The notes under the pieces are model-generated. The model made no database searches and was not told the DNA's origin. It saw only the letters and a program-made list of their open reading frames with translations. From Oscillospiraceae bacterium (GTDB lineage: Bacteria; Bacillota; Clostridia; Oscillospirales; Oscillospiraceae), in the NCBI GenBank assembly GCA_017436955.1, contig JAFSCD010000003.1, forward strand, positions 124,001 to 188,000: a DNA stretch of 64,000 nucleotides, given 5' to 3'. Every line of letters begins with the position of its first letter. Position 1 is the stretch's first letter. Of this stretch, positions 1 to 64,000 are shown in pieces. A program made the translations under genes and the position numbers.

Positions 1-1
1 A

Positions 2-592
2 TCGGAGGAAAAGCCCGGCTGGCGCAAGACCCTGCTGGTATACGCCCACGACGTGATCTATGTGCTGGCTGTATTGGTGATCTTTTCGCTGTTTTTGCGT
101 GTTGTGGTGGTGGACGGTACGTCCATGAACGGCACGTTGAAGGATGGCGACTATCTGCTGGTATTGAGTAATATTTTCTACCGTGAACCCCAGCAGGGCG
201 ATATCATCGTCGCCAGCAAGGAGACCTTTGAGGATGGCGCGCCCATTGTCAAGCGCGTGATCGCAACAGAAGGGCAGACCGTTGATATCGACTTTGAAGA
301 AGGTATTGTTTACGTGGACGGTGAAGCGCTGGACGAGCCCTATACATTGACTCCCACATCCCTTTACGAGGGCGTGGACTTTCCGCTGGTCGTAGGGGAG
401 AACTGTCTGTTTGTTCTGGGCGATAACCGCAACGGCTCCCGTGACAGCCGCCATCCCAGTATCGGTCTGATCGACGAGCGGGAAGTCATCGGCAAGGTCA
501 TATTCCTGATGATCCCCGGCACAAACGGCGTGGATTACGCGGGTGATCCCAGAGAGTCCCGTGACTTCTCCAGAATAGGATTGGTGAATTGA
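2..592 (+). CDS. lepB: Signal peptidase I (5' end outside window)
   Basis: Type I signal peptidase, which cleaves signal peptides from exported proteins on the outer face of the membrane. The frame is open to the window edge, so the true start lies upstream; a GTG at 53 is internal to the frame and falls inside the membrane segment. One hydrophobic segment is followed by the catalytic serine motif (GTSMNG, Ser about residue 41 from the edge), the general-base lysine motif (APIVKRVIA, Lys about 84) and the GDNRNGSRDSR box near the C terminus. These are the Ser/Lys dyad and boxes of the S26 family. The stop overlaps the start of the next gene (TGATG), which suggests translational coupling with rbgA. 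Confidence 0.93.
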   Translation, partial: SEEKPGWRKTLLVYAHDVIYVLAVLVIFSLFLRVVVVDGTSMNGTLKDGDYLLVLSNIFYREPQQGDIIVASKETFEDGAPIVKRVIATEGQTVDIDFEEGIVYVDGEALDEPYTLTPTSLYEGVDFPLVVGENCLFVLGDNRNGSRDSRHPSIGLIDEREVIGKVIFLMIPGTNGVDYAGDPRESRDFSRIGLVN

Positions 593-1458
593 TGGAATCG
601 GACAGAATGAATATTCAGTGGTATCCCGGTCATATGACCAAAACCCGGCGGCAGATCGAAGCCGATCTGAAGCTGGTGGATGCGGTGTGTGAGATCGTGG
701 ATGCCCGGATACCCATGGCGAGCCGCAATCCGGATATTGACAGCATTTGCGCCAATAAGCCCAGAATCGTTATCTTAAACCGTATGGATCTTGCGGATCC
801 TGCCGCCACAAAGCGGTGGTCGGAGTATTTTCGGAGCCTGGGTATGGCGGCTGTGCCTACGGATTGCAAGTCCCGGAAGGGCATCTCCGGCTTTGAACCG
901 GCTGTGCGCTCGGTTTTGAAGGAAAAAATCGCGAGAAATGCCGCAAAGGGTATGAATAAGCCGCTGCGTGTGATGATCGTGGGTATCCCCAATGTGGGAA
1001 AATCCACGCTGATCAATCAGATATCCGGTCGCAAGGGCGCCAAGGCGGAAAACCGCCCCGGTGTTACCCGCGGTAAGCAATGGGTCAGTGTGGACAACAG
1101 TCTGTTGCTGCTGGATACGCCGGGTATTCTGTGGCCGAAATTTGAGGATCCGGAAGTGGGTATGCTGCTGGCGTATACCGGTGCCGTCAAGGACGGCGTT
1201 ATGGATATTGAGGAGCTGGCTTGCCGGCTGATCAAGTTGCTGCATCAGCGCTATCCCCAGGCACTGAAGGATCGCTACGGGATCGACACCCAGGAGGATA
1301 TTCCCGGCTATGAGCTGCTGGAAATGGCAGGGCGTAAGCGTGGCTATGTGATCCGCGGCGGTGAGATCGACACGGAGCGTATGGCGAAGGTGCTGATCGA
1401 CGAGTACCGCAGCGGTAAATTGGGAAAGTTCACACTGGAAGAACCGGAGGAGCAGTAA
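592..1458 (+). CDS. rbgA: Ribosome biogenesis GTPase RbgA/YlqF
   Basis: GTPase needed for late assembly of the 50S ribosomal subunit. The GTPase motifs are circularly permuted, as in the YlqF/YawG family: NRMD (about residues 63-66) comes before the P-loop GIPNVGKST (131-139), then PGVTR and DTPG (175-178). About 288 aa, usual length. ATG 592 overlaps the lepB stop. An alternative ATG at 607 would give the family-typical start MNIQWYPGHM, and the true start may be there. The gene lies between lepB and rnhB, a common order in Firmicutes. Confidence 0.95.
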   Translation: MESDRMNIQWYPGHMTKTRRQIEADLKLVDAVCEIVDARIPMASRNPDIDSICANKPRIVILNRMDLADPAATKRWSEYFRSLGMAAVPTDCKSRKGISGFEPAVRSVLKEKIARNAAKGMNKPLRVMIVGIPNVGKSTLINQISGRKGAKAENRPGVTRGKQWVSVDNSLLLLDTPGILWPKFEDPEVGMLLAYTGAVKDGVMDIEELACRLIKLLHQRYPQALKDRYGIDTQEDIPGYELLEMAGRKRGYVIRGGEIDTERMAKVLIDEYRSGKLGKFTLEEPEEQ

Positions 1459-2073
1459 ATGGCGGATAAGAATATGTGGGAAATTGAAGATTCCTTCTAT
1501 GCCCGGGGCATTTCCACCATCTGCGGTGTGGATGAAGCCGGCAGAGGACCGCTGGCAGGACCCGTTTGTGCCGCTGCCGTCATTTTGCCGCCCCATTTGG
1601 ATATCCCCGGCTTGAATGACAGCAAAAAGTTGACGGATAAGCGCCGCAGAGAGCTGGTACCCATCATCAAAGAGCAGGCGCTTGCCTATGGCATCGCCTT
1701 CGCTACCCACGAAGAAATTGATGAGATCAATATTCTGCAGGCTACTTTTTTGGCGATGCAGCGGGCGCTGGATCAGCTTTCGATCAAGCCGGAGCTGGCG
1801 CTGATCGACGGCAACCGGGAGAAGGATTTCGGCGTTCCGGTAAAGACCGTGGTAAAGGGCGACAGCCTCAGCGCCAATATCGCTGCCGCATCCATCCTTG
1901 CGAAGGTCACCCGTGACGACTGGATGGAAGAAATGGCAAAAACCTATCCCGAATACGGCTTTGGAATACATAAAGGCTACGGTACCAAGGCGCACTATGC
2001 CGCACTGACGGAATTTGGCGCGACCCCCATCCACCGTATGACCTTCTTAAAGAAATTCTATGGCGACAAGTAA
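1459..2073 (+). CDS. rnhB: Ribonuclease HII
   Basis: Endonuclease that removes RNA from RNA/DNA hybrids and misincorporated ribonucleotides. The N-terminal active-site motif DEAGRG is at residues 25-30. The LNDSKKL segment and the later [13 protein letters not shown] segment are typical of RNase HII. It is 204 aa, the usual size. The start codon follows the rbgA stop directly, and the 3' end overlaps yraN by 14 nt, so it is part of one operon. Confidence 0.96.
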
Positions 2074-2425
2074 GCTCGTTGGCGCCTGGGGCGAAGCGCT
2101 GGCGGCGCAGTATCTGCAGAAAAAGCGCTATAAGCTGGTGGCCTGCGGCTATCAGTGCCGTTTTGGTGAGATCGACCTGATCGTGAAAAACCGAAAATAC
2201 CTGGTTTTTGTGGAGGTAAAGCTGCGCAAAACCGCTAAATTCGCGTCCGGTCGGGAATTTGTGGACTACCGTAAGCAGGATCGCCTGCGGGCTACCGCAT
2301 CCATGTATCTTGCCTTAAATCCCACCAGGCTGCAGCCCCGTTTTGACGTAATTGAGATCTACGCACCGGAAGGTACGTTGACTCTAAACCCCGAACTGAC
2401 CCATTTGGAGGATGCTTTTCAATGA
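2060..2425 (+). CDS. yraN: YraN/UPF0102 family endonuclease-like protein
   Basis: Small 121-aa protein of the UPF0102 family, related to the archaeal Holliday-junction resolvase/restriction-endonuclease fold. The nuclease-like core is visible as GEIDLIV, with the acidic residue, followed by FVEVKLRK, the E-x-K half. The cellular role of the family is not settled. The start overlaps rnhB by 14 nt, the usual neighbour, and the stop overlaps the next gene by 4 nt. Confidence 0.9.
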
Positions 2426-3375
2426 ATTTTCCGGTTTTTGACCTGCATTGTGACACTGCGCTGAAGCTGCTCGGCGATGATCTGCTGGGTGGACATTCGC
2501 TGCGCAAAAACAGCTTCCATATCGACCTGGAACGGGCAAAAGCCTTGCCGGGTTATGCCCAGTGCTTTGCCTGCTTTACCACACCGGAATTCCGCAAGTG
2601 GCTGCAGGTCTCGCCGGTAGTGGCGTTTGAACGGGAAATGGGTGCGATCCTCAGCCAGGTCGAGAAAAACAGCGATTGTATCCGGCAGGCATTTTCTGCC
2701 CGGGAAGTTCGGGAAAACTATGAAAAAGGGCTGATGTCCGCGATTTTGACCATCGAAGGTCCTGCAGGCTTTGATTTTGATCCTGCGCTTTTGCAGGATC
2801 TGTATGCAGTCGGCTTCCGCATTTCCACCCTGGGCTGGAATGAGCAAAACGCCCTGACCGGCTCCCACAAGACCGGCGGCGGTTTGACCGACCGGGGAAG
2901 GGAATATGTGCGCGAAGCCCAGCGCGTGGGTATGATCGTGGATGTGAGCCACATCAGCGACGAAGGCTTCCGGGATATTATGAAGATAACCGAAAAGCCC
3001 ATCATCGCCAGCCATTCCAACAGCCGTGCTGTATGTGGGGAATCCCGGAATCTGACGGATGATATGTTCCGGGCGATCTGCGAAACCGGCGGTGTTGCCG
3101 GCATCAATCAATATACAGAGTTTCTTGGCGCCGAGCCGACCCTGGACACCGTCTGCAGCCATATTCTGCACTTTCTGGAGCTGGACCCCGAGGGCGACCA
3201 TATTGCCCTTGGCGGCGATCTGGACGGCTGTGACACGCTGGCGGACGGCTTTGACGGTGTGCAATCCTATCCTGCGCTGGCACAGCGCTTGCTGGAACTG
3301 GGCGTGGGCGAGACGATCGTCCGCAAAATTTACTGGGATAACGCGTTGGAGGTAATGGAAAAATGCTGTACTTAA
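2422..3375 (+). CDS. Membrane dipeptidase (peptidase M19 family)
   Basis: Zinc-dependent dipeptidase of the renal dipeptidase family, 317 aa. The metal-binding HxD is at residues 9-11 (DLHCD). Further family motifs are DVSHIS, ASHSNSRAV and GGDLDGCD in the C-terminal half. No signal peptide is visible, so it is probably cytoplasmic despite the family name. Start and stop both overlap neighbours (4 nt and 13 nt), so it belongs to the same translationally coupled run. The substrate is unknown; family members act on D- or L-containing dipeptides. Confidence 0.9.
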   Translation: MNFPVFDLHCDTALKLLGDDLLGGHSLRKNSFHIDLERAKALPGYAQCFACFTTPEFRKWLQVSPVVAFEREMGAILSQVEKNSDCIRQAFSAREVRENYEKGLMSAILTIEGPAGFDFDPALLQDLYAVGFRISTLGWNEQNALTGSHKTGGGLTDRGREYVREAQRVGMIVDVSHISDEGFRDIMKITEKPIIASHSNSRAVCGESRNLTDDMFRAICETGGVAGINQYTEFLGAEPTLDTVCSHILHFLELDPEGDHIALGGDLDGCDTLADGFDGVQSYPALAQRLLELGVGETIVRKIYWDNALEVMEKCCT

Positions 3376-4355
3376 CCACCAGAGACCGCTTTGATACCTA
3401 TACGGCGTTTCACGCCATCAAGCACGATACCGCGCCCAACGGCGGTCTGTTCGTGCCCTTTAAGATGCCCCATATCGACGTAAATGAGCTGACAGAGCAG
3501 CCCTTCGGCGAATGTGTGGCAACGGTGCTGAATCATCTGTTTTCCACCCGGTTGACGGGTAAGCAGGTGGAGTTCAGCATCGGCAGGAATCCTATCCGTG
3601 TCAAATCCGCCCATCAGCGCACCGTGATCGCGGAGCTGTTCCGCAATCTGGACGGCAGCTATGAAAAGCTGGAGCAGCGGCTGGCAGGGAAGCTCTGCGG
3701 CTGCTTCAATACCGATGAAAAGACCACCTCCTGGGTGGCGATCGCCATTCGGATCGCTGTTTTGTTCGGCGTTTTTGCGGAAATGCGCAGGCAGGGGATC
3801 ACGGATCGCCTGATCGACATTTCCGTAACCTGCGGCGATTTCCGGCTGCCTGTGGCGGCGTGGTACGGCCGTGAAATGGGGCTTCCCATCGGCAATATCA
3901 TTTGCGTCTGCAAGCCGGATTGCGGCGTGTGGGACCTTCTGCGCCACGGACAGATGCGTACTGCAACGTGTGACGTGGCGTATACAGAGCTGGAGCGGCT
4001 GATCTGCGCCGCCTGCGGTGCGGACGCGGCAATCAGCTATCAAAATGCCTGCAAAGCCGGCAGTATTTTCGTCACCGAGGATGCCGCAGAGCTCTCTGAT
4101 GGCATTTTCTGCGCCGTCGTCAGCGAGGATCGGGTCGCCAGCGCCATTTCCAGCGTTTACCGCACCAATTCCTGCGTGCTGGAAAAAGGCTCTGCCGTAT
4201 CCTACAGCGGTCTGATGGACTACCGGGCAAAGACCGGCGAGAATCGCACTGCGCTGCTGCTGGAGGACTGTAACCCGGCTGACCAGCTTGGCTTTATTGC
4301 CGGCGCGATGAATATTACGGAAGATGCGCTGATGAAGCTGCTGCAAAATTCCTGA
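3363..4355 (+). CDS. Threonine-synthase-like protein lacking the PLP-lysine segment
   Basis: A 330-aa protein. The first 60 residues resemble the N-terminal domain of threonine synthase (TRD start, APNGGLFVPF). Residues about 160-200 (SVTCGDFRLPVAAWYGREMG and the following GLPIGNIICV) resemble the SGNFGD...GLP region near the C-terminal half of ThrC. The intervening part that in ThrC carries the PLP-binding lysine (FKD-type motif) and phosphate-binding loop is missing, which explains the length compared with about 490 aa. Catalysis as a PLP enzyme is therefore unlikely. It overlaps the M19 gene by 13 nt. Function unknown; a regulatory or scaffold role is only a guess. Confidence 0.7.
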   Translation: MLYLTTRDRFDTYTAFHAIKHDTAPNGGLFVPFKMPHIDVNELTEQPFGECVATVLNHLFSTRLTGKQVEFSIGRNPIRVKSAHQRTVIAELFRNLDGSYEKLEQRLAGKLCGCFNTDEKTTSWVAIAIRIAVLFGVFAEMRRQGITDRLIDISVTCGDFRLPVAAWYGREMGLPIGNIICVCKPDCGVWDLLRHGQMRTATCDVAYTELERLICAACGADAAISYQNACKAGSIFVTEDAAELSDGIFCAVVSEDRVASAISSVYRTNSCVLEKGSAVSYSGLMDYRAKTGENRTALLLEDCNPADQLGFIAGAMNITEDALMKLLQNS

Positions 4356-4366
4356 GGAGGACATAT

Positions 4367-5056
4367 ATGGCGCTTTACGCAATCGGTGACCTGCACCTGA
4401 GCCTGGGTGCGGATAAGCCGATGGACATATTTGGCGGCAACTGGGTCGGATATCTTGAGAAACTGAAAGAAGGTCTCGGTGTCATTCAGCCCGGTGATAC
4501 CACCGTGCTGCTGGGTGACTTGAGCTGGGCGCTGGATCTGCAGGAGGCGAAGGATGATTTCGCCTTTATCGACGCTATTTGCGGCAGAAAGATCATTCTC
4601 AAGGGCAATCACGATTACTGGTGGAGCACCGCCTCCAAATTCTATAAATTCTGCGAAGAAAACGGCTTTTCCCAGCAGTTTATCCTGCATAACAACTGCT
4701 TTGAATACGACGGCTACGCCATTTGCGGCACCCGTGGCTGGTTTTTTGAGGAAGACCACGGCTCGCAGCACGATGAAAAGGTGTTCAAGCGGGAATTGCT
4801 GCGTCTGGAAGCATCGCTGAAGGCAGCAGGGGATTTGCCGAAGCTGGTTTTCCTGCACTATCCGCCGAAATACAAGGGCTATGAATGTGCAGAGATCCTG
4901 CAGCTTCTGGAAAAATACGATGTCCGGCGCTGCTTCTACGGACATCTCCACGGACCCAGCCACGCATTGGCGATGGAGGGTGTTTGGGACGGCGTTGATT
5001 TCAAGCTGGTGGCAGCGGACAAGCTGGACTTCAAGCCCTGCAAAATTCTCCCATAA
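4367..5056 (+). CDS. Metallophosphoesterase
   Basis: Calcineurin-like phosphoesterase of 229 aa. The motifs are in order: GDLHLS (D-x-H), LLGDLSW (GD), ILKGNHDYWW (GNHD), FLHYPP and FYGHLHG (GH-x-H). Together they form the bimetal site. A strong Shine-Dalgarno (GAGGAGG) lies 7-13 nt before ATG 4367. It is the last gene of the first operon and is followed by a hairpin terminator. The substrate cannot be told from sequence. Confidence 0.9.
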   Translation: MALYAIGDLHLSLGADKPMDIFGGNWVGYLEKLKEGLGVIQPGDTTVLLGDLSWALDLQEAKDDFAFIDAICGRKIILKGNHDYWWSTASKFYKFCEENGFSQQFILHNNCFEYDGYAICGTRGWFFEEDHGSQHDEKVFKRELLRLEASLKAAGDLPKLVFLHYPPKYKGYECAEILQLLEKYDVRRCFYGHLHGPSHALAMEGVWDGVDFKLVAADKLDFKPCKILP

Positions 5057-5061
5057 CGACC

Positions 5062-5101
5062 AAAAATCAACACCTTGCGACAATGCAAAGTGTTGATTTT
5101 T
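5062..5101 (+). terminator. Hairpin terminator after the phosphoesterase gene
   Basis: A 12-bp perfect inverted repeat (AAAAATCAACAC, 5062-5073, with GTGTTGATTTTT, 5090-5101) with a U-rich 3' arm closes the first operon. Confidence 0.75.
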
Positions 5102-5151
5102 CTGTTGGGCAGCATAAATTACGAAAATTTCCAAAAATCAAAAGAAAACTA

Positions 5152-5180
5152 TAGACATTTGCTGGATTCTTTGATAAAAT
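5152..5180 (+). promoter_or_regulatory. Sigma-A-type promoter for tig
   Basis: TAGACA (5152-5157), 17-bp spacer, TAAAAT (5175-5180), in an AT-rich stretch after the upstream terminator. It sits about 60 bp before the tig start. Confidence 0.55.
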
Positions 5181-5241
5181 AGCACAGTTATATAAAAATA
5201 TAATGGCGCAAGTATGCAGCCATCATTGGAGGAAATCAATT

Positions 5242-6531
5242 ATGAACATTAAGAGCATTGAAAGAAACGGCAATCAGGCCATCATCGTTGTCGAAGTCGA
5301 CAAGGAGCTGATGGAGACCGGCGTAAGCAAGGCATACCTGAAGGTGCGCAAGACCATTTCTATCCCCGGCTTCCGTAAGGGCAAGGCACCCCGCAAGATG
5401 ATCGAGGCTATGTACGGCGCTCACGTATTCTATGAAGATGGCTTGGAGGAGATCTTCCCCGAGGTCTACCAGTTCGCCGTTGTGGATCAGGGTGTGAAGG
5501 CAGTTGGCCGTCCCAGCCTGACCGATATGAGCATTGAAGAAGATGGCTCCGTTACCCTGACGCTGACCACCGATGTGTATCCCGAGGTCACTCTGGGTGA
5601 TTACAAGGGCCTGGAGGTCGAGAAGGCAGAGGCTGTTGTTACTGACGAGCAGGTGCAGGCCGAGCTGGACCGTATGGCTGAAAACGTATCTTCCACCGAG
5701 ACCGTTGACCGTCCCGCTGCTATGGGCGACACCGCCAACATTGATTTCGAAGGCTTTGACAACGGCGTTCCCTTCGAGGGCGGCAAGGGTGAGAATTTTG
5801 ACCTGAAGCTGGGCTCCGGTTCCTTTGTTCCCGGCTTTGAGGAGCAGGTCGTCGGTATGTCCGCCGGTGAGGAGAAGGACATCGACATCACCTTCCCCGA
5901 GGACTATGTGGAGAATCTGGCCGGCAAGGCTGTGGTATTCCATGTCAAGTGCAACAAGGTCACCGCTACCAATGTTCCTGCCCAGGACGATGAGTTTGCC
6001 AAGGACGTTTCCGAGTTTGAGACTCTGGAAGAGCTGAAGGCCGACATCCGCGCCAAGGCTCTGGAGAAGGCACAGAAGCAGATCGACAGCGCATTTGAGA
6101 ATGCCTGCGTGGAGCTGGCTGCTGCCAACGCCACTGTCGATATGCCCGCAGCCCTGATCGAGGCTGAGCTGGACAACCAGATGGAGCGCTTTGCATATCA
6201 GCTGCAGATGAGCGGCTTTACCATGGAGCAGTACGCAAAGATGATGGGTGGCGATATGGCTACCATGCGCAACGCATTCCGTGGCAAGGCAGAGCAGCAG
6301 GCAAAGATCAACGTCACGCTGGACAAGATCATTGAGGTTGAGGGCATCACCGTTACCGATGAGGAGCTGGAGGCCGAATTCGCTTCTCTGGCTGCCCAGT
6401 ACGAGATGGAAGTTGACAAGATCAAGACCCTGATCCCCGTGGACGAGCTGACCACCAGCCTCAAGACCCGCAAGGCTGTCAAGCTGATCGTGGACAGCGC
6501 TGTTGCTGTTGCTCCCAAGACGGAGGAATAA
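5242..6531 (+). CDS. tig: Trigger factor (ribosome-associated chaperone)
   Basis: Chaperone with peptidyl-prolyl isomerase activity that binds nascent chains at the ribosome exit. The ribosome-binding signature GFRKGKAP is at residues 43-50. An FKBP-type domain follows at about 150-235 and a helical C-terminal domain after that. About 429 aa, usual length. ATG 5242 was chosen because GGAGG lies at the correct distance before it and MNIK starts the conserved N-terminal domain; an in-frame ATG at 5203 lacks this. It is followed by clpP and clpX, a common order in Gram-positives. Confidence 0.97.
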   Translation: MNIKSIERNGNQAIIVVEVDKELMETGVSKAYLKVRKTISIPGFRKGKAPRKMIEAMYGAHVFYEDGLEEIFPEVYQFAVVDQGVKAVGRPSLTDMSIEEDGSVTLTLTTDVYPEVTLGDYKGLEVEKAEAVVTDEQVQAELDRMAENVSSTETVDRPAAMGDTANIDFEGFDNGVPFEGGKGENFDLKLGSGSFVPGFEEQVVGMSAGEEKDIDITFPEDYVENLAGKAVVFHVKCNKVTATNVPAQDDEFAKDVSEFETLEELKADIRAKALEKAQKQIDSAFENACVELAAANATVDMPAALIEAELDNQMERFAYQLQMSGFTMEQYAKMMGGDMATMRNAFRGKAEQQAKINVTLDKIIEVEGITVTDEELEAEFASLAAQYEMEVDKIKTLIPVDELTTSLKTRKAVKLIVDSAVAVAPKTEE

Positions 6532-6584
6532 GCAGCTCCTTTTATGGTTAGAATGTTTCAGAATATTTGAAAGGAGACACTACC

Positions 6585-7166
6585 ATGAGTTTAGTACCTT
6601 ATGTTGTTGAGCAGACCAGCCGCGGCGAGCGCAGCTATGATATTTTCTCCCGTCTGCTGAATGACCGTATTATTTTCCTGTCCGAAGAGGTCAATGATAC
6701 CACTGCCAGCCTGATTGTTGCGCAGCTGCTGTATCTGGAAAATCAGGATCCCGATAAGGACATCCAGTTCTATATCAACAGCCCCGGCGGCAGTGTTACC
6801 GCCGGTATGGCGATCTACGATACGATGCAGTACATCAAGTGTGATGTCAATACCATCTGCGTTGGTATGGCGGCATCTATGGGCGCGTTCCTGCTGTCCG
6901 CCGGTACCAAGGGCAAGCGTATGGCACTGCCCAATGCCGAGATTATGATCCATCAGCCCTCTGCCGGCACCCAGGGTCAGATCACCGATATGGCGATCCA
7001 CATGAAGCGGCTGCAGTTCATCAAGGATCGGATGAACCGCATTTTGGCGGAGAACACCGGCAAGCCCCTGGACGAGGTGATCGCCGCCTGCGAGCGGGAT
7101 AACTTTATGACGCCCCAGGAGGCTATGGCCTTCGGTCTGATCGACGAGATCGTACAGCGCCACTAA
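6585..7166 (+). CDS. clpP: ATP-dependent Clp protease proteolytic subunit
   Basis: Serine protease subunit of the ClpXP and ClpCP complexes. The catalytic triad is at canonical positions: Ser98 (AASMG), His123 (MIHQP) and Asp172 (ERDNF). It is 194 aa. ATG 6585 is preceded by AAGGAGA, and the upstream in-frame ATG at 6567 would add residues not found in the family. It is directly upstream of clpX, its ATPase partner. Confidence 0.98.
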
Positions 7167-7193
7167 TTTTCATTGAAAGGCAGTTTTGGACCC

Positions 7194-8441
7194 ATGGCGA
7201 ATAGAGAAGAGTCCTTCCGCTGCAGTTTTTGCGGAAAAAGAGAGGGTCAGACCGCTCGCTTGATCGCCGGACCCGGCGTATATATCTGCAGCGATTGCGT
7301 GCAGGCCTGCACGGAGCTGCTGCGTACAGAGCTGGCTGCCGAGCAGCAAAGACCTGACCGTCTGCCCACACCCATGGAGATCAAAGCCTTCATGGATCAC
7401 TACATCATCGGACAGGAAGACGCCAAAATGGCGCTGTCTGTCGCGGTGTACAATCACTATAAGCGGATCTATCTGGCAGAGGATTCCGAGGTAGAGCTGC
7501 AGAAAAGCAATATTCTGCTGATCGGACCTACGGGCAGCGGCAAGACCCTCTTTGCCCAGACCCTTGCCAAGATCCTGAACGTTCCCTTTGCGATCGCGGA
7601 TGCCACCACGCTGACGGAGGCCGGCTATGTGGGCGACGATGTGGAAAATATCCTGCTTCGTCTGCTGCAGGCTGCCGATTTTGACGTGGATGCTGCCCAG
7701 CACGGCATTATCTACATCGACGAGATGGACAAAATCGCGCGAAAGAGCGAAAATACCTCCATTACCCGTGACGTTTCCGGCGAAGGTGTACAGCAGGCAC
7801 TTCTGAAAATTCTGGAAGGTACTGTTGCCAACGTGCCGCCCCAGGGCGGACGCAAGCACCCCCAGCAGGAAATGATCCACGTGGATACCACCAATATCCT
7901 CTTTATCTGCGGCGGCGCCTTTGACGGTCTTGATAAGATCATCGAAGCCCGGCAGGATCGTTCCTCCATTGGCTTTGGCGCACAGATCCAGAGCAGGAAG
8001 GAGCGTGATGTGGGTCAGCTTCTGGCGCAGGTTGAGCCGGATGACCTGCTGAAATTCGGCATTATTCCCGAGCTTGTGGGACGTATGCCGGTGATCACCT
8101 GCCTGCGCAGCCTGACGAAGGATGACCTGATCCGCATCCTCACAGAGCCGAAAAACGCCCTTACCAAGCAGTATCAGAAGCTGCTGGAGTTGGATAATGT
8201 GGAGCTGGAGATCGAGCACGATGCGCTGGAGGCCGTTGCCGAGAAGGCTCTGGCACGGAAGATCGGCGCCAGAGGTCTGCGCAGCGTAATGGAGAGCATT
8301 ATGACCGGGATCATGTTCGAGATCCCTTCGGATCTGACGATCCGTAAGGTCATCATCACGAAAGATTGCGTTTCCGGCGGCAAGCCCACCATCATCCGTG
8401 ATGCTTCCAATCCCAGAAAACAACTGGGCGCAAACAATTAA
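7194..8441 (+). CDS. clpX: ATP-dependent Clp protease ATP-binding subunit ClpX
   Basis: AAA+ unfoldase that feeds substrates to ClpP. The N-terminal four-cysteine zinc finger (CSFC...CSDC, about residues 10-36) is followed by Walker A GPTGSGKT, Walker [11 protein letters not shown] and the RSVMES C-terminal segment. About 415 aa, usual length. ATG 7194 is chosen over an in-frame TTG at 7173, which would overlap the Shine-Dalgarno. It is co-transcribed with clpP. A GC-rich hairpin separates it from lon. Confidence 0.98.
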
Positions 8442-8450
8442 CAGGGAATA

Positions 8451-8474
8451 GAAGGGGGTAGGTTTACCCCCTTC
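8451..8474 (+). terminator. Perfect 10-bp hairpin between clpX and lon
   Basis: GAAGGGGGTA (8451-8460), a 4-nt loop, and TACCCCCTTC (8465-8474). The T-run is weak (TTCATCTTCG), so it may be a partial terminator or an mRNA-stability element. Confidence 0.55.
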
Positions 8475-8504
8475 TTCATCTTCGTAAAAAGGAGGAGATC
8501 CCAA

Positions 8505-10904
8505 ATGAGTCAAACTTATTTTTCCAAAAACACTCCGGTTTTGGCGCTGCGTGGATTGGTGGTTTTTCCGGACCAAACCATCCATTTTGAAGTTGGCCGC
8601 GCCAAGTCCGTTCAGGCGCTGGAAGAAGCGATGAAAGGTGATCAGACCTTGCTGCTGATCCCCCAAAAGGATATTACCGTGGACGATCCCGGTCTGCAGG
8701 ATCTGTATCCCATTGGCACCGTTGCCAAGGTCAAGCAGATCCTTCGCGGTCAGGGCGAGACCCTGCGCGTGCTCGTCACCGGCCTTTGCCGGGCAAGATT
8801 TGAGGTACACGATCTGTCCAAATCCTATCTTTCCGGCGTGGTTTGCTCCGTACCGGAAACAGAGTTTACAGAGTCGCTGCGTACCCGTGCGCTGCGCAGG
8901 GAAGCCAATGCGGTTTACGCCAACTACATTGATATGTCCGAGCAGCCCAATCAGGTGGTGCAGCTTCGCATTATGAACTCCGACAGCTGCAGCTTTATGG
9001 CCGATGCCATCGCCCAGAACGCCACTTTTGATTTTAAGGATAAGATCGCTCTTTTGAATCAGTTAAACCCCGTACAGCGGCTTGAGATGGCTGTGAGACT
9101 GCTTCGCCAGGAGCTGGAGATGCTGCAGCTGGAGGACGACATCCAGGAAAAGACCCGTGCCAATATGGATCGTCAGCAGCGGGATTATTACCTGCGTGAA
9201 CAGCTGAAAACTATCCACGAGGAACTGGGCGACGATGAAGCTACCGAGTTTGCCCGCTATGAAAAGCAGATCCGGGCGCTGTGTCTGGAAGAAACCCACG
9301 AGCAGAAGTTGCTGCGTGATCTGGAAAAGCTGCGCAAGCAGCCTTTCGGCTCTTCCGAGGCATCCGTTCTGCGTAATTATCTGGATACGCTGCTGGAGCT
9401 GCCGTGGAATGTGCGCACGAAAGAGCGCATTGATGTGGAAGCTGCCAGAAGGATCCTTGAAAAGGATCATTACGGTCTTGAAAAGATCAAGGAACGGATC
9501 CTGGAGACCATTGCTGTGCGCCAGATGGCGCCCAGTATGCCGCCGCAGATCCTTTGCCTGGTGGGTCCTCCCGGTGTGGGTAAGACATCCATCGCTTATT
9601 CCGTTGCCCGCAGCCTGAACCGAAAGATCGCCAGGATCGCGCTGGGCGGCGTACACGATGAGGCAGAGATCCGCGGTCACCGCAAGACCTACGTTGGCGC
9701 TATGCCCGGCAGAATTATGGCCGCCATCACCCAGGCAAAGAGCAGCAATCCCGTGCTTTTGCTGGATGAGGTGGATAAGCTGGGTACCGACCATCGTGGC
9801 GATCCTTCCGCTGCGCTGCTGGAGGTGCTGGACGCGGAGCAGAACAAGACCTACCGGGATCACTATCTGGAGATCCCATTTGATCTTTCCAACGTGATGT
9901 TCATCACCACCGCCAATACCACGGACACCATTCCGAGACCGCTCCTTGACCGTATGGAGGTCATCGAGCTGGGCTCCTATACCGATGAAGAAAAGCTGAT
10001 GATCGCCAAAAATCACCTGATTCCCAATCAGCTGAAAAAGCACGGTCTGAAGAAGGCACAGCTTCGCATTACGGATGACGCCATCCGCGAGATCATCACC
10101 TGCTACACCCGGGAATCCGGCGTGCGTAATCTGGAGCGGAATATGGCAAAGATCTGCCGCAAGGCGGATATGCTGCTGCTGGAGGATGAAAAGCTGCGGC
10201 GCATCACCGTAAACGGCGCCAACCTGGAAACCTTCCTGGGACCGCGCAGATACCTGCCGGACCGGCTGCCTGCCAAGGATCAGGTGGGCCTTGTGACCGG
10301 TCTTGCCTGGACTTCTGTCGGCGGCGAGGTGCTGGAGGTAGAGGTCAACGTGATGGAAGGCACCGGCAAGCTGGAGCTGACCGGAAATCTGGGCGACGTG
10401 ATGAAGGAATCCGCTCAGGCTGCCATGAGCTATATCCGTGCCAACGCCAAGGCGCTGGGCATCGCCGAAGATTTCTATAAGACCAAGGATATCCACGTGC
10501 ATTTCCCCGAGGGCGCTGTTCCCAAGGACGGTCCTTCTGCCGGCGTTACAGTCTGCACCGCCATCGTATCCGCTCTGACCGGCACGACCGTGCGCCGTGA
10601 GGTGGCAATGACCGGTGAGATCTCCATCCGTGGCAGAGTTCTGCCCATCGGCGGTCTGAAGGAAAAGACCATGGCCGCTCTCCGCCACGGCATCCGCACC
10701 GTCATTATTCCCGCGGAAAATGAAAAGGATCTGGCCGAGATCGACCAGACCGTCCGCAGAGCCTTGAATTTCATCACCGCCGAGAGCGTGGATACCGTTC
10801 TGGATGCCGCTCTGAACCGGAACAGCAGTATACTCGTGCCCACGATCCTGCCCATACCCGAAGATATCAAGGGCACATCCCATCGACCGGATATCCGGCA
10901 GTGA
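8505..10904 (+). CDS. lon: ATP-dependent protease Lon
   Basis: Homohexameric cytoplasmic AAA+ protease, 799 aa. Order of parts: N-terminal substrate-binding domain (about 1-200), coiled coil, Walker A GPPGVGKT, Walker B VLLLDEVDKL, then the C-terminal protease domain with PKDGPSAGVT (catalytic Ser) and GGLKEKTMAA (catalytic Lys). Strong AAGGAGG Shine-Dalgarno. It is followed within 7 nt by engB, the usual lon-engB pair. Confidence 0.98.
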   Translation: MSQTYFSKNTPVLALRGLVVFPDQTIHFEVGRAKSVQALEEAMKGDQTLLLIPQKDITVDDPGLQDLYPIGTVAKVKQILRGQGETLRVLVTGLCRARFEVHDLSKSYLSGVVCSVPETEFTESLRTRALRREANAVYANYIDMSEQPNQVVQLRIMNSDSCSFMADAIAQNATFDFKDKIALLNQLNPVQRLEMAVRLLRQELEMLQLEDDIQEKTRANMDRQQRDYYLREQLKTIHEELGDDEATEFARYEKQIRALCLEETHEQKLLRDLEKLRKQPFGSSEASVLRNYLDTLLELPWNVRTKERIDVEAARRILEKDHYGLEKIKERILETIAVRQMAPSMPPQILCLVGPPGVGKTSIAYSVARSLNRKIARIALGGVHDEAEIRGHRKTYVGAMPGRIMAAITQAKSSNPVLLLDEVDKLGTDHRGDPSAALLEVLDAEQNKTYRDHYLEIPFDLSNVMFITTANTTDTIPRPLLDRMEVIELGSYTDEEKLMIAKNHLIPNQLKKHGLKKAQLRITDDAIREIITCYTRESGVRNLERNMAKICRKADMLLLEDEKLRRITVNGANLETFLGPRRYLPDRLPAKDQVGLVTGLAWTSVGGEVLEVEVNVMEGTGKLELTGNLGDVMKESAQAAMSYIRANAKALGIAEDFYKTKDIHVHFPEGAVPKDGPSAGVTVCTAIVSALTGTTVRREVAMTGEISIRGRVLPIGGLKEKTMAALRHGIRTVIIPAENEKDLAEIDQTVRRALNFITAESVDTVLDAALNRNSSILVPTILPIPEDIKGTSHRPDIRQ

Positions 10905-10911
10905 GGTGGCT

Positions 10912-11496
10912 ATGAACTTACAGAAAGTAGAATTCCTGATCTCCGCAGCCTCGCCCAGGGATTTTCCGAAGCGGAACATCCCGGAGATCGCCTTTGCAGG
11001 CAAGTCCAACGTGGGCAAATCCTCGGTAATCAACCGGATATTGAACCGCAAGAACTTTGCAAGGGTAGGTGAGAAGCCCGGCAAGACCATCCACGTGAAT
11101 TACTTTACGGTGGACAGTAAGTGCTATTTCGTAGATCTGCCCGGTTACGGCTACGCCAAGGTCTCCCAGGCGGAAAAAGACCGCTGGGGCAAGCTGATGG
11201 AGGATTATTTCGCCGAAGGACGTATTGATCTGGGTGTGATGATCGTGGATTGCCGCCACGCACCCACCAACAACGATATCACCATGGCAGACTGGTTTAT
11301 CCAAAGCGGCTGTCCCTTCGTTGTAGTGGCAAACAAGCTGGATAAGGTCAAAAAAAGTGAGCTTGCCGGCAATCTTGCCACCATTCGGGAGGATCTGAAT
11401 CTGCCGGAGAGTACCGTAGTCATTCCGTTCTCTGCCGAGAAGGGTGACGGTCGGGATGCGCTGGTGAAGCGGATCCTGGAAGCTGTCGGTGAATAA
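10912..11496 (+). CDS. engB: Ribosome biogenesis GTP-binding protein EngB/YsxC
   Basis: Essential GTPase for 50S ribosome assembly, about 194 aa. Motifs: GKSNVGKSS (G1), DLPGYG (G3), ANKLDK (G4) and FSAEKG (G5). ATG 10912 is preferred to GTG 10906 because the GAGG Shine-Dalgarno precedes it by a suitable distance. It is coupled to lon. Confidence 0.96.
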   Translation: MNLQKVEFLISAASPRDFPKRNIPEIAFAGKSNVGKSSVINRILNRKNFARVGEKPGKTIHVNYFTVDSKCYFVDLPGYGYAKVSQAEKDRWGKLMEDYFAEGRIDLGVMIVDCRHAPTNNDITMADWFIQSGCPFVVVANKLDKVKKSELAGNLATIREDLNLPESTVVIPFSAEKGDGRDALVKRILEAVGE

Positions 11497-11502
11497 ATAT
11501 TT

Positions 11503-11533
11503 ACGCCCCACGAAATATCGTGGGGCGTTTTTT
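11503..11533 (+). terminator. Intrinsic terminator after engB
   Basis: ACGCCCCACGA (11503-11513), loop AATA, TCGTGGGGCGT (11518-11528), then a run of T. It lies between convergent genes. Confidence 0.9.
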
Positions 11534-11534
11534 G

Positions 11535-11786
11535 TTATTTCGCTGCCTTTGCCTGCTTCAGGGCCGTTGCCAGCTGATCGGGGCAGGAGGTAGGCTTGCC
11601 GCCGCAGGTAGTGCCTTCCAGCCGGGCGATCACTTCGTCCACGTCCATACCCTCTACCAGCGCCGCGATGCCCTTCAGGTTGCCGTTGCAGCCGCCGATA
11701 TAGGTAACGTTTCTGACCTTTCCGTCCTCGATCTCGAAGTGGATCTCACGGGAGCAGGTTCCCTTGGTTGTGTAATGATACTGCAT
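11535..11786 (-). CDS. TSCPD-domain protein (TIGR03905 type)
   Basis: An 83-aa protein of the small TSCPD family, named after its conserved cysteine-containing motif (TSCPDQLA near the C terminus; the CGGKPTSCPD region is visible). Other conserved cysteines are in GTCS and GGCNGN. The domain also occurs at the C terminus of some ribonucleotide reductases. The standalone form is common in Clostridia and has no assigned function. It has its own promoter and converges on engB. Confidence 0.85.
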   Translation of the reverse strand: MQYHYTTKGTCSREIHFEIEDGKVRNVTYIGGCNGNLKGIAALVEGMDVDEVIARLEGTTCGGKPTSCPDQLATALKQAKAAK

Positions 11787-11820
11787 AGGTTTCTTCCTTT
11801 CAAATAATTACGTTTGCATC

Positions 11821-11849
11821 ATTATAGTCCATATTTTCTGTAATTTCAA
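11821..11849 (-). promoter_or_regulatory. Sigma-A promoter for the TSCPD gene
   Basis: On the minus strand: TTGAAA (11844-11849), 17-bp spacer, TATAAT (11821-11826). Confidence 0.75.
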
Positions 11850-11914
11850 GAAGAAACTGCACAATGTACAAGCATTTACCGCAGCCGTGCTGCCGCGGGA
11901 AAGGTCAGCTTTCC

Positions 11915-11943
11915 TTGACATTTGACATAAAATGTTGTAATAT
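11915..11943 (+). promoter_or_regulatory. Sigma-A promoter for the sugar transferase gene
   Basis: TTGACA (11915-11920), 17-bp spacer, TAATAT (11938-11943). A second TTGACA overlaps at 11922-11927. A leader of about 85 nt follows, with the palindrome CATTTCCCGGGAAATG (12003-12018) just before the Shine-Dalgarno. Confidence 0.65.
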
Positions 11944-12033
11944 GTCCGTATATGGTGGGCATTGTCCACACTTTATTCTTCAATTTGACCTTTTTGTTAT
12001 GTCATTTCCCGGGAAATGATATGAGGATTCATT

Positions 12034-13470
12034 ATGAAAAAGAACAGATTAGATGGTATGAAGCGCACCATCCGGTTGATCGAAGGCTTCCTGGAAGTGT
12101 TTACTTTGTCCGTCGCATACTATATTGTCTGGCGTATGGGCTATGAGCGCAGTGACGGCTTCCCTGCATACTACGGCAACGGTAAGTACGTGCTGGCCGG
12201 CGTTTACGGTATTCTGGTCATCATGCTGTTTATGAACTTTGAAGGGTTCAAATTCGGCTATCTGAAGGCTGTTGAATCCTTTGCGTCCCAGGTGATCGCT
12301 CTGTTTATCGTCAATTTCATCACCTATCTGCAGCTGTCGCTGATCGCCAATGTTATGATCTCTCCGCTGCCCATCGTGATGCTGATGATCCTGGATGCGG
12401 TGATCGCGCTGTTTTTCTCCTTCGTGTACAATTATCTGTACCACGTGATCTATCCGCCAAAGAATATGGTAATGATCTTCGGTAACGACAATGCCATCGA
12501 CCTGAAGTTCAAGATGGACACCCGCTCCGATAAGTACAGGATATCGAAGCTGATCAGTACGGATGAAGGCTTTGAAGCCATCTGCAAACAGATCGTGGGC
12601 TATGATGCCGTCATCATCAATGACGTTACTGCCGGCATCCGGAATGACCTGCTGAAATACTGCTATAAGAACGGCATCCGCACCTATGTCGCACCGAAAA
12701 TGACGGATATTATCCTCAAGGGCGCAACGGATATCAGCCTGTTTGATACGCCGCTGCTGCTGGTACGGGGCAGAGGATTGACCTCCGCGCAAAGATTTGC
12801 CAAGCGGCTGATGGATATTATTCTGTCGGCGATCGCGCTGATCATTCTCTCGCCGGTACTGATCCTTGTATCGCTGGCGATCAAGATCGAGGACGGCGGT
12901 CCCATCCTCTTTAAGCAGGATCGGGTAACCACCGGTGGTAAGGTGTTCCAGATCCTGAAATTCAGGAGCATGATCCCTAATGCGGAGCTTGGCGGAAAAG
13001 CCCAGCCTGCCGTGGATAATGACCCCAGGATCACGAAGGTGGGCAAATTCATCCGCGCCACCCGTATCGACGAATTTCCGCAGCTCATCAATATCCTCAA
13101 GGGTGATATGAGCATCGTCGGTCCCAGACCCGAGCGTGTTGAGCACGCGCGGAAATACTCCAAGCTGATTCCGGAATTCGATTTCCGTCTGTCCGTCAAG
13201 GGCGGTCTGACCGGCTATGCCCAGGTCTACGGCAAATACAACACCACACCTTACGATAAGCTCCGTTTGGATCTGATGTACATCGAGAATTACTCCATCA
13301 TGCTGGACATCAAGCTGATCCTGATGACTATACGCATTATGCTCAAACGGGAAAGCACGGAAGGCTTCAATGAACGTCGGGAGATCGAGCGCAAGAAAGC
13401 GGAGATCCTGAAGCAGCTTCACAAGGATCACGAAGAATTGGAAGATGAAACCCCGGTCGGAACAAAATAA
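12034..13470 (+). CDS. Polyprenyl-phosphate sugar phosphotransferase (exopolysaccharide initiation)
   Basis: Membrane enzyme of 478 aa that transfers a sugar-1-phosphate to undecaprenyl phosphate. The N-terminal third has several hydrophobic segments, and a nucleotide-binding-like middle follows. The C-terminal bacterial sugar transferase domain starts near residue 255 with KRLMDIILSA, then a re-entrant hydrophobic segment, GPILFKQDRV, LKFRSM and VGPRPE. The linked sugar cannot be told. It is transcribed alone from a clear promoter, and no other polysaccharide genes are adjacent, which is unusual for this family. Confidence 0.88.
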   Translation: MKKNRLDGMKRTIRLIEGFLEVFTLSVAYYIVWRMGYERSDGFPAYYGNGKYVLAGVYGILVIMLFMNFEGFKFGYLKAVESFASQVIALFIVNFITYLQLSLIANVMISPLPIVMLMILDAVIALFFSFVYNYLYHVIYPPKNMVMIFGNDNAIDLKFKMDTRSDKYRISKLISTDEGFEAICKQIVGYDAVIINDVTAGIRNDLLKYCYKNGIRTYVAPKMTDIILKGATDISLFDTPLLLVRGRGLTSAQRFAKRLMDIILSAIALIILSPVLILVSLAIKIEDGGPILFKQDRVTTGGKVFQILKFRSMIPNAELGGKAQPAVDNDPRITKVGKFIRATRIDEFPQLINILKGDMSIVGPRPERVEHARKYSKLIPEFDFRLSVKGGLTGYAQVYGKYNTTPYDKLRLDLMYIENYSIMLDIKLILMTIRIMLKRESTEGFNERREIERKKAEILKQLHKDHEELEDETPVGTK

Positions 13471-13474
13471 CACG

Positions 13475-13518
13475 GAAAGTCTCCATGGTGCGCTGCCCAA
13501 ATGGAGGCTTTCTTTTAT
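13475..13518 (+). terminator. Terminator after the sugar transferase gene
   Basis: GAAAGTCTCCAT (13475-13486) pairs with ATGGAGGCTTTC (13501-13512), with one G-U pair, then TTTTATT. Confidence 0.75.
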
Positions 13519-13565
13519 TAAATTTCGTATTCCTGGATACCCTAGTAAAAACAGGAGGTTTTACT

Positions 13566-14261
13566 ATGGAAAACAACAATGCGGATATAAAAAAGCAGGA
13601 GCGGGAGCAGGTCATCGAGCTTGGCTCCGACATCACGAAAAGCAAGAAGGGCAATATATACACTCTGACCATCATCGGTCAGGTGGAGGGGCATCAGGTA
13701 CTGCCCGAAAACTGCAAGACAACAAAATACGAGCATATCCTGCCGCTTTTGGCAGGCATAGAGGAAAGCGACGAGATCGACGGTCTTTTGCTGCTGCTCA
13801 ATACGGTAGGCGGCGATATCGAGGCCGGTCTTGCAATCGCGGAAATGATCGCCGGAATGAAGAAGCCTACGGTATCGCTGGTGCTTGGCGGCGGTCATTC
13901 CATCGGTATACCCTTGGCGGTATGCACGAAGAAATCCTTCATTACGCCGACAGCCAGTATGACGGTGCATCCGGTGCGGATGACCGGGCTTGTGGTGGGC
14001 GCACCCCAGACATTCCGGTATTTCCAGCGGATCCAGGAGCAGATAGCGGACTTTGTTACCAACAATTCCAGGATCAGCCATCAGGATTTTGAACACTATA
14101 TGATGGCAACGGGGGAGATGGCTACCGATGTGGGCACCATCCTATATGGCAAGGAAGCGGTGGCTTCGGGATTGATCGACAAGCTGGGCGGATTGAACGA
14201 TGCGCTGGCCGCGCTGCATAAAATGATCGGGCGCAACCAGCAAAGAAAAGAAAAAAGTTAA
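13566..14261 (+). CDS. tepA: ClpP-family serine protease, TepA/YmfB type
   Basis: A 231-aa ClpP-fold protein of the translocation-enhancing-protein type. LLLNTVGGDIEAG is followed by GGGHSIGIPLA (nucleophile Ser) and MTVHPVRMTG (His). It lacks the classical ClpP N-terminal loop. ATG 13566 has GGAGG 8-12 nt upstream; the open frame begins earlier, at 13485, but inside the previous terminator. It lies upstream of spoIIIE, as in Bacillus. Substrate unknown. Confidence 0.88.
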   Translation: MENNNADIKKQEREQVIELGSDITKSKKGNIYTLTIIGQVEGHQVLPENCKTTKYEHILPLLAGIEESDEIDGLLLLLNTVGGDIEAGLAIAEMIAGMKKPTVSLVLGGGHSIGIPLAVCTKKSFITPTASMTVHPVRMTGLVVGAPQTFRYFQRIQEQIADFVTNNSRISHQDFEHYMMATGEMATDVGTILYGKEAVASGLIDKLGGLNDALAALHKMIGRNQQRKEKS

Positions 14262-14329
14262 ATCCGGGGTAGAAATTTCTGTAAAACTGTGTTATGATAA
14301 ATTGAATAGTTTTTGAGAGGGGAGCAGGC

Positions 14330-15160
14330 ATGGAATTGAGTTGGTTTGAAAGCTTCATATACGGCATCGTTTCAGGCCTTTCTGAATTCCTGCCGGTCTC
14401 TGCCGAGGCACACCGGGCGCTGTATCTGCGGATCGTAGGCGGTACTGAATGTGGTCTTTTGCGGTTTATGACCCATTTGGGCACGCTGCTGGGATTGCTG
14501 TTCTCCTGCTGGCCCATGATCGCAAAGTTGAACCGGGAGCGGCAGATCGCCTCTGTCAACAAAAAGCGGCGCAAACGGGCGCCGGACACCCGCAGCCTGA
14601 CGGATATCCGCTTCCTGCGGATCGCAAGTGTGGCTGTGGTCGTGGTGTTTATCCTGTATCCCATCGTTTATGATCTCCACGAACGGCTGTGGATACTGGC
14701 AGGACTTCTGATTTTGAACGGCGTTATGCTGTATCTTCCCCAGTTTCTGCCCACGGCGAATAAAGATTCCCGTTCCCTGACGCTGGTGGACAGTATGCTG
14801 GCAGGTCTCGGCGGCGGTCTGGGCGTGATCCCCGGCTTCTCCCGGATCGGTTTTACCACCTCTACAGCAATTATGCGCGGCTCTGACCGTCGCTTTGCGC
14901 TGGATACGGCATTTCTGTTAAGCATACCTGCACTGGCGGTTTTACTGGTGATCGATTTTTTCGCCATCTTCACCACCTCTTCCGGGCTCGGCATTATCGC
15001 CATCCTTTCCTGCGTTACCGCTGGCATCACATCCTTTTTCGCTGCGTGCGCCGGCATTTACATTATGCGTTTTCTCGCTGTGCGTGCAGGCTTTTCCGGC
15101 TTTGCCTACTATAGCTGGGGTCTGGCACTGTTTTCGTTTATCCTATACCTGATGATTTAA
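14330..15160 (+). CDS. UppP/BacA-like undecaprenyl-diphosphatase, atypical motif
   Basis: Polytopic membrane protein of 276 aa related to undecaprenyl pyrophosphate phosphatase, which recycles the lipid carrier of cell-wall synthesis. The two family motifs are recognisable: VSGLSEFLPVSAEAH (residues 14-28; the standard form is about EGLTEFLPISSxGH) and IPGFSRIGFTT. The first glutamate (here Ser15) and the SSxG part are changed, while Glu19, His28 and the PGFSR arginine are kept. It may be active, a divergent phosphatase or a lipid-binding relative. It lies between tepA and spoIIIE. Confidence 0.8.
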   Translation: MELSWFESFIYGIVSGLSEFLPVSAEAHRALYLRIVGGTECGLLRFMTHLGTLLGLLFSCWPMIAKLNRERQIASVNKKRRKRAPDTRSLTDIRFLRIASVAVVVVFILYPIVYDLHERLWILAGLLILNGVMLYLPQFLPTANKDSRSLTLVDSMLAGLGGGLGVIPGFSRIGFTTSTAIMRGSDRRFALDTAFLLSIPALAVLLVIDFFAIFTTSSGLGIIAILSCVTAGITSFFAACAGIYIMRFLAVRAGFSGFAYYSWGLALFSFILYLMI

Positions 15161-15175
15161 GGAGGCATCCTAATT

Positions 15176-17824
15176 ATGGCAGTAGATAAAAAGAAGGTCA
15201 ACAGCACAAAGACTGCTGTGCCCAAAAAGTCCACAGCCGCCAAGAAGGCTGCTGCAAAGAAGGTAGAAGCATCCAAAGACTCCGCTCCCAAGACCCGGAT
15301 GCCTGCCCGGGTAGTGATCGCGCTGATCAGTATTGCGTTGTTTTTGGTGTTTTTGGTGATGTCCCTGAATCCCGAAGGCGCGCTGGTAATGCTGCTGATG
15401 AACATTACCCACGGTCTGATCGGTAAGATCAGCTTTTACATCGCAATTCCTGCACTGCTGTACTTATTTGTGATCCAGGCATTCAGCGGCAAGCGTCCGG
15501 TGGTGATGCGCAGCATCTGCCTGATGGCGTTTGTGCTGCTGGGAGGCTGTATTTCCCAGCTGTTTCTGGATGTGTCTGCGCTGCCCGGCGGTATCGCAGT
15601 TATCGGCGCACTGTATGAAGGCGGCGCTGCCGGTACCACAGCCGGTGTGCTCTGCGGCGGTATCGCGCTGATCCTGAATATGCTGTGCGGCAAGGTGATC
15701 TCCCTTGCGATTTTGATCGTTGCCGCGCTGCTGTGCCTGCTGGCCTCCATTCAGATCACGATCCCCAGCATCATCCGTGCCATCCAGAACCGTCCCAGAC
15801 CCGATTGGGAGGACGAAGAGATGGAAGAGCGGCAGGAGCCTGCCGCTGTGGTTGTCAATCACATTGCAAAGAAGCATATTGAACACGTAGAGCAGCGCCG
15901 TGCAAAAAAGAACGAGCAGATGGAGATCGACATTGATCTTGACGAGCCGGTGGTCCCCACCAAGTCCTCCAAGCGCAAGCCCACGCCTGCTGCTGACGAT
16001 ATGATGCGCCAGATCGACGAGGATGTGGATACCCCGGTGGCTGCCGCGGAAACCGCCGTGTCTGCCGATGCGGATGTGGAGCTGATCATGGACGCGGACA
16101 AGCGCACGAGCCCCAAGAAGGGCAGCTCTATGCCGGTGTTGGAGGTAGACGAGGAGCCCTTCGTTGAGGATACACCTCCTGCACCTGCTGGACAGCCCAA
16201 GGTGGAAAAGGTCACCGCCCAGGACGCTTCCGAATCCGCCGCCCAGGTGGCTGCGGAGATCGAGGAAGCCCAGGTCCAGCAGCGCCCTGCGTATTGCTTC
16301 CCGCCCATTGATCTGCTGGCAAGCCCTTCCAGAGGTATGCAGGACGGTACCACGGAAATGCGTGAGAACAGCCGCCGGCTGAATGAAACTCTTGCCAGCT
16401 TCAAGATCGAAGCGCATATTATCAATGTCACCCGTGGTCCCAGCGTTACCCGGTACGAGGTGGAGCTGGATAAGGGCGTCCGGCTGAATAAGCTGACCAA
16501 CTGCGCCAACGATATAGCCCTGAGCCTGGGCGTGACCAGCGTGCGTATTGCCGCAGTACCGGGCAAGATCTCCGTTGTAGGCATCGAGGTGCCCAATAAG
16601 GCGGTTACCACCGTTTCTCTGCGTGAGGTCATTGATTCCAACGAATTTAACCGCGCGAAATCCGAGACCACCTTCGCGGTGGGTAAGGACATCGGCGGCA
16701 CCTGCATCGTGGGCAATATTTCCAAGCTGCCCCATATGCTGATCGCCGGTACCACCGGCTCCGGTAAGTCCGTATGCATGAACTCCATCATCATCTCCTT
16801 GCTGTATAAAGCAAGCCCGGAGGATGTGAAGCTCATTATGGTGGACCCGAAAATGGTGGAACTGGGCATTTATAACGGTATTCCGCACCTGCTGATCCCC
16901 GTTGTTACCGAACCGAAAAAGGCGGCCGGCAGCCTGCAGTGGGCAGTTACGGAAATGATGCGCCGCTACCGGTCTATGTCCGATGCCGGCGTGCGTGACC
17001 TGGATGCGTACAATATGTCCGTTGAAACCGGTGAGGTGGAGAGCGAAAAGCTGCCCCACGTGGTAGTGATCATCGACGAGCTGGCTGATCTGATGATGGC
17101 AGCCGCCAAGGAAGTGGAAGAATCCATTTGCCGCATCGCCCAGATGGGACGTGCTGCCGGCATCCACCTGATCATCGCCACCCAGCGTCCCTCTGCCGAC
17201 GTTATCACCGGCCTTATGAAGGCAAATATTCCTTCCCGGATCGCGTTTGCCGTGGCTTCCGCTATGGAATCGCGTATCATTCTGGATACCCCCGGTGCGG
17301 AAAAGCTGGTGGGTCGCGGTGATATGCTGTTTGCGCCCATCGGCGCCGGCAAGCCTCTGCGTGTGCAGGGCTGCTTCGTCAGCGACGAGGAAGTGGAAGC
17401 TGTCGCCACCTACGTCAAAGCCAATTACAATACCGACTATGACCAGACCGTTATGGAGGAGATCGAGCGCAAGGCTGCTCAGACCGGCAACAGCAAGGCT
17501 GCGGCATCCGTTGCCGAGCCCGAGCCCAACGATGCGGAAATGGACGGCGACGAGATGCTGCCGGCGGCTGTAGACGTGATCCTGGAAACCGGTCAGGCTT
17601 CTGTTTCCATGCTGCAGCGGCGGCTGAAGCTGGGCTATGCCCGTGCTGCCCGTATCGTGGATGAGATGGAGCAGAAGGGCATTGTCGGTCCCTTCCAGGG
17701 CAGTAAGCCCCGTACGATCCTGGTTACCAAGGAGCAGTGGGAGCAGATGAAGTCCGGTCAGAGCGCCCAGATGGACTTTGACGATCTGGAAGAAGAAACC
17801 GACGAAACAGAGGATTTTGAGTAA
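15176..17824 (+). CDS. spoIIIE: DNA translocase SpoIIIE/FtsK
   Basis: Hexameric membrane DNA pump that moves chromosomal DNA across a septum, in Bacillus into the forespore. It is 882 aa. Order: a Lys/Ala-rich start (1-45), several membrane segments (about 48-200), an acidic linker rich in Ala, Pro and Glu (about 200-370), the motor with Walker A GTTGSGKSVCMN and Walker B VVIIDELADLM, and a winged-helix gamma domain (about 790-860). A strong AAGGAGG precedes ATG 15176. Its proximity to the spoIIIA operon fits a sporulation role. Confidence 0.96.
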   Translation: MAVDKKKVNSTKTAVPKKSTAAKKAAAKKVEASKDSAPKTRMPARVVIALISIALFLVFLVMSLNPEGALVMLLMNITHGLIGKISFYIAIPALLYLFVIQAFSGKRPVVMRSICLMAFVLLGGCISQLFLDVSALPGGIAVIGALYEGGAAGTTAGVLCGGIALILNMLCGKVISLAILIVAALLCLLASIQITIPSIIRAIQNRPRPDWEDEEMEERQEPAAVVVNHIAKKHIEHVEQRRAKKNEQMEIDIDLDEPVVPTKSSKRKPTPAADDMMRQIDEDVDTPVAAAETAVSADADVELIMDADKRTSPKKGSSMPVLEVDEEPFVEDTPPAPAGQPKVEKVTAQDASESAAQVAAEIEEAQVQQRPAYCFPPIDLLASPSRGMQDGTTEMRENSRRLNETLASFKIEAHIINVTRGPSVTRYEVELDKGVRLNKLTNCANDIALSLGVTSVRIAAVPGKISVVGIEVPNKAVTTVSLREVIDSNEFNRAKSETTFAVGKDIGGTCIVGNISKLPHMLIAGTTGSGKSVCMNSIIISLLYKASPEDVKLIMVDPKMVELGIYNGIPHLLIPVVTEPKKAAGSLQWAVTEMMRRYRSMSDAGVRDLDAYNMSVETGEVESEKLPHVVVIIDELADLMMAAAKEVEESICRIAQMGRAAGIHLIIATQRPSADVITGLMKANIPSRIAFAVASAMESRIILDTPGAEKLVGRGDMLFAPIGAGKPLRVQGCFVSDEEVEAVATYVKANYNTDYDQTVMEEIERKAAQTGNSKAAASVAEPEPNDAEMDGDEMLPAAVDVILETGQASVSMLQRRLKLGYARAARIVDEMEQKGIVGPFQGSKPRTILVTKEQWEQMKSGQSAQMDFDDLEEETDETEDFE

Positions 17825-17904
17825 TCAAGAGCGAATTTTCGCTTGCGATATATAATTTTGCATCGCATCCGGATAGCCGGAGCGACAGCAAGGAGGAAAA
17901 TTAA

Positions 17905-18477
17905 GTGAATAGCAAAACAAAAAAACTTGTGGGCATTGGCTTGTTTACAGCCATTGTCATGGTACTGCAGTTTTTAGGCGGCGGTATCAAAGTTCTCGGC
18001 ATGTTTTCCATATCCCTGGTGCTGGTGCCCATCGTCGTGGGTGCTGCCCTATATGGCTGGCAGGCCGGTGGCTGGCTGGGATTTGCCTTTGGCGTGGCAG
18101 TTCTTCTTTCCGGTGACGCTGCAGCCTTCCTGGCAGTGGATCCCATCGCAACCGTAGCAGTTGTACTTATCAAAGGCATCGCCTGCGGCGTGGCTGCAGG
18201 ACTGCTCTATAAGCTGGTCGGCAAGCAGAACAAGACCGTAGGTGTCTTTGCCGCGGCCATCATTTGCCCTATCGTCAATACCGGCGTATTTCTGCTGGGC
18301 TGCTGGCTGTTCTTCCTGGAGACGGTTTCCCAGTGGGGCGCGGCTATGGGCTTTGCCAATGCCGCGGAGTATATGTTCCTGGGACTTGCAGGTTCCAATT
18401 TCCTGATCGAGCTGGCAGTGAACATCGTACTTGCTCCCGTGATCGTCCGCCTGATCAAGATCAAGCTGAAAAACTGA
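17905..18477 (+). CDS. ECF transporter S component (substrate unknown)
   Basis: A 190-aa membrane protein with about six hydrophobic segments and the layout of energy-coupling-factor substrate-binding subunits (LFTAIVMVLQFLGG at the start, glycine-rich helices, short loops). GTG start at 17905 with AAGGAGG upstream. No EcfA or EcfT genes are in the window, so it probably shares a general ECF module. The 80-nt leader contains two short hairpins but no riboswitch I can name. Vitamin substrates are typical of the family; this one cannot be specified. Confidence 0.75.
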   Translation: MNSKTKKLVGIGLFTAIVMVLQFLGGGIKVLGMFSISLVLVPIVVGAALYGWQAGGWLGFAFGVAVLLSGDAAAFLAVDPIATVAVVLIKGIACGVAAGLLYKLVGKQNKTVGVFAAAIICPIVNTGVFLLGCWLFFLETVSQWGAAMGFANAAEYMFLGLAGSNFLIELAVNIVLAPVIVRLIKIKLKN

Positions 18478-18490
18478 ATATTTTGTTTCT

Positions 18491-18534
18491 GTGCCCGGGT
18501 CGGTATAAACGCCGATCCGGGCACATAGTCTTTT
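18491..18534 (+). terminator. Hairpin between the ECF gene and spoIIIAA
   Basis: GTGCCCGGGTCGG (18491-18503) pairs with CCGATCCGGGCAC (18511-18523), with one G-U pair, followed by TAGTCTTTT. It separates the ECF gene from the spoIIIA operon. Confidence 0.75.
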
Positions 18535-18550
18535 CCAGGAGTTGATGCAA

Positions 18551-19387
18551 ATGAAATGCGCCTGGAAGGAGCTGTTGGCGATCCTGCCGCTGCGCCTGCG
18601 TGCGGATGTGGACAAGTATGGAAAAGATACTATGCAGGAGCTGCGCCTTCGGCTTGGCAGACCACCGGAGATTGTTACGGACAGAGGCAGCCGCTGGCTG
18701 CCGGTTGAAGTAACTGCCCAGGATTTGAGCTTTGTCGTGCAGACAGCCAGTAAATACTCGCCCTGGGCTGCCTCCACGGTGGCGAAGGGGTATATCACAG
18801 CTGCCGGCGGTCACAGGATCGGAATGTGCGGTGACGTTGTTATGAAGGACGGGAGTGTAGCTGGCATCCGCACCGTGACCTCCCTTTGTATTCGTGTCGC
18901 CAGAGACCTGCCGGGTATCGGAGCAAGGGCTGCAGGCATCAGCGGTAATATTTTGATCGTCGGTCCGCCCGGCAGCGGCAAAACCACGCTGCTGCGTGAC
19001 CTGATCCGTCAAATTTCTGACAGCGGACAAGCTGTAACCGTTATAGACGAGCGGGAAGAGCTGTTCCCGGCAGGCTTTATGCAAGGCAGGAGAACGGATG
19101 TACTGACCGGCTGCGGAAAGACCGAGGGTATGGAAATGGCGCTGCGCACCATGGGTGCCGGCTGTATTGCGGTGGATGAGATCACGGCACAGGAGGATTG
19201 CGAAGCACTGCAGCGCTGCTGCTGGTGCGGTGTCCGTCTGCTGGCCACGGCTCACGCAGGCAGTATCCGGGATCTTCGCTGCAGAAGCATTTATAAACCT
19301 CTTTGGGACAATGAAATATTCGGGAACATTTTGATTTTACGGCAGGACAAGACCTGGTACACGGAAAGGATGATGGTATGCCGGTAA
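18551..19387 (+). CDS. spoIIIAA: Stage III sporulation protein AA
   Basis: Secretion-type ATPase of the SpoIIIA-SpoIIQ channel between mother cell and forespore, about 278 aa. Walker A GPPGSGKTTLLRD at about residues 140-152, VIDEREE, and a Walker B-like IAVDEIT. ATG 18551 is 9 nt after AGGAG; ATG 18545 is a possible alternative. It overlaps spoIIIAB. As first gene of the operon it would be under mother-cell sigma-E control by analogy with Bacillus; I could not recognise a clear sigma-E promoter. Confidence 0.95.
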   Translation: MKCAWKELLAILPLRLRADVDKYGKDTMQELRLRLGRPPEIVTDRGSRWLPVEVTAQDLSFVVQTASKYSPWAASTVAKGYITAAGGHRIGMCGDVVMKDGSVAGIRTVTSLCIRVARDLPGIGARAAGISGNILIVGPPGSGKTTLLRDLIRQISDSGQAVTVIDEREELFPAGFMQGRRTDVLTGCGKTEGMEMALRTMGAGCIAVDEITAQEDCEALQRCCWCGVRLLATAHAGSIRDLRCRSIYKPLWDNEIFGNILILRQDKTWYTERMMVCR

Positions 19388-19890
19388 GATACATAGGCGC
19401 AGCGATCGTATTTCTGTCCTGCGGCGGATTCGGTTTTCTCAAGGCAGCGCATTTTCGCCGTGAGGAGCGGCTGCTGGCAGAACTGATCCGCTTGCTGGAG
19501 CAGATGCAAAGCGAGCTGGAATTCCGGCTGACCCCACTGCCGATGATCTGTGAACACGCGGCACAGGAAGCCGCCGGCAGCTTGAAGGCGGTCTTTTCCG
19601 CGTTGGCAGCGGAATTGGAGGCGCAGGTCGCGCCGGATGCATCGGCGTGTATGCAGGCGGCGCTGAAGCGTGTTGCCGATCTGCCGGAGAATCTGCAAAA
19701 GGCGTTGACGATGCTGGGAAATTCTCTTGGCAGATTTGACCTTCAGGGGCAAATGAATGAGCTTTGCGCCGTCAGGGAATTTTGCGCGTCCCATTATGGG
19801 CGAATGCAGGAAAACCGGGATGCCCGTCTGCGAAGCTATCAGTCACTTGGGCTGTGCGTGGGCGCCGGGCTTGCCATATTATTCTTGTAA
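19378..19890 (+). CDS. spoIIIAB: Stage III sporulation protein AB
   Basis: A 170-aa membrane-anchored subunit related to type II secretion GspF-like components. It has an N-terminal hydrophobic segment, a helical middle and a hydrophobic C terminus (GLCVGAGLAILFL). It overlaps spoIIIAA by 10 nt. Confidence 0.92.
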   Translation: MPVRYIGAAIVFLSCGGFGFLKAAHFRREERLLAELIRLLEQMQSELEFRLTPLPMICEHAAQEAAGSLKAVFSALAAELEAQVAPDASACMQAALKRVADLPENLQKALTMLGNSLGRFDLQGQMNELCAVREFCASHYGRMQENRDARLRSYQSLGLCVGAGLAILFL

Positions 19891-19893
19891 ACT

Positions 19894-20088
19894 ATGGATA
19901 TTGATTTGATTTTTAAGATCGCGGCCATCGGCATCATCGTATCGATCCTCAATCAGGTGCTTTCCCGCTCCGGCAGGGAGGAGCAGGCCACTATGACGAC
20001 CCTTGCCGGGCTTGTGGTGGTGCTGATGATGATCGCACAGAAGATCTCCGAGCTGTTCGAGCTTGTCAAAACCTTGTTTCATTTCTGA
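19894..20088 (+). CDS. spoIIIAC: Stage III sporulation protein AC
   Basis: A 64-aa, two-helix membrane protein. MDIDLIFKIAAIGIIVSILN and the later GLVVVLMMIAQKIS are typical of SpoIIIAC. Its stop overlaps the spoIIIAD start (TGATG). Too small for many gene callers, but its position in the operon makes it secure. Confidence 0.93.
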   Translation: MDIDLIFKIAAIGIIVSILNQVLSRSGREEQATMTTLAGLVVVLMMIAQKISELFELVKTLFHF

Positions 20089-20483
20089 TGGATACTGTAT
20101 TAAAGGTTATTTTCGGCGCGCTGATCGCCCTGATTCTGGGGCTGATGCTACGCCAGCAGGGGAAGGATATGGCGCTGCTGTTAAGCATAGCGGTGTGCTG
20201 TATGGTCGTAGCGGTGATGACCTCTTATCTCTCTCCGGTGGTGGATTTTATCCACCAGCTGCAGGATTCCGCCGGTACAGACCCGGAATTTATCGCAATT
20301 CTGCTGAAATCCGTAGGCATCGGGCTGGTGGCGGAGATCGCCGGATTGATCTGCAGTGATGCCGGTAACGCGGCTATGGGAAAAACCGTTCAAATATTGG
20401 CGACGACGGTGATCCTGTGGCTTTCGCTGCCGCTGATGCGCTCGCTGTTGGAGCTGATACAAAGGATCATGGAGGAAGCATGA
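20088..20483 (+). CDS. spoIIIAD: Stage III sporulation protein AD
   Basis: A 131-aa membrane protein with three or four hydrophobic helices and the family segment FIAILLKSVGIGLVAE followed by ICSDAG. It overlaps spoIIIAC by 1 nt and spoIIIAE by 4 nt. Confidence 0.94.
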   Translation: MDTVLKVIFGALIALILGLMLRQQGKDMALLLSIAVCCMVVAVMTSYLSPVVDFIHQLQDSAGTDPEFIAILLKSVGIGLVAEIAGLICSDAGNAAMGKTVQILATTVILWLSLPLMRSLLELIQRIMEEA

Positions 20484-21520
20484 AAAGACTGATAATGCTG
20501 GCGCTTTTGCTGCATCTGCTGATACTGCCGGTGCGTGCGCAGGAGTATACCGCTCCCCAGGCACCGGAGGAAGCCCTGGGGCTGATGCCCATAGAGCGGA
20601 CGACCTTCAGCCAGGATCTGTGGACGGTCATCAAAGGCGCCGTTTCCAAATTGCAGCCGGATCTGGCAGCCGCCGCGAAGATCTGCGTGTCACTGATCGG
20701 CATCACTATGGCGATATCACTGCTGAATTCCTTACCGGGAAAGACCGGGAACGTTGTGCAGCTCGTAGGCGTGATCGCCGTCGGATCGCTGCTGCTGCAG
20801 CAGACGGGCTCTATGATCCGCTGTGGCGTGGAAACGGTAACGGAGCTGAGTGAATACGGGAAGCTGCTGTTACCCGTTATGACGGCTGCTCTGGCTGCCC
20901 AGGGCGGTATTACAAGCTCCGGAGCGCTGTATACCGCAACCACGGTATTCAACGCCGTGCTGACATCGGGGATCTCCGCGCTCCTGATCCCTCTCATTTA
21001 CTGCTTTCTGGCGCTGTCGGTTGCCGGCTGCGCCACGGCGCAGGATATCCTGACGAAGCTGTGCGGCTTTGTAAAATGGTTTTGCACCTGGCTTTTGAAG
21101 ATGACCCTGTACATTTTTACCGGCTTCATCGGCGTCACCGGTGTTATCAGCGGCACGGCGGACGCAACCGCCCTGAAAGCGACCAAGCTGACCATGTCCG
21201 GGATGATACCGGTGGTCGGCGGTATTCTTTCGGAAGCCTCGGAAGCGGTGCTGGTGGGTGCCGGCTTGATGAAAAACGCTGCCGGTACTTACGGCTTGAT
21301 CGCGGTGATCGCTATCTGGATCACCCCATTTTTACAGATCGGCATCCGTTACCTGCTTTTGAAGCTCACAGCCTCCGTCTGCGGGGTTTTCGGTGTGAAG
21401 CAGGTATCTGCGCTTACCGGCGCGTTTTCCGATGCTATGGGGCTTCTGCTGGGTATGACAAGCGCTATCTGCGTCATTCTTGCCATCAGTTTGATCTGCT
21501 TTATGAAGGGAGTAGGATAA
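20480..21520 (+). CDS. spoIIIAE: Stage III sporulation protein AE
   Basis: Polytopic membrane protein of about 346 aa. A signal-peptide-like N terminus (MKRLIMLALLLHLLILPVRAQ) is followed by a soluble stretch and seven or eight membrane segments. ATG 20480 overlaps the spoIIIAD stop (ATGA). The frame is open further upstream, but that region is coding for spoIIIAD. Confidence 0.94.
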   Translation: MKRLIMLALLLHLLILPVRAQEYTAPQAPEEALGLMPIERTTFSQDLWTVIKGAVSKLQPDLAAAAKICVSLIGITMAISLLNSLPGKTGNVVQLVGVIAVGSLLLQQTGSMIRCGVETVTELSEYGKLLLPVMTAALAAQGGITSSGALYTATTVFNAVLTSGISALLIPLIYCFLALSVAGCATAQDILTKLCGFVKWFCTWLLKMTLYIFTGFIGVTGVISGTADATALKATKLTMSGMIPVVGGILSEASEAVLVGAGLMKNAAGTYGLIAVIAIWITPFLQIGIRYLLLKLTASVCGVFGVKQVSALTGAFSDAMGLLLGMTSAICVILAISLICFMKGVG

Positions 21521-21990
21521 TGCAGGATATCAGAGAATATCTTTTAGGTGTTATCGCCGCTGCCTGCATCTGCGCCATCGTGACGAAGATCCCGGGCAAG
21601 AGCAGCTTCCCGGGCGTGGTTATCAAGCTGATCGCCGGCATATTTATGCTGCTGTCATTGGTATCTCCGCTGACCGATGTGCGCCTGAAACCGATCTCGG
21701 TCATTACGGATGTTTCCCGGCAGGCAAACGAAATTACAGCTTCCGCGGAGGATTCTACCAGAGAATCCATCGCCCAAATCATAAAGGAACGAACACAAGC
21801 ATATATCTTGGACAAAGCGGAATCTCTGGGCGCTGATCTGTCTGTGGAGATCACGCTGTCGGAGGATAGCATACCCACGCCGGTCGGCGTGTCCATCAGC
21901 GGCAATATTTCGCCCTATTCAAAGAAAATTCTGTCGCAGACCATAGCGCAGGATCTGGGCATCGACACGGAGGCGCAGATATGGAACTGA
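21520..21990 (+). CDS. spoIIIAF: Stage III sporulation protein AF
   Basis: A 156-aa protein with two N-terminal membrane segments and a soluble C-terminal ring-forming-type domain (SVEITLSED...GVSISG). ATG 21520 overlaps the spoIIIAE stop by 1 nt. Confidence 0.92.
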   Translation: MQDIREYLLGVIAAACICAIVTKIPGKSSFPGVVIKLIAGIFMLLSLVSPLTDVRLKPISVITDVSRQANEITASAEDSTRESIAQIIKERTQAYILDKAESLGADLSVEITLSEDSIPTPVGVSISGNISPYSKKILSQTIAQDLGIDTEAQIWN

Positions 21991-22439
21991 TACAGAAAAT
22001 TATGGCGTTCATTCGGAAATATCGCTACGTCGTGCTGATCCTGCTGATCGGTCTGGGCTTGATGCTGATTCCCTTCGGCAGCGATGGCAATACGGACGAA
22101 GCACCCCTGGCGACCGCGCCCACCGAGCCGGATATTACCCTCGAATTGAGCCAGATCCTGTCAAAGATAGATGGGGCAGGGGAGGTATCCGTTTTGCTCT
22201 CCGTACAGACCGGTGTAAGCACGGTTTATCAAACGAATGACACGGATACCGTCATCGTTACGGACGAAAACCGTGCCCAGACGGGGCTGATACAGCATAT
22301 CGCATATCCCGAATACCGTGGCGCTATCATTGTTTGCCAGGGGGCTGACAATATGCAGGTTCGTTTGAGCATTATGGAAGCGGTTGCCCGTATAACCGGA
22401 TTGGGAATGGATAAAATCTCTGTATTGAAAATGAAATGA
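21981..22439 (+). CDS. spoIIIAG: Stage III sporulation protein AG
   Basis: A 152-aa protein with one membrane anchor (residues about 14-30) and an extracytoplasmic domain that in Bacillus forms a large ring. LSQILSKIDGAGEVSVLLSV is the recognisable family segment. It overlaps spoIIIAF by 10 nt. Confidence 0.94.
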   Translation: MELIQKIMAFIRKYRYVVLILLIGLGLMLIPFGSDGNTDEAPLATAPTEPDITLELSQILSKIDGAGEVSVLLSVQTGVSTVYQTNDTDTVIVTDENRAQTGLIQHIAYPEYRGAIIVCQGADNMQVRLSIMEAVARITGLGMDKISVLKMK

Positions 22440-22451
22440 GGAGGATCATTT

Positions 22452-23000
22452 ATGAAGAATATGAAAAACTGGCAGAAAAACCTGATCGCTGCGGCAATAC
22501 TGGTGGTCGTATGTGCCGGAATTTACATGAACTGGATGTATAACAATGCCCAGTCCGCGGGTGATTTTACCGACACACTGGATACGGAGAAGGTGATGTC
22601 CCAGGATGGAATCCTGCTGGAAACGGAGGATGTGAGCAGCGGCGATACCGTAATGGAATATTTCGCTGCTGTCCGGCTGTCCCGTCAGCAGGCAAGAGAC
22701 AGCGCTGTGGAGCTGCTGCAGGAAGCCATGGCCTACGGTGAAAGTACAGACAATTCCGCATCCTCCGCGCAGCTGGAGCAGATCGTACAAACCGCACTGA
22801 TGGAAGCACAGATCGAAAGCCTTGTGATCGCCAAGGGCTATACAGATTGCGTTGCCTATATGTCGGACGACGGCATCAGCGTGGCTGTGGCATCTCCCGA
22901 AGGGGGTATTCAGCAGACGGATGTATCCCTGATCTCCGATATCGTACTGACCCAGACGGAGCTTTCTTTGGATCAGATCCGGGTGGTTGAGGTGGTATAA
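22452..23000 (+). CDS. spoIIIAH: Stage III sporulation protein AH
   Basis: A 182-aa protein with one N-terminal membrane helix (about 11-27), a linker and a C-terminal ring-building domain that in Bacillus binds forespore SpoIIQ. Typical segments are AAVRLSRQQARDSAVELLQ and SQDGILLETE. It is the last gene of the operon, followed by a strong terminator. Confidence 0.94.
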   Translation: MKNMKNWQKNLIAAAILVVVCAGIYMNWMYNNAQSAGDFTDTLDTEKVMSQDGILLETEDVSSGDTVMEYFAAVRLSRQQARDSAVELLQEAMAYGESTDNSASSAQLEQIVQTALMEAQIESLVIAKGYTDCVAYMSDDGISVAVASPEGGIQQTDVSLISDIVLTQTELSLDQIRVVEVV

Positions 23001-23006
23001 CACATT

Positions 23007-23039
23007 CAGGCTGTCGCTTTTGCGGCAGCCTGCTCATTT
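23007..23039 (+). terminator. Terminator of the spoIIIA operon
   Basis: CAGGCTGTCGC (23007-23017), loop TTTT, GCGGCAGCCTG (23022-23032), then CTCATTTTT. Confidence 0.88.
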
Positions 23040-23044
23040 TTGCG

Positions 23045-23073
23045 TTGACTTGTTTTATATTTTTTGGTATACT
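23045..23073 (+). promoter_or_regulatory. Sigma-A promoter for asp23-nusB and downstream genes
   Basis: TTGACT (23045-23050), 17-bp spacer, TATACT (23068-23073). It lies directly after the spoIIIA terminator and would drive asp23 through ispA. Confidence 0.82.
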
Positions 23074-23124
23074 GTAGATAAATATATTGCCATAGTAGGC
23101 ACACAACATTAGGAGGTTATTCCC

Positions 23125-23475
23125 ATGGCTGATAATAAGTATATTACCCATAATCAGGAAAACGGCGCTGTTATGATTTCCGAGGATGTCATCGCAACCA
23201 TCGTGTCCAACGCAGTGAAGGATGTTGAGGGTGTCGTCAGCATCGAAACCGCAAAGTCCAGCCTGGAGCGTGTACTGCTGAACAAGGGTATGAAGATCGA
23301 CGTGGATGATGACAATGCCATCACCATTGATTGCGATATCGTCGTCAGCTACGGCACGTCCGTCGTTGCCGTTGCCAAGGCCGCGCAGGAAGCTGCCTGC
23401 TCCGCTGTTGAGGCAATGACCGGCATCAAGCCCACCGCAGTGAACATCGACGTAGTCGGCATTGTCCGTCAGTAA
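23125..23475 (+). CDS. Asp23/Gls24 family protein (YqhY-like)
   Basis: A 116-aa Asp23/Gls24 envelope-stress-response family protein. Typical pattern: IATIVSNAVKDVEGVVSIE, then VVSYGTSVVAVAKAAQ and GIKPTAVNIDVVGI. YqhY homologues stand between spoIIIAH (or acc genes) and nusB in many Firmicutes, as here. In Bacillus, YqhY is linked to control of acetyl-CoA carboxylase. Strong AGGAGG before ATG 23125. Confidence 0.92.
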   Translation: MADNKYITHNQENGAVMISEDVIATIVSNAVKDVEGVVSIETAKSSLERVLLNKGMKIDVDDDNAITIDCDIVVSYGTSVVAVAKAAQEAACSAVEAMTGIKPTAVNIDVVGIVRQ

Positions 23476-23481
23476 GCTGCC

Positions 23482-23937
23482 ATGACCAGAGGAGACGCCA
23501 GAGAACTGGCTGTTCATTTGATCTATTCCCAGACCTTTACCGGTGATGAGCCGGAGCAGCTTGTCGCTGCCCGTCTGGAGAAGAACTACTACGAAAAGCT
23601 GGCCGTGGAGAACGAGGTGTACGCCGAGCGCCCCAGAGGTGCCCAAAGAGCCTACATCGACAGCGTCGTTACCGGCGTGATCAACCGGATGGACGAGCTC
23701 AACGCCATCATTGGTCAGTTTTCCATCGGCTGGGATGTTTCCCGTATTTCCCGTCTGGCACGCACCATTATGCAGCTTGCCATCTTTGAAATTCAAAACG
23801 TTGCGGACGTGCCTACCGGTGTTGCCGTCTCCGAGGCGGTCCGCCTTGCCAAGAAGTATGACGGCGGCGATACCGGCGCGTTTGTCAACGGCATTTTGGG
23901 CGCTTACGCCAGAAGCCTGAATTCCGAGGAAGAATAA
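23482..23937 (+). CDS. nusB: Transcription antitermination factor NusB
   Basis: RNA-binding component of the rRNA antitermination complex, 151 aa. TRGDARELAVHLIYSQ at the start and the C-terminal VAVSEAVRLAKKYDGGDTG with FVNGILGA are family signatures. An insert at about 30-60 makes it slightly longer than short NusBs. The stop overlaps the next start (TAATGA). Confidence 0.93.
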   Translation: MTRGDARELAVHLIYSQTFTGDEPEQLVAARLEKNYYEKLAVENEVYAERPRGAQRAYIDSVVTGVINRMDELNAIIGQFSIGWDVSRISRLARTIMQLAIFEIQNVADVPTGVAVSEAVRLAKKYDGGDTGAFVNGILGAYARSLNSEEE

Positions 23938-24854
23938 TGAGCGTTATCGGTTTTGATACCAGCAATTACACCACATCTGTTGCGTTCTATGACGGTGCCG
24001 ACGGGGTGAATTGCTCGCAGCTGTTGCCTGTTAAGCAGGGTCAGCTGGGTCTGCGCCAATCCGACGCAGTATTTCATCATACCAAAAGCCTGCCGGAGCT
24101 TTCCAGCAGGCTGTTTTCCCTTGTAGATGCCGGGGATATCCGTGCCATTGGCGTTTCTACCCGGCCCAGAGCGGTAGAGGGCAGCTATATGCCCTGCTTT
24201 TTGGTGGGCTACTCCCACGCAAAGATGCTGGCAGAATTGCTGAAAGTGCCGCTGTACGAGGTCTCCCATCAGCAGGGGCACGTGGCAGCATCCTTATGGA
24301 GTGCCGGCAGAATGTATCTGATGGATCAGCCCCATCTTGCGTGGCATCTTTCCGGCGGAACAACAGAGCTGCTGCTGGTGGAGCCGGAAGGGAAGAACGT
24401 CCGCTGCACCCGTATTGGCGGCACAACGGATATCGCAGCCGGTCAGCTCATCGACCGCACCGGTCAGCTGCTGGAGCTGCCGTTTCCCTCCGGCAGATAT
24501 TTGGATGAATTAAGCAAGACCGCTGTTGGCACGGATCTGTTTAAGGTCAAGTGTCCGGGGACTGAGTTTTCCCTGTCCGGCTTGCAAAATCAGGTAGAAA
24601 AATTCCATACCGGCGACAAAGCGGAAACTGCCGCCTTTGCGCTGCGCTGTGTGGCCCATGCCGTCCGCAAGGCAACGGAAAACGCCCGGAAGGCATATCC
24701 GGGGCTTGCGGTGGTTTTCTCCGGCGGTGTGGCGTCCAACTCCTTGCTGCGGCAGGAGCTGTGTGATCTGCAGCCGGTATTTTGTGAGCCGAAATATTCT
24801 ACCGACAACGCTATGGGCGTTGCGGTACTGACCCACCGGCTTTCGGAGGTATAA
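23937..24854 (+). CDS. TsaD/Kae1-like ASKHA protein (paralogue)
   Basis: A 305-aa protein of the Kae1/TsaD (M22) superfamily. It begins GFDTSNYTTSVA, has the metal-ligand pair HQQGH (about residue 110), a GGTTELLL phosphate loop, VVFSGGVASN and an STDNAMG motif. It is shorter than TsaD (about 340 aa) and the N-terminal motif differs from standard TsaD (GIETSCDET), so it is more likely a paralogue than the t6A enzyme itself. It is coupled to nusB and xseA, a context seen in Clostridia. Exact role unknown. Confidence 0.8.
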   Translation: MSVIGFDTSNYTTSVAFYDGADGVNCSQLLPVKQGQLGLRQSDAVFHHTKSLPELSSRLFSLVDAGDIRAIGVSTRPRAVEGSYMPCFLVGYSHAKMLAELLKVPLYEVSHQQGHVAASLWSAGRMYLMDQPHLAWHLSGGTTELLLVEPEGKNVRCTRIGGTTDIAAGQLIDRTGQLLELPFPSGRYLDELSKTAVGTDLFKVKCPGTEFSLSGLQNQVEKFHTGDKAETAAFALRCVAHAVRKATENARKAYPGLAVVFSGGVASNSLLRQELCDLQPVFCEPKYSTDNAMGVAVLTHRLSEV

Positions 24855-24855
24855 T

Positions 24856-26067
24856 ATGTCGCAGAAGATCCTGTCCATCACCGAGATAAATGAATATATC
24901 CGCGGACGGATGGATGCGGACCCCATGCTTTCCAATATTGCCGTCCGTGGTGAGATCAGCAACTACAAGCTGTATCCCTCCGGGCATCACTACTTCACGC
25001 TGAAGGATGAGGGCGGCGCGCTGAAATGCGTCATGTTCCGCGGCAACGCGATCAAGCTGCGCTTCCGCCCGGAAAACGGTATGAAGATCATTGCCCTTGG
25101 CAAGATTTCCGTATTTCCCAGAGACGGCGCCTATCAGCTCTACGTCAGCTCCATGACCGTGGACGGCGTTGGCGATCTGCACGCCGCCTTTGAGCAGCTT
25201 AAAGCAAAGCTGGCTGCCGAGGGGCTGTTTGATCCTGCCCATAAGAAGCCGCTGCCCAAATATCCCGGCGTGATCGGTATTGTTACCAGCTCTGCCGGTG
25301 CCGCGGTACACGATATGCTGCGGATCCTGCGCAAGCGCTATCCGCTTACCAGGGCGATCCTGCTGCCGGTAAGAGTGCAGGGCGCGGAAGCGCCACCGGA
25401 GATCGCGGCCGCCATTCGCTACGCAAACTACTATAAGCTGGCAGATCTGCTGATCGTCGGTCGCGGCGGCGGCTCTATTGAGGATCTGTGGGCATTTAAT
25501 GATGAATTGGTGGCAAGAGCCATCTACGATTCCGAGATCCCCGTGATTTCCGCCGTAGGTCACGAGCCGGATGTGACGATTTCCGACTTTGTGGCTGACC
25601 TGCGCGCGGCAACGCCATCCAATGCCGCTGAATTGGCTGTTCCCGATCAGGATGCCCTGCGTCAGACCCTGGACAGCATTTCCGCTGCTATGGCAACCGC
25701 CCTGAACCGTCAGGTCAAGAGTGCCAGACAGCACCTGAAAGTATTATCCTCCAGCCCGGCGCTGTGTTCGCCGACGGGCTATCTGAAGCAAAAGCGGAAG
25801 GATATTACGATGCTGAGCAGCCGGTTGCTTTCCGCACATATTCGTGGTGTGGAGCGGAAGAAACGACATTTTGTGGAGCTGACCGCCAAGCTGGATGCTA
25901 TGAGTCCACTGAAGGTAATGACCCGTGGCTATGCCATCGCACAGCTGCCGGGAGGCGATGTACTGCGCAGCGTTTCGCAGGTAAAGCCGGATGACCGAAT
26001 CACCGTCAGTTTAAGTGATGGCAAGATCAACGCCACCGTAACCGAGCGAAAGGGGAGAGACCAATGA
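24856..26067 (+). CDS. xseA: Exodeoxyribonuclease VII large subunit
   Basis: Catalytic subunit of exonuclease VII, which degrades single-stranded DNA. N-terminal OB fold (about 1-100, with GEISNYKLYPSGHHYFTLKD), then the catalytic domain with GRGGGSIEDLWAFNDE, AVGHEPDVTISDF and DLRAATPSNAAE. It is 403 aa. GGAGGT precedes ATG 24856. It overlaps xseB by 4 nt. Confidence 0.97.
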   Translation: MSQKILSITEINEYIRGRMDADPMLSNIAVRGEISNYKLYPSGHHYFTLKDEGGALKCVMFRGNAIKLRFRPENGMKIIALGKISVFPRDGAYQLYVSSMTVDGVGDLHAAFEQLKAKLAAEGLFDPAHKKPLPKYPGVIGIVTSSAGAAVHDMLRILRKRYPLTRAILLPVRVQGAEAPPEIAAAIRYANYYKLADLLIVGRGGGSIEDLWAFNDELVARAIYDSEIPVISAVGHEPDVTISDFVADLRAATPSNAAELAVPDQDALRQTLDSISAAMATALNRQVKSARQHLKVLSSSPALCSPTGYLKQKRKDITMLSSRLLSAHIRGVERKKRHFVELTAKLDAMSPLKVMTRGYAIAQLPGGDVLRSVSQVKPDDRITVSLSDGKINATVTERKGRDQ

Positions 26068-26297
26068 ATGAGAAGAATATGACGTTTGAACAATCTATGC
26101 AGCGCCTTGAGCAGATCGTCCGTTCTATGGAGCGCGGCGACGTGGCGCTGGACGAGAGCTTAAAGCTGTTCCAGGAAGGCACAGAGCTGGTCAGAAGCTG
26201 CGGAAAGCTTTTGGACGAAGCCGAGCTGCAGATCAAAAAAGTGACGGCAGCCGCCGACGGAAGCCCCCTGACGGAGGACTTTGCAGATGAAGTTTAG
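26064..26297 (+). CDS. xseB: Exodeoxyribonuclease VII small subunit
   Basis: A 77-aa helical subunit that binds XseA. The typical pattern SMQRLEQIVRSMERGDVALDE and LFQEGTELV is present. It overlaps xseA and ispA. Confidence 0.95.
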   Translation: MNEKNMTFEQSMQRLEQIVRSMERGDVALDESLKLFQEGTELVRSCGKLLDEAELQIKKVTAAADGSPLTEDFADEV

Positions 26298-27162
26298 GGA
26301 ACAAACCGGGCTGTACCGTGAATATGTGGAAAAGTTCATGCAGGATTGGTATGCCCGTTTCCACGATGAGCCGCAAAAGCAGCTATTTGAGGCTATGGAA
26401 TACAGCCTGCTGGCCGGCGGCAAACGGTTAAGACCCATTTTCGCCTTTGAATTCTGCCGCATCTGCGGTGCGGATTGGCAGGCAGCAGCGCCCTTTGCCG
26501 CTGCGGTGGAAATGATCCATACATACAGCCTGATCCACGATGATCTGCCCAGTATGGACAATGATGACCTGCGCCGTGGCAGACCCACCAATCACAAGGT
26601 CTACGGCGAAGCGATGGCAATTCTTGCCGGTGACAGCCTGCTGACGGACGCCTTCGCGGTAGCCGCCACAGCCCAGCTTGCACAGCCCCAGGATATGGCT
26701 TTTGCCATCAGCGTATTAAGCGAATGTGCCGGCTCTCTGGGTATGGTAGGCGGTCAGGTGCTGGATATCTGCAGCGAAGAGCGTGAATGTACGGAAGAGG
26801 AGATCCTGAACATCCAATCCCGGAAAACCGGCGCGCTCATCAACGCCGCCTGCGTACTGGGTGTGATCGCTGCCGGCGGCACAGAGGAGCAGATTGATGC
26901 CGCAGCCAGCTTTGCCGGCGCGCTGGGTATTGCCTTCCAGATCCGGGACGATATGCTGGATGTGATCGGCACCAGGGATGAAATGGGTAAGGGCGTTGGC
27001 ACTGACGCCGAAAAGAATACCTTTGTGCAGCTCTACGGGCTTCAAAAGTGCGAGGAACTGGTGCAAAAGTACACCCGTGTCGCGCTGGATGCACTGGACG
27101 CATTTGAGGATCCCGGCATTCTGCCGGAGCTGGCAGCAAGCCTGACTGACAGAAGAAACTAA
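26287..27162 (+). CDS. ispA: Polyprenyl (farnesyl/geranylgeranyl) diphosphate synthase
   Basis: Condenses isopentenyl diphosphate with allylic diphosphates to make C15/C20 prenyl precursors. First Asp-rich motif DDLPSMDNDDLRRG (about residue 84), GGKRLRP, second motif IRDDMLD. About 291 aa. ATG 26287 is preferred; a TTG at 26281 is in frame. In many Clostridia, dxs, tlyA, nadK, argR and recN follow directly; here they resume 12 kb later. Confidence 0.95.
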   Translation: MKFREQTGLYREYVEKFMQDWYARFHDEPQKQLFEAMEYSLLAGGKRLRPIFAFEFCRICGADWQAAAPFAAAVEMIHTYSLIHDDLPSMDNDDLRRGRPTNHKVYGEAMAILAGDSLLTDAFAVAATAQLAQPQDMAFAISVLSECAGSLGMVGGQVLDICSEERECTEEEILNIQSRKTGALINAACVLGVIAAGGTEEQIDAAASFAGALGIAFQIRDDMLDVIGTRDEMGKGVGTDAEKNTFVQLYGLQKCEELVQKYTRVALDALDAFEDPGILPELAASLTDRRN

Positions 27163-27177
27163 AAGGGGATATGGACT

Positions 27178-27720
27178 ATGAAGCAATATTTCCGCTATAC
27201 AATGGATATTGACGGCAAGTGGATGAAATCCAGCCTGCTTTGTATGGCAGGCGCGCTGGTAACGCTGCTGCTGTACTATTTCGGTCTGCGTGGACTCATC
27301 TCCGTAGGCTTTCTGGAGGCTGTATTTTGCCTGTTTCTGCCGCTGATCCTGATGGCAGCCTATATCGTGCTGATCCGCTTCAAGCGCATAAACGCACCGG
27401 GTCTTTATGCCATCATCGGTCTGCTGCTTTGCTTTTTGCTGTTCTTTGGAATCTTTGGCTCCGGCAGCATCCTGCGGATCATTCTGGGTGCTGTTTGGTA
27501 TCCGCTGATGGCGCTGATCCTGGTCGGCTCCGCAGGCGGTTATCTGCCCGGAAAGCAGCCGGCAGTATTGGCCTTTCCCGTAGCGATGGTTTTCCGCATC
27601 GTTATCAATCTGGGAAAGACCGGTCTGTTCGGCTGGGTATATGAGATCTCCTCTGTTCTGACGCTGGCAGCCCTGGCCTGCCTGATAATGAGCTTTGAAG
27701 CGAAAAAGTTGAGAAAGTAA
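27178..27720 (+). CDS. Hypothetical membrane protein, six hydrophobic segments
   Basis: A 180-aa protein not recognised as a named family. It has about six membrane segments with short loops and a basic C terminus (EAKKLRK). It starts 15 nt after ispA with AAGGGG before the ATG, so it is probably co-transcribed with ispA. Confidence 0.8.
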   Translation: MKQYFRYTMDIDGKWMKSSLLCMAGALVTLLLYYFGLRGLISVGFLEAVFCLFLPLILMAAYIVLIRFKRINAPGLYAIIGLLLCFLLFFGIFGSGSILRIILGAVWYPLMALILVGSAGGYLPGKQPAVLAFPVAMVFRIVINLGKTGLFGWVYEISSVLTLAALACLIMSFEAKKLRK

Positions 27721-27726
27721 CAGAAA

Positions 27727-27763
27727 ATCTCCCGAAATGCTTACCATTTCGGGAGATCCTTTT
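27727..27763. terminator. Terminator shared by convergent genes
   Basis: ATCTCCCGAAATG (27727-27739), 5-nt loop, CATTTCGGGAGAT (27745-27757), then CCTTTT. It ends the ispA operon and faces the kinase-like gene that converges on it. Confidence 0.85.
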
Positions 27764-28364
27764 ATTCTTTTGCCAACGCTACGATGGTCTCTACCGCGGC
27801 TTCGATACCCAGCTTTCCGGTATTCAGGCAGATATCGTAATTTTCGGCAGCACCCCAGGTGCGACCGGTATAGTGCTGATAGTTGACCGCGCGGCGCTTG
27901 TCCTTTTCCTGCAGTCTCGCCTGGGGGCTCTTTTCGGATTCACCGTAGAGCCGCACGATCCGGTCAGCCCGCTGATCCATATCCGCGTGGACATAAACGT
28001 GAAGCGCATCTGGACGGTCCTTCAGGATGTAGTCCGCGTTTCTGCCTACGATGACGCAGGGACCGGCCTCTGCCAGCTGAATGACGGTGCTGCACTGAAT
28101 GTGCCACAGAAAATCCGCGGTGGACATACCATTCATCACACCGGGAACGCCCTGGGGCGCAAAGGCGTAGGAAAATAGGGTCTTACCCGGCGCGTGCTCG
28201 CCGTGCTCCTCCACGAATGTGGGCGCAAAGCCGGATTCCAGGGATATCTGTTCCACCAGCTCCTTATCATAAAAGGGGATGCCCAGCTTTTCCGCAACCA
28301 TACGACCCACCGTACGACCGCCACTGCCAAACTGACGACTGATGGTAATGATGTTCTTTTTCAT
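27762..28364 (-). CDS. Cytidylate-kinase-like family protein
   Basis: A 200-aa P-loop nucleotide-kinase-like protein of the cytidylate kinase-like (AAA_26) family, common in Clostridia. The P-loop is ISRQFGSGGRTVG, and VIVGRNADYIL and the ADRIVRLYG...KDKRRAVNYQHYTG stretch are typical of the family. ATG 28364 was chosen over ATG 28370 because GGAGG lies only 1 nt from the latter. Substrate not established for the family. Confidence 0.85.
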   Translation of the reverse strand: MKKNIITISRQFGSGGRTVGRMVAEKLGIPFYDKELVEQISLESGFAPTFVEEHGEHAPGKTLFSYAFAPQGVPGVMNGMSTADFLWHIQCSTVIQLAEAGPCVIVGRNADYILKDRPDALHVYVHADMDQRADRIVRLYGESEKSPQARLQEKDKRRAVNYQHYTGRTWGAAENYDICLNTGKLGIEAAVETIVALAKE

Positions 28365-28395
28365 AGCCATACCTCCAATTTATGATTCTATCTAC

Positions 28396-28424
28396 AGTAT
28401 AGCATCCGCGCGCAGCCTTGTCAA
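28396..28424 (-). promoter_or_regulatory. Sigma-A promoter for the cytidylate-kinase-like gene
   Basis: Minus strand: TTGACA (28419-28424), 17-bp spacer, TATACT (28396-28401). The -35 touches the end of the upstream hydrolase gene. Confidence 0.85.
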
Positions 28425-29344
28425 ATGACCTCACGCAGGAAATTGAGGCAAATTTCCTCATAGCGCACGTGGTCAATGATATAGCTTAAGCCGTGTCCGG
28501 CGTCGGGGAAAATGTGCAGTTGGGCGTGATCCTTACAATTTTCATAGATCTGCCCGCTCATTTCGCAGGGAACGAAGCGGTCATCACCGCCGTGGATCAG
28601 CAAAATGGGCAGACTTGTATGCTTCACAGCGGAAACAGCATCACAGCTATCCAGCCGGAAGCCGCCGAAGATCAGCGACCCAAGCCAAAGGAAGGGATAC
28701 GAAAGCGTAGGGGGATAGCCCACATCCTTGCACACCTTGCGGATAATTGCCGATGGAGTAGAGTAGGGGCAATCCGCCATAATGCCACGGACATTTTCCG
28801 GTAAATTAAGAGAAGCGCTCATCAGCACCGTTGCAGCACCCATGGAAATGCCGCACAAAATGACGGGCGTATCCTTGCCAAGCCGCCGGCTCACATACTC
28901 GACCCATTTCAGGCAATCGTACCGTTCCCGGATGCCAAAGCTGATGACCCTGCCTTCGCTCTTACCGTGGGCGCGCTGATCTACAGCAAGAACATTGTAG
29001 CCCAGCTTCAGTCCCAGGGTAAAGCCGCCGGCGCTGTCACGCAGAGCGGCACTGCGATAGCCGTGAAACACGATAATGACCGGCGCGTTATCCGCCACCG
29101 CGTAATATCTTCCGTGGAGCTTCAGACCATCGTGAGAGGTAATATATACATCCTCACATTCCGTCCGCTCCATAATATCGGTGCTTTTGTCCATCAGGTG
29201 CTGTACAGCCTGAAACTGGGGATCGTCAACGTGCTGGTAGGGGTCTTCAATATGATCCTTTGCCACGTGGAAGCAAATTTTGAACGTGTAGTAGCTGGCG
29301 AATAAAACGATCGCGATCACCGCTGCCGCTATGATCCAGGGCAT
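28421..29344 (-). CDS. Membrane-anchored alpha/beta hydrolase
   Basis: A 307-aa serine hydrolase with one N-terminal membrane segment (about 2-22) and an alpha/beta fold: VFHGYRS oxyanion region, DQRAHGKSEG, nucleophile elbow CGISMGAA, HGGDDRFVP with an Asp, and AGHGLSY with the His. GGAGGGG precedes ATG 29344; the longer frame to 29401 overlaps the promoter. It resembles the soluble hydrolase at 49837. Substrate unknown. Confidence 0.88.
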   Translation of the reverse strand: MPWIIAAAVIAIVLFASYYTFKICFHVAKDHIEDPYQHVDDPQFQAVQHLMDKSTDIMERTECEDVYITSHDGLKLHGRYYAVADNAPVIIVFHGYRSAALRDSAGGFTLGLKLGYNVLAVDQRAHGKSEGRVISFGIRERYDCLKWVEYVSRRLGKDTPVILCGISMGAATVLMSASLNLPENVRGIMADCPYSTPSAIIRKVCKDVGYPPTLSYPFLWLGSLIFGGFRLDSCDAVSAVKHTSLPILLIHGGDDRFVPCEMSGQIYENCKDHAQLHIFPDAGHGLSYIIDHVRYEEICLNFLREVI

Positions 29345-29372
29345 ACGACCCCTCCTTTCCGTGAATAGTAAT

Positions 29373-29401
29373 ACTATATTACCATTTTGCCGAATCTTCA
29401 A
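29373..29401 (-). promoter_or_regulatory. Sigma-A promoter for the membrane hydrolase
   Basis: Minus strand: TTGAAG (29396-29401), 17-bp spacer, TATAGT (29373-29378). Confidence 0.72.
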
Positions 29402-29423
29402 TACCCAAAAGATGAAAAAGCCA

Positions 29424-29453
29424 TTGACACAGCCCGAAATTCGGGTTATTTTT
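29424..29453 (+). promoter_or_regulatory. Possible promoter for the PHP gene
   Basis: TTGACA (29424-29429), 18-bp spacer, TATTTT (29448-29453). A short CCCGAAATTCGGG hairpin (29433-29445) lies in the spacer, which could instead be a weak terminator. Confidence 0.4.
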
Positions 29454-29469
29454 GCTTTGAGGTGATTTT

Positions 29470-30159
29470 ATGTACCTGTATGAGACCCATCTGCATACCG
29501 CGCCAGCCAGTGGCTGCGCAAGATGGAGCGCCGCGCAAGCCGTGCGCTACTATAAGGACGCCGGTTATGCCGGTATCTTCATTACAAATCATTTTCTGGA
29601 TGACGATATTCCGGCGCTTCGGGCGCTGCCGTATGAGGAGCAGATCCGGCTGTATTTTAAGGATTACGAGGATGCTCTGTCAGCCGGCAGGGAAGTGGGA
29701 TTAGCCGTTTTCTGCGGTGTGGAGCTTTCATATGAGAAAACGGATTTTCTCATTTACGGGCTGGATAAGGCCTGGTATCTTGCCCACCCGGAGATCGACG
29801 GTATGCCGGTCAAGGCGCTTCTTGCTCTGGTAAGAGAAAACGGTGCGCTGGTCGTCCACGCTCATCCTTTCCGGGAAGCACGCTCCATTGACCATATCCG
29901 GCTGTATCCGCGCAGTGTCCAGGCGGTTGAGGTGTATAATGCCAACCGCTCCGAATTTGAAAACCGCCAGGCACAGTGGTATGCGCAAAGCTACGGTTTG
30001 ATCCCCTTTGCCGGCTCCGATATCCACGGCAAGGAGTCTCACGGCAACCGCGGCGGTATGCGCTCTCAAACTCCAATCACCGACGAGCAGGACTTTGTCA
30101 AAAAAGTCCTGGCAGGAGAGCTTCAGGTGTTTCACAAGGTTCTTCTATCCATTGAATAA
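29470..30159 (+). CDS. PHP-domain phosphoesterase
   Basis: A 229-aa PHP-fold metal-dependent hydrolase. Metal-ligand motifs in order: ETHLHTAP, TNHFLDDD, GVELSYE, VVHAHPF and FAGSDIHG. It resembles standalone PHP phosphatases. The reaction is not predictable from sequence. The stop codon is inside the following terminator stem. Confidence 0.86.
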   Translation: MYLYETHLHTAPASGCARWSAAQAVRYYKDAGYAGIFITNHFLDDDIPALRALPYEEQIRLYFKDYEDALSAGREVGLAVFCGVELSYEKTDFLIYGLDKAWYLAHPEIDGMPVKALLALVRENGALVVHAHPFREARSIDHIRLYPRSVQAVEVYNANRSEFENRQAQWYAQSYGLIPFAGSDIHGKESHGNRGGMRSQTPITDEQDFVKKVLAGELQVFHKVLLSIE

Positions 30160-30187
30160 CACCACCCATCTGGGTGGTGTTTCTTTT
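30158..30187 (+). terminator. Terminator after the PHP gene
   Basis: AACACCACCCA (30158-30168) and TGGGTGGTGTT (30171-30181), then TCTTTTT. Confidence 0.85.
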
Positions 30188-30280
30188 TGCCGATTGCACG
30201 TCAAAACAGACCGAAGGGGCAAAATTTCACATTTCCTCCCATTTCTCTGCTATGATGGCGTTGAAAAGGAGGAAGCAATT

Positions 30281-31015
30281 ATGGCTGAAATCAAAACATT
30301 TGCGCTTTGCAAGCGCTACGGAAATTTGACCGCTGTGGACGGACTTGAATTGGAGATCAAAAAAGGGGAGCTGTTCTCACTGCTGGGTGTCAACGGCGCA
30401 GGAAAGACGACGGTGATGAAAATGCTGTCCTGCCTCACCAAACCATCATCCGGCGATGCGGAGATCGGCGGCTACAGCATTACAAAAGAGCCGGAGCAGG
30501 TCAAGCGCATGATCGGCGTATCACCGCAGGAGACGGCGGTTGCGCCAAATCTGTCAGTGAAGGAAAATCTGGAGCTGATCTGCGGCATCCACGGTTTTTC
30601 CAGGGAAAAGACAGCCGCAAGAATAGGGGAACTGACCGCACAGCTTTCTCTTGGAAGCGTGCTTTCCCGAAAAGCCGGAAAGCTATCCGGCGGTTGGCAG
30701 CGGCGTGTCAGTATCGCCATGGCGCTGATCAGCGAGCCTTCGGTGCTGTTTCTGGACGAACCGACCCTTGGGCTGGATGTGATCGCGCGGCACGAGCTGT
30801 GGGATATCATCCGTACCTTAAAAGGGAGAATAACCATCATTCTCACCACCCACTATATGGAGGAAGCCCAGGCGCTTTGCGACCGCATCGGCATTATGAA
30901 ATCCGGCAGGCTGCTTGCCGTAGGAACGGCGCAGGCGCTGATGGATAGCACCGGCACCGGGCGCTTTGAGGATGCGTTCATTTCCATTGTGAAGGAGGAT
31001 GGCTTATGCGAATGA
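30281..31015 (+). CDS. ABC transporter ATP-binding protein
   Basis: A 244-aa ATPase. Walker A GVNGAGKTT (about residues 36-44), Q-loop in SPQETA, signature LSGGWQRR, Walker B VLFLDEPTLGLD, H-loop TTHYMEE. It is of the CcmA/NatA-like exporter type. ATG 30281 has AAAGGAGGA upstream; the frame open back to 30008 overlaps the PHP gene and is not used. It overlaps its permease by 10 nt. Confidence 0.93.
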   Translation: MAEIKTFALCKRYGNLTAVDGLELEIKKGELFSLLGVNGAGKTTVMKMLSCLTKPSSGDAEIGGYSITKEPEQVKRMIGVSPQETAVAPNLSVKENLELICGIHGFSREKTAARIGELTAQLSLGSVLSRKAGKLSGGWQRRVSIAMALISEPSVLFLDEPTLGLDVIARHELWDIIRTLKGRITIILTTHYMEEAQALCDRIGIMKSGRLLAVGTAQALMDSTGTGRFEDAFISIVKEDGLCE

Positions 31016-31737
31016 TGACCTTTGCCAGGCGTTGCGCCAAAGAGATTTTGCGAGACCCCATCAATCTGATTTTCGGGCTGGGCTTTCCGCTGGTACTGCT
31101 GCTGCTCTTAACCGCCATTCAGGCAAATGTGCCGGTAAACCTCTTTGAGATCAACACTCTGACACCGGGAATTACCGTGTTTGGTCTGTCTTTTTTGACG
31201 CTGTTTTCGGCAACCCTGGTTGCGAAGGACAGAGAAAGCGCCCTTTTGCAGCGGCTGTACACCTCGCCGCTGACGGGTGCGGATTTTATCCTGGGCTATA
31301 TGCTGCCGATCCTGCCCATCGCAATAGGGCAGGCGCTCATCTGCTATTTGTTTGCGATTCCTTTGGGGCTGGAGCTTCGCACCGACATTATTTATGCCGT
31401 GATCGGCATCATACCGATGGCGATCTTCAACATTTCCCTTGGGCTTCTGTGCGGCAGCCTGCTGAACGTCAAGCAGGTTGGCGGCATTTGCGGCGCGCTT
31501 CTTACCAATCTTTCCGCATGGCTTTCCGGGGTGTGGTTTGATCTGGAGCTTGTGGGCGGCGCTTTTCAGAAAATTGCAAATGCGCTGCCCTTTGTTCACG
31601 CCGCGCAGCTGGAAAAGGCGCTGTTTCGCGGGGATCTTGCAGGCGCTTTGCCCCATCTTTTGCCGATCCTCCTATATTGCGTGCTGATAACGGCGGCGGC
31701 TGTGCTTTGTTTTTTACGGCAAATGCGGAGGCAGTAG
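31006..31737 (+). CDS. ABC-2 type transporter permease
   Basis: A 243-aa permease with six hydrophobic segments and the ABC-2 family centre (DRESALLQRLYTSPLTGADF). It pairs with the preceding ATPase as a two-gene exporter for an unknown substrate. Confidence 0.9.
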   Translation: MRMMTFARRCAKEILRDPINLIFGLGFPLVLLLLLTAIQANVPVNLFEINTLTPGITVFGLSFLTLFSATLVAKDRESALLQRLYTSPLTGADFILGYMLPILPIAIGQALICYLFAIPLGLELRTDIIYAVIGIIPMAIFNISLGLLCGSLLNVKQVGGICGALLTNLSAWLSGVWFDLELVGGAFQKIANALPFVHAAQLEKALFRGDLAGALPHLLPILLYCVLITAAAVLCFLRQMRRQ

Positions 31738-31791
31738 ATCAGTGGCATCTGTATTGACCGCATTTCACAGCCGTGCGTATTCGCTTTGCGA

Positions 31792-31809
31792 GGAGCCGAG
31801 GGGAATCGA
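31792..31809 (+). repeat. Direct repeat of the tmRNA 3' end (att-like, distal copy)
   Basis: Eighteen bases, GGAGCCGAGGGGAATCGA, identical to positions 33246-33263 in the tmRNA gene (complement strand). The two copies bracket a 1.45-kb AT-rich islet. This arrangement is what integration at a tmRNA 3' end leaves behind. Confidence 0.7.
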
Positions 31810-31907
31810 TTTGCATCTGCGCAAAGCGCAGATAAATGTTCCGGTGCGTCAAGCCGCACCGGGCAACAGTCCACCGGACTGTTGCATTTAGATGGGTTCG
31901 ATTCCCC
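31792..31907. repeat. Three-hairpin branched element with tmRNA-derived ends
   Basis: Non-coding. An outer 10-bp stem (GGGGAATCGA 31800-31809 with TCGATTCCCC 31898-31907) encloses three perfect hairpins: 8 bp at 31815-31833 (loop AAA), 8 bp at 31841-31862 (6-nt loop) and 10 bp at 31863-31885 (loop ACC). The left end (31792-31809) is identical to 33246-33263 in the tmRNA gene. The right end (31894-31907) is identical to the opposite strand of 33254-33267, the tmRNA T-arm. No ORF spans it. Confidence 0.75.
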
Positions 31908-31922
31908 ATCCTTAACTTTACC

Positions 31923-31962
31923 AAATAAGAAACACCACCCGAATGAGTGGTGTTTCTTATTT
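31923..31962. terminator. Bidirectional terminator, 16-bp stem
   Basis: AAATAAGAAACACCAC (31923-31938), 8-nt loop, GTGGTGTTTCTTATTT (31947-31962). A-rich and T-rich arms allow function in both directions, ending the ABC operon and the XRE gene. From 31963 to 32044 I see no gene; a stretch near 31999-32044 can be read as a short peptide tail but has no start. Confidence 0.8.
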
Positions 31963-32044
31963 GCGAAATAGCGACTAAACGGTGTATAAGATGGGGTAAG
32001 AACGACCAAAAGTATTGTAGCAGAGCTGTTTGACAAATTGGAAT

Positions 32045-32839
32045 TTATTGAATATAAATTTTGAAAATCTCTTTTGCCCAACCGAGCCAAGACGGAACGT
32101 TGCCGTCAAGCCATTCTACAACCTTCGGTATATCTGCCGTTGTCAGATCTCCGATGTGGCTGAAAACGCTTCCGTCTGCCACTGTTTGACCGATTGCAAT
32201 CATAGCGTAGGCGTGGTCGCCAACGGCGGCATATTTACCGATAGCAAGCGCACCTGTTGAGAAGCACCCAACCGAAAGTGCTCCAAAAGATATCAGTCCT
32301 ACACTGATTGCACCGGCAGCAAATAATCCGATAGCAATCGAACCGACTGCAAGCAGTCCGGCTGAGAATACACCTGCGGAAATCAAGCCAAGTGACAATA
32401 GGCCAATCGAAACGACTCCAAGAGAGAGCAGACCGAACGAGAAAACACCTCGTGACATCAGACCAAACGAAAATATTCCACGAGCTTTTAATCCAATTGC
32501 AAAGAAGCCGTGTGCATTTCTTCCAATGTGGTAAAGAGGCATACCGAAAATCATCTTTTCGCTCTTGCGTTCGTGAATCTGCAATTTCAGTTTATCCCAA
32601 AGGCTTTCTCTCTCAGTAGGTTGTAAACCTTGTTTTTCAGATATATCCTCTTTAAGAAGATAATCCATTGAACAATCAAAGAGCTTTCCCATTTTTACTA
32701 ATTTGTCAGTTTCGGGATATGCAATGTCAGATTCCCATTTACTGATTGACTGACGGGAAACGCCAAGTATATCAGCAAGCTGTTCCTGCGTGTAGTTATA
32801 CTCTTTTCTTAATTTTGATAGCTTTTCGCCAAGTGTCAT
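32045..32839 (-). CDS. XRE-family regulator with C-terminal glycine-repeat domain
   Basis: A 264-aa protein. Residues 1-60 form a Cro/C1 helix-turn-helix (TQEQLADILGVSRQSISKWE). After a linker, residues about 105-225 are a low-complexity array in which a small residue plus Gly recurs every five residues (FSFGL, LSLGV, SIGLL, SAGVF and so on), which looks like a packed glycine-zipper membrane or solenoid domain. ATG 32839 is chosen because AAGGAG is 8 nt away, not 2 as for ATG 32845. Codon use is much more AT-rich than in neighbours, and the gene lies between tmRNA-end repeats, so recent acquisition is likely. DNA target unknown. Confidence 0.82.
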   Translation of the reverse strand: MTLGEKLSKLRKEYNYTQEQLADILGVSRQSISKWESDIAYPETDKLVKMGKLFDCSMDYLLKEDISEKQGLQPTERESLWDKLKLQIHERKSEKMIFGMPLYHIGRNAHGFFAIGLKARGIFSFGLMSRGVFSFGLLSLGVVSIGLLSLGLISAGVFSAGLLAVGSIAIGLFAAGAISVGLISFGALSVGCFSTGALAIGKYAAVGDHAYAMIAIGQTVADGSVFSHIGDLTTADIPKVVEWLDGNVPSWLGWAKEIFKIYIQ

Positions 32840-33030
32840 AATCATTTCTCCTTATGTTTTCTAACGCCGCGTTTCTTAAATTATAGAACACCGTGCAGAA
32901 ACATACCACCAATTCGCCGTTTCTATATGTAAACTTTGGGTTGCATTGTTGAAATTGCAAAGATATATGCAACTCATCGTCAAATTCTTATTTATCGGTA
33001 AGTTTATTATATCACCCTATCGAAATAAAT
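32840..33030 (-). promoter_or_regulatory. AT-rich upstream region of the XRE gene
   Basis: No gene seen. On the minus strand a perfect TATAAT (32880-32885) lies about 40 bp before the start codon, but the matching -35 is poor, so the promoter may be activator-dependent or autoregulated. The rest is featureless AT-rich DNA leading into the hairpin array. Confidence 0.4.
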
Positions 33031-33196
33031 CAAGGCGGAGCCTTGTATATCATCAATTCCGAAGGAATTGCATATCATCAACACGCAGTGTTGCATCTCA
33101 TCAAGCCGCAGGTAATACAGCCTTCGGCTGATGATATACGCCTACGGCGATGATATACACGCTGATGCGTGATGATATGCCAAGCCTGCGGCTTGG
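33031..33196. repeat. Tandem array of small hairpins with constant 8-bp spacers
   Basis: Seven short palindromes with 3-4-nt loops: 33031-33045, 33054-33070, 33079-33093, 33118-33130, 33139-33149, 33158-33171 and 33180-33196. The stems differ in sequence but the spacers are nearly constant: TATATCAT, CATATCAT and CATCTCAT in the first half, and the reverse complement (ATGATATA, ATGATATA, ATGATATG) in the second half. The array flips orientation around 33102-33117, where one unit looks broken. No ORF. It is not a CRISPR, because the repeats are the spacers and the variable parts are self-complementary. Confidence 0.85.
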
Positions 33197-33200
33197 ATAA

Positions 33201-33242
33201 AAAAAGAAGTAACTTTTGGTAGACAAAAGTTACTTCTTTTTT
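33201..33242 (-). terminator. Terminator of tmRNA, 18-bp stem
   Basis: AAAAAGAAGTAACTTTTG (33201-33218), 5-nt loop, CAAAAGTTACTTCTTTTT (33224-33241). On the minus strand it follows the tmRNA 3' CCA and ends in a run of T. It separates tmRNA from the hairpin array. Confidence 0.9.
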
Positions 33243-33589
33243 GGTGGAGCCGAGGGGAATCGAACCCCTGTCCGAAAGCAACTTGGAAAGAACTTCTCCG
33301 GGTGCAGTTTGTTATTTACATTCCCTTATCCCGCCGGGAACAAACACCCTTCGGGACTTGGTAGCTTCATTATGCATGGTGCGCTCAAAGCTTTGCGCAC
33401 GCACGGTCTCCACTCAGATCACACCCGAGCCCGGCTCGTGGACCTTCCGGGGCGGATGGGCGCCTAATTAGGCAGCCAGAGCAACAGTATTGTTGTCAGT
33501 TAAATTTAAAAAGTACCCGTTTTATCGTGGTCAGGTGCCACGACCCGCTATTCCAGCCTCACTACCCCCGTCGAAACCAGTACGGCCCC
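33242..33589 (-). ncRNA. ssrA: Transfer-messenger RNA
   Basis: About 348 nt, rescues stalled ribosomes together with SmpB. The 5' end GGGGCCG (33589 downward) pairs with CGGCTCC before the encoded ACCA at the 3' end (33242). The T-arm is GGGGTTCGATTCCCC. The tag reading frame lies at 33468-33500 on the minus strand: codons for (T)DNNTVALAA then TAA, with the ALAA ending typical of degradation tags. Only about 40 nt separate it from ppiB, with smpB just upstream, so the RNA may be processed from a longer transcript. Confidence 0.95.
33246..33263 (+). repeat. Direct repeat of the tmRNA 3' end (att-like, copy inside ssrA)
   Basis: The genuine tmRNA 3' end on the complement strand, identical over 18 bases to 31792-31809. 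See the distal copy. Confidence 0.7.
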
Positions 33590-33630
33590 ATATGGGTAGC
33601 TCCGGGGCAGAAGCCCCGGATAACTGTCAT

Positions 33631-34170
33631 TTAGAATCTTCCGTAGGGATCAGGCAGCCGCTTGGGCTCGGGATAGGTCACGTCCTTGGTATCCACGGTG
33701 ATGGAAGCGATCTTCTGCTCCTCCACGGGACGGTCCTGCATACCAGTTCTGGTAGATGCGATGGCGTCCACCACCTCCAGACCGGAGGTGACCTTTCCAA
33801 ATGCCGCGTACTGACCGTCCAGATGCTTGGCATCGGCGTGCATAATAAAGAACTGGGAGCCGGCAGAGTTAGGGGAGGAGGAGCGTGCCATGCTCAATAC
33901 GCCACGCTTATGCCGCAGCTCATTCTTCACACCGTTGAAGAAGAACTCACCCTTGATGCAGTAGCCGGGACCACCCATACCGGTGCCTTCCGGACAGCCG
34001 CCCTGGATCATAAAGCCGGGGATAACACGGTGGAAGATCAGACCGTCATAGTAATTATGATTGCACAGGTCAATAAAGTTATACACGCTCTGGGGTGCGA
34101 TATCGGGATACAGTTCGCCCTCGATCACGCCGCCGTTTTCCATCGTGATCTTAAAAGTAGGATTTGCCAT
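33631..34170 (-). CDS. ppiB: Peptidyl-prolyl cis-trans isomerase, cyclophilin type
   Basis: A 179-aa cytoplasmic cyclophilin. The catalytic and binding segments FHRVIPGFMIQGG, GVLSMARS, NSAGSQFFI and LDGQYAAFGKV are intact. It is just downstream of smpB. A GC hairpin (33599-33619) between its stop and tmRNA lacks a T-run and may be a processing site. Confidence 0.96.
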   Translation of the reverse strand: MANPTFKITMENGGVIEGELYPDIAPQSVYNFIDLCNHNYYDGLIFHRVIPGFMIQGGCPEGTGMGGPGYCIKGEFFFNGVKNELRHKRGVLSMARSSSPNSAGSQFFIMHADAKHLDGQYAAFGKVTSGLEVVDAIASTRTGMQDRPVEEQKIASITVDTKDVTYPEPKRLPDPYGRF

Positions 34171-34172
34171 TT

Positions 34173-34634
34173 TCAGTACCTCTCTCTCATTGCACGGTCA
34201 ATTTGCCGCTTCGCATCCCGCTCGGCAGCAGCTTGCCGCTTGTCATACAGTTTTTTACCCTTGCACAAGCCGACCTTCACCTTTACACGGCTGCCCTTAA
34301 AATAGACGCTTAAGGGGATCAGCGAATAGCCGTCCTGCTTCACCTTGCCGTACAGCCGCATGATCTCCCGTTTGTGCATCAGCAGACGGCGCGGTCTGCG
34401 AGAATCCGGGTTGAAGCGGTTGCCGTGGTCGTAAGGGGAGATGTGCATCTGATTGATGATCAGCTCGCCGTTCTTGATGCCGCACCAGGCATCCTTCAGA
34501 TTCAGTGTGCCGGCGCGGATGGATTTGACCTCGGTACCCATCAGCTCAATGCCGGCTTCCATCTCTTCTTCGATGAAGTATTCGTGGCTTGCTTCCCGAT
34601 TCCGGGCCATTACTTTAATTGATTCTGTTCCCAA
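34173..34634 (-). CDS. smpB: SsrA-binding protein SmpB
   Basis: Binds tmRNA and delivers it to stalled ribosomes, 153 aa. Typical segments: AGIELMGTEVKSIRAG, LNLKDAW, HISPYDHGN, GKKLYDKR and a basic tail. The TTG start at 34634 is chosen because GGAGGT lies 6 nt before it and the next residues match the family; the frame extends upstream only through the Shine-Dalgarno. SmpB, ppiB and the tmRNA gene are consecutive on one strand. Confidence 0.95.
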   Translation of the reverse strand: MGTESIKVMARNREASHEYFIEEEMEAGIELMGTEVKSIRAGTLNLKDAWCGIKNGELIINQMHISPYDHGNRFNPDSRRPRRLLMHKREIMRLYGKVKQDGYSLIPLSVYFKGSRVKVKVGLCKGKKLYDKRQAAAERDAKRQIDRAMRERY

Positions 34635-34658
34635 GGTCTCACCTCCGTTACGCAAAGT

Positions 34659-34687
34659 ATTATAACACAGCTGTCAAGCTAATCAAA
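34659..34687 (-). promoter_or_regulatory. Promoter for smpB
   Basis: Minus strand: TTTGAT (34682-34687), 17-bp spacer, TATAAT (34659-34664). It overlaps the end of the HAD gene. Confidence 0.65.
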
Positions 34688-35338
34688 CAGGAAATTCCCA
34701 AAGGCTTCCACACTATAGAAGGCAAAATCGCACAGTTCTTCCATTTCCGCGCAGACCTGCTTGAAGCTTTGCCGTCCCCAGCCAGCAAAGGCGATGGGGC
34801 TGCCGGAGGCTCTTGCCATACTGACAGCGAATTTCATATCGTCCACAACCAGCATTTCCTCCGGTTGGAAACCGAATTCCCGGCGGATCTGCGCCAGTGA
34901 CCAGGGGCTTGGCTTTCTTTTGTCCTCCGGCAGCTCCCAGCTGTAGATCAAGTCCGGCTCCAGACCGAAATGGGTTTGGTAATCCCGAAGGATGCTTTCC
35001 CGGGTAGACATTGACACGACGCAGATCTTGCCGCCGGCAGCACGGTAGCGATGCAGCAGCTCCTTAATGCCGGGAAAGGGCTCCGGAATGTGCGTCCGGG
35101 CATACTCCTGCCAGAATTGGTATTCCTGCTTCAGCTCCGCGGCATCCATACCGAACCGGGTCTTGCACATTTCCGTAAAGGACATTTTACTGCAATCGGC
35201 AATATACTCCGCCAGGGAATAGGCTGTTCCCGGGCGATACTGCTCCAGATAGCGGCAAAAGCAGGGATAATTGACCGTGGCTTCACTTTGCACCACGGTA
35301 TCATCGTGATCCAGCACAAGGCAGCGGTATTTCAGCAT
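34679..35338 (-). CDS. HAD-superfamily hydrolase
   Basis: A 219-aa phosphatase-like protein. Motif I LDHDDTV (DxDxT) is near residues 8-14, a helical cap at about 20-90, motif II VVSMST, a Lys in EDKRKPSP and motif IV VVDDMKFA. AAGGAG precedes ATG 35338, which lies inside the 3' end of the GNAT gene (38-nt overlap), so the two are translationally linked. Substrate unknown. Confidence 0.87.
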   Translation of the reverse strand: MLKYRCLVLDHDDTVVQSEATVNYPCFCRYLEQYRPGTAYSLAEYIADCSKMSFTEMCKTRFGMDAAELKQEYQFWQEYARTHIPEPFPGIKELLHRYRAAGGKICVVSMSTRESILRDYQTHFGLEPDLIYSWELPEDKRKPSPWSLAQIRREFGFQPEEMLVVDDMKFAVSMARASGSPIAFAGWGRQSFKQVCAEMEELCDFAFYSVEAFGNFLFD

Positions 35339-35828
35339 CGCGATTCTCCTTTTGTGTAGCGTAGTAGATGCAGCGGTGGGTTTTCCCACGGTACTGCACG
35401 GTGTCAGAGTAGGGAACAGGCTGCATTCCGCTTTTTTCCATTACCCGAAGGCTGGCATCGTTTCCCTCAAACGCACCGCAGATAACCTGCTGATAGCCCG
35501 CTTCAAGCAGCTGCGCGATCGCCAGTTTCAGCGCGGCGGTCATATAGCCCTTGTTGTGATGTTTCGGATGGATCACATAGCCCAGCTCGATTTTTCCGTC
35601 CTCTATCACTACATCGTTCAAAAAGCCGACGGCTTTTCCGTCCCAGCTGATGCAGCGGACAAATCGCTTTTCCTCCAGCGACAGTGCCTGTAATCTCTGA
35701 AACAGGGGAATGGCATCATTTTTCGCAGCAAAGTCCGGCAGCATATAGGTTTTATTTACGGCGCTGTCGGTCAGCATCTCCAAAAATGCTTCCTGATCGC
35801 CGTCGCGGATACTTCTCAATTCGATCAT
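35301..35828 (-). CDS. GNAT-family N-acetyltransferase
   Basis: A 175-aa acetyltransferase of the RimJ/RimL-like type. The acetyl-CoA loop is in IHPKHHNKGYMTAAL, and the later NDASLRVMEKSGM is typical. First gene of a two-gene operon with the HAD hydrolase. Acceptor substrate unknown. Confidence 0.87.
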   Translation of the reverse strand: MIELRSIRDGDQEAFLEMLTDSAVNKTYMLPDFAAKNDAIPLFQRLQALSLEEKRFVRCISWDGKAVGFLNDVVIEDGKIELGYVIHPKHHNKGYMTAALKLAIAQLLEAGYQQVICGAFEGNDASLRVMEKSGMQPVPYSDTVQYRGKTHRCIYYATQKENRDAEIPLPCAGSR

Positions 35829-35854
35829 AGCTACGCCGTCCTTTCTTTTTCCCC

Positions 35855-35883
35855 ATTATACCAAATATGAAAAGAACTGGCAA
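35855..35883 (-). promoter_or_regulatory. Promoter for the GNAT-HAD operon
   Basis: Minus strand: TTGCCA (35878-35883), 17-bp spacer, TATAAT (35855-35860). It is divergent from the dinB promoter, with 13 bp between the two -35 hexamers. Confidence 0.75.
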
Positions 35884-35896
35884 TATGAAAATCCTC

Positions 35897-35925
35897 TTGC
35901 ATTAGACGAACAAATGTGCTATAAT
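35897..35925 (+). promoter_or_regulatory. dinB operon promoter with SOS (LexA) box-like operator
   Basis: TTGCAT (35897-35902), 17-bp spacer, TATAAT (35920-35925). In the spacer, CGAACAAATGTGCT (35907-35920) matches the Gram-positive LexA consensus CGAACRNRYGTTYC at 12 of 14 positions. A repressor bound there would cover the promoter. Operator function is inferred. Confidence 0.7.
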
Positions 35926-35953
35926 AAAGAAAACGCGGAAAGGTGGTCGGAAT

Positions 35954-36217
35954 ATGAGCAATCAGCCCGTAGATGTAATATCTGTCTGCAGCGCCAATGG
36001 CGATATCCGGCCGCTGCGGCTGCGTATGGAGGATGAGCAGCATCAGCTGCTTCGGGTGGACATTGATGAGATCATCAGCGTCAAGCCCATCCAGTTCGTG
36101 GGTATCGAGGCGCAGATATTTCTGTGCAAGGCGCAGGTAGCAGGGAAGCAGTGGCTTTTCGAGCTGAAATATACCATTCGCACCCATAGCTGGTGCTTTT
36201 TCAGGAGGGTGTACTGA
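35954..36217 (+). CDS. Small conserved-type protein upstream of dinB
   Basis: An 87-aa soluble protein, mixed beta-rich composition, ending in an aromatic/basic tail (THSWCFFRRVY). I do not recognise its family by name. Its stop overlaps the dinB start by 1 nt (TGATG) and both share the SOS-like promoter. This resembles the Bacillus arrangement in which a small YolD-type protein precedes a Y-family polymerase, but sequence kinship to YolD is not evident. Confidence 0.75.
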   Translation: MSNQPVDVISVCSANGDIRPLRLRMEDEQHQLLRVDIDEIISVKPIQFVGIEAQIFLCKAQVAGKQWLFELKYTIRTHSWCFFRRVY

Positions 36218-37494
36218 TGACGCAGCGTGTGATTTTCCATGTGGATGCCAATTCCGCGTTCTTGAGCTGGTCGGCAGCCTACCGGGTCAAGGTATTGGGC
36301 GAGACCGAGGACTTAAGGGATATCCCCTCCGTGGTGGCAGGGGATAAGGAATCCCGGCACAGTATCATCCTGGCAAAGAGTGGTCCTGCAAAGAAATTCG
36401 GTATTCAAACCGGTGAGCCGCTGTTTCAGGCATTGGAAAAATGCCCCACATTGAAGGTGGTGCCGCCGGATTATCCGCTGTATGTGGAGGCCAGCCGCCA
36501 TTTCGTGCAGATGCTGCGGCAGTTCAGCCCCCAGGTGCAGCAGTATTCCATCGACGAAGCCTGGGTGGATATGACCGGTACGGAGCGGCTGTTCGGCAGC
36601 CCCAGACTGGCGGCGGAAAAGATGCGCCAGCGCATCAATGACGAGCTGGGTTTCACCGTCAATATCGGCATTTCCAGCAATAAGCTGCTGGCGAAAATGG
36701 CAGGCGATTTTGAAAAGCCCAACAAGGTACACACCCTTTTCCCCGAGGAAATGGAGGAAAAGATGTGGCCGCTGCCGGTGCGGGATCTGTTTTTGGTGGG
36801 TCCTGCCACGGAAAGAAAATTGAAAGTATACGGAATATACACCATCGGGGATCTGGCGAAAGCGGAGCTTTCCCTGCTGCGCAGGCGCTTTGGCAAACAC
36901 GGTGAGACCATCTGGCACTTTGCCAACGGGCGCAACGCCGACGCCGTCACCCCGGAGCCCCAGGAGAACAAGGGCTACGGAAATTCCATCACTACGCCCA
37001 AGGACGTGGTGACCACCGAGCATGCCCATCAGGTGCTTTTGAGCCTTTGCGAGACCGTTGCCGCCCGGATGCGCAAGGACGATAAGTGCGGTCGGTGCAT
37101 CAGCATCCATATTCGCAGCAACGATTTTTCCCACGCATCCCATCAGGCGGTACTCACCGGCGCCACCAATATCACCAGCGAGATATTTGAAGCTGCCTGC
37201 CGGGTCTTTGATGAGCTGTGGGATCGGGTCACACCGCTGCGGCAGCTGGGCGTGCAGATGACCCGGTTGACAGATGAGCCTTATCAGCAGTACGATCTGT
37301 TTTCCGGTATGAGCCCGGAGCGCTATGAGCGGAAGATCCGGCTGGACGAAACGGTGGATGCCCTGCGGGATAAATTCGGAGAGGAGATCATCCGCCGGGC
37401 GAAATTTGCCGGGGATCCCGACGGTCATATGGCCGGCGGTCTGGACAAAGCCCGACGCACCGGCGTCACAAAACCGGTACCGGACGAATTTTAG
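36217..37494 (+). CDS. dinB: DNA polymerase IV (Y family)
   Basis: Translesion polymerase, 425 aa. It starts FHVDANSAFLSW (first catalytic Asp), has YSIDEAWVDMT (catalytic DE), GISSNKLLAKMA and a helix-hairpin-helix region, then a little-finger domain. QQYDLFSG at about residue 358 is a likely beta-clamp binding motif. CAGGAGGG precedes ATG 36217; the open frame extends back to 36193 within the upstream gene. Confidence 0.94.
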   Translation: MTQRVIFHVDANSAFLSWSAAYRVKVLGETEDLRDIPSVVAGDKESRHSIILAKSGPAKKFGIQTGEPLFQALEKCPTLKVVPPDYPLYVEASRHFVQMLRQFSPQVQQYSIDEAWVDMTGTERLFGSPRLAAEKMRQRINDELGFTVNIGISSNKLLAKMAGDFEKPNKVHTLFPEEMEEKMWPLPVRDLFLVGPATERKLKVYGIYTIGDLAKAELSLLRRRFGKHGETIWHFANGRNADAVTPEPQENKGYGNSITTPKDVVTTEHAHQVLLSLCETVAARMRKDDKCGRCISIHIRSNDFSHASHQAVLTGATNITSEIFEAACRVFDELWDRVTPLRQLGVQMTRLTDEPYQQYDLFSGMSPERYERKIRLDETVDALRDKFGEEIIRRAKFAGDPDGHMAGGLDKARRTGVTKPVPDEF

Positions 37495-37548
37495 GGTGGA
37501 AATCCGGGCAAAAGTGCTGTATACTATCCCAAAAGGGGAGATGATGCC

Positions 37549-38016
37549 GTGTCCATCGTAACATTCTACCGGGGCGACCCGAAAAACGCGCCCAGGACCA
37601 CTATGCCTGCCCATCTGGGTGCCAACGTGATCCTGACCTGCAACGGTAAGCTGCTGCTGGAAAAGCGCCGTGACAGCGACACCTGGGGCTTGGTAGGCGG
37701 CGGCGTGAAGAAAACAGAGGAGCCGCTGCAGGCCATTACCCGGGAAATCTATGAGGAACTGGGCATCCGCGTGAAGAAGGAACAGCTGCGCAAGCTGGGT
37801 GTCTACGGTGAGCCGGGTCGCATCGCAGCCTACAAGGACGGCAGCGTATGGCGGATGGTGATCGTGGTATTCGGTCTTGCGCTGGATACAGAGCCGACGC
37901 TGCGCATCAGCGCCGAATCCAGAGAGCTCCGCTTTTTCAGCAAAGACGAGCTGAAGGATATCGACATCGTTATCACTCACAGCGATATTGTGGAGGATCA
38001 TTTTCTGAATCAATAA
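37549..38016 (+). CDS. Nudix hydrolase
   Basis: A 155-aa NTP-pyrophosphohydrolase-like protein. The Nudix box runs from GGVKKTEEPLQ to REIYEELGI (about residues 49-71) and matches GX5EX7REUXEEXGU. GTG start at 37549 with AAGGGGAG upstream. Substrate unknown. Its position after dinB suggests, but does not show, nucleotide-pool cleaning. Confidence 0.88.
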   Translation: MSIVTFYRGDPKNAPRTTMPAHLGANVILTCNGKLLLEKRRDSDTWGLVGGGVKKTEEPLQAITREIYEELGIRVKKEQLRKLGVYGEPGRIAAYKDGSVWRMVIVVFGLALDTEPTLRISAESRELRFFSKDELKDIDIVITHSDIVEDHFLNQ

Positions 38017-38019
38017 AGA

Positions 38020-38044
38020 AACGCCCTGCATAGCAGGGCGTTTT
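38020..38044. terminator. Terminator between the Nudix and lipoprotein genes
   Basis: AACGCCCTGC (38020-38029), loop ATA, GCAGGGCGTT (38033-38042), TT. Serves convergent genes. Confidence 0.85.
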
Positions 38045-38047
38045 GCA

Positions 38048-39112
38048 TTATTTTTCACTGTTTTTCCAGGCGATTTCCAGGGGCGCGTCCTCGTCCGCTC
38101 TATAGAACACAGCAGATTCTGTAACCAGGAAACACGTACTGTTATACATTCCGATATAAATATCTTTTTTTGCCAGGGTGGCGATCAGAGCTGCCTTTCC
38201 CGTTTCATCCGCTTCGTAAATATTTACCTTATTTCCTTCGATAACGGAATAGCACAGATTGGGGTAGATGTAGGAATCCTGGATCCAGGCATTTTCCATG
38301 AACAGCTTATCCACTCCGGTTTCGTTGTAACTGAAAAACTCCTCGCTTTCCCGCAGCAGAAAATACAGCTGCCCATTAACGGAGCGCAGTTCATCAAAAT
38401 ACAGGTCAGTAGCGGTGCCGTTTCGCTTGCTGCTGCCGTCACCTCTTACGAGGGAAGCTTCTTTTGTCTGTGTATCGAATTCGTAGATAGAGAATGTTTT
38501 TTCAGCGTGGTCAGTATAATAGCACCGTTCATCCAGGAAAACAAGATGGTAAAAATCTTCAAGGAAATCTTCCGTGATTCCCGTTTCGGGATCATACCGA
38601 ATAGCGCTGATTCCGCTGTCCTTGATATAGAACCAGCCATCGTGGATCATCATACCGCAGATTCCTGCATATGCGACATTGTAGCTATCAGGAAGTTCCC
38701 AAATGAGTGCGGACAAATAGTCAATACCAAAGTCCAGCTCGTAGATCTGCAGATCTGTGTAATAGTAGAAATGGTCTTCATACACAAATATGCCCCGAAC
38801 ATCTCCGGAGACCAGGAGTTCTTCCGTTTCTGTTGCGATATCCCAGCGATACAGATTGCCGTCGGCTATGTAATAGAACACATCCTTCCACTCGGTTATT
38901 TTGACAAGCCAGCTGTCAAAATACCAGTTCGGCAGGTCGATCTTTGCGTACCAGCGATCATTTTTGGAAGGCGTATCCGCAGGCGCTGTCGTGCCGCCCG
39001 TAGGGGAGGTAAGCTGCGTGGCTTCTGTCGGCGTTGTCTGCGGTGCTTCCGTGGATGCGCAGGCACCGAACAAAATTACGGACAACAGTATCCAGACTAT
39101 GCATTTTTTCAT
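38048..39112 (-). CDS. Lipoprotein, probable beta-propeller surface protein
   Basis: A 354-aa lipoprotein. Signal peptide with lipobox LFGAC, then a Thr/Pro-rich linker (about residues 22-52), then repeated blades with aromatic patterns such as DGNLYRWD, EDHFYYYTD, DGWFYIKD and NGQLYFLL, resembling DUF5050-like propellers. ATG 39112 has GAGGAG 8 nt upstream. Function unknown; attached outside the membrane. Confidence 0.82.
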   Translation of the reverse strand: MKKCIVWILLSVILFGACASTEAPQTTPTEATQLTSPTGGTTAPADTPSKNDRWYAKIDLPNWYFDSWLVKITEWKDVFYYIADGNLYRWDIATETEELLVSGDVRGIFVYEDHFYYYTDLQIYELDFGIDYLSALIWELPDSYNVAYAGICGMMIHDGWFYIKDSGISAIRYDPETGITEDFLEDFYHLVFLDERCYYTDHAEKTFSIYEFDTQTKEASLVRGDGSSKRNGTATDLYFDELRSVNGQLYFLLRESEEFFSYNETGVDKLFMENAWIQDSYIYPNLCYSVIEGNKVNIYEADETGKAALIATLAKKDIYIGMYNSTCFLVTESAVFYRADEDAPLEIAWKNSEK

Positions 39113-39144
39113 TGTTTGCACTCCTCAATTTATTCTGTAACTTG

Positions 39145-39173
39145 ATTATAATTGGCAGTTGCAGGCAAGTCCA
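39145..39173 (-). promoter_or_regulatory. Promoter for the lipoprotein
   Basis: Minus strand: TGGACT (39168-39173), 17-bp spacer, TATAAT (39145-39150). Confidence 0.6.
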
Positions 39174-39229
39174 GTTACAGATGTTTACAAATCAGCAAAA
39201 AATTCTAGTGAAAATTTTGAAATGTATAC

Positions 39230-39258
39230 TTGTATATTCATAAATTGTGTGTTATTAT
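39230..39258 (+). promoter_or_regulatory. Promoter for the OLE-type RNA
   Basis: TTGTAT (39230-39235), 17-bp spacer, TATTAT (39253-39258). Predicted transcription start is near 39265, at the beginning of the long non-coding stretch. Confidence 0.7.
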
Positions 39259-39264
39259 ACATTT

Positions 39265-39880
39265 TGACGGTGCAGTATCCTAGTCAGAACTGCCTCTTCC
39301 AGGTAGGGCCTAAAAATCCTATGAAGGGCACATCGATGAAGTCCCTGGTGTCTGCTTTTTACGCCCAGTTTAGGGTGGATGCTGGGGGTTAAGGATCCCG
39401 GGCGCGCTCCAATGGCATGGAGCATACGACCCGGTTTCCGTGGAGACCGGAAGCTTGTGCGACGAAGTTGAGAACTCCGCGTTTCGGAAGCCTCTTCGCG
39501 TACGAATCCGGTAAGAACCTGCAAAGTGGTGCACAGAATCGTGTGCTATGTGCAGTGTAGCCTGCCTTGAGTGAGTATGTTGGGAAAGATGACAAGCATC
39601 TGTTGCTACGGCCATAGCTTCAGGTGATAGCGCTTCTGGAAATCATCCTTGCAAAAGAGGCTAAGATTTGGTTTGTTCTGTAGTGGAAATCACCTAGGCT
39701 GTCGTAACTGGGCAAGCAGGGGATTACAGTACGGACTAAGTGGCTATCGGGTAGTCATGTTGGCGACACTTGAACATACGGATCAAACGGAAACGGCCTG
39801 TGCGGCAACGGCAGGTTCTGTATGGGGAAAACCAACCCGACCTAAGCCGTAAGATTTATCCTGTTTGCTACCGTCCCAAT
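39265..39880 (+). ncRNA. ole: OLE RNA (ornate, large, extremophilic)
   Basis: About 600 nt with no plausible ORF, its own promoter and many local complementarities (for example GCTCC/GGAGC at about 39409-39424 and GCTACGGCCATAGC at 39605-39618). It lies directly upstream of an OapA-type membrane-protein gene and dxs, the signature context of OLE RNA, which forms a membrane-bound complex with OapA in Firmicutes. The identification rests on size, context and partner, not on an alignment. Ends are approximate; no terminator is seen before oapA, so read-through or processing is expected. Confidence 0.82.
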
Positions 39881-39903
39881 TCACATATTAAGGAGAAATT
39901 CCT

Positions 39904-40488
39904 GTGTCTAAATCCGACCCAAGCACCGTAAAAAAGCAGAAAAGCGAGCATATCAAATGGGTAATAACCATCTTTCTCGTAACCATCTTCGTATCCGCGC
40001 TGATCGCGCTCATCTCCGAAGAGGTTATGGATGGCAGCTCTATTTTCGTGGCGTTTGTGATTCTGCTCATCATCGTTTTGATCGGTATTATCTTTGACAT
40101 TATCGGCGTTTCCGTTACATCAGCAGACGAAACACCCTTCCACGCCATGGCGGCACGTAAGGTGCCGGGCGCAAAAGAAGCCATCAATCTGCTGCGCAAG
40201 GCCGACAAGGTCAGCTCCATCTGCAACGACGTGGTAGGTGATATCTGCGGCGTTGTTTCCGGCTCTGCATCCGCTACGATCGCGGTGCAGGTGCTGCAGA
40301 ATTTTGAGTTTTCCTGGCCCCGTTTGGTCACACTGCTGATGTCGGCGCTGGTTGCCGGCCTTACCGTTGGCGGAAAAGCCATCGGCAAGAGTTTTGCCGT
40401 TAATTCCTCCACCAATATCGTCCACACCGTTGGAAAGATCCTTTATTGGCTGCACAGCTTCCCCCGGTTGGGAAAGAAAAAGAAATGA
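39904..40488 (+). CDS. oapA: OLE-associated membrane protein OapA
   Basis: A 194-aa protein with N-terminal membrane segments (about 18-38 and 46-68) and further ones at about 135-160. The centre has FDIIGVSVTSADETPFHAMA, then GAKEAINLLRKADKVSSICND and VVGDICGVVSGSA. The DVVGD portion fits the DxxxD motif described for OapA. Basic C terminus (KKKK). GTG start at 39904, 8 nt after AAGGAG. Known OapA binds OLE RNA and is tied to Mg, cold and alcohol stress. It precedes dxs by 16 nt. Confidence 0.85.
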   Translation: MSKSDPSTVKKQKSEHIKWVITIFLVTIFVSALIALISEEVMDGSSIFVAFVILLIIVLIGIIFDIIGVSVTSADETPFHAMAARKVPGAKEAINLLRKADKVSSICNDVVGDICGVVSGSASATIAVQVLQNFEFSWPRLVTLLMSALVAGLTVGGKAIGKSFAVNSSTNIVHTVGKILYWLHSFPRLGKKKK

Positions 40489-40504
40489 TAGGTTGTGTAT
40501 CGTT

Positions 40505-42340
40505 TTGAATATTCTACAGAAGATCCACAGCCACAGCGATCTGTCCGCGCTTGACGCCAAAGAGCGCCACGAGCTTTGCGTGCAGATCCGGCAGTTCCTC
40601 ATCAATAACATCTCCAAGACCGGCGGTCATCTTGCCTCCAATCTGGGTGTTGTGGAGCTGACAGTGGCGATCGAAACCGTATTCAATACTGAAAAAGACC
40701 GTCTGGTTTTTGATGTCGGTCATCAGTCTTATGTCCATAAGCTGTTGACCGGTCGCCAGGCGGATTTTGCGCAGCTTCGGCAATTTGGCGGTATCGCCGG
40801 ATTCCCCAAGCCCAGCGAAAGCGACACCGATGCCTTCGTTGCCGGTCACGCCTCCAATTCCGTATCCATCGCATTGGGTATGGCACGGGCAAGGACCCTG
40901 CTGGAGGATGATTATAACGTTGTTGCCGTCATCGGCGACGGCGCCGCCACCGGCGGTATGGCGTACGAGGGCTTGAATGACGCTGCTGACAGCGGTGAGC
41001 CCATCGTGGTTATCCTCAACGACAACGAAATGTCCATCGACCGTAATGTGGGTGGCTTTGCCCGGCATCTGTCCCGGCTTCGCACCAAGGAAAAGTACCT
41101 GACCACCAAAGCGCATTACCGCAGCTTCTTAAACAGAGTCCCCGGCGGTAAGTTCATCTACCGCATCACCAGCCGTATGAAGGATTGGCTGCGGCGTTCC
41201 CTGCTTCCCACTACGATCTTCGAGAATATGGGCTTTACCTATCTCGGTCCCGTGGACGGTCACGATACGGAGAGCCTGATCTCCCTGCTTCAGTACGCAA
41301 AAGAGCGGCGTGCGCCGGTGCTTGTCCACGTACTGACCCAAAAGGGAAAGGGATATAAATTCGCAGAGAGCAGCCCCTCCAAATTTCATGGAGTCGGCTC
41401 CTTTGACCCCGAATCCGGTATGTCGCCGGAGAAGGGGAATGCCACTTTCTCCGATACTTTTGGCGCGAAGCTGGTGTCGCTTGCGGAAGAAAACAGCCGC
41501 ATTTGCGCCATTACCGCTGCTATGCCTGCCGGAACCGGGCTGCTGAAATTCAAGGAAGCCTTCCCGAACCGGCTGTTTGACGTGGGTATTGCGGAAGAAC
41601 ACGCGGTTTCTATGGCCGGCGGTCTTGCCAAGCAGGGTATGGTGCCGGTGGTTGCCGTATATTCCACCTTCCTGCAGCGTGCGTACGATCAGCTTCTGCA
41701 GGACATCGCTATGCTGAAGCTCCACGTGGTTTTCGCTGTGGATCGGGCAGGTCTTGTGGGTGAGGACGGTGAGACCCATCACGGTGTATTCGATGTTGGC
41801 TATCTGCGGCAGATACCCGGTATGACCCTTCTGGCGCCTGCAAGCTGCGCGGAACTGGAAGCGATGCTGGACTACGCCGTGAATAAATGCACCGGTCCTG
41901 TAGCCATCCGCTACCCCAGAGGCGGCAACGGCGCGTACACAGAGGCACAGTTTGACGCTTCCGGTATTGTGAAGCACAGAAGCGGCAAGGATTGCGCCAT
42001 TATTACCTACGGCACGCTGATCGATCAGGCGCTTGCAGCCGCTGATATTCTTGCCCAGCAGGGGACCGAAGCCAGCGTCATTCGCCTTACTGCTTTGAAT
42101 CCGCTACCTGTGGATGCCCTGAAGGCTGCCATTGGCGATATTCAAAATGTATTTGTGGTAGAAGAAGCCTGCACCGGCTCCGGTATCTGCGCTGTTGTCA
42201 GCCACGATGTACGCAAATGCACCGGCATTGATCTTGGCGGCGAATACGTGACCCACGGCAGCATCGCCCAGCTTTATAAAAAGCACGGTCTGGATGCAGC
42301 ATCCGTGGCACAGAAGATCCGGGAGGTGCTTGCTCTGTGA
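40505..42340 (+). CDS. dxs: 1-deoxy-D-xylulose-5-phosphate synthase
   Basis: First enzyme of the MEP isoprenoid pathway, TPP- and Mg-dependent, about 611 aa. Typical parts: SKTGGHLASNLGVVELT, FDVGHQSY, the TPP motif from GDGAATGGMAYEGLNDA to NDNEMSI, GIAEEHAVSMAGG, DRAGLVGEDGETHHG and RYPRGG. A TTG at 40505 gives the best start (MNILQKI); no ATG is available and the Shine-Dalgarno is weak, so translation is probably coupled to oapA. It overlaps tlyA by 4 nt. Confidence 0.95.
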   Translation: MNILQKIHSHSDLSALDAKERHELCVQIRQFLINNISKTGGHLASNLGVVELTVAIETVFNTEKDRLVFDVGHQSYVHKLLTGRQADFAQLRQFGGIAGFPKPSESDTDAFVAGHASNSVSIALGMARARTLLEDDYNVVAVIGDGAATGGMAYEGLNDAADSGEPIVVILNDNEMSIDRNVGGFARHLSRLRTKEKYLTTKAHYRSFLNRVPGGKFIYRITSRMKDWLRRSLLPTTIFENMGFTYLGPVDGHDTESLISLLQYAKERRAPVLVHVLTQKGKGYKFAESSPSKFHGVGSFDPESGMSPEKGNATFSDTFGAKLVSLAEENSRICAITAAMPAGTGLLKFKEAFPNRLFDVGIAEEHAVSMAGGLAKQGMVPVVAVYSTFLQRAYDQLLQDIAMLKLHVVFAVDRAGLVGEDGETHHGVFDVGYLRQIPGMTLLAPASCAELEAMLDYAVNKCTGPVAIRYPRGGNGAYTEAQFDASGIVKHRSGKDCAIITYGTLIDQALAAADILAQQGTEASVIRLTALNPLPVDALKAAIGDIQNVFVVEEACTGSGICAVVSHDVRKCTGIDLGGEYVTHGSIAQLYKKHGLDAASVAQKIREVLAL

Positions 42341-43140
42341 AAATTAAGAAGAGATTGGATGTCCTCCTGACGGAACGTGGCTTTTTCGACAGCCGTTCCA
42401 AAGCCCAGGCCATCATTATGGCAGGGCAGGTCTATGTAGACGGACAAAAGGCAGACAAGCCCGGCATTTCCTACGAAGAAACCGTGGATATCGAGGTCCG
42501 TGGCGAAAGCTGCCCATATGTCAGCCGGGGCGGATTGAAGCTGGAAAAGGCGCTGCGTGATTTCGGTGTTGATCCTACCGGCTTCGTTTGCAGCGATTCC
42601 GGCGCATCCACCGGCGGTTTTACCGATTGTCTGCTGCAGCAGGGCGCCAGCAAGGTTTTTGCCATCGACGTTGGTTACGGCCAGCTGGATTGGAAGATCC
42701 GCAGTGACCCCCGTGTAGTGGTTATGGAGCGCACCAATATCCGCTATGTGACCCCGGAAGACCTGGGAGAAGCGCTGGATCTTTCGGTGATCGACGTGAG
42801 CTTTATCTCGCTGAAGATCGTTTTACCTGCCATCAAGGCGCTGCTGAAGGCCACCGGTCAGGTGCTTTGCCTGATAAAGCCCCAGTTTGAAGCCGGCAGG
42901 GAAAAGGTAGGGAAGAAGGGCGTCGTCCGCGACCCCGAGACCCATAAGCAGGTGCTGGACGATTTTGTCGCTCTGGCGCATCAGCTTGATTTTACCATCC
43001 TCGGTCTGACGTTTTCTCCCGTGAAAGGACCTGAGGGAAATATTGAATTTTTGGGGCATCTTACCCTGGCTGACAGTGACAGCATTACGCCGGATACTGC
43101 CCGGGTCGTTGCCGATGCCCATACTGCACTAAAGGGGTGA
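42337..43140 (+). CDS. tlyA: TlyA-family rRNA 2'-O-methyltransferase
   Basis: A 267-aa protein: N-terminal S4 RNA-binding domain (about 1-60, RLDVLLTERGFFDSRSKAQ) and an FtsJ-type methyltransferase with DSGASTGGFTDCLLQQGA and IDVGYGQLDW. Family members methylate rRNA in both subunits. GTG start overlapping dxs. It is the standard neighbour of dxs, nadK and recN. Confidence 0.94.
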   Translation: MKIKKRLDVLLTERGFFDSRSKAQAIIMAGQVYVDGQKADKPGISYEETVDIEVRGESCPYVSRGGLKLEKALRDFGVDPTGFVCSDSGASTGGFTDCLLQQGASKVFAIDVGYGQLDWKIRSDPRVVVMERTNIRYVTPEDLGEALDLSVIDVSFISLKIVLPAIKALLKATGQVLCLIKPQFEAGREKVGKKGVVRDPETHKQVLDDFVALAHQLDFTILGLTFSPVKGPEGNIEFLGHLTLADSDSITPDTARVVADAHTALKG

Positions 43141-43145
43141 ACTGT

Positions 43146-44006
43146 ATGAAAAATATCATATTAACGCCCAATCCCTATCGGGACAAAGGTTTTCAGACCG
43201 TGCGGGAAGCCAAGCGGATCTTAGAGGAATCCGGAGTTACCTGCAAGATCTGCCTGCCTTTTGAGGTGGATTCCACCTTCGTTTTACCCACTGATCTGCA
43301 GTTTTCCCGGCTTGACCGGGAGATCCACCACTGCGACCTTGTGATCTGCTTCGGCGGTGACGGCACCATTTTGCACATGGCAAAGACCGCCACCAAAGCC
43401 GGCATCCCCATTTTGGGTGTCAACATCGGCACCATGGGCTTTATGGCAGAGCTGGAATCCACCGAGCTAGCGCTTCTTCGCAAGCTGGCAGACGATCAGT
43501 ATTCCATCGACCGCCGGCTGATGCTGGACGTGATCATCCAGCGCAATCAGGACATTATCTTCCACGATATCAGCCTGAACGACGTGGTGGTAACCAAGGG
43601 CGCTGTGGCACGAATTATGAATTTGAGTGTGGAGTGTGACGGCGTTGAGGCCGTTTCCTTCGGCGGTGACGGTGTAATTGTGGCAACACCCACCGGCTCT
43701 ACCGCCTACAGCTTGTCCGCCGGTGGCCCCATCGTGGAGCCGGAGGCTGACAGTATGCTGATAACCCCCATTTGCGCCCACGATATCGTCAGCCGCTGTA
43801 TCGTGACCTCCGGCAAACGGGTGATTACCGTTAAGATGTTCAACAGCACCAAGCGCAACGCATTTTTGAGTGTGGATGGCGGCAAGGCGTTCCGCCTGAA
43901 TCCCGAGGATCAGGTGGTCGTCCGCAAATCCAAGCTGGAGACCAAGCTGCTGCGTTTGAAAGACCGCAGTTTTTACGACGTTGTCAATATGAAGTTCAGA
44001 AGTTGA
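43146..44006 (+). CDS. nadK: NAD kinase
   Basis: Phosphorylates NAD to NADP, about 286 aa. Motifs: FGGDGTILHMAK (GGDG) and TPTGSTAYSLSAGGPIV. ATG 43146 is preferred; it is 7 nt after GGGGTGA, while GTG 43137 overlaps the tlyA stop. Confidence 0.96.
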   Translation: MKNIILTPNPYRDKGFQTVREAKRILEESGVTCKICLPFEVDSTFVLPTDLQFSRLDREIHHCDLVICFGGDGTILHMAKTATKAGIPILGVNIGTMGFMAELESTELALLRKLADDQYSIDRRLMLDVIIQRNQDIIFHDISLNDVVVTKGAVARIMNLSVECDGVEAVSFGGDGVIVATPTGSTAYSLSAGGPIVEPEADSMLITPICAHDIVSRCIVTSGKRVITVKMFNSTKRNAFLSVDGGKAFRLNPEDQVVVRKSKLETKLLRLKDRSFYDVVNMKFRS

Positions 44007-44016
44007 GGTTAGAATT

Positions 44017-44469
44017 ATGAAGAGTCAAAGACAGGCAAAAATTATGGAGATCATCTCCAACAGAGATATCGAGACCCAGGAGCATCTGCTGCTGGAACTG
44101 AATAAGGCAGGCTTCCGCAGTACCCAGGCTACCATTTCCCGCGACATTAAGGAGCTTCGTATCGTAAAGGAGCTGACCAGCTTCGGTACTTACCGCTATA
44201 CCGCCGCATCCAGCGAAGTCACCGGCACGTTTTCCAGCAAGCTGAACACCATTTTCCGTCAGTGCATCACCCGGTATGACTACGCTATGAATATGGTGGT
44301 GATCCACACGCTGCCCGGTTTGGCTTCTGCCGCCGCATCCGCTGTGGATTCCATGAATATGAGCGTCGTTGTGGGCACGCTTGCCGGCGATGATACCGTA
44401 TTTATCGTAATGCGGGATATGAATGCCGCGGCCGCCTTTTGCGGTGAGATCCAGAATCTGCTGGATTGA
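44017..44469 (+). CDS. argR: Arginine repressor
   Basis: Arginine-responsive regulator, 150 aa. N-terminal winged helix with STQATISRDIKELRIVK, C-terminal hexamer and arginine-binding domain with GLASAAASAVDSM, VVGTLAGDDTVFIV. It is in the usual position before recN; no arginine genes are in the window. Confidence 0.96.
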   Translation: MKSQRQAKIMEIISNRDIETQEHLLLELNKAGFRSTQATISRDIKELRIVKELTSFGTYRYTAASSEVTGTFSSKLNTIFRQCITRYDYAMNMVVIHTLPGLASAAASAVDSMNMSVVVGTLAGDDTVFIVMRDMNAAAAFCGEIQNLLD

Positions 44470-44490
44470 TTCTTACGGGAGGAGTACGCC

Positions 44491-46137
44491 ATGCTGAGCC
44501 TTCTGCATATTGAGAATATCGCGGTCATTGAGCGGGCGGAAATCTCCTTCGGCCGTGGTTTTCACGTGCTCACCGGCGAGACCGGTGCCGGTAAATCCAT
44601 CCTGATCGACGCCATTTCCGCCATTCTGGGCGAGCGTTCTTACCGGGATATGATCCGTACCGGCGCCGACAAGGCCTCTGTCCGGGCGGTATTTTCGGAT
44701 GTACCGGAGTATCCCTGGTTCCGGGAAAACGGCGTAGAATACGACCCCGAGGTTATGATCCAGCGGGATATTTACTTAGACGGCAGAAACACCTGCCGGG
44801 TCAACGGAACCCCGGTGACCGTTACCATCTTGCGCAAGCTGGGCATCCAGCTTATCAATATCCACGGTCAGCACGATAGTGCATCTCTGTTTGACGAGAA
44901 CAATCATCTGCGCTATTTGGATGATTTTGCTGAAAACAGTCCCTTATTGGAAACTTATGCCGAGAAATTCGCAGCGGTCGTTGCCCTGAATAAGGAGATT
45001 GAGCGCTTCTCCATGGACGAGGGCGAGAAGCTGCGCAAGCTTGAAATGCTGAAGTTCCAGATCGCTGAAATCGAAAAGGCAGAGCTTACGGCGGGTGAGG
45101 ACGAAGCGCTGGAGCAGCGGCGCAAGGTGCTGCAGAACGCCGAGAAGCTGTCCGACGGTCTTAACAGCGCTGTAGAGAGCCTCTACGGCGGCGATGATAC
45201 CGACGGTGCCATTTCCCTTATCAGCACGGCACAGCGCGATATCGCCCGTCTGAGCCGCTACACAGACAGCTTTGATGCCCTGCAGGAAAAGCTGACGGAT
45301 CTGATGTATTCCCTGCAGGATGCAGCCGATGAGCTGCGCGCCCATCGGGATGGTCTTTCCTATTCCGGCGATGAGCTGGAGCAGATCGAAACCCGGCTGG
45401 ATGTGATCCACCGTCTGCGCCGCAAGTACGGTGCCGATTGCGCCGAGATCCTTGCTTACCTGGAAAATGCCAGAAGGGAACTCGATGAGATCGAATTTTC
45501 CGACGATCATCTGGAAAAGCTGAAGCGTAAGCTGCTGAAGGCTGAAAAGGAAGCCTGGGACGCAGCCTACGCCCTTCGTGACAGCAGAATCGCTGCGGCA
45601 GAAACACTGTCTGCCCGGATCTTGGATGAGCTTTCCCAGCTGGATATGCCGAAGGTGCAGTTTTCCTGCCAGTTTACGGAGTTGGAGCTGACCGCCAACG
45701 GTGCCGACGGCGTGGCATTTTATATGTCTGCCAACGCCGGCGAAGCCCTGAAGCCCATGAGCAAGGTTGCTTCCGGCGGTGAGCTGGCGCGGATCATGCT
45801 GGCGATCAAAAATGTGCTTGCCCAGCAGGATCAGGTGCCGACCCTGATCTTCGACGAGGTGGACACCGGCGTTTCCGGCAGAGCCGCGGTCAAGGTGGCT
45901 GAAAAGCTCCACGCCATCGCCGGCACGAAGCAGGTGCTTTGCGTTACCCATTTGCCCCAGATCGCCGCAAGAGGTGACAATCACATGCTGATCTCCAAAT
46001 CCGAGCGGGACGGACGCACTTACACCACCGTCACACCGCTGGATCGGGAAGGTCGCAAACAGGAGCTTGCCCGGATCATCGGCGGCGCGCATATCACAGA
46101 AACCACCCTCAAGAGCGCAGAGGAAATGCTGCAATAA
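44491..46137 (+). CDS. recN: DNA repair protein RecN
   Basis: SMC-like ATPase for double-strand-break repair, 548 aa. Walker A GETGAGKSI (about residues 29-37), long central coiled coil, signature ASGGELARIMLAIK, Walker B LIFDEVDTGVSG. GGGAGGAG before ATG 44491. It ends the isoprenoid/repair operon. Confidence 0.97.
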   Translation: MLSLLHIENIAVIERAEISFGRGFHVLTGETGAGKSILIDAISAILGERSYRDMIRTGADKASVRAVFSDVPEYPWFRENGVEYDPEVMIQRDIYLDGRNTCRVNGTPVTVTILRKLGIQLINIHGQHDSASLFDENNHLRYLDDFAENSPLLETYAEKFAAVVALNKEIERFSMDEGEKLRKLEMLKFQIAEIEKAELTAGEDEALEQRRKVLQNAEKLSDGLNSAVESLYGGDDTDGAISLISTAQRDIARLSRYTDSFDALQEKLTDLMYSLQDAADELRAHRDGLSYSGDELEQIETRLDVIHRLRRKYGADCAEILAYLENARRELDEIEFSDDHLEKLKRKLLKAEKEAWDAAYALRDSRIAAAETLSARILDELSQLDMPKVQFSCQFTELELTANGADGVAFYMSANAGEALKPMSKVASGGELARIMLAIKNVLAQQDQVPTLIFDEVDTGVSGRAAVKVAEKLHAIAGTKQVLCVTHLPQIAARGDNHMLISKSERDGRTYTTVTPLDREGRKQELARIIGGAHITETTLKSAEEMLQ

Positions 46138-46147
46138 CTTGTTTTAC

Positions 46148-46176
46148 TTGACAAATCCGGATCCATTTGTTAACAT
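46148..46176 (+). promoter_or_regulatory. Promoter for the tyrS leader
   Basis: TTGACA (46148-46153), 17-bp spacer, TAACAT (46171-46176). Confidence 0.75.
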
Positions 46177-46182
46177 ACTTTC

Positions 46183-46437
46183 AACACGAAGAAGGGAAGA
46201 AGTAAGCGATTCCTTTTCCGCCAGAGAGCTGCCGGTGGGTGCAAGGCAGTGGGAAAAGCCGCCGAAATACCTCCCGGAGTGGTCTTTCTGAAATGTAAGT
46301 AGGGAAGAACGGGTGCGCCCGATAGCGCGCAGGTGTTTTTAACACTGTAAGGGTATTTCCGTGAGGGAATACCGAACCAGAGGTGGTACCACGTATTTTA
46401 CGTCCTCTGCCCGTCAGGGCAGGGGACTTTTTATTTT
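46183..46437 (+). promoter_or_regulatory. T-box riboswitch (tyrosine)
   Basis: Leader RNA that senses uncharged tRNA. The T-box core AGGTGGTACCACG is at 46381-46393, followed by the terminator. In Stem I the codon TAC (46268-46270) sits in the specifier position and matches tyrosine, the amino acid of the downstream synthetase. Low tRNA charging would favour the antiterminator and raise tyrS expression. Confidence 0.92.
46402..46436 (+). terminator. Regulated terminator of the T-box
   Basis: GTCCTCTGCCC (46402-46412), loop GTCA, GGGCAGGGGAC (46417-46427), then TTTTTATTTT. Confidence 0.92.
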
Positions 46438-46448
46438 GGAGGATAATT

Positions 46449-47672
46449 ATGAAACTGTATGATGAACTGGTTGCCCGTGGCTTGATCGCCCAGGTTACCA
46501 ATGAAGAAGAGATCCGTGAGATGATCGACAACGGCAAGGCTACTTTCTATATTGGCTTTGACCCCACCGCCGATTCTCTGCACGTAGGTCACTTTATGGC
46601 GCTGTGCCTGATGAAGCGGCTGCAAATGGCAGGCAACAAGCCCATCGCCCTCATCGGCGGCGGCACCGCTATGATCGGTGACCCCAGTGGCCGTACCGAT
46701 ATGCGCTCTATGATGACAAAAGAGGTCATCGACCATAACTGCGCCTGCTTTAAGAAGCAGATGGAGCGCTTCATCGAGTTTGGTGAAGGCAAGGCACAGA
46801 TGGTGAACAATGCCGACTGGCTGCTGAACCTGAATTATGTGGATTTCATCCGTGAGATCGGCGGCTGCTTTTCCGTCAACAATATGCTCCGGGCCGAGTG
46901 CTTCAAGCAGAGAATGGAAAAGGGTCTGAGCTTCCTGGAGTTTAACTATATGCCCATGCAGTCTTACGACTTCTACTACCTGTTCCAGCACTACGGCTGC
47001 AATATGCAGTTCGGCGGCAACGACCAGTGGAGCAATATGCTGGGCGGCACCGAGCTGATCCGCCGCAAGCTGGGCAAGGATGCCCACGCAATGACCATCA
47101 CCCTGCTGCTGAACTCCGAGGGCAAGAAGATGGGCAAGACCGCCAAGGGCGCTGTGTGGCTGGATCCCAATAAGACCACGCCCTTTGATTTCTACCAGTA
47201 CTGGCGCAATGTGGAGGATGCTGACGTCCTCAAGTGCATCCGTATGCTGACCTTCCTGCCCCTGGAGCAGATCAACGAGATGGACAGCTGGAAGGATGCC
47301 CAGCTGAATACCGCCAAGGAGATCCTGGCTTTCGAGCTGACCAAGCTCGTCCACGGTGAGCAGGAAGCAACCGCAGCCCAGAACGCAGCCAAGGCTCTGT
47401 TTGCCGGCGGCGGCGACGATGCAAATATGCCCACCACCGAGATCAGCGCCGAGCAGCTTACCGACGGAAAGATCGGTATTCTGAACCTGATGGTCTCCTG
47501 CGGTCTGGCTCCTTCCAACAAGCAGGCACGCCAGCTTGTGGAGCAGGGCGGCGTACTGGTCAACGATGAGAAGGTTCCTTCCGCGCAATTCACCGTTACC
47601 GAGGAAATGCTGCGCGAAGGCGTGAAGATCCGCAAGGGCAAAAAGGTATTCCATAAAGCAGTTTTGGCTTAA
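46449..47672 (+). CDS. tyrS: Tyrosyl-tRNA synthetase
   Basis: Charges tRNA-Tyr, 407 aa. Class I signatures: HIGH-type DSLHVGHF and KMSKS-type KKMGKT. A C-terminal S4 domain (about 345-405) is present. ATG 46449 is preceded by GGAGGA, just after the T-box terminator. An in-frame start further upstream would lie in the riboswitch. Confidence 0.98.
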
Positions 47673-47689
47673 AATAATCAAATGCAGAA

Positions 47690-47720
47690 AAGGCCCCCTT
47701 TACACAAGGGGGCCTTAAAT
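47690..47720. terminator. Terminator between tyrS and dapA
   Basis: AAGGCCCCCTT (47690-47700), loop TACAC, AAGGGGGCCTT (47706-47716). Serves convergent genes. Confidence 0.88.
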
Positions 47721-47725
47721 TAGCC

Positions 47726-48595
47726 CTATATTGCCAGATATTCCGCTATTTTCTTTTGATTTTCCGGCGATAGGGAAGTCAGCGGCAGGCGGCAGCCGCC
47801 GCAATCGTAGCCGATCAGCTTCATCGTTGCTTTTACCGGAATGGGATTGACCTCGCTGAACAGCAGCTTGATAAGGGGCAAAAGCTGGATCTGCAGCTTT
47901 GCTGCCGTGGCGAAATCTTGCGACAATGCCGCCATTACCATTGCATTGGTTTCAACGGGCGCAACGTTGGACAGTACGGAAATCACGCCCTTGCCGCCCA
48001 GCGCCATAGTCGGCACCACCATATCGTCATTACCGCTCCAGACGGGCAGATCGGGACATTCCCTGCGGATCTCCGCGATTTTTGTAATGCTTGCGGACGC
48101 CTCCTTCACACCGGCGATGTTGGGGATCCGGGATAGCCGCTTATATACCGATACGGGGATATCCACGCCGGTACGCCCGGGCACATTATAGATAATTACC
48201 GGAATTTTTACCGCGTGGGCTATGGAAAGATAGTGGGCAAACAGCCCGTCATCGGTGGCTTTGTTGTAATAGGGGCTTACCACCAGCAGGGCGTCCACGC
48301 CGCATTTTTGTGCCGCGATGCTCATCTCTACCGCGTGCTGGGTTGAATTGGAGCCGGTACCGGCGATGATCAGGCAATCATCCTTCGCATAGGCCTTGCA
48401 CCTGCGAAACAGCTCCAGCTTTTCATCATCGGTAAGGGTAGGAGACTCGCCGGTTGTGCCGCATACTACGACCGCCTTTACACCGGCGTCCATCTGCCTG
48501 CGCAGGAGAATTTCCATCATTGGATAGTTGACCTTGCCCTCAAGAAACGGCGTTACCAGCGCCGTACAGACGCCGGAAAAGAGTATATTCTTCAT
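47726..48595 (-). CDS. dapA: 4-hydroxy-tetrahydrodipicolinate synthase
   Basis: Lysine and diaminopimelate pathway aldolase, about 289 aa. CGTTGESPTLTDDE, YNVPGRTGVD (Tyr), and IAGVKEAS with the Schiff-base Lys are all present. ATG 48595 has GGAGGG upstream; the open frame beyond it runs into the promoter region of queA. No other lysine genes are adjacent. Confidence 0.95.
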   Translation of the reverse strand: MKNILFSGVCTALVTPFLEGKVNYPMMEILLRRQMDAGVKAVVVCGTTGESPTLTDDEKLELFRRCKAYAKDDCLIIAGTGSNSTQHAVEMSIAAQKCGVDALLVVSPYYNKATDDGLFAHYLSIAHAVKIPVIIYNVPGRTGVDIPVSVYKRLSRIPNIAGVKEASASITKIAEIRRECPDLPVWSGNDDMVVPTMALGGKGVISVLSNVAPVETNAMVMAALSQDFATAAKLQIQLLPLIKLLFSEVNPIPVKATMKLIGYDCGGCRLPLTSLSPENQKKIAEYLAI

Positions 48596-48653
48596 AATTG
48601 CATCCCTCCGCACCATCTTATGCCCGGGGCAGGGGATCTGACAGTATTTTTTG

Positions 48654-48682
48654 TTGCTTTTCTTGCAAAAATGTCCTATACT
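48654..48682 (+). promoter_or_regulatory. Promoter for queA
   Basis: TTGCTT (48654-48659), 17-bp spacer, TATACT (48677-48682). Confidence 0.72.
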
Positions 48683-48711
48683 ATCGCTGATAGATATTTG
48701 GAGGACGCACG

Positions 48712-49734
48712 ATGAAAACAAGTGATTTTTGGTATGACCTGCCGGAGGAGCTGATCGCACAGACACCTCTGGAAAAGCGGGATTCGTCCCGTCTGCTGGT
48801 GTTGGACAGAAACAGCGGGGCAGTGGGTCATAAGCATTTTTATGATATTATTGACTATCTTCAGCCCGGTGACTGTCTGGTGATGAACGATTCCCGGGTG
48901 CTGCCTGCACGTCTGCTGGGTCACCGTCCCAGCGGTGGCGCCGTGGAGGTGCTGCTCCTGCGGGATCTGGGCGGCAAGAAATGGGAATGTCTTTGCAAGC
49001 CCGGAAGAAAGATGCAGGTGGGTAACGAGGTGATCTTCGGCAACGGCGAATTGACCGCTGTGGTGACCGAAGTAAAAGAGGATGGAAACCGTGTGGTGGA
49101 ATTCCGTTACGAGGGCATTTTCCTGGAGGTTCTGGAGCGGCTGGGCAAAATGCCGCTGCCACCCTATATCAAGGCAGAGCTGCAGGATCAGGAGCGGTAC
49201 CAAACCGTCTATTCCCGTGAGGTGGGCTCTGCGGCAGCGCCGACAGCCGGTCTGCATTTCACCAACGAATTGTTGGAAAATATCCGCAAAAAAGGCGTAA
49301 AGACCGCTTTTGTGACCTTACATGTTGGACTTGGTACCTTCCGCCCCGTAAAGGCGGAAGAAATCAGCGACCATCATATGCACAGTGAGCTGTGTATGAT
49401 AGGGGAGGAAACTGCCAAGATCCTCAACGAAACCAAGGCAAACGGCGGTCGCATCATTTGCGTTGGCACCACCTCCTGCCGCACATTGGAAAGCCTTGTG
49501 AACGATGATGGCAGCTTTGAAGCCAGGAGTACATGGACGGAGATCTTTATCTATCCCGGCTATCAGTTCAAGGCGATGCAGGGGCTTATCACCAATTTCC
49601 ACCTGCCGGAAAGCACGCTGGTGATGCTTGTCTCCGCCTTCGCCGGTCGAGAGAACGTGCTGTCCGCCTACGAGGAAGCGGTGCAGCAGCAGTACCGTTT
49701 CTTTTCCTTCGGCGATGCGATGCTGATTTTATAG
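48712..49734 (+). CDS. queA: S-adenosylmethionine:tRNA ribosyltransferase-isomerase
   Basis: Queuosine pathway: adds the epoxycyclopentanediol to preQ1 in tRNA. It is 340 aa. [14 protein letters not shown] at the start, [33 protein letters not shown] and ATG 48712 after GGAGGA. Together with tgt it shows that the organism makes queuosine in tRNA. Confidence 0.97.
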
Positions 49735-49742
49735 GTTGTTTC

Positions 49743-49792
49743 GTAGGGGTCATTCACGAATGACCCACGGGCGATTCCTGAATCGCCCCTAC
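49743..49792. repeat. REP-like double-hairpin repeat
   Basis: Outer arms GTAGGGG (49743-49749) and CCCCTAC (49786-49792) flank two neighbouring 9-bp palindromes, GGGTCATTC/GAATGACCC (49747-49766) and GGGCGATTC/GAATCGCCC (49769-49788). It lies just after queA. Likely a dispersed small palindromic element; only one copy is in this window. Confidence 0.7.
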
Positions 49793-49836
49793 ATTCATTT
49801 CAATGATGTTTTGCTCATCCCACAGAGGAGATTATT

Positions 49837-50730
49837 ATGTTCGAAAAAATGAAAGCCGACCTTATGTTCCACCGTCTGCTGAAGCGCCCGGATATTGCCA
49901 AGGCATACAAGATGGTTGGCCCGGAGGATTCCTGGTACGATACCATCACTACGGTGCATAATTCTCTGGCGCAGATCCGACAGCTTCCCCACGAAGATGT
50001 TCAAATTCAAAGTGACGACGGCCTGAAGCTGCAGGCAGTGTACTACCCAAATAGCAGCGATAAAACCGTGATCTGGGTACACGGCTACACCAGCCACGCA
50101 GAACGGGAATCGGCTTTTCCCGGACTTTTTTACCGCTCTCTGGGCTTTAACGTCCTGATTCCGTATCTGCGCGCCCACGGCCCCAGTGAGGGCAAGTATA
50201 TCGCCCTGGGTGCGCTGGAGTGTGCTGACATTATGCGCTGGGTGGATTTCATCAACCAGCGCATTCCCGACGGCGAGATCGTCATTCACGGCCTGAGTAT
50301 GGGCGGCGGAATCGTGCTTGATCTCGCCACGAAGGATATGAAAAACGTCAAATGCCTGGTCAGCGACGCACCCAGCACCGATGTGGAGGGCATATTCAAA
50401 TATTCGGCAATGCATATCTTCAAGAAGGGTCACGAGAAGGTATTTGCCTTCGCAAAAATGCGTTTCGCCAGTGAATTTGGTGCTGAAACAGCCAAATTTG
50501 ACCGTATCGCAAATATTTCCGACGCAAAATATCCGCTGCTGCTGTCTGCCGGCAGTAACGAGCAAATGGATGACATTCTTTTGCGGCTCCAGCGGCGCAG
50601 CCCGATGCCGACCACTGTGGTGATCCTGCCCGGCTGCAATCACGGTAACGGAATGTACAAGCAAACGGAAATGTATCAAACCGCAATCAAAGCGTTTTTA
50701 GAAAAGAATGTAAGAGGTAGCTATGTTTAA
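49837..50730 (+). CDS. Alpha/beta hydrolase
   Basis: A 297-aa soluble serine-hydrolase-like protein: IWVHGYTSHAERES (oxyanion region), RAHGPSEGK, nucleophile elbow HGLSMGGG, acid region in SAGSNEQMDD and CNHGNGMY with a His. Similar in plan to the membrane-anchored hydrolase at 28421. It overlaps tgt by 8 nt and so is co-transcribed with queuosine genes, with no known functional link. Confidence 0.88.
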   Translation: MFEKMKADLMFHRLLKRPDIAKAYKMVGPEDSWYDTITTVHNSLAQIRQLPHEDVQIQSDDGLKLQAVYYPNSSDKTVIWVHGYTSHAERESAFPGLFYRSLGFNVLIPYLRAHGPSEGKYIALGALECADIMRWVDFINQRIPDGEIVIHGLSMGGGIVLDLATKDMKNVKCLVSDAPSTDVEGIFKYSAMHIFKKGHEKVFAFAKMRFASEFGAETAKFDRIANISDAKYPLLLSAGSNEQMDDILLRLQRRSPMPTTVVILPGCNHGNGMYKQTEMYQTAIKAFLEKNVRGSYV

Positions 50731-51853
50731 GCTGTTGAAACAAGAGGGGAAGGCACGTCGCGGCGAATTCACCTGCGCCCACGGCACGGTGCAGACCCCG
50801 GTATTTATGAATGTTGGCACCCAGGGCGCCATCAAGGGCGCATTGAGCGCGGAGGATCTGCGCAATATCGGCTGTCAGGTGGAGCTTTCCAATACCTATC
50901 ATCTGCACCTGCGTCCCACAGACACCGTGGTGAAGCAGATGGGCGGTCTGCATAAATTTATGACCTGGGACGGTCCGATCCTGACAGATTCCGGCGGTTT
51001 TCAGGTGTTCAGCCTTTCGGGGCTTCGCAAGATCAAGGAAGAGGGCGTATACTTTTCCTCCCATATTGACGGTAAAAAGATCTTTATGGGTCCGGAGGAA
51101 AGCATGCAGATCCAGTCCAATCTTGGCTCGGATATCTGTATGGCTTTCGACGAATGTATCGAAAATCCGGCACCGAGAGACTACGTCCAGCAAAGTGTTG
51201 AGCGCACTTTCCGCTGGCTTGAGCGCTGCAAGGCTGAAAACGCGCGCTTAAATCAGCTTCCCGACACCGTAAATCCCCGGCAGATGCTCTGGGGCATCAA
51301 CCAGGGCGGCACATATCCCGATATCCGGCAGGCGCATATGCAGCGGATCGCCGAGCTTGAGCTGCCCGGCTACGCCATCGGCGGTCTGGCTGTTGGTGAA
51401 ACTGCAGAGGAAATGTACGACATCATCGAAGCGGTCGAGCCCTTTATGCCGGCTGACAAGCCCCGGTATCTGATGGGTGTGGGTACGCCCAGCAATATCA
51501 TTGAGGCCGTCTATCGCGGCGTTGATTTCTTCGACTGCGTTATGCCGGCAAGAAATGCCCGCCACGCCCGGCTCTTTACCTGGGAAGGCGCCATCAACCT
51601 GCGCAACGCCAAATATATACTGGACGAAAGCCCCATTGATCCCAACTGCGATTGCCCGGTATGCCGCCGCTATTCCAAGGCCTATATCCGCCACCTGTTC
51701 GTTGCGGAGGAAATGCTGGCGATGCGCCTGAGCGTCATGCACAATCTGTATTTCTACAACAAGCTGATGGAAAAGATCCGCCAGGCACTGGATAACGGCA
51801 CATTTGAAGCCTTCCGGAATGAATATTCTGTTAAATTAAGCCGCAGGATCTAA
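50723..51853 (+). CDS. tgt: Queuine/preQ1 tRNA-guanine transglycosylase
   Basis: Exchanges guanine-34 of tRNA for preQ1, 376 aa. LTDSGGFQVFSL, GGLAVGE, VGTPSNIIEAV, the nucleophile region DFFDCVMPARNARH and the zinc site CDCPVCRRYSKAYIRH are intact. It works before QueA. Confidence 0.98.
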   Translation: MFKLLKQEGKARRGEFTCAHGTVQTPVFMNVGTQGAIKGALSAEDLRNIGCQVELSNTYHLHLRPTDTVVKQMGGLHKFMTWDGPILTDSGGFQVFSLSGLRKIKEEGVYFSSHIDGKKIFMGPEESMQIQSNLGSDICMAFDECIENPAPRDYVQQSVERTFRWLERCKAENARLNQLPDTVNPRQMLWGINQGGTYPDIRQAHMQRIAELELPGYAIGGLAVGETAEEMYDIIEAVEPFMPADKPRYLMGVGTPSNIIEAVYRGVDFFDCVMPARNARHARLFTWEGAINLRNAKYILDESPIDPNCDCPVCRRYSKAYIRHLFVAEEMLAMRLSVMHNLYFYNKLMEKIRQALDNGTFEAFRNEYSVKLSRRI

Positions 51854-51860
51854 ATTCTTC

Positions 51861-51888
51861 TTGCTTTTTGCCCGGAAGATGATATAAT
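51861..51888 (+). promoter_or_regulatory. Promoter for yajC
   Basis: TTGCTT (51861-51866), 16-bp spacer, TATAAT (51883-51888). Confidence 0.75.
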
Positions 51889-51922
51889 AACGAGGATAAT
51901 TCTACCAAAGGAGATTTCTTTT

Positions 51923-52282
51923 ATGGATTTTACTACCATTATTATGCTTGTAGTTATGATCGGCGTTTTCTACTTTATGCTGATCCGTCCCGAGAACAAG
52001 CGCAAGAAGGAAGCAGAAGAAATGCGTACCAACGTCAAGGTTGGTGACCGCATCACCACCATCGGCGGTATCGTCGGTACTGTTGTCAGCGTCAAGGATG
52101 ACAGATTCGTTATCGAGACCGGTGCCGATCAGGTTCGCATCGAGTTCCTGAAGTGGGCTCTGTCCGCCAACGATTCTGCCAACGAGGCTGCCCAGGAAGC
52201 TGCCAAGAAGGCACAGGAAGAGCGCGCCAGAAAGAAGGCCGAAAAGAAGGCTGCCAAGGCAAAGGCCAAGGAACAGAAGTAA
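51923..52282 (+). CDS. yajC: Preprotein translocase subunit YajC
   Basis: A 119-aa single-pass membrane protein that associates with SecDF-YidC. One membrane helix (about 5-20), FYFMLIRPENKRKKE, and the TIGGIVGTVVSVKDD beta domain are typical. The Lys/Ala-rich tail (about 80-119) is longer than usual. It is downstream of tgt, the common arrangement. Confidence 0.95.
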   Translation: MDFTTIIMLVVMIGVFYFMLIRPENKRKKEAEEMRTNVKVGDRITTIGGIVGTVVSVKDDRFVIETGADQVRIEFLKWALSANDSANEAAQEAAKKAQEERARKKAEKKAAKAKAKEQK

Positions 52283-52364
52283 AATTAAAGAACCGCTTTG
52301 AAGGGCAGCACACCATAGTGATAAAATGGTTTTGAACGGTCCCTTTTCCGCTTAACTGCACAAA

Positions 52365-52404
52365 AAATTCCCGAAATGCGTCAGCATTCCGGGAATTTTG
52401 TTAT
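52365..52404. terminator. Terminator after yajC
   Basis: AAATTCCCGAAATGC (52365-52379), loop GTCA, GCATTCCGGGAATTT (52384-52398), one mismatch, then T-rich. The 80 nt between yajC and it hold no gene. Confidence 0.85.
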
Positions 52405-52458
52405 TTGTTGATCAAAAAAGTTACCACTTCAAAACTGCTTTGCACCAGCGGTTTTCTT

Positions 52459-53463
52459 TTATGCAAACAGGTCTTCTGTAAAGTATGCGTTGGTATCGGC
52501 GTGCTCGTGGGCTTCGTCCCACACCGTCACACGGACGTAGATATCGTTCTTATCCACGGGGATCACCGCTTCCGTCAGATCGCAATCCTCTTTCCGGATG
52601 CAGACCTTTTTGCGGATACCGAAGGAAGCAACGATCTTCGCGGCAGGGGAGCAGGAGATATGGAGCTGGCCGTCCTCAAACCAAAGCTCCTTGATCTGCG
52701 GACCGGTAGAGGCATAGAAATGTCCGCTGTGCAGCGCGTTCATAACCGCCCGGTACTCTAATTTTTCGGCGCAGATCATACACCAGCCGCCAAACCGGCT
52801 TCTGCTGCCGTGATTATCGTCAGCCGCCACAAAATATACCCGCTGACCGCCGCGCAGCATCGCATCCATCAGCTGGGGATCATACTCGTCATAGCCGCCC
52901 ATAGCGCAGCCGTGGTTGTAGATCTCCAGTGCGTGCATACCGTGATACGCGGACAGCATTTTATAATCCACCAAAGACCAGTAAGGATGATTGTAGGTTA
53001 CGAAAAAGCCGTTTCTCCTCGCGGTCTGCATCAGATCGGAAATACCCTCTGGGCTGAAAACGCGCTTGGTGTCCGGCACGTCCGCATAGGTGGCAACCAG
53101 CTCAGGATGCTTGTCCCGCAGCATTTTGGTAACATATACGTTGGTCCAGTAAACCTGACGGGCATCCGGCTCCGGCGCGATCAGGCAAATATGGCAGGTC
53201 TGGCGGTATTTGAAGGAGGAATCCAGCGGATAATCGCTCATGATCTCGGTCTCATAGCCGCTCAGTGCCAGAAAATGATCGTCATTCAGCTCAGTATGGG
53301 GGACCATGACCTCGTGATCCGTGTAGGCTATGATGCTGTAGCCCTTGGCCTGATATGCCGCCTTCAGCTCTTCCGGGGTAAATTCACCGTCGGACGCGGT
53401 GCTGTGGCAGTGCAAATTCGCCTTATAAAAGGGTAGACCCTTGGGAAGTAAATACTTTTTCAT
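52459..53463 (-). CDS. PHP-domain protein
   Basis: A 334-aa PHP-fold metal-dependent protein. NLHCHSTASDGEFTPEE, AYTDHEVMV, GYETEIM, VTYNHPYWS, and AADDNHGSR supply the metal ligands. The C-terminal 90 residues look like an added beta-sandwich (sensor or binding part), as in some CehA/McbA-like PHPs. It overlaps the glycosyltransferase by 4 nt. Substrate unknown. Confidence 0.85.
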   Translation of the reverse strand: MKKYLLPKGLPFYKANLHCHSTASDGEFTPEELKAAYQAKGYSIIAYTDHEVMVPHTELNDDHFLALSGYETEIMSDYPLDSSFKYRQTCHICLIAPEPDARQVYWTNVYVTKMLRDKHPELVATYADVPDTKRVFSPEGISDLMQTARRNGFFVTYNHPYWSLVDYKMLSAYHGMHALEIYNHGCAMGGYDEYDPQLMDAMLRGGQRVYFVAADDNHGSRSRFGGWCMICAEKLEYRAVMNALHSGHFYASTGPQIKELWFEDGQLHISCSPAAKIVASFGIRKKVCIRKEDCDLTEAVIPVDKNDIYVRVTVWDEAHEHADTNAYFTEDLFA

Positions 53464-54401
53464 TCCTTATCCTCCGGAAGCAGCACTTCCTTGGCAATAT
53501 AAATGGGACGGTTCTTGCTCTGTTCAAAGGTTCTGCCCACATACTCACCGATAATGCCGATGGCAAACAGCTGCATACTGCCCAACAGCAGGATCAGCAC
53601 GATGATGGTGGCATAACCTGCCACGTCAATACCCACGATCAGCTTCTGCAAAACCACCACGATCATATAGATCAGCGCTGCAAACGCGGTAAGACCGCCC
53701 AGATAGGTGGCGATCCGCAGGGGACGGGTAGAGAAGCCGATGATGCCGTCAATGGCGTAGTTTGCCAGCTTTCCGAAGCTCCACTTGGAGGTGCCGGCCT
53801 TACGCGCGCAGGCGGTGTAGGGGATATACTCCGCGCTGTAGCCGACCCAGGAGAAGATACCCTTGCTGAAGCGGTGCCACTCGGTCATCTCCAGCATACT
53901 CTGCGCCACACTGCGGCGGAAGGTGCGAAAATCACTGGCATCCGCGTGCAGCGTTACATTGGACAGCTTGTTGATGATCTTATAGAAGCACTTTTTGAAG
54001 AAGGAAAGGAGCTTTCCCTCACCACGGCGATCCTGATAGGCAGCCACCACGTCTATGTCCGGCTTTTCATCCAGGATCTTGACCATATCCCGGACGATCT
54101 CCGGACGCTGCTGCAGATCCGCGTCGATCAGACTGATGTACTCGCCGCTGGCGTGGGTCATACCGGCGTAAATACCGGCTTCCTTACCGAAATTACGGGA
54201 AAAAGAAACCACCTTTACGGGGCAGGCCTGGGCCTTATAGAGCTTTTTCAGGTTGTGCAAAGTGGCATCCTTACTGCCATCGTCAACAAAAACGATCTCG
54301 TAATCGTAGCCGCAGCCGGCAAAGGCTTCCAAAACAGCCTCCTGAAATGCCAGCACATTTTCCGCTTCATTATAGCAGGGGACAACAAGTGAAAGTTTCA
54401 T
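53460..54401 (-). CDS. Membrane glycosyltransferase, family 2 (GtrB/DPM-like)
   Basis: A 313-aa enzyme that probably loads a sugar onto polyprenyl phosphate. GT2 start LSLVVPCYNEAENV, DDGSKDAT, DADLQQRPE (metal), then C-terminal two membrane segments (about 233-290). ATG 54401 was chosen because the open frame beyond it contains the promoter. There is no GtrA-type flippase next to it. Confidence 0.9.
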   Translation of the reverse strand: MKLSLVVPCYNEAENVLAFQEAVLEAFAGCGYDYEIVFVDDGSKDATLHNLKKLYKAQACPVKVVSFSRNFGKEAGIYAGMTHASGEYISLIDADLQQRPEIVRDMVKILDEKPDIDVVAAYQDRRGEGKLLSFFKKCFYKIINKLSNVTLHADASDFRTFRRSVAQSMLEMTEWHRFSKGIFSWVGYSAEYIPYTACARKAGTSKWSFGKLANYAIDGIIGFSTRPLRIATYLGGLTAFAALIYMIVVVLQKLIVGIDVAGYATIIVLILLLGSMQLFAIGIIGEYVGRTFEQSKNRPIYIAKEVLLPEDKE

Positions 54402-54432
54402 AGCACACCAACTCACATAAAATTTCTCTAAT

Positions 54433-54461
54433 ATTATAGTCAATATAGCCGCTTCCGTCAA
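54433..54461 (-). promoter_or_regulatory. Promoter for the glycosyltransferase-PHP operon
   Basis: Minus strand: TTGACG (54456-54461), 17-bp spacer, TATAAT (54433-54438). Confidence 0.82.
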
Positions 54462-54476
54462 GGTTTCAAATTTATT

Positions 54477-54505
54477 TTGCATTTTTCGCCGCGAAATGCT
54501 ATACT
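54477..54505 (+). promoter_or_regulatory. Promoter for radA
   Basis: TTGCAT (54477-54482), 17-bp spacer, TATACT (54500-54505). Divergent from the previous promoter, with 15 bp between their -35 boxes. Confidence 0.8.
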
Positions 54506-54540
54506 ATACAAAAGAATCACGCCTGAAGGAGGAAAACTCT

Positions 54541-55893
54541 ATGGCAAAGACGAAAACCGTATTTTTCTGCACTGATTGCGGTACGGAAACACCCAAATGG
54601 ATGGGCAGATGCCCCGGCTGCGGTGCATTTAATACCATGCAGGAGCATATCGAGAGGCCTGCGGCCGCAGGAACAGTGCGAATTGGCGCAGCCAGACAGC
54701 CCAGACCCATCCGTGAGCTTGACAGCGGCGACGAGATCCGCTTTTCCACCGGTATGGGTGAACTTGACCGGGTATTGGGCGGCGGTGCTGTAGCAGGCTC
54801 TCTGGTGCTTGTAGGCGGTGCTCCGGGTATCGGAAAATCCACACTTTTATTGCAAATTTGCAACGATTTGTGCAAAGATCGCAAGGTTTTGTACATTTCC
54901 GGTGAGGAAAGCGAGCGGCAGCTCAAGCTGCGCGCCCAGCGTCTGGGTGTTCAGCCGGAGTCGCTTTTGATCCTCTCCGAAACGCAGCTGTCTGATATTG
55001 TCGGTGTGGTTGATGATGTTCAGCCGGATGTGCTGATCGTGGATTCCATTCAAACCCTTTACAGCGATACCAGCGAGTCCGCACCCGGCAGTGTGTCCCA
55101 GGTGAAGGATTGCACCATGGCACTGATGCAGCTGAGCAAGCAGCAGGGGATCACCGTATTCGTGGTGGGACACATCAACAAGGACGGCAATATCGCCGGT
55201 CCCAAGGTGCTGGAGCACATGGTGGATTGCGTGCTGTATTTTGAAGGTGATCCCAATTCCTCGTACCGGCTGCTGCGCGCAGCGAAGAACCGCTTTGGCT
55301 CTACCAATGAGATCGGCGTATTTGAAATGGGGGATACCGGGCTTGCCCAGGTACCGAATCCCTCCCAAATGCTGCTGGAAGGCCGCCCGGAAGGTGCCTC
55401 CGGTACCTGCGTTGCCTGCGTAATGGAAGGCACTCGCCCGGTGCTGGCGGAGGTGCAGGCGCTGGTATCCAAGACCGCCTTTAACGTCCCCAGACGCACC
55501 GCAGACGGCTTTGATTTCAACCGGGCAGCACTGCTGCTGGCCGTTGCGGAAAAGCGTGCAGGGCTGAAGCTGAGTATGTTTGACGCCTATATCAACGTCA
55601 TCGGCGGTCTGCGGCTGGATGAGCCCGGTGCCGACCTTCCGATCGTGCTGGCGCTGGCATCTTCTTATCGGGACAGCGCCATTGCCGACGATCTTGTGGC
55701 GATCGGTGAGGTGGGCTTGACCGGCGAGATCCGGAACGTGTCCAATTTAAGCCAACGGCTGTCAGAAGTTGCAAGACTTGGCTTCAAAAAGTGCATCATC
55801 CCGAAAAACGCACCCGAAAAGTTGGAAATTCCTGCCGGACTTACCGTTTACCGCGTCCGCAATATCCGGGAAGCCATTGAAATCGCTATGTAA
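54541..55893 (+). CDS. radA: DNA repair protein RadA (Sms)
   Basis: RecA-like helicase for recombination intermediates, 450 aa. Zinc finger CTDCG...CPGCG (about 9-27), Walker A GGAPGIGKST, the RadA-specific KNRFGSTNE, and a Lon-like C-terminal domain. AAGGAGG before ATG 54541. Confidence 0.97.
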   Translation: MAKTKTVFFCTDCGTETPKWMGRCPGCGAFNTMQEHIERPAAAGTVRIGAARQPRPIRELDSGDEIRFSTGMGELDRVLGGGAVAGSLVLVGGAPGIGKSTLLLQICNDLCKDRKVLYISGEESERQLKLRAQRLGVQPESLLILSETQLSDIVGVVDDVQPDVLIVDSIQTLYSDTSESAPGSVSQVKDCTMALMQLSKQQGITVFVVGHINKDGNIAGPKVLEHMVDCVLYFEGDPNSSYRLLRAAKNRFGSTNEIGVFEMGDTGLAQVPNPSQMLLEGRPEGASGTCVACVMEGTRPVLAEVQALVSKTAFNVPRRTADGFDFNRAALLLAVAEKRAGLKLSMFDAYINVIGGLRLDEPGADLPIVLALASSYRDSAIADDLVAIGEVGLTGEIRNVSNLSQRLSEVARLGFKKCIIPKNAPEKLEIPAGLTVYRVRNIREAIEIAM

Positions 55894-55900
55894 AAAATGA

Positions 55901-55931
55901 AACCGGAGAGGGGAGACCTCTCCGGTTTTTT
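55901..55931. terminator. Terminator between radA and the recombinase
   Basis: AACCGGAGAGG (55901-55911), loop GGAGA, CCTCTCCGGTT (55917-55927), then T-run. Serves convergent genes. Confidence 0.9.
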
Positions 55932-56940
55932 ATTCCTCTTCGTCCTCTGTAAAGTCCAGCTTGGAGAGGGGATTTGCCTGGGCGGCAATTCGCAGCTCCG
56001 TGTTCTCAATGTGGGTGTAGATTTGGGTGGTGTTGAGATTTTCGTGACCCAAGACCTCCTGAACGGTCTTTACATCCACGCCGCCGGACAGCATCATGGT
56101 GGCAGCGGTATGGCGCAGCTTGTGGGCAGAGAACTGGGTCGCATCCAGACCTGCCTGCAAAAACGCCTTTTTCACCAGCCGATGCACCGCCGTAACGCTG
56201 ATACGGTTGTTATCCCGGGAGCCAAACAGCGCCCGATTGTCCGAAAGCACCTTCTTGTGGCGTTCCACCAGATAGGCGTCGATAGCCTTGCGGCAGGAGG
56301 TGCCAAAATAGACAATGCGCTCTTTATTGCCCTTACCGACCACACGGATACGATCCTCATACACATCGGTCAAATTCAGTCCAACCAGCTCACTGCGGCG
56401 GATACCACAGTTCAAAAACAGCATCAGTATTGCATAGTCACGCTTCTGATTTGGGCCTGAAACCGCCTGCAAAAGTGCGGCAGATTGCTCAAAAGTCAGG
56501 TATTTTGGCAAGCTTTTGCGCAATTTTGGGTACTCCAGATCCGCTACGGGATTTTCCGTTAGCTGCTTGGTGCGCACCGTTAAGTACTTATAAAAGGATT
56601 TCAGCGCTGACAGCTTTCTGGCACGGGCAGCAGGGGAGATGCCATATTCCGCAACGGTGCTGTCCGGATTGGGCGTGCGGTCATTGGCAAGATAGGACAG
56701 AAATTCAAATATGTCGGAGGTTGTAATATCACGAATGAACGCAATATCTACATCCTTAATGTCGATCTCATCCAGGCGGGTGTGGATCGGCATATCACTG
56801 CGCATCAGCTTTACGAAACGCAGGAACATCCGCAGATCCAGATAATACTCCTGAATCGTAAGGGAGGATTGACCTTTGATGGTCTCGTGGTAGACGAGAA
56901 AGTCACGCAGAATATTGGGACAATCGTGGTAACGCTGCAT
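55930..56940 (-). CDS. Tyrosine recombinase (XerC/XerD-like)
   Basis: A 336-aa site-specific recombinase. SAM-like N-terminal core-binding domain (about 1-140) with a longer insert than standard Xer, then the catalytic domain: GIRRSEL (Arg I), HKLRHTAATMM (His/Arg), LGHENLNTTQIYTH (His and Tyr). GGAGGT before ATG 56940; the frame open to 57180 contains the promoter and leader. It may be the XerC partner of the XerD gene at 60048, or act on another site. Confidence 0.9.
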   Translation of the reverse strand: MQRYHDCPNILRDFLVYHETIKGQSSLTIQEYYLDLRMFLRFVKLMRSDMPIHTRLDEIDIKDVDIAFIRDITTSDIFEFLSYLANDRTPNPDSTVAEYGISPAARARKLSALKSFYKYLTVRTKQLTENPVADLEYPKLRKSLPKYLTFEQSAALLQAVSGPNQKRDYAILMLFLNCGIRRSELVGLNLTDVYEDRIRVVGKGNKERIVYFGTSCRKAIDAYLVERHKKVLSDNRALFGSRDNNRISVTAVHRLVKKAFLQAGLDATQFSAHKLRHTAATMMLSGGVDVKTVQEVLGHENLNTTQIYTHIENTELRIAAQANPLSKLDFTEDEEE

Positions 56941-57020
56941 TTTTGTACCTCCAGGCAGGAAAATCGTCAACTGGGGGCAGGATAGACCCCTGGAAGCGAA
57001 TCCCTGCCCGAATCCGCACC

Positions 57021-57052
57021 CAACGCAACAAAATAAAAATTTTGTTGCGTTG
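57021..57052 (-). promoter_or_regulatory. 14-bp stem-loop in the leader of the recombinase mRNA
   Basis: CAACGCAACAAAAT (57021-57034), loop AAAA, ATTTTGTTGCGTTG (57039-57052). It lies within 10-40 nt of the predicted transcript start, with no T-run after it on the minus strand, so it is not a normal terminator. A second, weaker pairing lies nearer the start codon (GGGCAGG with CCTGCCC). Confidence 0.6.
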
Positions 57053-57066
57053 GAGGGGCTGTTTTC

Positions 57067-57095
57067 AATATATATTATATAGAATGGTTTGTCAA
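57067..57095 (-). promoter_or_regulatory. Promoter for the tyrosine recombinase
   Basis: Minus strand: TTGACA (57090-57095), 17-bp spacer, TATATT (57067-57072). Confidence 0.85.
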
Positions 57096-57720
57096 GAGGT
57101 ATTTTGGGCGAATTGGGCGATTTTCTGCATTTACGGCGCTTTCGGTGCTCTTTGCGTCTGCTGGGCATCAATTTGTACATTTCCTATGCACACAGCATTG
57201 ATCCCAGCGCTGCGAGCCTGCACCATCGTCTGCGCAGAGCTGTGCTATTCATTTACTGATACATTCACCGCTGCTTCCATCGCTATATCATCAATGCAGC
57301 GGCGTTCTATTCAATCACACAATATCGTACAATAAAGTCTCTGCTGCGCCAAACCATCGGCGAATTCCCGCTGACAGCTAATGATTGGCGTGTAGTGTTA
57401 TTCATTAGGATCATAGACCTCGCTGCGGTTTATTCGATACGCACCGGCAATCTCTGCGATGCTGCCACAGCACCCACCCGGCGATTTACACACTTCACAA
57501 TGCCAAATTTATGCGTACAAACATATTCGCTAATTTGTTCGTATTGGTCTGTATTGCATTTTTCCTCATTTTTGCCGAAAAAAACCCTTAAAATCCACGC
57601 ATTTTTGACATTTAGTGTGTATTTTACGGTTATTTTCCGCTGTTTTTGGCTGTTTTTAGCAATAATTGTTCGTTTTTTTACCTCCCCCGCTCCCCTTCTG
57701 TCACCGTAAAAATGAAAAAT
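57096..57720. other. Long gene-free region between recombinase and pfkA
   Basis: No intact gene that I can support. On the minus strand one frame from about 57500 to 57110 reads as protein-like segments (for example SIAEIAGAYRINRSEVYDP, then EFADGLAQQRL, then MVQARSAGINAVC) broken by in-frame stops; this could be a decayed gene or chance. The part next to pfkA (57530-57720) is AT-rich. A 104-codon + strand frame at 57395 lacks a Shine-Dalgarno and is not accepted. Confidence 0.4.
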
Positions 57721-57723
57721 TCC

Positions 57724-57752
57724 TTTACTTTTCCCCTATTTAGACATACAAT
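57724..57752 (+). promoter_or_regulatory. Promoter for pfkA
   Basis: TTTACT (57724-57729), 17-bp spacer, TACAAT (57747-57752). Confidence 0.7.
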
Positions 57753-57785
57753 AATAGTATCATACCGCATTTGGAGGTATCTGCT

Positions 57786-58757
57786 ATGAGTGTGAAAAGA
57801 ATCGGTGTATTGACCAGCGGCGGTGACGCGCCCGGTATGAACGCCTGCGTGCGTGCTGTCGTCCGTACCGCTCTGTACCACGGCGTGGAATGTTACGGCA
57901 TCCGCAGAGGCTATAACGGTCTGATCAACGGTGATATTATCAAACTGGACGAAAAGAGCGTCAGCCGCACGATCAACCGTGGCGGCACCATCCTGTATAC
58001 CGCCCGCAGCAAGGAATTTATCACCGAAGAAGGTCAGCAAAGAGCTGTAAACACCTGCAAATTCCTGGGTCTGGACGGCATTGTCGCCATTGGCGGCGAC
58101 GGTACCTTCCGTGGCGCAAGAGCTTTGAGCCATCACGGCGTCAACGTGGTTGCTATTCCTGCCACCATTGACAATGATATCTGCTGCACCAATTACAGCA
58201 TCGGCTTCGATACCGCTGCCAATACTGCCATTGACTGCATTGACCGTCTACGTGACACCATGCAGTCCCACGAGCGCTGCTCCGTTGTTGAGGTTATGGG
58301 TCGGAATGCCGGTTATCTGGCGATGTACGTGGGTCTTGCTGTCGGTGCGACTGCCGTTCTCGTGCCGGAAAAGCACATTGATTTTGAGAAAGACGTGATC
58401 GAGAAAGTGCGCAAAGCACGCCTGAAGGGCTTTACGCATTTTATGATCGTGGTTGCCGAGGGCGCCGGCTCTGCTGCGGATATCGCCGCGAAGATCAAGG
58501 AAAGCATCGGCCTGGATCCCCGGGTCACCGTCCTGGGTCATATCCAGCGTGGCGGCTCCCCTACCGCCCGTGACCGTGTCAATGCCACAAAAATGGGCTA
58601 CCTGGCGGTGGAGCTGCTGCTTGCCGGTAAGACCAACCGTGTGGTCTGCACCAACGAAGGCAGCTTCCTGGATGTGGATATTGACGAGGCTCTGGCGATG
58701 AACCGCAACATCCAGAGTATGGAGGTCAACGTCCTGGACGCAATGACCGGCATCTAA
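57786..58757 (+). CDS. pfkA: ATP-dependent 6-phosphofructokinase
   Basis: Glycolytic commitment step, 323 aa. GVLTSGGDAPGMNA, GGDGTFRGA (Gly after GGD, the ATP type rather than PPi type), PATIDND (catalytic Asp), MGRNAGYLA and HIQRGGSPTARDR. ATG 57786 with GGAGGT upstream. Transcribed alone. Confidence 0.96.
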   Translation: MSVKRIGVLTSGGDAPGMNACVRAVVRTALYHGVECYGIRRGYNGLINGDIIKLDEKSVSRTINRGGTILYTARSKEFITEEGQQRAVNTCKFLGLDGIVAIGGDGTFRGARALSHHGVNVVAIPATIDNDICCTNYSIGFDTAANTAIDCIDRLRDTMQSHERCSVVEVMGRNAGYLAMYVGLAVGATAVLVPEKHIDFEKDVIEKVRKARLKGFTHFMIVVAEGAGSAADIAAKIKESIGLDPRVTVLGHIQRGGSPTARDRVNATKMGYLAVELLLAGKTNRVVCTNEGSFLDVDIDEALAMNRNIQSMEVNVLDAMTGI

Positions 58758-58770
58758 ATATACATAAATT

Positions 58771-58804
58771 AAGCGCGCTGTTTGTCGCAGCGCGCTTGTT
58801 TTTA
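58771..58804 (+). terminator. Terminator after pfkA
   Basis: AAGCGCGCTG (58771-58780), 7-nt loop, CAGCGCGCTT (58788-58797), GTTTTTAT. Confidence 0.88.
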
Positions 58805-59881
58805 TGCTGTTGGCAAAGTATCCGGTACGTAAGAGCAAGACTTAAAGTTTGATGCTTTCTCGATGTATCCGTCACAGACTACCAGAATGGAGCCATCATC
58901 AATGAGCCCCAACTGCAATTTATGTTCGATCGTTTCCGTATAAACGATACCGTCTTTTCTGTAGGAGATCTCCTCCGTTACCAATGCTTCTGCATGAGAG
59001 TCCCAGCATCCAACTTCACCAATCGAGATCTCCGATTGCAGCCAATCAATGCCGGCATCCTGAATCGCTTCCAGGTGCTTGGCTTCATCCGGCACGATTC
59101 CGGGATTCGTATTATTGATCGTCTGCGACTTTCCAAGCAAGTAATCTTCCCGTTGGGCAAAATAGGTGTTGGTAACATTTCGGATGGTCTGTTTATTATA
59201 AATACCGGAAATTGCAGCGTTGGATAATATCCGGTAGCCATCATCTTCCGCAGGCATCAGCTTTACCATAAAATCGCCGTAGTAAGGCGCAGTATACTGC
59301 ACCATCAGGCTGCCGTCATCCAGCGTTTCAATATAGTTGACCTGCAGTTTTTCAATACCATCCGGGCCGGTATGTGCCGTATAATAGCAGTTTGTTTCCT
59401 CCAGATAGACAAGTCTATCCAAGCCAATCCCGTTGGTCTCCTCCAAAGTAATGCCAAACAGCCGGGTCAACACCGCATCCATCTTCTCCACCGGCAGCCG
59501 GAACAAGTCCATCTCTTTCCAATACTGCCCCATTTTACCTTCCAGCAAAACCAGTTCTTCATCTGTCGGCTTTTGAGACTCACCACGGAAACCGTCATAG
59601 AACAATCTGCACAAGTCTACATCAGCAGGTGTGGCATACTCAGAAAGCAATGCGGAATTATAAAAGGATTCCTGACCGCTCCAGCTCAAAAACGCCTCAA
59701 GCTCGGCAATTCTGGGATCCGGCTCTGTAGGCTGCGTTGGCGGTGCGGTATTTTCTGGCGGTTCCGTCGGCATCGTCGTTGTTTGGGTTGGATCTGTGGG
59801 CGCTGTCACCGGCGCTAATTGACAGGCGCAAATACAAATAAGCGTCGCAAACACCGTGAAAATTATGATCGCTATTTTCAT
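58802..59881 (-). CDS. Lipoprotein of unknown function
   Basis: A 359-aa lipoprotein: signal peptide with an ICAC lipobox (cysteine about residue 20), then a Thr/Pro/Glu linker (about 24-58) and a soluble domain with repeated YTA/ITL patterns. Same architecture as the lipoprotein at 38048 but unrelated in the mature part. AAGGAGG before ATG 59881. Family not recognised. Confidence 0.78.
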   Translation of the reverse strand: MKIAIIIFTVFATLICICACQLAPVTAPTDPTQTTTMPTEPPENTAPPTQPTEPDPRIAELEAFLSWSGQESFYNSALLSEYATPADVDLCRLFYDGFRGESQKPTDEELVLLEGKMGQYWKEMDLFRLPVEKMDAVLTRLFGITLEETNGIGLDRLVYLEETNCYYTAHTGPDGIEKLQVNYIETLDDGSLMVQYTAPYYGDFMVKLMPAEDDGYRILSNAAISGIYNKQTIRNVTNTYFAQREDYLLGKSQTINNTNPGIVPDEAKHLEAIQDAGIDWLQSEISIGEVGCWDSHAEALVTEEISYRKDGIVYTETIEHKLQLGLIDDGSILVVCDGYIEKASNFKSCSYVPDTLPTA

Positions 59882-59914
59882 ATTATTACCTCCTTTTCTA
59901 TTTCCAATTTTATG

Positions 59915-59941
59915 GTAATACACAACAATATTCTTTGTCAA
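59915..59941 (-). promoter_or_regulatory. Possible promoter for the lipoprotein
   Basis: Minus strand: TTGACA (59936-59941), 15-bp spacer, TATTAC (59915-59920). The spacer is short. Confidence 0.45.
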
Positions 59942-60015
59942 GTTACAGTTTTGTCACTATTTTGTAATAATTCGTAACTATTTAATACTTTTTTGTAACC
60001 TTTTTCAGGAAATAG

Positions 60016-60049
60016 AAAACACCTGCTGCAATTTGGCAGCAGGTGTTTT
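60016..60049 (-). terminator. Terminator after xerD
   Basis: AAAACACCTGCTGC (60016-60029), 6-nt loop, GCAGCAGGTGTTTT (60036-60049). It touches the xerD stop codon. Confidence 0.88.
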
Positions 60050-60932
60050 AAGCCTTGGGATGGCATTTTTCATAAACGGAGCGCAGCTTCTGATTCACCA
60101 TATGGGTGTAAAGCTGTGTGGAGGAAATATCGCTGTGACCCATCAGCTCCTGCAATGAGCCCAGGTCAGCACCATTTTCCAGCAGATGCACCGCGAAGCT
60201 GTGGCGCAACGTGTGGGGCGTGATCTCCTTTTCAATCTTCGCGGTGGTCTGGTAGTGCTTCAGGATCTTCCAGAAGCCCTGGCGGCTCATCCGCTGACCG
60301 CCCACATTGACGAACAGCGCACTCTCGTCCGGCGTTGCCAGCATAGAGCTGCGGATATCCTTTATATAGGTGGACAGTGCCTTCAGCGCACCGGGATACA
60401 GCGGGATCGCTCTGGACTTGCGGGCGCCGGAGCACTTGATGATACCCAGCTCCAGATTGACATCGTCCAGATCCAGGTCGATCAGCTCCGTAACACGGAT
60501 GCCGGTGGCGTACATGACCTCCAGCATTGCCTTATCACGGTAGCCCTTGGCATCCACACATACCGGCTGTGCCAGCAGCAGCTCGATCTCACGGCCGGTG
60601 AGGATCTGGGGGAGCTTCTTCTCGCCCCGGTCAACGTGAATATCCACAACCGGCGTTTTCTCCAGGAAGCCGGTGGAAACCACATAGCTGTAAAAGTTCT
60701 TCAGGCTGGCAAGATTTCGGGAAACCGTGGCTGCGGAGCGACCCTCATCTTCCAGGTGGGACAGATACTGGCTGATATTCAGTTGTGATGCTTCCACCAC
60801 ATTGGCGACCCCACCGGCGTTGAGCCACTCGGCAAACTGCCGGATGTCACGCATATAGGAGGCTATTGTGTTGGCGGAGGCTTGCTTTACCTTGGACAGG
60901 TAATTTTCATAAGCCCGAATCAAGTCCAACAT
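60048..60932 (-). CDS. xerD: Tyrosine recombinase XerD
   Basis: Chromosome-dimer-resolution recombinase, 294 aa, the standard size. N-terminal SAM-like domain (about 1-90), GIRVTEL (Arg I), HTLRHSFAVHLL, LMGHSDISSTQLYTHM (His, Tyr). It has the XerD gene neighbourhood of Firmicutes: a SpoIIM-position membrane protein upstream and a phosphomutase nearby. Confidence 0.93.
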   Translation of the reverse strand: MLDLIRAYENYLSKVKQASANTIASYMRDIRQFAEWLNAGGVANVVEASQLNISQYLSHLEDEGRSAATVSRNLASLKNFYSYVVSTGFLEKTPVVDIHVDRGEKKLPQILTGREIELLLAQPVCVDAKGYRDKAMLEVMYATGIRVTELIDLDLDDVNLELGIIKCSGARKSRAIPLYPGALKALSTYIKDIRSSMLATPDESALFVNVGGQRMSRQGFWKILKHYQTTAKIEKEITPHTLRHSFAVHLLENGADLGSLQELMGHSDISSTQLYTHMVNQKLRSVYEKCHPKA

Positions 60933-60950
60933 GAATACGTGTACCTTTCC

Positions 60951-61466
60951 TTACAGAATCCTCGCCAGCAGCGGCGAGAAGAATAACCAATTAAGTAAAA
61001 CTGTGATCGCAGCGATCCCAATGCAGGTCAGAAGCTCCTTCTTTTCATCATACTCCCCCATTACACGCCGGAAGCAATACCAGCAAAGCAGCGGCACCAG
61101 GAAAATATCGCAGAAGAAAAGCAGAAATCGAACCAGCCAGCCGGCCGTGCCAAAGGCGTTCCACACGAGGGCACCCAAATAGGCAAAGCAAAACAGTCTG
61201 CAGCCGCAGACCGTATATAACAGCCAGGGACGGGATATTGAAACCGCGTAAGCGGCGATCAGAAAAGGCAGCAGCTGCGCAGCCAGCGAGAAAACGATCG
61301 ACACCTGGTCAAAGTGTACCCGGCGCATCCAAGAAAAAACAGATTCATCCGCGTGCGCAGCAAGCAGGGTTCCCAGCAGCAGACCAAGCACGCAGAAAAA
61401 CAAAAGCGGCAAGGCACGGTGCCGGATGAAGCGAAATACGCTTACAAAATGGTTGTCCTTTTGCAT
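60951..61466 (-). CDS. Membrane protein in the SpoIIM position
   Basis: A 171-aa protein with about five membrane segments and few charged residues between them. It starts with MQKDNHFVSVFRFIRHRALP and ends LNWLFFSPLLARIL. In Bacillus and many Clostridia spoIIM lies next to xerD, and the hydrophobic layout is compatible, but I see no decisive SpoIIM signature, so this is positional inference. GGAGG precedes ATG 61466. It is 18 nt upstream of xerD. Confidence 0.65.
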   Translation of the reverse strand: MQKDNHFVSVFRFIRHRALPLLFFCVLGLLLGTLLAAHADESVFSWMRRVHFDQVSIVFSLAAQLLPFLIAAYAVSISRPWLLYTVCGCRLFCFAYLGALVWNAFGTAGWLVRFLLFFCDIFLVPLLCWYCFRRVMGEYDEKKELLTCIGIAAITVLLNWLFFSPLLARIL

Positions 61467-61727
61467 ATCCGTAACCTCCAGAAAAGCGCATCGAGAGTAT
61501 TACGGAAACCAACCGCAACAGGGCAAACCAACCCCATATATTCATTGTGTACGAATACTATACTCCAAAACCGATGCAAAAGCAAGGCTGATTTGTACAT
61601 TTTTACGATTTTTGTCAATTATGCCGATTTTTATGTTAACATTGTTATGTTAACAAGATGAACTGAACGGGCAGAAATATTATCCATTTTCGACGATATG
61701 TCAAGATGTTGCGCAGCAGCCCAAACT
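61467..61727. other. Intergenic region with GTTAAC repeats
   Basis: No gene. TTATGTTAACA occurs twice (61631-61641 and 61645-61655). The same bases form GTTAACA / 6-bp centre / TGTTAAC (61635-61654), a symmetric protein-binding-site layout. Confidence 0.5.
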
Positions 61728-61800
61728 CCCACACTAAATGTGGGTTTTGCAGGATTTCCTGCACATTTTATATTGTGGGTAAATTTCTTTTACCCACAAT
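61728..61800. terminator. Three consecutive hairpins after the TIGR04086-type gene
   Basis: CCCACA/TGTGGG (61728-61744), GCAGGA/TCCTGC (61749-61762) and ATTGTGGGTAAA/TTTACCCACAAT (61772-61800). They probably end the minus-strand gene at 61816; the last is the strongest. Confidence 0.65.
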
Positions 61801-61815
61801 ACCTTTTTGTACAAC

Positions 61816-62241
61816 TTAACGATAACGGGGAATTTTGATCCTGCTTTTTCCGGATTTTTTCCGTAATCCAGGCAGCAGTGACCCCCCTGCCCCCAGTAAG
61901 ATCATCAGTGCCGACAAACCAACACCGGCAAACACACCGTCAAACCAGATCGCCGTGACGCTCAGCAGCACAAGAAAGAAGCCCAGCGCCGTCAATGCGC
62001 TGACCAAAATCCTCTGTTTCTTCGTTAAAGTGAATGCGATCAGGCAGCCCAGCGCAGAGGAAGCCAGCACCGCACAATGCGCCCCCAAGCCTGCGCCGTC
62101 CATAGGCACCGTTTCACACAGCACCAAATAAGCGATCAGCAGTGCGCCCAACAGAGCGGCAGCCACCGACACCGCAATGCCGATCACGATCCCCACCGGT
62201 ACCGACACCCCGGCGCCGGACATTTTCCGTTTTACAGCCAT
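61816..62241 (-). CDS. TIGR04086-type membrane protein
   Basis: A 141-aa protein with four membrane segments (first about 13-37) and a basic tail (RKKSGKSRIKIPRYR). Size and pattern fit the TIGR04086 family of Clostridia, often near yajC or sporulation genes. No function known. Shine-Dalgarno GAGAGGG. Confidence 0.72.
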   Translation of the reverse strand: MAVKRKMSGAGVSVPVGIVIGIAVSVAAALLGALLIAYLVLCETVPMDGAGLGAHCAVLASSALGCLIAFTLTKKQRILVSALTALGFFLVLLSVTAIWFDGVFAGVGLSALMILLGAGGSLLPGLRKKSGKSRIKIPRYR

Positions 62242-62283
62242 AGCCCTCTCCCCTTTCGATACAAGCTATGACGCCTATGGGCA

Positions 62284-62317
62284 AAAAATAACCGGGAGTT
62301 TCCTCCCGGTTATTTTT
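62284..62317. terminator. Terminator between the phosphomutase and TIGR04086-type gene
   Basis: AAAAATAACCGGGAG (62284-62298), loop TTTC, CTCCCGGTTATTTTT (62303-62317). It ends the phosphomutase transcript (minus strand). Confidence 0.88.
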
Positions 62318-62324
62318 CAGTATC

Positions 62325-64000
62325 TTACTGTGCCATCTGCGCCGCGCAGGCATTGAGAAGCGCTTTCGCGTCCTCCTCGGTCTTGCCCACAGCGGTGTAG
62401 TAGAATTTTACCTTCGGCTCGGTACCGGAGGGTCGCGCGATGACGCTGCCGCGGTCACCCAGCAGCAGCTCCAGCACATTGGACTTGGGCAGATGGATCT
62501 GTGTGGACTCGCCGGTTTCCAGATCGGTAGCCAGGCTGATCTTATAATCCCGGACAGCCGTGACCTTAGCGCCGCCGATGGTGACAGGAACATTCTCACG
62601 CAGATCGGCCATCATTTTGGCAGCCTTCTCCATGGCGTCAGCGCCGGTAAGCTCAATGCTCTGCACGTGCGCCAGGTAGTAGCCAAACTTGGCATACAGA
62701 GCCTCCAGGGCATCGATGATGGTCATTCCGGAATTCTTAAGCGACGCTGCCATCTCGCACACCAGCATGGAAGCGACGACCGCATCCTTATCCCGTGCGT
62801 AGGTACCCTTCAGGTAGCCGCAGCTTTCCTCAAAGCCAAAGACGAATTTATTCTCCTGACCCTTCTGCTCCAGCTCCAGGATCTCACCGCCGATGTACTT
62901 AAAGCCCGTCAGCACGCTCTTCATCTCAATGTCGTAATATGCCGCGATACGGTCAGCCAAAGGCGAGGAAACGATGCTGCGCACCGCCTCTGCACCCTCC
63001 GGCAGATCGCCACGGGCAGTTCTGGCTTTGAGTATGTAATCCAGCAGCATAAAGCCCAGCTCGTTGCCGGATAGCTTGCGGAAGCCATCACCGCAGGGTA
63101 CGGCGATCGCAACACGGTCCGCATCCGGGTCAGTGCCGATGATCACATCGCAGGGTGCCGTCAATGCCACCTTGTAGCTCTCATTCAGGGCGGCATCCGT
63201 CTCGGGATTGGGATACTCGCAGGTCTTAAAATCGCCGTCAGGCTTCTCCTGACAGCCCACAACCGTAATATTGACGCCCAGGCGACCCAATACCTCTCGG
63301 ACAGGCTCATTACCGGTACCGCAAAGCGGCGTGTAAACGATGTTCAAGCCAGCGGTGCGGAGCATTTCAGGATTTACCGCCTCTGCAAGGACGGTTTCAT
63401 AGTAGCTTTCCCAAATATCCTGCCCGATGTAGTGGATCAGGCCTTCTGCCATATAATTGTCAAAGCTCTTGGTTTCCGGCACGAAGAACGGAATTTGGGA
63501 GATCTTTTCGGTAACCACCGCAGCCGGCTCGTCGGTCATCTGACAGCCGTCGGGACCGTAGCATTTGACGCCGTTATATGCGCCGGCATTGTGGCTGGCG
63601 GAGATCACGATACCGCAGCCGCACCGGAGCTTTCGGACGGCGAAGCTGAGCATCGGAGTGGGTGCCAGCCGGTCATACAGCCAGGTCTCGATACCGGATT
63701 CCGCAAAGGCAACCGCGCAGATTTCCGCGAAAAGCTGGGAATTATGCCGGGAATCGTAGCCGATCGCGGCTTTCTTCGGCAAATCAGTAGTAACCAGCCA
63801 GGCTGCCATACCCTGCGCCGCTCTGCGCACCGTATAGCGATTCAGCCGGTTGCTGCCAACGCCCATAATACCACGCATACCGGCGGTGCCAAACTGCAGA
63901 TCGCTGCCGAAGCGACCCTTCAGCTCTTCTTCGTTTCCGCTCAATGCCGCAAGCTCCGCCTTAACATCCTCCGGCAGATCAGCAGCACACCAAAACTGAT
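62325..64000 (-). CDS. Phosphoglucomutase/phosphomannomutase (5' end outside window)
   Basis: Phospho-sugar mutase, more than 555 aa visible. The frame is open to the window end (QFWCAADLPEDVKAEL before the apparent start at 63944), so the N terminus is cut. LQFGTAGMRGIMG, the phosphoserine loop ISASHNAGAYNG, metal loop GTDPDADR, sugar loop FGFEESCGYL and phosphate loop RPSGTEPKVKFY are complete. It resembles PgcA-type enzymes that make glucose-1-phosphate. Asn-Ala replaces the usual Asn-Pro after the active Ser-His. Confidence 0.93.
   Translation of the reverse strand, partial: QFWCAADLPEDVKAELAALSGNEEELKGRFGSDLQFGTAGMRGIMGVGSNRLNRYTVRRAAQGMAAWLVTTDLPKKAAIGYDSRHNSQLFAEICAVAFAESGIETWLYDRLAPTPMLSFAVRKLRCGCGIVISASHNAGAYNGVKCYGPDGCQMTDEPAAVVTEKISQIPFFVPETKSFDNYMAEGLIHYIGQDIWESYYETVLAEAVNPEMLRTAGLNIVYTPLCGTGNEPVREVLGRLGVNITVVGCQEKPDGDFKTCEYPNPETDAALNESYKVALTAPCDVIIGTDPDADRVAIAVPCGDGFRKLSGNELGFMLLDYILKARTARGDLPEGAEAVRSIVSSPLADRIAAYYDIEMKSVLTGFKYIGGEILELEQKGQENKFVFGFEESCGYLKGTYARDKDAVVASMLVCEMAASLKNSGMTIIDALEALYAKFGYYLAHVQSIELTGADAMEKAAKMMADLRENVPVTIGGAKVTAVRDYKISLATDLETGESTQIHLPKSNVLELLLGDRGSVIARPSGTEPKVKFYYTAVGKTEEDAKALLNACAAQMAQ

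What the first reader, a model, noticed from the sequence alone, without database searches (positions are those of the whole stretch)
39265..40488. OLE RNA with its partner gene oapA, upstream of dxs
A promoter (TTGTAT-17-TATTAT) starts a roughly 600-nt non-coding stretch that runs to a GTG-started membrane protein with a DVVGD (DxxxD) segment and the GVSVTSADETPFHAMA block, then dxs. OLE RNA is known to lie beside oapA in the isoprenoid cluster and to form a large membrane RNP. This would add a mesophilic gut-type Clostridia example of one of the largest structured bacterial RNAs. What is seen: size, lack of ORF, promoter, neighbours. What is inferred: identity.
Basis: partly seen in the sequence, partly recalled or inferred. 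Interest (0 to 1): 0.85.

Follow-up and report, generated by a model that had tools for sequence, protein, structure and literature searches.

The report
OLE RNA and oapA before dxs
A gut-type bacterium carries a complete copy of OLE, a known large structured RNA of unknown exact function, next to its membrane-protein partner; the copy is ordinary, but some close relatives seem to have lost RNA and partner together while keeping the promoter, and they carry a related ion-transporter gene.

Summary
Observation and interpretation both hold. Window 39251-39890 (+) matches Rfam RF01071 (OLE) over the whole model: 435.8 bits, gathering score 50, E 1.2e-124. A 194-aa OapA with DxxxD follows, then dxs. 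OLE lies upstream of oapA in 78 of 80 related loci, and dxs downstream in 80 of 80. On 49 OLE sequences the Rfam pairing covaries strongly. The genome also encodes OapB, OapC and bS21 homologues. OLE in gut Bacillota is already published, so the element is a new member of a known kind.

What may be new is the local comparison. Two genomes of the same genus (G135, G195) lack ole and oapA, keep dxs and a matching promoter before it, and carry an MpfA-type CNNM-CBS-CorC gene. A Dxs tree puts several OLE-less genomes inside OLE-bearing clades, which suggests repeated loss. Among 200 family genomes strong CNNM hits occur in 11 of 56 with OLE and 133 of 144 without. This refines a published anticorrelation and offers natural deletion pairs. 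Promoter retention is clear in 4 of 19 OLE-less dxs loci scanned.

The parts
39230..39258 (+). Promoter: TTGTAT, 17-nt spacer, TATTAT, with an extended -10 TG at 39250-39251; expected RNA 5' end near G39266
   Evidence: Sequence; conserved in 68 aligned upstream regions; 39.8 bits against a next-best 10.3 in the window. The 5' end is inferred, not measured
39251..39890 (+).
   Evidence: cmscan 435.8 bits, E 1.2e-124; covariation on 49 sequences
39470..39493 (+). Lineage-variable apical part of one OLE hairpin, with a 20-nt insert relative to the Rfam model; folds as a small stem-loop
   Evidence: Insert in the cmscan alignment; single-sequence folds; not counted for covariation
39890..39895 (+). 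Probable Shine-Dalgarno AAGGAG of oapA
   Evidence: Sequence; similar purine-rich sites before oapA in many of the loci
39904..40488 (+). oapA, 194-aa membrane protein, OLE partner
   Evidence: ORF; homologues beside OLE and dxs; weak CNNM match
40228..40242 (+). DVVGD (DxxxD) motif, residues 109-113 of OapA
   Evidence: Present in 26 of 26 aligned OapA
40505..42340 (+). [quoted passage not shown]
   Evidence: TIGR00204 681.9 bits, cut-off 465.95
42337..46137 (+). tlyA (42337-43140), nadK (43137-44006), argR (44017-44469), recN (44491-46137), same strand; dxs/tlyA and tlyA/nadK overlap by 4 nt
   Evidence: Pfam, NCBIfam for tlyA; the name recN is given from the RecF/RecN/SMC match and recall

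Best explanation
This is a complete OLE RNA gene with its partner oapA at the head of a dxs-tlyA-nadK-argR-recN gene run, in what is most likely an Oscillospiraceae gut bacterium. One conserved sigma-A-type promoter starts transcription at about 39266 and most likely reads through OLE into oapA and dxs. OLE RNA folds, probably dimerises, binds OapA and sits at the membrane. There the RNP most likely supports divalent-metal (Mg2+) balance and stress adaptation, with OapA as a CNNM-like membrane part and the RNA standing in for the cytoplasmic CBS/CorC part of MpfA. Shown here: identity, conserved structure, gene order, promoter conservation, homologues of OapB, OapC and bS21, joint absence of ole and oapA in relatives, and a tendency to exclude MpfA-type genes. 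Inferred from published work or from the anatomy: transcription, dimer, RNP assembly and ion-related function.
For: RF01071 end to end, 435.8 bits; one copy in the genome. OLE upstream of oapA in 78 of 80 loci; of the other two, L109 starts inside oapA, and L090 shows the OLE 3' end by eye. OLE in 56 and OapA (E under 1e-39) in 57 of 200 family genomes, the 56 being among the 57; the odd one, G185, has 33 nt of OLE 3' end at its contig edge. Pairing: 89.5% of cells paired and 84 of 156 pairs with changes on both sides, against 81.9% and 48.8 on average in shuffles and 38-45% and 36-47 when slid. OapB homologue between a map-like ORF and infA, only PDB hit 7k9b OapB, E 6.4e-6. OapC homologue after an rpoC-like ORF, best PDB hits YbxF, E 5e-16. 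bS21 present. Strong CNNM in 11 of 56 genomes with OLE and 133 of 144 without. No terminator-like site found between promoter and dxs on the + strand. In H. halodurans the cluster is transcribed as one polycistronic RNA (PMC12265935, section 3).
Against: No transcript, protein or phenotype data. 18 of 156 modelled pairs are non-standard in this sequence, and about nine modelled pairs fail in most of the 49 sequences, so the transferred model is not right in every detail. OapA is below the Pfam CNNM cut-off and has no solved relative by sequence (best E 0.21, unrelated). 11 of 56 OLE genomes, or 12 of 57 if G185 is counted as having OLE, also carry a strong CNNM gene, so the two are not strictly exclusive. 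OapB and OapC homologues do not track OLE in 22 genomes: OapB 8 of 10 with and 9 of 12 without OLE, OapC 4 of 10 and 7 of 12; L7Ae-family hits occur in 12 of 12 genomes with or without OLE. The window genome is about 82% complete, so its lack of a strong CNNM hit is not proof of absence.
Confidence: 0.88

Rival explanations
1. A degenerate OLE that no longer works, kept by chance beside oapA.
For: 18 of 156 modelled pairs are non-standard in the window; two genomes of the same genus have no OLE.
Against: Full-length match whose 435.8 bits lie within the range of the family hits, 316.6-504.8 bits for full-length ones; promoter, oapA reading frame and DxxxD are present.
Confidence: 0.04
2. The stretch acts mainly in cis, as a very long structured leader that controls oapA-dxs expression, and not as a trans-acting RNP RNA.
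For: It lies between one promoter and oapA-dxs, 13 nt before the oapA start codon by the Rfam bound; no terminator-like site was found between OLE and oapA; in some OLE-less relatives a matching promoter stands before dxs.
Against: In H. halodurans OLE forms a membrane RNP with OapA, OapB and OapC and its disruption gives stress phenotypes (PMC12265935, section 3); this sequence matches that class over its whole length.
Confidence: 0.06
3. About the relatives: ole-oapA was inserted several times between a dxs promoter and dxs, and the OLE-less state is ancestral.
For: Promoter retention alone gives no direction; rows with OLE were over-sampled in the tree because most loci were fetched through OapA; one part of the tree, 14 OLE-less of 21 rows with unresolved forks, gives no clear polarity.
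Against: On the Dxs tree G135, G195, G053/G198, G157 and G154 sit inside OLE-bearing clades; 8 changes, at least 6 forced by well-supported branches. Published distribution suggests an early origin in Bacillota (PMC11332333, section 5).
Confidence: 0.15

Closest known systems
OLE RNA (RF01071), full-length type, as in Halalkalibacterium halodurans and Clostridium acetobutylicum
   Same: Full model length, conserved core, oapA directly downstream, dxs next, homologues of OapB, OapC and bS21 in the genome
   Different: 20-nt insert in one hairpin relative to Rfam; probable gut host; a promoter conserved directly upstream in this lineage (whether the model species have the same one was not checked)
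OLE variant 1 (TANB77) and variant 2 (RF39) of gut Bacillota (PMC11332333, section 5)
   Same: Gut-associated Bacillota, OLE RNA
   Different: Those have shorter P7-P9 or lack P7 and P8, and largely lack OapB and OapC; this one covers model 1-616 and the genome has OapB and OapC homologues
MpfA/CorB family (CNNM-CBS-CorC_HlyC)
   Same: OapA is weakly CNNM-like; MpfA-type genes are common where OLE is absent
   Different: OapA here shows no CBS or CorC domain and carries DxxxD

Membership tests
OLE RNA (RF01071) | Match to the curated covariance model above gathering score | tested here: met
   435.8 against 50 bits, model 1-616 of 616
OLE RNA (RF01071) | Conserved, covarying secondary structure | tested here: met
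   49 sequences, 84 of 156 pairs with changes on both sides, 0 of 500 shuffles as high
OLE RNA (RF01071) | oapA directly downstream | tested here: met
   oapA starts 13 nt after the Rfam bound; oapA downstream of OLE in 78 of 80 loci
OLE RNA (RF01071) | Full-length type rather than variant 1 or 2 | tested here: met
   No large deletion in the model alignment, a 20-nt insert instead; stems P7-P9 were not named one by one
OLE RNA (RF01071) | k-turn that binds OapC; P13 site that binds OapB | not tested
   Candidate protein partners found; the RNA sites were not examined one by one
OLE RNA (RF01071) | Abundant RNA, membrane localisation, dimer | not testable with these tools
   Needs cells or purified RNA
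OapA | DxxxD motif | tested here: met
   26 of 26 aligned proteins
OapA | Distant similarity to the CNNM domain, without CBS or CorC domains | tested here: met
   PF01595 18.9 bits, E 0.0013, under the cut-off of 28.4; no CBS or CorC hit at E 0.01
OapA | Four transmembrane helices, dimer, CorB-like fold | not testable with these tools
OapA | Binds OLE RNA | not testable with these tools
   Needs a binding assay
OapB (partner elsewhere in the genome) | Sequence similarity to solved OapB | tested here: met
   7k9b, E 6.4e-6, the only PDB hit at E up to 1; no Pfam hit
OapC/YbxF (partner elsewhere in the genome) | L7Ae family, YbxF-like | tested here: met
   YbxF structures are the two best PDB hits, E 5e-16 and 6e-16; PF01248 45.5 bits
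MpfA | CNNM followed by CBS and CorC_HlyC domains | tested here: not met
   The window protein has only a sub-threshold CNNM match; the G135, G195 and G049 proteins do have all three domains

The most novel reading that the evidence does not exclude
In gut Oscillospiraceae ole and oapA behave as one removable unit that has been lost several times from between a conserved promoter and dxs, leaving that promoter to drive dxs, while an MpfA-type transporter is present elsewhere. One member of the genus (G049) has both systems, as a transition would. These are natural deletion pairs that would let the OLE-MpfA replacement hypothesis be tested between very close species.
Probability: 0.6. Interest if true: 0.5.

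Novelty: new member of a known kind. Interest (0 to 1): 0.35.

Why it matters
OLE is among the largest conserved bacterial RNAs without a known biochemical function. The copy here adds little by itself. The within-genus comparison matters more: relatives that differ in ole-oapA but keep dxs and a matching promoter narrow down what is lost and gained together, and point at metal-ion transport as the shared task.

Tried and rejected
Coding potential: no mechanical ORF over 89 aa lies within the OLE stretch, and the RNA model explains it. Naming OapA by Pfam or NCBIfam: no dedicated model hit. OapB and OapC as markers of OLE: rejected, they are as common in OLE-less relatives. Promoter retention as a general rule: not supported. 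Of 19 OLE-less dxs loci scanned, 4 score 27 bits or more (G135, G195, G053, G198, the last two with the same site), 2 score 15-16 (G154, G003), 2 are at or under the generic level (G002 10.4, G157 4.9) and 11 score below zero; for the first six 0 of 200 approximate dinucleotide shuffles scored as high, but that is also true of G002 and of G074 at -4.3. 4 of 6 loci with OLE from other genera score under 6, so the matrix does not describe the whole family. G166 was scanned but left out of the tree, because its dxs is split over two contigs; G010, G012, G114, G112 and G177 gave no full Dxs, so five of the 22 mixed-genus genomes could be neither scanned nor placed. L092 was dropped from the tree as too short. 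Genus g32 was left out of the mixed genera because its one genome without an OLE call, G185, shows an OLE 3' end at a contig edge; two genomes, G142 and G186, were never listed with their genus. Literature: the listings (the last shows 10 of 6,830) showed no paper on loss of ole before dxs or on its promoter in Oscillospiraceae; the words dxs and promoter do not occur in the main text of PMC11332333. Older subscription papers were not looked up, so this is not proof of absence.

Full report
Observation. The window 39251-39890 (+) matches RF01071 from model position 1 to 616 with 435.8 bits (gathering score 50) and E 1.2e-124; two other Rfam families pass in the window, tmRNA and a T-box. The Rfam bound overlaps the -10 element, so the RNA itself most likely starts near G39266. 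The ORF 39904-40488 is 194 aa with DVVGD at 109-113, and dxs follows at 40505 (TIGR00204). The genome, 1.54 Mb in 18 contigs and about 82% complete, has one OLE.

Related loci. The OapA search of genome contigs gave 295 relatives, of which the best 80 were kept; their titles are mostly Oscillospiraceae or Clostridia MAGs, many from animal gut samples. cmscan found OLE upstream on the same strand in 78 of 80. L109 begins inside oapA; L090 meets a contig end, and the last part of OLE can be read in it by eye. A Dxs match lies downstream of oapA in 80 of 80, 79 within 0-400 nt and one overlapping by less than 60 nt as computed. The nearest of the fetched relatives is L031, OapA 82% and Dxs 83% identical.

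Structure. On 49 OLE sequences (window plus 48 of the 78, chosen by hand without the truncated ones and without many near-duplicates) the Rfam pairing, transferred through the window, gave 89.5% standard pairs, 84 of 156 pairs with changes on both sides and a covariation score of 0.268. Shuffles averaged 81.9%, 48.8 and 0.126, and none of 500 reached the observed values; slid versions gave 38-45%, 36-47 and 0.062-0.078. The structure comes from the family model and partly from the window, which helps it against the slid versions. Some modelled pairs fail in most sequences (columns 114-126, 115-125, 171-211, 172-210, 238-277, 239-276, 397-466, 413-452, 593-602), so the transferred model is not exact. 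The window itself forms 138 of 156 modelled pairs. The 20-nt insert near 39473-39492 folds as a small apical stem-loop, and many relatives have stems of differing sequence there; this part was not counted for covariation.

Promoter. In 68 upstream regions (window plus the 67 loci with enough sequence) CTTGTATATT and TG-n-TA-nn-AT stand out from variable flanks. A matrix from 58 distinct 32-mers gives the window promoter 39.8 bits and nothing else in 64 kb above 10.3. The matrix includes the window's own site, so that score is inflated; the OLE-less loci below are not in the matrix.

Partners. A 97-aa protein between a map-like ORF and infA matches solved OapB (7k9b, E 6.4e-6, only hit). An L7Ae protein after an rpoC-like ORF has YbxF structures as best hits; the names map and rpoC are from reading the ORFs. 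bS21 is present. In 22 genomes of eight genera that contain members with and without OLE, OapB was found in 8 of 10 with and 9 of 12 without, OapC in 4 of 10 and 7 of 12. This agrees with the published statement that both must have other roles (PMC11332333, section 8).

Family distribution. Of 200 genomes drawn from the family, 56 have OLE (which used Infernal's stricter filters and can lose weak matches) and 57 have OapA with E under 1e-39. All 56 are among the 57. Two further weak OapA hits, G051 and G153, are probably CNNM proteins; for G153 the place overlaps its CNNM match. The 57th, G185, has 33 nt of OLE 3' end at its contig edge, and G184 has OLE cut by a contig end. Strong CNNM matches (E under 1e-20) occur in 144 genomes: 11 of 56 with OLE and 133 of 144 without (Fisher p 7e-24; genomes are not independent). 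With G185 counted as having OLE this would be 12 of 57 and 132 of 143. Among genomes at least 90% complete and at most 5% contaminated it is 7 of 38 and 88 of 90 (by hand; Fisher). The 27 weak CNNM hits are all in genomes with OLE and are probably OapA itself. Within the eight mixed genera 19 of 22 genomes have one system only, and a within-genus permutation gives p 0.003. The exceptions are G049 and G177 (both) and G012 (neither). The window genome has no strong CNNM hit but is incomplete.

Relatives without OLE. In G135 polIV, nudix, dxs, tlyA and the start of nadK are kept in order, and ole and oapA are absent. Before dxs stands CTTGTATATACGCATAAATTGTGATAATATAC, 32.5 bits, 163 nt from the dxs start. 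In G195 dxs, tlyA and nadK are kept, but neither polIV nor nudix was found in the 7.5 kb fetched, so its upstream flank differs; CTTGTATATTCATGCAATTTATGCTAGAATAA stands 104 nt before dxs, 32.8 bits. G053 and G198 share a site of 27.7 bits. In the other 15 of 19 OLE-less loci the evidence is weak or absent (see Tried and rejected). cmscan finds no OLE in the G135 and G195 loci. G135 and G195 each have a CNNM-CBS-CorC_HlyC protein, and so has G049, which also has OLE. A Dxs tree of 68 rows needs 8 changes of the OLE label, at least 6 forced by well-supported branches, with G135, G195, G053/G198, G157 and G154 inside clades that hold OLE. Ten of the 18 OLE-less rows came from genera in which the sample showed no OLE, most of them in one OLE-less clade. 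The rows were not an even sample, the root is arbitrary and a Dxs tree is not a species tree, so loss is favoured rather than proven.

Known work. Fernando & Breaker 2024 (PMC11332333; abstract, sections 5, 6, 8, 9 and passages) give 2,822 Bacillota hits, near-complete OLE-OapA coupling, the MpfA anticorrelation, species with both, and the OapA-CNNM similarity. Lyon & Breaker 2025 (PMC12265935; abstract, part 1 of section 3, section 6) summarise phenotypes, partners, the polycistronic transcript and the membrane model. Kretsch et al. 2025 (PMC12286853; passages) show the OLE dimer. Lyon et al. 2022 (PMC9723947; passages) show OapC binding at a k-turn. PMC10898510 (passages) notes that dxs often lies beside ole and oapA; of PMC12054373 only passages were seen. 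So element, partner, neighbour and anticorrelation are all known; within-genus loss with promoter retention was not seen in the searches made.

Verdict. The finding is confirmed and correctly named. As an element it is ordinary for its class; the comparative setting is moderately interesting.

Noticed in passing
window 33242-33589 (-): tmRNA gene, 170.9 bits, beside ORFs that read like smpB and a cyclophilin (these two names from reading only).
   Followed up: no
window 46180-46410 (+): T-box leader, 124.4 bits, just upstream of an ORF that reads like tyrosyl-tRNA synthetase (name from reading only).
   Followed up: no
window 38048-39121 (-): A 357-aa lipoprotein-like gene (weak DUF5050) lies between the nudix gene and OLE here; in G049 the nudix gene stands about 130 nt before OLE and no match to this gene was found in the 9 kb fetched.
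   Followed up: partly
L053, L054, L056, L075, L077, L083, L091, L100, L102, L105, L108, between OLE and oapA: Computed gaps of 72-360 nt between OLE and the oapA match where the other loci have 7-48; in L102, L105 and L108 part of this is because the match starts inside the protein. L090 shows a palindromic repeat-like insert in this gap.
   Followed up: no
G008:C84:1-841, G105:C40:41812-42644, G111:C10:23538-24299: Unusually long OLE matches of about 760-840 nt, suggesting large inserts.
   Followed up: no
G112, G177 (genus g11): OLE and OapA are present but no full-length Dxs match was found, so OLE there is probably not in a dxs operon; the neighbours were not examined.
   Followed up: no
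L123 3610-3740 and L124 3890-3960: Inverted repeats, seen by eye and of different sequence, between the retained promoter and dxs in both OLE-less congeners.
   Followed up: no
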